Positions 1 to 17,413 of a stretch of 17,413 nucleotides of DNA are shown piece after piece (position 1 is the stretch's first letter; every line of letters begins with the position of its first letter). Origin of the DNA: Promethearchaeota archaeon (GTDB lineage Archaea > Asgardarchaeota > Lokiarchaeia > Sigynarchaeales > SOKP01); assembly GCA_030608765.1 (NCBI GenBank), contig JAUWDN010000003.1, forward strand, positions 1-17,413. Reading direction: 5' to 3'. Made by a program: the position numbers and the translations under genes. The notes below the pieces were generated by a model. The model saw nothing but the letters and a program-made list of their open reading frames with translations. It did no database searches and was not told where the DNA came from.

Positions 1-171
1 AGTATTGATATGATTAATGAAAGAAAAAGAGTTCTTTTGAAGAGAGAAAAATTTGGAAGAACAGGCGTATTTCTAAAGAGATTAATTGAAATGAACGAGA
101 CTACCGAAGATGTGTTAAAAAAATTAGCCAATGAAAAATCAATTGTAAGAAAAAAGCTGTTACAAAGATGA
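1..171 (+). CDS. C-terminal end of an unidentified protein (partial)
   Basis: Frame 1 is open from the left edge to a TGA, giving the last 56 residues of a protein whose start lies outside the window. The fragment is highly charged, rich in lysine, arginine and glutamate, and probably helical. It ends in KKLLQR. Its stop codon overlaps the start of the next gene in an ATGA arrangement, so the two are probably translated from one message. I do not recognise a family from this fragment. Confidence 0.6.
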   Translation, partial: SIDMINERKRVLLKREKFGRTGVFLKRLIEMNETTEDVLKKLANEKSIVRKKLLQR

Positions 172-1319
172 GAGATCCAGTAATTTTAGAATCTAAAGCA
201 CAGACATTTTATGTAAAAAAAGAAGGAATTCCTAAAGGATGCCAACAATGTTTAAAGGGTACTAAAGCAGTATTATTTCTTAATGGAATCTGCCAGAATC
301 CAAAACATTGTTGGTGGTATTGTCCAATTTCTGAAAAACGAAAAGGTAAGCAAGATACCTATATAAATGAGATTCAAATATCTTCTAAAGAACAGATACT
401 ACACGAACTTAAAGCTATTAATGCGAAAGGTATGAGTATTACGGGTGGAGACCCATTATATGATCCCAACTTAAAAAAAACGCTAGAATATATCAAATTC
501 ATCAAAGAAAATAAAGGAAAAAAGTTTCACATTCATCTTTATACCAACGGTCTTGATTTTAGCGAAGAAATTGCGGCAAAACTCGCTCGAGCAGGGTTAG
601 ACGAAATTAGATTCAACCCATCAAAGGAAAATTGGAACATAATTAAATACGCATTAAAAAAGGGTATGTCTGTAGGGGCTGAAGTTCCTGTGATTCCAGA
701 TGTGGAATATATAGAAAATTTAAAAAAACTCATTTTTTATTTGAACAAAATAGGCGCAGATTTTATCAATTTGAATGAATTTGAGTATAGCTTACCAAAT
801 AGCCAAAACCTTAAAGAACGAAACTTTAAATTGGAAGCAGGTACAATAGCATCTGTGAAGAATAGTAGAAAGAGTGCTATTAAGCTCATACATGATATCG
901 CTCCAAAAGTTTCAATCAAAATTCATTTTTGTACGATTATGGCTAAGGATTATTGGCAATTGAGAGAAAGGTATTTAAGGCGCGCAAAAACAATAAAATT
1001 ACCGTACGAACAAATCACGAAAGAGGGTTTGCTATTATACACTCAACTAGAAGGGAAGAAACTAGATCTTAAAGAGTTTTATAACATTTTATTACATGAA
1101 ATAAAAATCCCTCAAAAGTTCTTATCTTACGGAGTAACTAATATTAATTTACCCATAAAGTTTACTTTGGAAGATTCTTTTATGGATTTACTAATTAAAC
1201 ATAATTTACAAGGATATATAATAGAAATGACACCGTTTCGAGAAGAAAAATATCAACAAATAACCGAAAAAACACCTATCAAGTTATTCAAAGAAGAGAT
1301 GGGACTAAATGATTATTGA
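168..1319 (+). CDS. Radical SAM protein, COG2108-like, with unusual cysteine spacing
   Basis: This 383-residue protein resembles the archaeal radical SAM family COG2108, related to pyruvate formate-lyase activating enzymes, whose substrate is unknown to me. A CxxC pair lies at residues 25-28 and the cluster-binding cysteines are C42, C48 and C52, followed by the family-typical PISEKRKG. The SAM-contacting GGDP motif lies at about 93-96, and beta/alpha-barrel repeats follow to about residue 220. The spacing is Cx5Cx3C rather than the usual Cx3Cx2C, so cluster geometry may differ. The C-terminal third is a family-specific extension. The gene overlaps its upstream neighbour by four bases (ATGA) and the downstream acetyltransferase by 11 bases, indicating an operon. 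The family call rests on the CWWYCPIS and GGDP context; the reaction is not known. Confidence 0.75.
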   Translation: MRDPVILESKAQTFYVKKEGIPKGCQQCLKGTKAVLFLNGICQNPKHCWWYCPISEKRKGKQDTYINEIQISSKEQILHELKAINAKGMSITGGDPLYDPNLKKTLEYIKFIKENKGKKFHIHLYTNGLDFSEEIAAKLARAGLDEIRFNPSKENWNIIKYALKKGMSVGAEVPVIPDVEYIENLKKLIFYLNKIGADFINLNEFEYSLPNSQNLKERNFKLEAGTIASVKNSRKSAIKLIHDIAPKVSIKIHFCTIMAKDYWQLRERYLRRAKTIKLPYEQITKEGLLLYTQLEGKKLDLKEFYNILLHEIKIPQKFLSYGVTNINLPIKFTLEDSFMDLLIKHNLQGYIIEMTPFREEKYQQITEKTPIKLFKEEMGLNDY

Positions 1320-1755
1320 CACCGTCATTCTTAAGGATTTAGACGAAATTTACAATTTAGAAAGAAAATCTTTCAAGAAGGACTCCTTTTCTAAAGATTT
1401 AATTCTTAATTTGATAATAAAGAATACTTATTTTCTTAAGCTCATCGATGATGAAATATCGAATAATATTATAGGGTTCATTATTATTATTCAAGATCGA
1501 GAAGACAGAGTAAATTTGATTAATCTTTTAATCAGAAAAAACAATCAAAATAAAGGTTGCGGAACTTATCTTTTAAATTATACAATGAAGAAAGTTAAAG
1601 AAATGCATATTATAAAAACAATTGTTTTGAATGTGAACTCCAAAAATAGAGCGGCTATAAAATTGTATCAGAAATTTAACTTTCGAATCGTTGAAAAAAT
1701 AGAAAACTACTACCGGCAAAAAGAAAGTGCTTACTTAATGATTTTGAACATTTAG
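1309..1755 (+). CDS. GNAT-family N-acetyltransferase, RimI/Ard1-like
   Basis: This 148-residue protein has the GNAT fold. The acetyl-CoA pyrophosphate-binding motif QxxGxG is at residues 80-85 (QNKGCG), followed by the helix TYLLNYTMKKV. The RimI/Ard1-type C-terminal segment is at 108-126, where the NxxNxxAxxLYxKFNF pattern is clear. Relatives acetylate the N-terminal amino group of proteins such as ribosomal proteins, using acetyl-CoA in the cytoplasm. Length is normal for RimI. The start ATG lies inside the end of the radical SAM gene (11-base overlap), so translational coupling is likely. Whether this is the general archaeal N-alpha-acetyltransferase or a paralogue with another substrate cannot be decided here. 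Confidence 0.8.
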   Translation: MIIDTVILKDLDEIYNLERKSFKKDSFSKDLILNLIIKNTYFLKLIDDEISNNIIGFIIIIQDREDRVNLINLLIRKNNQNKGCGTYLLNYTMKKVKEMHIIKTIVLNVNSKNRAAIKLYQKFNFRIVEKIENYYRQKESAYLMILNI

Positions 1756-1767
1756 ACTTTTTCTAAA
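1751..1767 (+). terminator. Small hairpin with T-run at the end of the acetyltransferase gene
   Basis: TTTAGA and TCTAAA form perfect 6-base arms around a CTTTT loop, spanning the TAG stop codon. The T-run inside and the following A-rich stretch could serve as a weak archaeal termination site before the next promoter. This is a sequence-only suggestion. Confidence 0.3.
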
Positions 1768-1775
1768 AACCAAGA

Positions 1776-1787
1776 CTTATAAATAAA
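1776..1787 (+). promoter_or_regulatory. TATA-like box for the WH2 mini-gene
   Basis: CTTATAAATAAA matches an archaeal TATA box. Transcription would start about 25 bases downstream, near 1805-1815, leaving a leader of about 50 bases before the WH2 gene. GTTGAGGT just before that ATG could act as a ribosome-binding site. Confidence 0.45.
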
Positions 1788-1864
1788 TTCTATTATAAAA
1801 TTTGTATATACCCCTATTGAAAATTAGCTCAAAAAAGGGAATAAAACATAAGAGTTGAGGTATA

Positions 1865-2020
1865 ATGACGCCCTTAGGTAATGAATTAAAAGATGAAATC
1901 AAAAAAGGTGTTACTCTCCAAAAGGTTGACGAGGAAGACATGAGAAAACGTGAAGAAGAGAAAAAGAAACGAATGGATGAATTAGAAAAAGTTAGAAACG
2001 CCTTAGGAGCAAAAGATTAA
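1865..2020 (+). CDS. WH2-domain mini-protein, putative actin-binding
   Basis: A 51-residue ORF starts MTPLGNELKDEIKKGVTLQK and continues VDEEDMRKREE before a basic/acidic helix. Residues 4-22 fit the WH2 pattern: an amphipathic helix, then LxxxIxxGxxLxKV. Eukaryotic WH2 motifs in WASP, WAVE and thymosin-beta bind monomeric actin with this helix plus an LKK[TV] strand; here the strand reads TLQKV. The C-terminal half is a charged helix, probably solvent-exposed. WH2/thymosin-like proteins have been described in Asgard archaea, so actin-monomer binding in the cytoplasm is a reasonable inference. The gene has its own TATA-like box, a GAGGT-type ribosome-binding site 4-5 bases before ATG, and a strong T-rich terminator, so it is probably a stand-alone transcript. 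Protein length makes homology judgement difficult, but the motif is complete. Confidence 0.72.
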   Translation: MTPLGNELKDEIKKGVTLQKVDEEDMRKREEEKKKRMDELEKVRNALGAKD

Positions 2021-2065
2021 ATTTTTTGTATTTTTCGTATTTTTAAATTTTTTTTCTTTATTTTT
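2021..2065 (+). terminator. T-rich terminator after the WH2 gene
   Basis: Immediately after the stop codon come repeated runs of T (6, 5, 4, 8, then 5) in a stretch of 45 bases. Archaeal RNA polymerase terminates at such U-tracts without needing a hairpin, so this probably ends the WH2 transcript. Confidence 0.6.
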
Positions 2066-2117
2066 CATAATAAAACAGACTTAGATACTATTTATCTTCT
2101 TGTTTATACTATACTTA

Positions 2118-2130
2118 TTTATATATAAAT
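2118..2130 (+). promoter_or_regulatory. TATA-like box for pelota
   Basis: TTTATATATAAAT is a near-ideal archaeal TATA box 40 bases before the TTG start codon of pelota, placing the transcript start at roughly 2150-2155 and giving a short leader. Confidence 0.5.
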
Positions 2131-2169
2131 TAATTATGCAAATTTGAACTTTGGAGTCTGATATTTTAG

Positions 2170-3243
2170 TTGAAAATTCTGGAAATAGATAAAAAGTACG
2201 AAAACATTTCGGTAAGAACTGAAAATTTAAACGATTTATGGACGCTATTTAATGTAATTGATAAAAGTGACGAGGTCTCAGCTAGAACTCACAGAAGAAT
2301 TGTGTTAAAGGAAGGTTCTAAGGGTGAAAGAAAACGAATGAACTTGAAACTTAAAGTTGAATCTGTCTCTTTCCACGAATTTTCAAATAGATTAAGGGTA
2401 AAGGGGACTATATTAGAAGGTCCAGAAGACTTCGTCTCTTATGGAACATACCATACATTCAATATAGAACCTGGACAAAAGTTAACAATTAAAAAAGAAA
2501 GGTGGTTAAAGAGCGAAATAAAACGCCTTAAAAAACCATCTACTTTCGAGACAGATTTTAATATGTTAATGATAGCAATCGAAACTGGATTAGCAACTAT
2601 AGCCCTTATAACAAATTTTAGTCATAATAGGATAGCTACAATCAAAAAAAACATACCGGGTAAAAGATACGAACAATCATTTAGAAATAAAGCTTACGAA
2701 GAATTTTTTAGCGATGTAAGTAGAGTTCTAAGCGAAAAAATAAAGAATGTAAAAATAAATACTATAATAATTTGTGGTCCTGGAAGCACGAAGGATCGTT
2801 TTGATCAATTTATTAAACAAAAAGCCCAAATACCCAATTTACCAAAAATTTATTGCATTCACGCTAGCTCCGGAACGGAGAGTGCCATTTTAGAGACATT
2901 GAAATCGAAAGAATTAAAAAGCTTAAAGGAAAATGTAAAAGTTTTGCTTGAAACCGAGAAAATTGAAGAAATAATGCAATTATTTGCTACAAATTCCGAC
3001 CTTATCGTCATTGGATTTGACGAGATTTCTAACGCAATTGAAAAAGGTGCTATAAAAGAATTGTTTTGCGCCGATATTTTAATAAGAGGGGCTACAAAAG
3101 AAAAAAAATTACAAATCGAGCGTATTTTAAATGGAGTTGAAAGGGGGGGTGGAAAAATTAATATTTTAAGTAGTGAACACCCAACTGGACAACAAATAAT
3201 TGATTTAGGATCTCTCGTTGCTATTTTAAGGTATAAAATTTAG
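2170..3243 (+). CDS. pelA: Pelota (aPelota/Dom34), mRNA surveillance and ribosome rescue factor
   Basis: This 357-residue protein has the length and three-domain order of archaeal Pelota. An Sm-like N-terminal domain spans about 1-130. A central eRF1-domain-2-like fold, about 135-260, contains GLATIALI, IPGKR and the GPGSTKDRF stretch where the family usually has GPGFxK. The C-terminal L7Ae-like domain, about 265-357, has the signature IEKGAIKEL and ends with GQQIIDLGSLVAILRY. As in all Pelotas there is no GGQ motif. The family binds the A site of stalled ribosomes with aIF2/aEF1-alpha-type GTPases and ABCE1, and splits them. The start is TTG at 2170, because the N-terminal KILEIDKKYE begins the conserved domain directly. 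It is transcribed from its own predicted promoter, and a radical SAM gene follows after 31 bases. Confidence 0.93.
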   Translation: MKILEIDKKYENISVRTENLNDLWTLFNVIDKSDEVSARTHRRIVLKEGSKGERKRMNLKLKVESVSFHEFSNRLRVKGTILEGPEDFVSYGTYHTFNIEPGQKLTIKKERWLKSEIKRLKKPSTFETDFNMLMIAIETGLATIALITNFSHNRIATIKKNIPGKRYEQSFRNKAYEEFFSDVSRVLSEKIKNVKINTIIICGPGSTKDRFDQFIKQKAQIPNLPKIYCIHASSGTESAILETLKSKELKSLKENVKVLLETEKIEEIMQLFATNSDLIVIGFDEISNAIEKGAIKELFCADILIRGATKEKKLQIERILNGVERGGGKINILSSEHPTGQQIIDLGSLVAILRYKI

Positions 3244-3274
3244 AACAATAAAACAAATAATTTATGTCTCTAAA

Positions 3275-4312
3275 ATGAATGAAGATATTAAATACATAGA
3301 CTTTAATTCAGAAATACCCATAATGGGCGTAGATTTTCTTGGTGTAATTGATAGAGGAACTAATATTATCGAGCTTAAGCCCTTAACCCTTTGCAATTTG
3401 CGATGTAAGTATTGTTTTGTCAGTTCTGGCGATTATAGCACTAATTTTGTTGTTAATTCACATTATATAGTTGAAAGAGTCAAAGAAATCGCCAAATTAA
3501 AGGGGAACTACGATCTCGAAATTCATCTCGCACCCTACGGTGAAATTTTACTATATAAAGAATTGTTTAAATTGCTAAATAACCTCTCGGAAATCGAAGG
3601 AGTATCAACTATTTCAATGCAAAGCAACGGATTATTGCTTTCGACAAAAATTATTGAGAAATTAAAGAAAAACCATCTTACAAGAATTAACATCAGTTTA
3701 AATAGTTTAAAAGAGGAAACTGACTGTTATTTATGTAATTGTACACACTATGATGTGGATAAGTTAATAAAGAATATTTATTCTCTATTGAATAGCAATA
3801 TTCAAGTTTTAATTGCGCCAGTTTGGTTTCCAGGAGAAAATGAAAGGGATATTGAAGAAATAATAGAATTAGTCCTTAAATTAAGAGGTGAAGGATATTC
3901 TAAGCAACAAATTCAAATTGGTATTCAGAAGTACTTAATCTATAAGACGGGTAGAACACTAAAAAAAATCAAACCAAAGTCATGGGGTTATTTTTACTTA
4001 CAATTATCAAAGTTAGAAAAGAAATACGGCATTAAACTAAAACTTGGGCCCAGAGATTTCGGTATACATAAGAGAGCTCGCGTTTCTACATTAGATCTTA
4101 AAAAAGACGACTTAATAAAAATAAAAATCGTCTCAAGGGGAAGGTGGATAAATGAATGTATTGGAAAAATCAACGATACTCTCGGAATTAAAATTCTATT
4201 AAAAAAACCTATAGTTTTTACCGAAGAATTAATTGGAAAAGTTATAGTAGCAAAAATTATTAAAGCAAACTATAGAGATAATATACTTACTGCTTTAATT
4301 CCTTATAATTAG
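3275..4312 (+). CDS. Radical SAM enzyme with C-terminal TRAM-like domain, COG2100-type
   Basis: This 345-residue protein has a canonical Cx3Cx2C cluster motif at C40, C44 and C47 (CNLRCKYC), barrel strands including EIHLAPYGE at 82-90 and SMQSNG at 114-119, and a C-terminal beta-rich part (about 275-345) that looks like a TRAM/OB domain, as in RNA-modifying enzymes. Archaeal COG2100 proteins share this layout; their substrate is not known to me, but a TRAM domain suggests RNA. Three extra cysteines at 151, 154 and 156 (CYLCNC) sit where I would not expect them and might bind a second metal. The gene lies 31 bases after pelota on the same strand and may be co-transcribed, which would fit a translation-related role. 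Confidence 0.75.
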   Translation: MNEDIKYIDFNSEIPIMGVDFLGVIDRGTNIIELKPLTLCNLRCKYCFVSSGDYSTNFVVNSHYIVERVKEIAKLKGNYDLEIHLAPYGEILLYKELFKLLNNLSEIEGVSTISMQSNGLLLSTKIIEKLKKNHLTRINISLNSLKEETDCYLCNCTHYDVDKLIKNIYSLLNSNIQVLIAPVWFPGENERDIEEIIELVLKLRGEGYSKQQIQIGIQKYLIYKTGRTLKKIKPKSWGYFYLQLSKLEKKYGIKLKLGPRDFGIHKRARVSTLDLKKDDLIKIKIVSRGRWINECIGKINDTLGIKILLKKPIVFTEELIGKVIVAKIIKANYRDNILTALIPYN

Positions 4313-4407
4313 TTAGCAATTAAAAAGACTAAATATTATAATTATGAATTTACATAAGAATAATATCATAAATTATTTTTAATCAATAATAAGTTGGTTT
4401 GATTATA

Positions 4408-5031
4408 ATGAGCCCAATTATTACGCATGAAGATGAACTTGAATTAGCAAGTATGGAAAAAGAATTAGTAAATCAAATAAAAAAATTAGCTAAAGCTCAG
4501 AATGTTTTAATCGATTCTCAAAAAAAATACGCTAATAATTTGAGAAAAACAAATCTTGCTCGAGATATGTTGAATAGAACTTTTAGAGATGTATTGAAAC
4601 AAATGCAGACTCTAGTAAGAGAGAGAAGATCAAATATTAAAGACGAGGAAGTAAAATATTTTGAGGATATTATCCATAAAAATGACAAATATATCGAGGT
4701 CAATAATAAATACATCGATTCGATTAAAGATCTTGCTATAAAAAAAGATTATTTAGTGGAAAAAAAGTATGAATTTGCTTCAGCATTGAGTGAAGTAGCA
4801 AATAAGCGAAGTGTGGTTATTAAAAAAGCATTATCAGTCGAAAAAAAGAAGAACGATTTAATCGAAGGAGAAAAAATAAAAATCTTAGAATCCGAATTAA
4901 ACGACTGTCAACGAGATTTTGATCGCGCAAGAGATGTATTAATGAAAAAAATTAGTCAATTTTTACAAGTTAAAAATGAAGTAGATGAACTCTGGGTTAA
5001 TTTAAAAGACTCAGTTAATAAATCTAGTTAA
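4408..5031 (+). CDS. Three-helix coiled-coil protein, possibly BAR-like
   Basis: A 207-residue protein from ATG 4408; an in-frame TTG at 4399 would add three residues. It is almost wholly helical, with three long heptad-rich segments at roughly 7-72, 76-140 and 143-204, separated by short breaks near RSNIKDEE. Length and three-helix layout match BAR/F-BAR membrane-curvature modules. The stretch QKKYANNLRKT resembles the F-BAR consensus in which a tyrosine-alanine-x-x-leucine pattern recurs, and VDELWVNLKDS resembles the end of BAR helix 3. Such short coiled-coil resemblance is weak evidence, so BAR is only a suggestion. There is no signal peptide or membrane segment. The gene precedes the CCDC53-like protein, and a T-tract separates them, so they are probably separate transcripts in one neighbourhood. 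Confidence 0.65.
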   Translation: MSPIITHEDELELASMEKELVNQIKKLAKAQNVLIDSQKKYANNLRKTNLARDMLNRTFRDVLKQMQTLVRERRSNIKDEEVKYFEDIIHKNDKYIEVNNKYIDSIKDLAIKKDYLVEKKYEFASALSEVANKRSVVIKKALSVEKKKNDLIEGEKIKILESELNDCQRDFDRARDVLMKKISQFLQVKNEVDELWVNLKDSVNKSS

Positions 5032-5037
5032 ACTAAA

Positions 5038-5060
5038 TCTTTTTTTTTATATTTTTTCTA
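5038..5060 (+). terminator. T-rich terminator after the coiled-coil gene
   Basis: Runs of nine and six T occur seven bases after the stop codon, a typical archaeal U-tract terminator. Confidence 0.55.
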
Positions 5061-5101
5061 ATTAAATTGTTAAGTATGAACTTAAATTTATTAAATAGTT
5101 C

Positions 5102-5111
5102 AAATATATAG
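5102..5111 (+). promoter_or_regulatory. TATA-like box for the CCDC53-like gene
   Basis: AAATATATAG lies about 53 bases before the ATG at 5164 and would give a transcript with a leader of about 30 bases. A purine-rich GAGAGAGTG sits 4-12 bases before the start codon and can act as the ribosome-binding site. A second AT-rich candidate, TTATACTTAAA at 5139-5149, is too close unless the mRNA is leaderless. Confidence 0.35.
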
Positions 5112-5163
5112 TTATTAGAAAATTACTAGGATAATTCGTTATACTTAAAAGAGAGAGTGTAAA

Positions 5164-5592
5164 ATGGCAGAAGAATTCGCAAATTTCATGCAAGAAGCTA
5201 AAAAAGCTCCACTTGAAGAAAAATTAAATACATTTGGCGATATCGTTGAAAGGATGATGTCAATGATTCTAAGAATACCAGATTTAGTAGATCAGTCTTT
5301 AGCTAATGTCGGTCAAAGAATATCAACATTAGAATCGCGAATTACTACTATAAATAATGAAGTTTCAGCATTAAGAACAAGAGGGACCGGGGCATCTCCA
5401 GTTATTGCAGCACCTTCGGCCCCTGCTAGCGCGCCGCCTCCATCGGGAGGACCACCGGGAGGACCACCGGGAGGACCACCGCCTCCACCGGGAGGCCCTG
5501 GAGGGGTACGTCCAGCAAGCCCCGTAAGCTTAAGAGGGGCTATAATGGGCGAACTAAAGCAATTATTTTCAAAACGAGCTCAATCAGGATAA
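5164..5592 (+). CDS. CCDC53/WASHC3-like protein with coiled coil and polyproline segment
   Basis: This 142-residue protein has three parts. Residues 10-75 are helical; 44-71 form a heptad coiled coil (LANVGQRISTLESRITTINN) resembling the CCDC53 subunit of the eukaryotic WASH complex, where FLNRF...LSLRIQQIETTLNILDAKLSSI occupies the same layout. Residues 87-114 are a glycine-proline tract with GGPP repeats and a PPPPP run, the kind of sequence profilin binds. A C-terminal amphipathic helix, SLRGAIMGELKQLFSKR at 122-138, lies where WASP-family proteins carry WH2 motifs, although the LKKV strand is not intact. A role in actin regulation is therefore inferred, not shown. Asgard profilins and WASH-like annotations exist in the literature. 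The short region is GC-rich against its AT-rich surroundings. The gene is monocistronic, since the next gene is convergent. Confidence 0.75.
   Translation: MAEEFANFMQEAKKAPLEEKLNTFGDIVERMMSMILRIPDLVDQSLANVGQRISTLESRITTINNEVSALRTRGTGASPVIAAPSAPASAPPPSGGPPGGPPGGPPPPPGGPGGVRPASPVSLRGAIMGELKQLFSKRAQSG
5445..5480 (+). repeat. Three exact tandem copies of a 12-base unit in the polyproline coding region
   Basis: The unit GGGAGGACCACC occurs three times in a row and encodes repeated Gly-Gly-Pro-Pro; a partial copy (GGGAGG) follows after a proline-codon spacer. Because the repeat is exact at DNA level, it probably arose by recent slippage and may vary in length between strains. Confidence 0.85.
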
Positions 5593-5599
5593 TATACAT

Positions 5600-5617
5600 A
5601 AATTTTATTTATTTTTA
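5600..5617 (+). terminator. T-rich terminator of the CCDC53-like gene
   Basis: A run of ATTTTATTTATTTTTAG starts about 10 bases after the stop codon. The remaining convergent intergenic stretch to 5865 is AT-rich and carries one hairpin, listed separately; I see no gene there. Confidence 0.4.
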
Positions 5618-5770
5618 GTTAATAAGCATAATTTCTTAATTTCTCACTTCAAGATTTAATCCTTTTGGTGCGATTTTGATGAATCTTTTTAAAAAATTAG
5701 TGTTTTATAACTGGTCCTACTTCATTATGAAAAGAAAACTTAATCGAACTCGCGTTTTTAAAATAATCTT

Positions 5771-5789
5771 TACTTTCTATATGAAAGTA
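5771..5789. repeat. Perfect 7-base inverted repeat in the convergent intergenic region
   Basis: TACTTTC and GAAAGTA are exact reverse complements around a TATAT loop. It lies between two convergent genes, about 180 bases after one stop codon and 77 bases after the other, so it might be part of a bidirectional termination region or be a chance palindrome in AT-rich DNA. Confidence 0.3.
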
Positions 5790-5865
5790 TATCCGTTATA
5801 ATGTTGTAAAAAGAATATTATATTCTGAATTATAAAAATATCTTAAAATCGAGAATTAGATTAAT

Positions 5866-6477
5866 TTAAAATTCAAGAAATCCAGGATCGTCAAAAATAT
5901 CTTCAATTTTCTTTGCTTTCTTCATATCGCTTTCGTCATGTTCTGTAAATAAAGATTCATCATCAGTTTTAATTCCTTTTTCCAATTCTAACGAGTCTAA
6001 TTGAAGTAAAGCGCCTTTTTCTAATCTTTTATATTCTTCAGCTTTAATTTTCCATTTATTTACTTCATCGAGATTCACATTGTCTTCATCTTCTAAGGCT
6101 TCTGCAGCTTTTACTTTGCAAAGATCCGATAAAATAGAATAGCAGAGAACTAATTCCCCCCATTGATTTTTCTGTTTAAATTTCCCTATGCGTTTTTCTA
6201 ATCTCTGAAGTTCTTGATCAGCGTAATGAATATCGATAAAATCTCCAAAGGCATCAACAGGTTCTGATATAGAATTAACTAAAACATCTTTTGTTAAACC
6301 ACAATGACCACACTTCACTGTAGCAATTGCGCTTTTCCGAATATTCTCAACCTTGATAGATTTTTCACCGCAATCCATATTAAATGGGATATCCATTTAG
6401 TTATTTGGGCAGGTGAAAATCTTTGGAACTCTCTTGACTCTTTTGTAGGATTGTTGCTTTCTTTTTCTTCTTCCCAT
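5866..6477 (-). CDS. Transcription elongation factor Elf1, coding region split by a 30-base intron
   Basis: The gene reads from ATG 6477 to stop at 5866 in two exons, 6477-6403 and 6372-5866. Exon 1 gives MGRRKRKQQSYKRVKRVPKI then FTCPN, a typical basic Elf1 N-terminus. Exon 2 begins CGEKSIKVENIRKSAIATVK and CGHCG, then SEPVDAFGDFIDIHYA, matching the Elf1 zinc ribbon and its EPxDxxxDxID signature. Joined, the protein has 193 residues and zinc ligands C23, C26, C46 and C49. Elf1 binds RNA polymerase during elongation, in archaea beside Spt4/5. Without splicing, an in-frame TAA at 6399-6397 stops the reading; the internal ATG at 6396 would make a zinc-ribbon-deficient protein. An unusual helical, acidic C-terminal extension of about 110 residues follows the core. 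A TATA-like element about 22 bases before ATG suggests a leaderless mRNA. Confidence 0.88.
6373..6402 (-). other. Predicted 30-nt archaeal BHB intron inside the Elf1 gene
   Basis: On the minus strand the insert starts AACTAAATGG and ends ATATGGAT; it breaks the CPNC codons and adds a stop. Folding gives a bulge-helix-bulge. Outer helix: UUUUCACC (6419-6412) with GGUGAAAA (6369-6362), extended by GC/GC after one bulged U. Central helix: CCAA with AUGG, three pairs plus one A-A mismatch. Bulges: AUA (6404-6402) and AUU (6374-6372). Inner helix: ACUAAAUGG with CCAUUUAAU, loop AUAUC, one mismatch. Splicing endonuclease cuts after the second base of each three-base bulge, giving ...CCAAAU joined to UGCGGU, which is exactly the frame-restoring, motif-restoring junction. 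The pairing and the protein logic agree independently; splicing itself is inferred. Confidence 0.85.
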
Positions 6478-6498
6478 CGAAGTTCATACTCTAAATAA

Positions 6499-6508
6499 TT
6501 TTATTTAA
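6499..6508 (-). promoter_or_regulatory. TATA-like box of the split Elf1 gene
   Basis: On the minus strand TTAAATAAAA lies 22-31 bases before the Elf1 ATG. At the usual archaeal TATA-to-start distance of about 25 bases the transcript would begin at or next to the ATG, i.e. a leaderless mRNA; no Shine-Dalgarno sequence is visible. Confidence 0.45.
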
Positions 6509-6520
6509 TCTGAAAAATTT

Positions 6521-6534
6521 CTTAATCAATTAAG
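6521..6534. promoter_or_regulatory. Palindrome in the divergent promoter region, operator candidate
   Basis: CTTAAT-CA-ATTAAG is a 14-base palindrome between the divergent Elf1 gene and the eight-gene operon, just upstream of the Elf1 TATA-like box. It could be a regulator site, but such palindromes arise easily in AT-rich DNA. The rest of 6478-6683 holds no gene that I can see. Confidence 0.25.
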
Positions 6535-6683
6535 TAATTAGAAAGCAAAACTAAAAAATTTTCGCTTTTTCAATTGTAGAATAGAGGAAACCGAAAGATT
6601 TTTTAGGAATGATTAATTAATTCACTTACTCTTTTTAACTGAAATAAATGATTGATTTTTAATATTGCAAGTGGATTTTAGGT

Positions 6684-7778
6684 ATGGAACATACGAATTT
6701 GTCAATTGATAATGATAAGAACTTGATTGAGAAAGTTCTTGACGATATTGATATGAGATATATCGTTTTATTTCTTTATGTCATCAGAAACGACTTATTT
6801 AGAGACTTAAATGATTCAGAACTAATTAAATCATATGAGAAAGTCTTGATATTAGATGAAATATTTAAAAACAATATCTTAAACTTCTGGACCGATGAAT
6901 TCATTGAAGTAGCTGTTGACTTAGGTTTATTTAAAAATATTCGAAGTATGAGAGAATTTCAGCAAAAAGAGGGAGATTTCTTAATCCGGTTAGGAGAAGA
7001 AACGGTAACTATTGAGAATGATACAATTTCAGTGCCTGATCATACACTGTTCTTAATTATAAACAAAAAATTTAAGTTTCTTACGAGGCGGAATTTTAAC
7101 TCCGCATTAATCAAATTAAAAGGAGTAAGGTGCGAAACGAGTAATACCATCCACCCGTTTGTCTCTGAAATAGGAGATCATGATTATACAATACCAGACG
7201 ATGTTTATTACATTTTAGACCAATATGGTAATATTTATCAAGCAATCAAAATTGAGATTACAATCGAAGGTGTTTACCAAAGGTATTTAGAAATAAAAGA
7301 AAAAATCGACGAATTTATTGATATTTTTGAGCCTAAATTAAGAACAAAACCCATTCTGAAAAAAGTATATGAAGCTATAAAGAAAGATATAGATATTATT
7401 AAACATCTTGAAGATGAAAAAATTGAGCTTCCAGACAAATTTCGACATATTGATGTTGATAATCCAATTCTTAGTGATTGGAATACAAAAATAGTGTTAT
7501 TATTGAATTATTCATTCCAGATGCAACAAATAGAGAAAAAAATCTTAGAAATTAGGAAATATTATTCAGGAAAGGGTAGAGCGTTTAACTATCTTGAATT
7601 TATTGAGAAAGTGTCTTTTAATGAAGATAATATTGTAAATACTATACAAAGTGCTCTAATAAAGCTTAGAGAAGCGTTAATAGGTACGAATAATGAACTT
7701 ACAAAACTAACAAAAAAAGAATTAAAATTATTAAATTTAGATTTTGAAAGATACTTAATAACTAGTAGTGATGATTAA
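6684..7778 (+). CDS. Unidentified alpha-rich protein, first gene of the eight-gene operon
   Basis: A 364-residue acidic, mostly helical protein that I do not recognise. Residues 1-90 are helical, a short beta-rich part around 97-180 contains DFLIRLGEETVTIENDTISV, and long helices from about 205 to the end suggest coiled coils or a helical bundle. There is no signal peptide, membrane segment, nucleotide-binding or catalytic motif visible. ATG at 6684 is the first good start after a divergent promoter region; the next gene begins only two bases after its stop, so the two are coupled. Its position first in the operon of SMC-like, winged-helix and AAA genes suggests it is part of the same complex, but that is inference. 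Confidence 0.7.
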   Translation: MEHTNLSIDNDKNLIEKVLDDIDMRYIVLFLYVIRNDLFRDLNDSELIKSYEKVLILDEIFKNNILNFWTDEFIEVAVDLGLFKNIRSMREFQQKEGDFLIRLGEETVTIENDTISVPDHTLFLIINKKFKFLTRRNFNSALIKLKGVRCETSNTIHPFVSEIGDHDYTIPDDVYYILDQYGNIYQAIKIEITIEGVYQRYLEIKEKIDEFIDIFEPKLRTKPILKKVYEAIKKDIDIIKHLEDEKIELPDKFRHIDVDNPILSDWNTKIVLLLNYSFQMQQIEKKILEIRKYYSGKGRAFNYLEFIEKVSFNEDNIVNTIQSALIKLREALIGTNNELTKLTKKELKLLNLDFERYLITSSDD

Positions 7779-7780
7779 AT

Positions 7781-8737
7781 TTGAAATGTACAGCATGTGG
7801 TATCGAAATGGAACCTTTAGTTGCTGGGATTTACCAATGTCCTCAATGCAAAAAAATAAAAACACAAAAGAATGATAAAGCCCAAGACGATGAGGATAAG
7901 GTGGTTGAGGAAGGGCAGTTTCTCGGCGGAGAATATTTCCATAAAAATGCAAGTTTAAATAAGCAATATGAAATATGTGAGAAAGGAATTATTTTAAGTA
8001 AAACTGAAGCGCGTTTATTTGCTACATTGATTTGCCATAGTGCCTATTTAAAAGATGAAAAATATGTAAGATTGTCATGGTGGAAAAGCTATCAACATGC
8101 TGGTATGTTTAAAATCTACGATAAAGATGTTTTAAAAAATGTTATTACAACTCTAGAAAAAATCAATAACGATTTCGACGATATTTGGACGTGGAGTGGG
8201 AGGTATGGAAAACAAGAACCTAAAACAAAAGAAATCTTAGAAAAAGAGAAATATTTAAACCTCCTCAAATACCGGATAATTGAAAATCGAACTTGTCCAA
8301 AATGTCAGAAAAAAATGGATAAAAAGAAGTCTCATTATGAGTGCCAACATTGTGGTGAAATAGTTATACTCGAAGGATATAATCAACCTATCTTTAATAT
8401 ACAGTCTAAAGAGCTCGATCTAACTTTTCAATCTAACTTTCCCATTAATTACTATATGCCTGTAAGTGGTATTACTGTGAAATGGCTTATGGGCGAGTGG
8501 AAAGCTCTCGCAGTTATCCATTCTAAAGATAACCCAAATAAAAAGTGGCTCAGGTTTTATTGGTGGATGAGAGATTTAAGCCATATCCTAAAATATGGGC
8601 AAAGAGAGATGGGAGAAGGTACACAAATGGGCTGGAAAACCCAAAGAGGAATAGCTTCTCCAAATATTTATGATAAAAAGCTTATTACTCCGTTAATTAA
8701 AGCGTTAAAGAAAATACAAACAGAATTAAATTGGTAG
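7781..8737 (+). CDS. Protein with two tandem zinc-ribbon/WW units
   Basis: This 318-residue protein is an internal duplication. Each half has a zinc ribbon (C3, C6, C20, C23; and C172, C175, C188, C191), then a beta-rich stretch ending in a tryptophan pair (RLSWW at 97-101; LRFYWW at 257-262), then a helix opening with IYDK (112 and 296) and closing with KI (127-128 and 311-312). The beta-strand then helix layout faintly recalls PC4-type single-strand DNA-binding domains, but I cannot establish homology. Zinc-dependent nucleic-acid or protein binding is a fair guess. The TTG start at 7781 is required to include the first zinc knuckle (KCTACG). It begins two bases after the previous stop. Confidence 0.72.
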   Translation: MKCTACGIEMEPLVAGIYQCPQCKKIKTQKNDKAQDDEDKVVEEGQFLGGEYFHKNASLNKQYEICEKGIILSKTEARLFATLICHSAYLKDEKYVRLSWWKSYQHAGMFKIYDKDVLKNVITTLEKINNDFDDIWTWSGRYGKQEPKTKEILEKEKYLNLLKYRIIENRTCPKCQKKMDKKKSHYECQHCGEIVILEGYNQPIFNIQSKELDLTFQSNFPINYYMPVSGITVKWLMGEWKALAVIHSKDNPNKKWLRFYWWMRDLSHILKYGQREMGEGTQMGWKTQRGIASPNIYDKKLITPLIKALKKIQTELNW

Positions 8738-8771
8738 ATAATAAAATTTAATAGATTCTTTAGTGAATATA

Positions 8772-9911
8772 ATGGAAAATTATCAAGATACTACTTGGAC
8801 AGGGTTACTTCAAGATTTTGAAAAAGGATTAGAAAAAGCCATTGAAGAACTAGAAAAAAGAGACATAGAAAGCATTCCAGGAGCAAAAGAGGCTCTAATT
8901 CAAAGGTTAAAAAATATGAAGCTCCACTTTCCCAAGAATAATGGTGACATATTTCTAAAATCTATAAATGATAAAATCCAAAATGCTTTCTTTCCAAATA
9001 CAAAGGATTTCACTGAAGCCTTTAAAAAAATAATAAAATCTAGAACGCATGAACAAGATTTCATTATAAACGAGTTATTAAATGGATTCGTAACTTCAAA
9101 AGCAAAAGCTATTGCTTCAGGAACTCAGGGACCTATAATAGATAGGATGGTTGAAGCTTTTAGCAAAAGGAACGACTTTCATATTGTCGATCATCAGTTT
9201 TTTGCAATGTTTGGTGATCCAAATAAACCTCGGCACTATATTAAAAACCAGCTTGAAGAACTTGCTCAATTGTTTGGTTTGGTTTCAAAAGAACTCGTAG
9301 TCGAAAAAGATATTAGAAGAAGTGAAGAAAAAATATACACCTTTTATACCTTTCCTGAAAGCGTTATTGAAATTCTTGAAGAAAAATACTTAATAATCGA
9401 CGAAGAGTTAGGTTATGCTTATGTGTCTGAAGCTTTCGATAGAAATGTGTTTATATGTATGTTTTTAGCTAATATAGCTATTAATAGAGATAATCTTGAT
9501 AAGATTGGGGGGTCCTACACTTTAAATGGTATTTCAGCAATTTTTGCTTTGATCCTATTATTGAGCTTTTTACCTAAACTATCCTTGGATGAAACTAGCC
9601 CTATACTCAATGATCCCGATTATGATCCCGATAGCATGAGCGTAATTCCGAAATCATGGATGATAAGGCAAGTTTTAGAACCTCTCTTTGAGCCTTTAAT
9701 TAAAATTATCGCTTATAGGTTAGGAGGAGGTTTGTGGTTATCAAAAATAATAGATTCTGAAATTAATAAAAAAATCCATAACCAGATACGCTTTTTAATT
9801 AAAGATGTTAATAAGTGGGTTTTAGGCCAATTAGTCAGGGTAGAGATTCCTATTTTCGTGGAAATATCAAATATATTCACAGAAATTGTAGTAGGATATG
9901 ATGAAAGTTAA
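8772..9911 (+). CDS. Unidentified protein of the eight-gene operon
   Basis: A 379-residue protein from ATG 8772, preceded by GTGA at a good ribosome-binding distance; a GTG at 8763 would add three residues. I do not recognise a family. The N-terminal 60 residues are charged helix; a central part (about 90-240) is mixed helix and strand with FYTFPESVIEILEEKYLIID. A strongly hydrophobic segment, ISAIFALILLLSFLPKL, lies at about 254-270 and might be one membrane helix or a buried core helix, followed by an acidic loop DPDYDPD. No catalytic motif is visible. It sits 34 bases after its upstream neighbour and 26 bases before the next gene. Confidence 0.68.
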   Translation: MENYQDTTWTGLLQDFEKGLEKAIEELEKRDIESIPGAKEALIQRLKNMKLHFPKNNGDIFLKSINDKIQNAFFPNTKDFTEAFKKIIKSRTHEQDFIINELLNGFVTSKAKAIASGTQGPIIDRMVEAFSKRNDFHIVDHQFFAMFGDPNKPRHYIKNQLEELAQLFGLVSKELVVEKDIRRSEEKIYTFYTFPESVIEILEEKYLIIDEELGYAYVSEAFDRNVFICMFLANIAINRDNLDKIGGSYTLNGISAIFALILLLSFLPKLSLDETSPILNDPDYDPDSMSVIPKSWMIRQVLEPLFEPLIKIIAYRLGGGLWLSKIIDSEINKKIHNQIRFLIKDVNKWVLGQLVRVEIPIFVEISNIFTEIVVGYDES

Positions 9912-9937
9912 CATAAATAATAAATTTGGTGAAACTT

Positions 9938-11245
9938 ATGAGTTATAAAAAAAAATCCAGAAGAAATGTGAAACATGGTAGAAAGAGGGAAAAATGGACG
10001 GATATATTCCCTAGATACCTTACTTTCTTAACTCATATGCGACCTATTCTCAGAGAAACAAGGAGAATAATAATTGATCTTGATGCAGATCTTTTGTTAG
10101 ACACTGAAATTCTGGATAAAATTAGAGAAGAAGAAGAAAAAAGAAACATAAGGAAAGTAAGAGCTTTATCAGAATTTTCAGCGATGTATAGATCAAATAT
10201 ATACGAAATCATAAAAGATTTTTTAGTAAAATATCGGGATCGGATTCCAATCCTAGATATTAAAGATTATATTATCGAGTTCTTATATGAATCCGTAGGT
10301 GCACTAAATGTTTTACAACACATTACTAATCCAGACGAACAAAATTTAGAGAATACATATTTGTATGTTTTAGTTAAATTTATTGAAGAAAAATTGCTAC
10401 CTCGAGGAAGAAACTTACAAATAATTTACAATAAATTATTAGAAGCTTCACATGATTTGTACGATTGTCAACGGCATATACTCCAACCCCATACTTATTA
10501 TCGAGAAAAATTAGAAGATTCAGATTTCTTTGAAATTCCCGGGATTTCTCCAAAAGTTTATCAGTTGATTAACAATATAACTTCTCTCTACAATCTTGAT
10601 CCAAATTTTGGAGAGTTCCCTGAAAGAGAAAACCAAGAGCTCCCAATGATTTTAAAGGCTGATATTTTTAACCCTTACATTGATTCCACCGCAAATGCAG
10701 AAGAAGAAGCCATAGATAAAATTTCTGAACGCATCGGACTCCGAATTATGGACGAAATTTTCCTCGCCCCAAGAGAAAACTTAATAGAAATCATGCTAGA
10801 GAATAATTTCATACGTAGCACTATACAGTCTGATGGAAAAATTAGGTTATTACCGCAATTGAGCAACGAAACATTATATTTATACTATTTGGCATTTGCT
10901 TCACAACGAAGAGGTTTTTTATCAAAAGAATTGATAAACTGGGTTTCAATGAATTTCGCTTTTTTGATTTACATGGGGATTTTAAAATGGAAATTGTCAG
11001 ATCAAAACATTTTTTACCCCATTTTTAAAGATTTACAGACAAATGAGAAAATATTACCTTACTTAATGAAACTCATATGCTTTCCCAACTATTTAGGTCT
11101 GGATAAGATGAAAATAAGGGATTCTCCTCAGTATCGAAAAGAAATTTTTAACTTCATTGGTTCTCAAATTGATAACCTTAAAGATTTTATTAACGAAATA
11201 GCAATATTTTGTGAAAAATTTGATAAAGAAAGAAAAAATAAATAA
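9938..11245 (+). CDS. Unidentified helical protein with basic N-terminus
   Basis: A 435-residue protein from ATG 9938, chosen because GGTGA lies five bases upstream; in-frame TTG 9926 and GTG 9929 would add up to four residues. The N-terminus is very basic (YKKKSRRNVKHGRKREK), a possible nucleic-acid contact. The rest is predominantly helical, with a proline-rich turn region near PHTYYREKL and a conserved-looking FFEIPGISPKVYQLINNI. I see no nucleotide-binding, zinc or catalytic motif. It lies between the hydrophobic-segment protein and the AAA ATPase, with a 16-base gap to the ATPase, so co-expression is very likely. It might be a substrate adaptor for the ATPase; this is a guess. Confidence 0.68.
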   Translation: MSYKKKSRRNVKHGRKREKWTDIFPRYLTFLTHMRPILRETRRIIIDLDADLLLDTEILDKIREEEEKRNIRKVRALSEFSAMYRSNIYEIIKDFLVKYRDRIPILDIKDYIIEFLYESVGALNVLQHITNPDEQNLENTYLYVLVKFIEEKLLPRGRNLQIIYNKLLEASHDLYDCQRHILQPHTYYREKLEDSDFFEIPGISPKVYQLINNITSLYNLDPNFGEFPERENQELPMILKADIFNPYIDSTANAEEEAIDKISERIGLRIMDEIFLAPRENLIEIMLENNFIRSTIQSDGKIRLLPQLSNETLYLYYLAFASQRRGFLSKELINWVSMNFAFLIYMGILKWKLSDQNIFYPIFKDLQTNEKILPYLMKLICFPNYLGLDKMKIRDSPQYRKEIFNFIGSQIDNLKDFINEIAIFCEKFDKERKNK

Positions 11246-11261
11246 ATTACAATAATATGAG

Positions 11262-12380
11262 ATGAGAAAAATTAACAATTCGAAAGAAGAAGTGGAAGAT
11301 AACATAACATATACTGACGAAGTTATTAAAAATAGAATGGGAAAATATGGAGCAGTATATTTTCCTTCCGATATTCAAGAGTCTATTGAGGACATCTTAG
11401 GCAATGAGGCTAAAAAAGAAATTTTACATGACTTCTTTAAAGCTTTAAAGAAATATCACGAATTTGCTAAACAATTAAAAGGAGCAAAACTTAATCCCAG
11501 CTTGACTGTTCTTTTATATGGTCCCCCTGGAACTGGTAAAACCTCTCTTACTCGGGGATTTGCAAAAGAGTATGACATACCAATATGCGTGGTAGAAACT
11601 GATAGACTTGTATCTCCTTTACTTGGCGACACTATTAAACAAATTAGAAATGTTGTGGAATTGGCAGCTGAAATCGCTAAAGAAAGAGGAACTTTTATAC
11701 TCTTTTTTGATGAAATCGACTCTATTGGGTCTGAACGATCAAATATTCACGAAGTTGGTGAAATAAAACGCGCTGTTATATCATTTTTGCAAGTAATTGA
11801 TAGAATTAATTATGAAGGCGTACCGTTAGCTATTTTTGGAGCTACTAATCATCAAAATCAATTAGACTCGGCTATTTGGAGGCGATTCACCTTCCATTTT
11901 AGTTTTGAATTTCCTGGTTATCAGTTAAGAAAAAAAATTATTGAATCATTCCTTAATAAAGTTAAAAACGCAAAAATCGGGGTTGACGACTCAATTTACG
12001 CAAATTTAAATGATGAATATGAAAGAATTCAAGGTATAAAGAGTAATTTGGAGCGTAAATTAGGCCATTCACCCTCTGAGGTTGGAAGTAATATATTATG
12101 GGACGAGCTTCACAAAAAACATAAGATGAAAGGCTTACTCGAATTAACCATGGGATATTCGGGCTCAGATATAGAAAGAGGTACGAAAGTATCTCTATTG
12201 AAAGCTATTTATACCGAACGCTTAACTTATGAACTTTTTTACAATTCGCTAAAATTAGTAGGAGGCACAGCGATCCACGTTAAAAGACAAGACATATTAA
12301 GTGATAATAAGCAAGGTTTTGTAAATCCTAGAAGAACAACAAATAATCGAGATAATTTATCTAGTCCACCAGAAATATAA
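11262..12380 (+). CDS. AAA+ ATPase, Vps4/Cdc48-like
   Basis: This 372-residue single-module AAA protein has Walker A GPPGTGKT at 87-94, Walker B FILFFDEID at 145-153, sensor-1 asparagine at 196 in GATNHQN, and the arginine-finger pair in AIWRRF (207-208). GYSGSDIE near 297-304 matches the sensor-2 region of the Vps4/spastin (meiotic) clade. The N-terminal 80 residues are a short helical adaptor region, and the C-terminal tail is disordered. All catalytic residues are present, so it should hydrolyse ATP as a hexamer and remodel a protein partner. Relatives include Vps4, Cdc48 and ATPases of bacterial defence pairs such as IetAS; no protease gene is adjacent here. It precedes the coiled-coil, SMC-like and winged-helix genes, which I infer to be its targets. 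Confidence 0.85.
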   Translation: MRKINNSKEEVEDNITYTDEVIKNRMGKYGAVYFPSDIQESIEDILGNEAKKEILHDFFKALKKYHEFAKQLKGAKLNPSLTVLLYGPPGTGKTSLTRGFAKEYDIPICVVETDRLVSPLLGDTIKQIRNVVELAAEIAKERGTFILFFDEIDSIGSERSNIHEVGEIKRAVISFLQVIDRINYEGVPLAIFGATNHQNQLDSAIWRRFTFHFSFEFPGYQLRKKIIESFLNKVKNAKIGVDDSIYANLNDEYERIQGIKSNLERKLGHSPSEVGSNILWDELHKKHKMKGLLELTMGYSGSDIERGTKVSLLKAIYTERLTYELFYNSLKLVGGTAIHVKRQDILSDNKQGFVNPRRTTNNRDNLSSPPEI

Positions 12381-12430
12381 TATTTTAATATAATAAAATT
12401 GGTTAGAAATATATTTTTAAGATAAAAGCG

Positions 12431-13468
12431 ATGGAAAATCAGTTATTTAACCTTAAAAAAATTAGAGAATTGACTTCACCTGTCGAGAACCTTCAAGGTA
12501 AAGTTAACAAAATAGCTAATCTCGTTAATGAATTTGAATCAGAAAAGTTAATTGTCTCCCAATATTCCGATAACGAATCCTTTCTTAGCCAGATAACAGA
12601 TTTAACCATTATTCTAGAAAGTATCAATAAAAATTTAAAAAATTTATTTAATAATAATATAAGCGAATTTCTAAACCTTACATACAAACTTACCAATAAA
12701 TACAAGAATGATCTAAAGAATGACTTAAAACTTTTTGATTTAAACAAAAATTACACTACAGTAATCGGTCATTCTTTAATAGAAAAGAGAAGTATAAGTA
12801 AAATTATAACTCAAATATCATATACTCCCTCCATTAGCATTAAACAATGGTTAGAATTAATTGATGCTTTAAATCAAAATACCATTTTTTTAAGTTCTGC
12901 TGAAAAACTTCAAAAAAGCTTTTTAAAAATTATAAAAAAACGCTTAGATTACGAATTAAAGAAAATACCGAATGATACACCTTTTTCTATTATTGAAGAG
13001 TTTAAACAACTATTCAACATAAACTATGAAATAACTTATGAAGAATTTCTAAAGATTATTGAGAGCAAACTAACTGAAGAAGAATTACAAGTGAAAAAGG
13101 AACTATTATCTAAAAGTAAACAAAAACAAGAAATTAAAGAATTAAAAAAGAACCAAGAAGAACAAATGGAAACTTACGAGAGTTATTTGAAATTTTCAAA
13201 AAAAGAATTTGAAAGAAGATTACGAAAAAAGAAGAGAGAAAAGTTAACTGATGTTAGTGAAAGTGGAAACCAAAAGACATTAGAACTTTCGGATGAAGTT
13301 ACAGAAAAAATTGAAAAGTTTAAAATGAAATTTGACAAGGCATCTGATAAAAACTATTTATTAAAAGAAGATTTTGATGAAGATCCAATTAAAATAATCA
13401 GAGAACGAAAAAAAAAGAAAGAAAAAGAGTATAAAAAGTTTAAAGATCATTTTGAATCTGATAAATAA
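12431..13468 (+). CDS. Basic helical/coiled-coil protein upstream of the SMC-like gene
   Basis: This 345-residue, lysine-rich protein is not recognisable by family. The N-terminal 210 residues are mixed helices with isoleucine/leucine-rich segments; from about 215 to the end it is a long charged coiled coil interrupted by low-complexity, such as ERRLRKKKREK and RERKKKKEKEYKK. The tail overlaps the next gene by 17 bases, so the two are translationally coupled. Its position before an SMC-like and a KITE-like gene is where a kleisin partner would be expected, but I see no clear kleisin N-terminal or winged-helix C-terminal motif. Thus a kleisin role is possible but not supported by sequence. Confidence 0.68.
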   Translation: MENQLFNLKKIRELTSPVENLQGKVNKIANLVNEFESEKLIVSQYSDNESFLSQITDLTIILESINKNLKNLFNNNISEFLNLTYKLTNKYKNDLKNDLKLFDLNKNYTTVIGHSLIEKRSISKIITQISYTPSISIKQWLELIDALNQNTIFLSSAEKLQKSFLKIIKKRLDYELKKIPNDTPFSIIEEFKQLFNINYEITYEEFLKIIESKLTEEELQVKKELLSKSKQKQEIKELKKNQEEQMETYESYLKFSKKEFERRLRKKKREKLTDVSESGNQKTLELSDEVTEKIEKFKMKFDKASDKNYLLKEDFDEDPIKIIRERKKKKEKEYKKFKDHFESDK

Positions 13469-15092
13469 AGAAAGTGGAGTGAATTTACCTATTAGCCTAA
13501 ATAATCTTGAACTAGACATTGGACCGAAGAAAATTACAATTAAAGATAGATTTACTCTAATCTTGGGTAAGTTTAAACGCGAGATATTTCAAGAATATCA
13601 AAATCAAGATTTTATACAAATTGTAAAAAAATTAGATTTAATTCCAGCTGAGAAATTAATTAATCTTTTTCAAAACCAATCAGACAAATTATCTGAATTA
13701 GAAAATTTCCTGAAAATATTAGATTATCTATCTAATTATCGGAAAATTGTGGAATATAACTTAGAGATTTTTTCAAAATTCAGTGAATTTATTGAAATCA
13801 TATTGCTTACATTTAGATATGTTTACTTATCAGAAAGAAAAAATCAACTGATAGTAGAATTAGATCTAGCAAAAAAACACAAAAAATCTAGTGAGTTATC
13901 AGCTATCGTAGATTTGATTAATAAGTTGAAGGAATCTATAAAAACCAATAAACTCAAATTAAATTATATAAAAGAGGACTATTTTCAACGCAAAAATCAA
14001 ATAGACCAAATAAAAGGAAAACTAGCTAATTTTGAAGATAATATTCTGAAACTAAATCAAATTAAAAAAACTTGTTTCAGCCAAATTAATCGGATTACAA
14101 GACAAATAGATGGTTCAACGAATAATATAGAAAACGACTCAATTTTAAAATTAGGTATTGACGATAATCTTACTAGTGCCGAAAAGATAAGAGCTCTCCA
14201 GAAAAAAGCAAAAGAGACTCAATATGAAATTAATCAGATTAAATCAAGATCAAAGCAGACAAAAGAAGAACTAGAGAAATTGACGCCGCATTACGAAATT
14301 TACAAAAATGACTATGAGAAAATCTTAGAAACAATTAAAGGTGATGAGAATCGAATCAGAATGTTGCAAACTGATTACGAAAAAGAAATTAATGTTAATA
14401 GAGAAACTCACATTGAAGATATTAAAGATTTATTAGAAACTCCAGTAAGAACTTCATTAGAAATTGAGGATGAAATTTCAATAATTAATTCAGAGATAGA
14501 GACAATTTCGATTCCAGACCAATTCTCTAGAGAAGATAGTCCTAACAATTTAATAGTAGTAACTGAAAAGTTGAGAGAATTTGATGATGTTTTACGAACC
14601 AACGATGAGAACATTAGCATTCGTATTAACGAAAAAGAAATAACAAAAAGTTTTAAGAAATATAACCTTTTTGAGAGTGTTGTTAAAGACCTTGAAGGAA
14701 TACTAAATGAGTTTTTAAAAGAAATTAACCTTGAAATGAGGTTTCTGCTCGTAATTAATGATACCAATACATCTTTTTTTCTTAAAACGGATTTCACTAG
14801 AAATAACAAAGAGAAAGCAATTTTTGAAGAGCTAACCACCCCTGAAAAAATATTTTTTATTATTAGTTTTTCTATCTCAATTGGAGTCCTTTTAGGGGAC
14901 GATACCATTTTCTTCTCAAATTTGTTTATTCCTAACATGTATAATAAAGGTGGTTCTATTTATAGAACTATTAGAAAAATATTGCCCTTATTTGAAACAA
15001 ACGAGAAACTGACAAAGTATAAATTAATTTTTCTTATATCAAATTTGGAATTGAAAAAAGAAATTAATAACATAAAAATAATAAAAGTATAG
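13452..15092 (+). CDS. SMC/Rad50-like protein with degenerate ATPase head
   Basis: This 546-residue protein has head, coil, head layout. Near the N-terminus, strand FTLILG (34-39) is followed by KFKREIF exactly where SMC/Rad50 proteins have the P-loop GxxGxGKS, which is absent. Residues 125-340 are long coiled coil with a break near 225-250, a short arm pair rather than a full SMC arm. The C-terminal head (about 405-546) has LTTPEKIFFIISFSISIG in the place of the LSGGEK signature (461 on), then DDTIFFSNLFIP where Walker B should be (DDT...IFFS, no DE), and a final IFLISN strand resembling the Rad50/SMC H-loop region. It therefore looks like an SMC-type pseudo-ATPase, perhaps relying on the neighbouring AAA ATPase. 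The start is TTG 13452; a GTG at 13479 is an alternative. Confidence 0.72.
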   Translation: MNLINKESGVNLPISLNNLELDIGPKKITIKDRFTLILGKFKREIFQEYQNQDFIQIVKKLDLIPAEKLINLFQNQSDKLSELENFLKILDYLSNYRKIVEYNLEIFSKFSEFIEIILLTFRYVYLSERKNQLIVELDLAKKHKKSSELSAIVDLINKLKESIKTNKLKLNYIKEDYFQRKNQIDQIKGKLANFEDNILKLNQIKKTCFSQINRITRQIDGSTNNIENDSILKLGIDDNLTSAEKIRALQKKAKETQYEINQIKSRSKQTKEELEKLTPHYEIYKNDYEKILETIKGDENRIRMLQTDYEKEINVNRETHIEDIKDLLETPVRTSLEIEDEISIINSEIETISIPDQFSREDSPNNLIVVTEKLREFDDVLRTNDENISIRINEKEITKSFKKYNLFESVVKDLEGILNEFLKEINLEMRFLLVINDTNTSFFLKTDFTRNNKEKAIFEELTTPEKIFFIISFSISIGVLLGDDTIFFSNLFIPNMYNKGGSIYRTIRKILPLFETNEKLTKYKLIFLISNLELKKEINNIKIIKV

Positions 15093-15097
15093 AAGAG

Positions 15098-15628
15098 ATG
15101 ATGAGCGTAAATATGGAAAATGTAACTTTTGAAGAGGTTGTAAAAAAAATCGCAAAAATTGTTTTAACAAGCCCTCAAAAAATGATTCGAGAGGAAGATC
15201 TCAGGATTATAAGTAAAGATTTCGAATTTGAAGAAATTATAAGTGCTGTTTATTTAAACTTAAAAAACATTGGCTTCGAATTTATAAAATCGAGGTTTTT
15301 AGATCAAGTTTATTATGTTTTAACATCTGAGGGTAAAGATGATAGCATAACACCCTCTCAATATGGTACTTTAGCTTTGATTCTGGCACTTAGCAAAGAA
15401 TTAGATGAAAATTTAGAAATTAACGACTTAGAAGAAATTTTTAAGGTGGTTTGGACTTCTGATGTAGAATTTCTAATCAAAAATGATTATTTAAGAAGAT
15501 TTGAAGACCAAAATATATTAAGAATTACTCCAATAGGAAAAGCACTGTTAAAAAATATCCTTCAAGATTTAGATTTGAAAAATTTATTAGAAGTATTTAC
15601 GGCGAAAAATCAAGCTGATAAATTATAA
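15098..15628 (+). CDS. Tandem winged-helix protein resembling KITE subunits (ScpB/Nse3)
   Basis: A 176-residue protein with two successive winged-helix-like units, about 8-78 and 88-165. The second contains YGTLALILALSKEL, NDLEEIFK and a beta-wing LRRFEDQNILRITPIGKALL, a layout shared by MAGE/Nse3 and ScpB, the KITE partners of SMC complexes. The first unit reads FEEIISAVYLNLKNIGFEF then DQVYYVLTSEG. KITE proteins dimerise and bind kleisin; in isolation such domains can also bind DNA. It follows the SMC-like gene after only five bases, as KITE genes often do. Start ATG 15098 is preceded by AGAAGAG; a second ATG directly follows. The family call is by fold pattern, not strong identity. Confidence 0.68.
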   Translation: MMSVNMENVTFEEVVKKIAKIVLTSPQKMIREEDLRIISKDFEFEEIISAVYLNLKNIGFEFIKSRFLDQVYYVLTSEGKDDSITPSQYGTLALILALSKELDENLEINDLEEIFKVVWTSDVEFLIKNDYLRRFEDQNILRITPIGKALLKNILQDLDLKNLLEVFTAKNQADKL

Positions 15629-15636
15629 AAAAAAAA
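15627..15636 (-). terminator. T10 terminator of the Sm gene
   Basis: Reading the minus strand, a run of ten T follows the Sm gene stop codon after 12 bases, a typical archaeal U-tract terminator. The same bases are an A-run on the plus strand and so do not obviously serve the convergent winged-helix gene. Confidence 0.55.
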
Positions 15637-15648
15637 GGATCTAAATTA

Positions 15649-16065
15649 TTACTTATCTAGATCAATTTTGAATTGATCGTATATTTTTTTTACACGATCC
15701 GCTGAAGGACCAGTACCTCTCACTCCATCCTCATTTACAATAATTTTCCCGTTTAGAATAGAGATTATATTTTGATCTTCAATGTAATTCACGTGTCCTT
15801 TGGAAAAAATGGTAGCAATTCTATCAGCTAATCCTTTCATAGGAAACGGTTCTTCTTCTACAGTTACATAATGATAGTATGAACTCCTAATCATTAGTTT
15901 TGGGAAAACCTTATTTTTTTCAGTTTTAACATTTATTAATATGAGGTTAGAATCTTCTGAAATTCCTTTTAATTGACCTACAAAGAATCTGTCTTTTTCT
16001 ATATAAACTTTAACAATCTTGTCAATAAGTAACCCTAATTCTGTATTATATTGCCTTAGACTAAT
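15649..16065 (-). CDS. Sm-like archaeal protein, SmAP3-type, probable ATT start
   Basis: Reading from 16065 gives 138 residues. The Sm fold is clear: ISLRQYNTELGLLIDKIV, then VKVYIEKDRFFVGQLKGI and NLILINV (Sm1), then FPKLMIRSSYYHYVTVEEEP (Sm2). A C-terminal domain of about 70 residues with GLADRIATIF, EDQNIISILNGKIIVNE and DGVRGTGPSADRVKK follows, as in archaeal SmAP3. Sm rings bind U-rich RNA. An ATG at 15894 would cut off the Sm domain, and no ATG, GTG or TTG is available upstream in frame. ATT at 16065-16063 lies seven bases after GGTG, a correct Shine-Dalgarno spacing, so I choose it. HypB, 97 bases upstream, is in the same direction. Confidence 0.8.
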   Translation of the reverse strand: MSLRQYNTELGLLIDKIVKVYIEKDRFFVGQLKGISEDSNLILINVKTEKNKVFPKLMIRSSYYHYVTVEEEPFPMKGLADRIATIFSKGHVNYIEDQNIISILNGKIIVNEDGVRGTGPSADRVKKIYDQFKIDLDK

Positions 16066-16162
16066 ATATCAACACCTTCAATTAAAATATTACTTTATTA
16101 TTAATATTATCTTCATTTACTTTTATTTTTAATTTAAACAATCTATTACTAATTTCTATTAA

Positions 16163-16822
16163 TTAATCGGAGAATAATTCCTCTATTAATTCAGGTATAT
16201 TTTCTTCTGTCATTGCACTGGTTGTAAAGATTTTGAGATTCGGATTAATCTCTAATGCATCGTTAATCATAAGTTCGATATCTACATCTATCACATCGAT
16301 TAGATCTACTTTATTAATAACAGCTATGTCTGAAAATTTGAACAACATCGGATGTTTTTGAATAACCCATGGTCCTTCTGTAATTGAGACCACTATTATT
16401 CTTTTATCCGTACCCAAAATAAAATCCGAAGGACATATCAGATTTCCTACGTTCTCTATAAAAACGACATCATAATTACTTAAATCGTGATTCTTAATTA
16501 CTTGAGAAATATGATAGGAATTTAATGCACATTCTCTACCAGTGTTTATTTGGACGGTTTTCACTCCGTGTTTCTCTATTCGATCTGCATCTATTCTCGT
16601 CGTTACATCTCCATTAATTACTAAGACTCTTTTATTTTTGGAAATTCTCTTAGTAATTGATTCCAAGAGAGCTGTTTTCCCAGCTCCTATAGCTCCAACT
16701 ACATCAAATGAACGAATATTATACTTTAAGAAGATTTCTTTATTCTGAGCTGCTAAATTCTCGTTATTTTCAATTAAATCCTCGTTTAACTCAATTATTT
16801 TTGATAAGTCTTCTTCTGACAT
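16163..16822 (-). CDS. hypB: Hydrogenase nickel-incorporation GTPase HypB, metal site altered
   Basis: This 219-residue protein has all G-domain landmarks of HypB: P-loop GAIGAGKT at 43-50, GDVTTRIDADR at 71-81, ENVGNLICP around 123-131 and NKVD at 170-173. HypB uses GTP to load nickel into [NiFe]-hydrogenase or urease precursors together with HypA. The N-terminal 35 residues are a charged helix rather than a histidine-rich nickel store. The known metal site of archaeal HypB uses Cys-His in ECHLDA and a later Cys; here the segment reads ECALNS, so the His is Ala, while C98 and C130 are kept. ATG at 16822 gives the standard length. No hypA or hydrogenase gene is visible in the window. Confidence 0.92.
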   Translation of the reverse strand: MSEEDLSKIIELNEDLIENNENLAAQNKEIFLKYNIRSFDVVGAIGAGKTALLESITKRISKNKRVLVINGDVTTRIDADRIEKHGVKTVQINTGRECALNSYHISQVIKNHDLSNYDVVFIENVGNLICPSDFILGTDKRIIVVSITEGPWVIQKHPMLFKFSDIAVINKVDLIDVIDVDIELMINDALEINPNLKIFTTSAMTEENIPELIEELFSD

Positions 16823-16858
16823 TTTTAAAACTAAACTAAGAAATCAATCAATAAAGAT

Positions 16859-16866
16859 AAAAAAAA
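16859..16866 (-). terminator. T8 tract after the rhomboid-like gene
   Basis: On the minus strand a run of eight T, about 57 bases after the stop of the rhomboid-like gene and before HypB, may terminate that upstream transcript. Confidence 0.35.
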
Positions 16867-16923
16867 TAGCTTTCGTTCGTTGATATTTTTTTTGGATTTG
16901 AGTGATAGAAATATTTTATGTGA

Positions 16924-17413
16924 CTATCGATTTTTCATTTTATAATTATAAACGAGATATGAAGCGAGAATCCCTCCCAAATCAGGAAGATAAATAATTA
17001 GGGCAGGAGGGTAATTAATTGCAAAAAGTAGACCTGGGATTAACTTTATTAATATTAAGAAGGTTATAATAGTTTTCCCTCTCAACTTTATCGGCATAAA
17101 AAAAATTAAAAACGTCATTTGTCGGTTCCAATTCATAAATATCATAAAACAGATAACACCTAGTAGGGCACCCGAGGCTAATCCATAAGGGATTATTATT
17201 ATATACCCAGAAGGTATTAAAAATATCTCCAATATAATCCATAATATAAAATAAACCAATCCAGAGAATAATGCGCAAGTCAGATACAAGCGTAGTAAGA
17301 ATTTTGTTCCAAATGCCCGTTCAATATTTTTAATAATCATGTAGAAAAAAAGTATGATGATAACTAGAAAAAATAATCCAAATAAATTAGAAGTATAACT
17401 TACAAATACTGAT
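16924..17413 (-). CDS. Rhomboid-like membrane protein, 5' end outside window, catalytic His replaced
   Basis: The frame is open from the right edge, giving at least 162 residues of a strongly hydrophobic protein; an ATG at 17340 is internal and would remove a membrane helix. It resembles the rhomboid core: NLFGLFFLVIIILFFYMIIK then NIERAFGTKFLLRLYL (family: the fG..lE..fGs..Fl.lYl region), then PYGLASGALLG for the GxSG segment, and finally YLPDLGGILASYL, where active rhomboids have HxxG within AHLGG. The serine is present but the histidine is aspartate, so proteolytic activity is doubtful and it may be an inactive rhomboid. At least five membrane helices can be seen. It is the last visible gene before HypB on this strand; a substrate or partner cannot be named. 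Confidence 0.7.
   Translation of the reverse strand, partial: SVFVSYTSNLFGLFFLVIIILFFYMIIKNIERAFGTKFLLRLYLTCALFSGLVYFILWIILEIFLIPSGYIIIIPYGLASGALLGVICFMIFMNWNRQMTFLIFFMPIKLRGKTIITFLILIKLIPGLLFAINYPPALIIYLPDLGGILASYLVYNYKMKNR

Follow-up and report, generated by a model that had tools for sequence, protein, structure and literature searches.

The crenarchaeal cbf5 pre-mRNA reportedly contains a bulge-helix-bulge (BHB) intron, as Watanabe is said to have described in 2002. In the accessible text of a later study, introns are also described, as predicted and unconfirmed, for further protein genes of archaea and, at 12 bp, for an archaeal virus, and the (alpha-beta)2 type of splicing endonuclease is tied to relaxed BHB motifs in cbf5 (Yokobori et al. 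2009, PMC2738675). A 2020 paper, in the portion available, names cbf5 as the sole reported mRNA intron besides its own 5′-UTR case, HVO_1309 of Haloferax (PMC7714728). The accessible text of a 2026 survey of elongation factors reports Elf1 in Asgard archaea and does not contain the word "intron" (PMC13289920), and the accessible parts of two further papers discuss group II and group I introns, without mention of a BHB intron in any protein gene of Asgard archaea (PMC9887622, PMC6125680). No report of Asgard, Lokiarchaeal, or Promethearchaeotal BHB or protein-gene introns appears among the literature matches listed, a set to which preprints and most subscription papers do not belong; an earlier note on this DNA had known of no such intron in Elf1, and none is found among those matches. 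With elf1, the kind of intron known from crenarchaeal cbf5 gains a new, predicted host gene.

The predicted elf1 intron resembles the cbf5 intron in several respects: i) both are short BHB introns in a protein gene, with a relaxed BHB motif and cuts (here predicted) after base two of each bulge; ii) both occupy a conserved site in a functional motif, are missing from some lineages, and go with a two-subunit endonuclease; and iii) the sizes overlap, at 16-44 bp for cbf5 and 28-33 nt for Lokiarchaeal introns, so that 30 nt is typical of a BHB pre-mRNA intron and the earlier idea of an insert close to the smallest possible size has to be dropped (accessible text of PMC2738675). It is unlike the cbf5 intron in its host genes (elf1, rnhB, and genes for phosphofructokinase, a hydrolase, and an epimerase), in its phylum (Asgard), and in occurring in several genes within one class; moreover, cbf5 splicing has been reported from cDNA, whereas Lokiarchaeal splicing is predicted. 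The HVO_1309 intron is likewise an mRNA substrate of an archaeal splicing endonuclease (by prediction in our case), but according to the accessible text it sits in a 5′ UTR rather than between codons, and was reported from both in vivo and in vitro work (PMC7714728). Archaeal tRNA and rRNA BHB introns have the same motif and would be handled by the same enzymes, but their host RNAs are non-coding, whereas the exon helix of elf1 consists of codons.

The window, by which we mean the whole 17,413-nucleotide stretch of Lokiarchaeal DNA analysed, encodes on its minus strand an Elf1-type elongation factor in two coding blocks separated by 30 nt, with the following features:

6403..6477, minus strand: elf1 exon 1, 25 codons, MGRRKRKQQSYKRVKRVPKIFTCPN, ending FTCPN (compared with intron-less relatives)
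6373..6402, minus strand: predicted BHB intron in elf1, 30 nt, AACUAAAUGGAUAUCCCAUUUAAUAUGGAU
6399-6397, minus strand: in-frame TAA of the insert
6396-6394, minus strand: ATG following the TAA
5866..6372, minus strand: elf1 exon 2, CGEKSIKV...FLEF, 168 codons and a stop
6412..6419, minus strand: outer helix, 5′ strand, UUUUCACC, in exon 1, followed by a bulged U (6411) and GC (6410-6409)
6362..6371, minus strand: outer helix, 3′ strand, GCGGUGAAAA, in exon 2
6405..6408, minus strand: central helix, 5′ strand, CCAA, in exon 1
6375..6378, minus strand: central helix, 3′ strand, AUGG, in the intron
6402..6404, minus strand: bulge 1, AU^A, predicted 5′ cut between 6403 and 6402
6372..6374, minus strand: bulge 2, AU^U, predicted 3′ cut between 6373 and 6372
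6379..6401, minus strand: inner helix (6401-6393 with 6387-6379, 8 of 9 pairs) and loop AUAUC (6392-6388)

The insert is very probably a BHB pre-mRNA intron, likely removed by the tRNA-splicing endonuclease and sealed by RtcB. When reread, the coordinates and the stop were as the earlier note had them, with 30 bases including an in-frame TAA splitting MGRRKRK...FTCPN from CGEKSIKV; their exact removal yields FTCPNCGEKS and with it a full Elf1 zinc ribbon, as had been claimed. Against Pfam PF05129 the joined protein gives 4.1e-18 (residues 2-73), compared with 2.2e-9 for the 176-residue frame that starts within the insert, which enters the profile at position 28; exon 1 alone has no match to PF05129.

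All parts of the proposed fold were found again, including the 8-bp outer helix, bulges AUA and AUU, 8 of 9 inner pairs, and the five-base loop, and the outer helix proved longer than described: UUUUCACC pairs with GGUGAAAA (6419-6412 with 6369-6362), and GC/GC adds inward beyond the bulged U at 6411. The central helix CCAA/AUGG has 3 of 4 pairs. The window RNA folds at -19.6 kcal/mol (z -2.92), a value that 1 of 200 dinucleotide shuffles equalled, and shuffling the insert in 2000 draws reached the observed values of the central and inner helices jointly in a fraction of 0.0005. Cutting after base two of each bulge, the standard rule, gives the joined AAU|UGC and so lands on the proposed exon ends; among the listed window junctions that the protein allows, this one scores 14.75 and the runner-up 7.25.

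Comparison with relatives is the strongest check on the BHB reading. Our genome scan gave 30 loci, 24 of them Lokiarchaeal (L001-L024) and 6 from Thermoproteota; a class-wide search then placed an elf1 match in 72 of 83 genomes, many of the matches being broken at residues 25/26, and for 38 further stretches the DNA was fetched and the junctions were read there. The resulting set, with loci picked by eye, comprises 28 distinct alleles from 29 intron loci, the window included; a locus at a contig end (L109), two that duplicate the genes of L024 and L082 (L100 and L113), and two paralogues from genome G066 stand outside these counts. Both the insert and its clean absence, which the earlier note had proposed looking for in Asgard elf1 genes, occur within Lokiarchaeia, and intron-less sister genes (for example L003, L006, L009, L011, L013, L014, and L020-L022) have unbroken CCN NNN TGY codons. 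One intron-less elf1 (L010/L128, G010:C109) has an in-frame TAA after about 120 codons, and the same genome has a second, partial elf1 match (residues 98-193) on another contig, G010:C100.

The inserts measure 28 nt in one allele, 30 in 9, 31 in 13, and 32 in 5, so that 19 of the 28 are not multiples of three. Exon 1 is open up to FxCPx in 28/28 alleles; reading through meets a stop in all 28, and removal restores FxCPxCGEK in each. Group I and group II introns have a catalytic core and run to hundreds of nucleotides, and inserts of 28-32 nt were ruled out as either. The bulges conform to A[TAC]^N and A[TA]^T in all 28 alleles, and the central helix has 3 or 4 of its 4 pairs throughout, most alleles having 3, that is, a relaxed rather than a perfect BHB. 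Most 31-nt alleles have little intron sequence in common with the window, yet keep its bulges and helices. Across alleles the minimum-energy z ranges from -0.21 to -3.59; the full BHB is not the minimum-energy fold in L015, L016, L019, L023, L024, and L098, and the inner-helix score is just 3 in L023 and L024.

The relatives are metagenome-assembled genomes, and a sequencing or assembly artefact in the window might be suspected on that account. Such an error is excluded for practical purposes, and we give it next to no credence, since the same elf1 site is broken on independent contigs by inserts of differing sequence and length, and rnhB inserts, described below, occur on contigs exceeding 2 Mb as well (G060, G061).

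Covariation among the relatives backs the BHB geometry. For 17 of the 28 alleles and 23 pairs, the structure being drawn from these same alleles, 89.7% of cells are paired, against 79.3% when shuffled; because a structure so drawn favours paired cells, double changes are the stronger argument. Ten of the 23 pairs are altered on both sides (39 such cells), compared with a shuffled mean of 6.0 and a count as high in 1 of 500 shuffles. The covariation score is 0.314 against 0.140 for shuffled data (0 of 500 as high) and drops to at most 0.083 when the partner is slid by 1-3 columns; at column pair 23-48, 9 alleles have GC and 8 have AU. The exon flanks of the 28 intron-bearing alleles show more Watson-Crick pairing than those of 23 Lokiarchaeal genes without the intron (Mann-Whitney p 2.7e-6, for rows that are related and hence non-independent), and the codons TTC ACC TGC occur in 17/28 intron alleles and in 0/30 intron-less genes, outgroups included. 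As exon sequence forms half of the recognition helix, selection for pairing seems to act on synonymous sites beside the intron.

The same comparison bears on translational bypassing, in which ribosomes would hop over the hairpin while the mRNA keeps the insert. Known examples, T4 gene 60 and the mitochondrial byp elements, have matching take-off and landing codons and are likewise short hairpin inserts within coding sequence, and in 10 of the 28 elf1 alleles the corresponding triplets are indeed identical. In the other 18, however, they differ, in 17 of these at the first base (AAT versus GAT in the window); the best junctions in the four further genes fall within a codon, save in 2 of 14 hydrolase alleles (L346, L349); and bypassing needs neither two 3-nt bulges around a central helix nor covariation of that helix. 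We regard bypassing as very improbable.

A broken or two-part gene, in which exon 2 is translated alone as a truncated Elf1 from a start in the insert, or in which the gene is decaying, strikes us as no less improbable. In half of the alleles (14/28, window included) the insert does contain an in-frame ATG from which the reading frame runs on into exon 2, and public predictions include 176-residue Elf1 proteins starting within the intron, 8 of them (P0052, P0092, and six more) among the 120 matches listed of 492. But the other 14 have no such ATG, 12 of the 28 have no ATG, GTG, or TTG start in the insert at all, the first CPxC pair is missing from the truncated form, exon 1 is open in every allele as noted above, and the BHB covaries. 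Given the in-frame ATG in half of the alleles, a truncated second product is possible in those, and could be a minor companion to splicing. If the splicing reading is correct, the public predictions expose a misannotation, namely Elf1 called without its first zinc knuckle. Another public protein, P0002 (193 residues, from an 808-bp ENA contig), shares 98% identity with the joined protein of the window; with K at the junction codon and another change in exon 1, it looks like an intron-less allele rather than the window's transcript, and the resemblance suggests a recent intron gain or loss.

Both enzymes that the splicing reading calls for, endonuclease and RtcB, are encoded in the window's relatives. 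PF01974 endonucleases occur in 24/24 genomes of L001-L024, in two copies in 21 of them. The alpha type has GPGxxH, whose His we take to be catalytic, in 21 of 22 loci and aligns best with chain 3p1z_B; the beta type, represented by 8 fetched loci, does not carry this His, and its best alignment is with 1a79; the endonuclease locus L052 gave no match in the His test. From these paralogues we infer that the splicing endonuclease is probably an (alpha-beta)2 enzyme. RtcB was found in 26/28 intron genomes and not found in the other 2, the assemblies being of unstated completeness. In several genomes rtcB and elf1 share a contig, about 9-17 kb apart (for example G008:C55, rtcB at 25437-26744 and elf1 at 37357-37965). 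The proposed sequence of events is that an (alpha-beta)2 heterotetramer, with one paralogue bearing the catalytic-type His and one without it, would cleave each 3-nt bulge behind its second base; the elf1 exons would be ligated by RtcB; complete Elf1 would be made from the joined mRNA only; and the same enzymes would remove 30-33-nt introns from the rnhB, phosphofructokinase, alpha/beta-hydrolase, and epimerase genes of Lokiarchaeia.

The covariance model of the elf1 intron is a weak guide to other hosts: at E <=0.3, with 62 of thousands of candidates scored per genome, the listed matches all lie in elf1-type genes, intron-less ones included. Other genes were therefore sought by gene-by-gene protein comparison of 1.46 Mb from nine Lokiarchaeal genomes plus the window. 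Stop-containing inserts of 30-33 nt that fit the same BHB cut rule were found in genes for RNase HII (rnhB, PF01351), phosphofructokinase (PFK, PF00365), an alpha/beta hydrolase (PF00561), and an NAD-dependent epimerase (PF01370). For these four genes a small number of junctions are compatible with the protein, and the best BHB fit was chosen. Their locations are as follows:

within L232-L261 and L358-L361: rnhB inserts
within L300-L308 and L342-L354: hydrolase inserts
within L318, L337, L341, and L355-L357: PFK inserts
G055:C75, about 2,575-2,800: epimerase insert

In rnhB a stop falls inside the match in 34 of 75 matched genomes, and 37 loci give 20 distinct alleles, all with 30-nt inserts and 3-4 central pairs, 18 of them with an inner-helix score of at least 5. 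The predicted junction lies within the Arg codon of GIDEAGR|G. When the inserts were shuffled, the observed score was reached in a median of 0.003 of draws, but in 0.45 of draws for L358 and 0.37 for L361, both divergent alleles. Across 14 alleles, both sides have changed in 7 of the 13 pairs and the covariation score is 0.314 against 0.211 shuffled (0 of 500), the number of further pair types being unexceptional (51 of 500 shuffles). For the hydrolase, inserts of 30, 31, or 33 nt in 14 alleles compare with 21 places that have none, with 3-4 central pairs in all 14 and a median shuffle fraction of 0.003; for most alleles the runner-up junction is near in score (10 against 12). In PFK the insert, 30 nt long, is represented by 5 alleles and absent from 24 places, just 3 of the 5 having 3 central pairs, with shuffle fractions of 0.017-0.040; a sixth row, L338, was a regex artefact and is uncounted. 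The epimerase is represented by one allele of 31 nt with a central helix ACGU/ACGU. In our reading, the five predicted intron sites fall in codons of strongly conserved motifs.

Insert rows with n = 1 were left out (among them G057 insert 10 and window insert 13), two hydrolase rows excepted; several such rows resemble antisense frames. The insert in NPRRPMSLEPQ was rejected as a protein-gene case, since it is likely an intron-bearing tRNA gene on the opposite strand. At about position 8789 of L200 (G053:C25) there is likely a tRNA gene broken by an insert of about 30 nt; ARAGORN listed 8 tRNA genes on 36 loci and missed the one in G053.

At least five genes in Lokiarchaeia carry predicted BHB introns, and the insert described in the earlier note is part of a set that the note had not seen. 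By DNA-level tests the elf1 insert is a BHB intron, with excision predicted; the original observation is confirmed and turns out bigger than first claimed. With inserts in elf1 of relatives and in four other genes, such messenger splicing is likely commoner in these archaea than the classic cbf5 case suggests. A broader picture has, in our estimate, about an even chance of being right: Lokiarchaeia would practise multi-gene pre-mRNA splicing by tRNA endonuclease and RtcB, with mini BHB introns in the codons of active or metal sites, in many important genes per genome, repeatedly gained and lost, and with expression of transcription, replication, and glycolysis genes dependent on splicing, a spliceosome-free regime near the root of eukaryotes. 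If the five intron genes are borne out, mRNA splicing by tRNA endonuclease is no crenarchaeal oddity and is present in the phylum nearest eukaryotes; the presence and absence data would serve to test the origin of BHB introns, and the link between two-subunit endonucleases and mRNA introns would become testable.

The covariance model, built from 17 of the elf1 alleles and applied to 62 candidates per genome, places the intron in elf1 of 28 of the 83 class genomes (best E <=1.2e-10 in each) and finds two additional copies on one G066 contig. These lie in L191 (G066:C2) at 878-943 and 1867-1932, in tandem divergent Elf1 paralogues with 30-nt inserts of their own and altered ends; by eye the inserts are nearer to the window's than to that of the main G066 copy, and the paralogues' neighbors look like an ATPase and a nucleotidyltransferase. 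Across the phylum Elf1 is matched in 160 of 227 genomes, and among the rows listed, which are protein matches, those broken at the intron site are confined to this Lokiarchaeal group. No viral relative carrying the intron was confirmed among 242 pattern stretches, nor was there any phage DNA match. On a protein tree of 54 Elf1 sequences (L010, L117, L120, and L124 left out; L122 and L123 without a protein), intron presence changes at least 10 times, gain and loss not being told apart, and the window groups with L001, L002, L004, and L008 (98/82), all of which have 30-nt introns.

The neighbors of elf1 between positions 168 and 16822 of the window include two radical-SAM proteins and a GNAT acetyltransferase, as well as:

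2170-3243: protein with three eRF1 domains, presumably pelota-like
11262-12380: AAA ATPase
15649-15894: Lsm-C protein
16163-16822: CobW/HypB-type GTPase

A small protein encoded on the plus strand at 5164-5592 has a PPGGPP-rich tract whose length varies among relatives.
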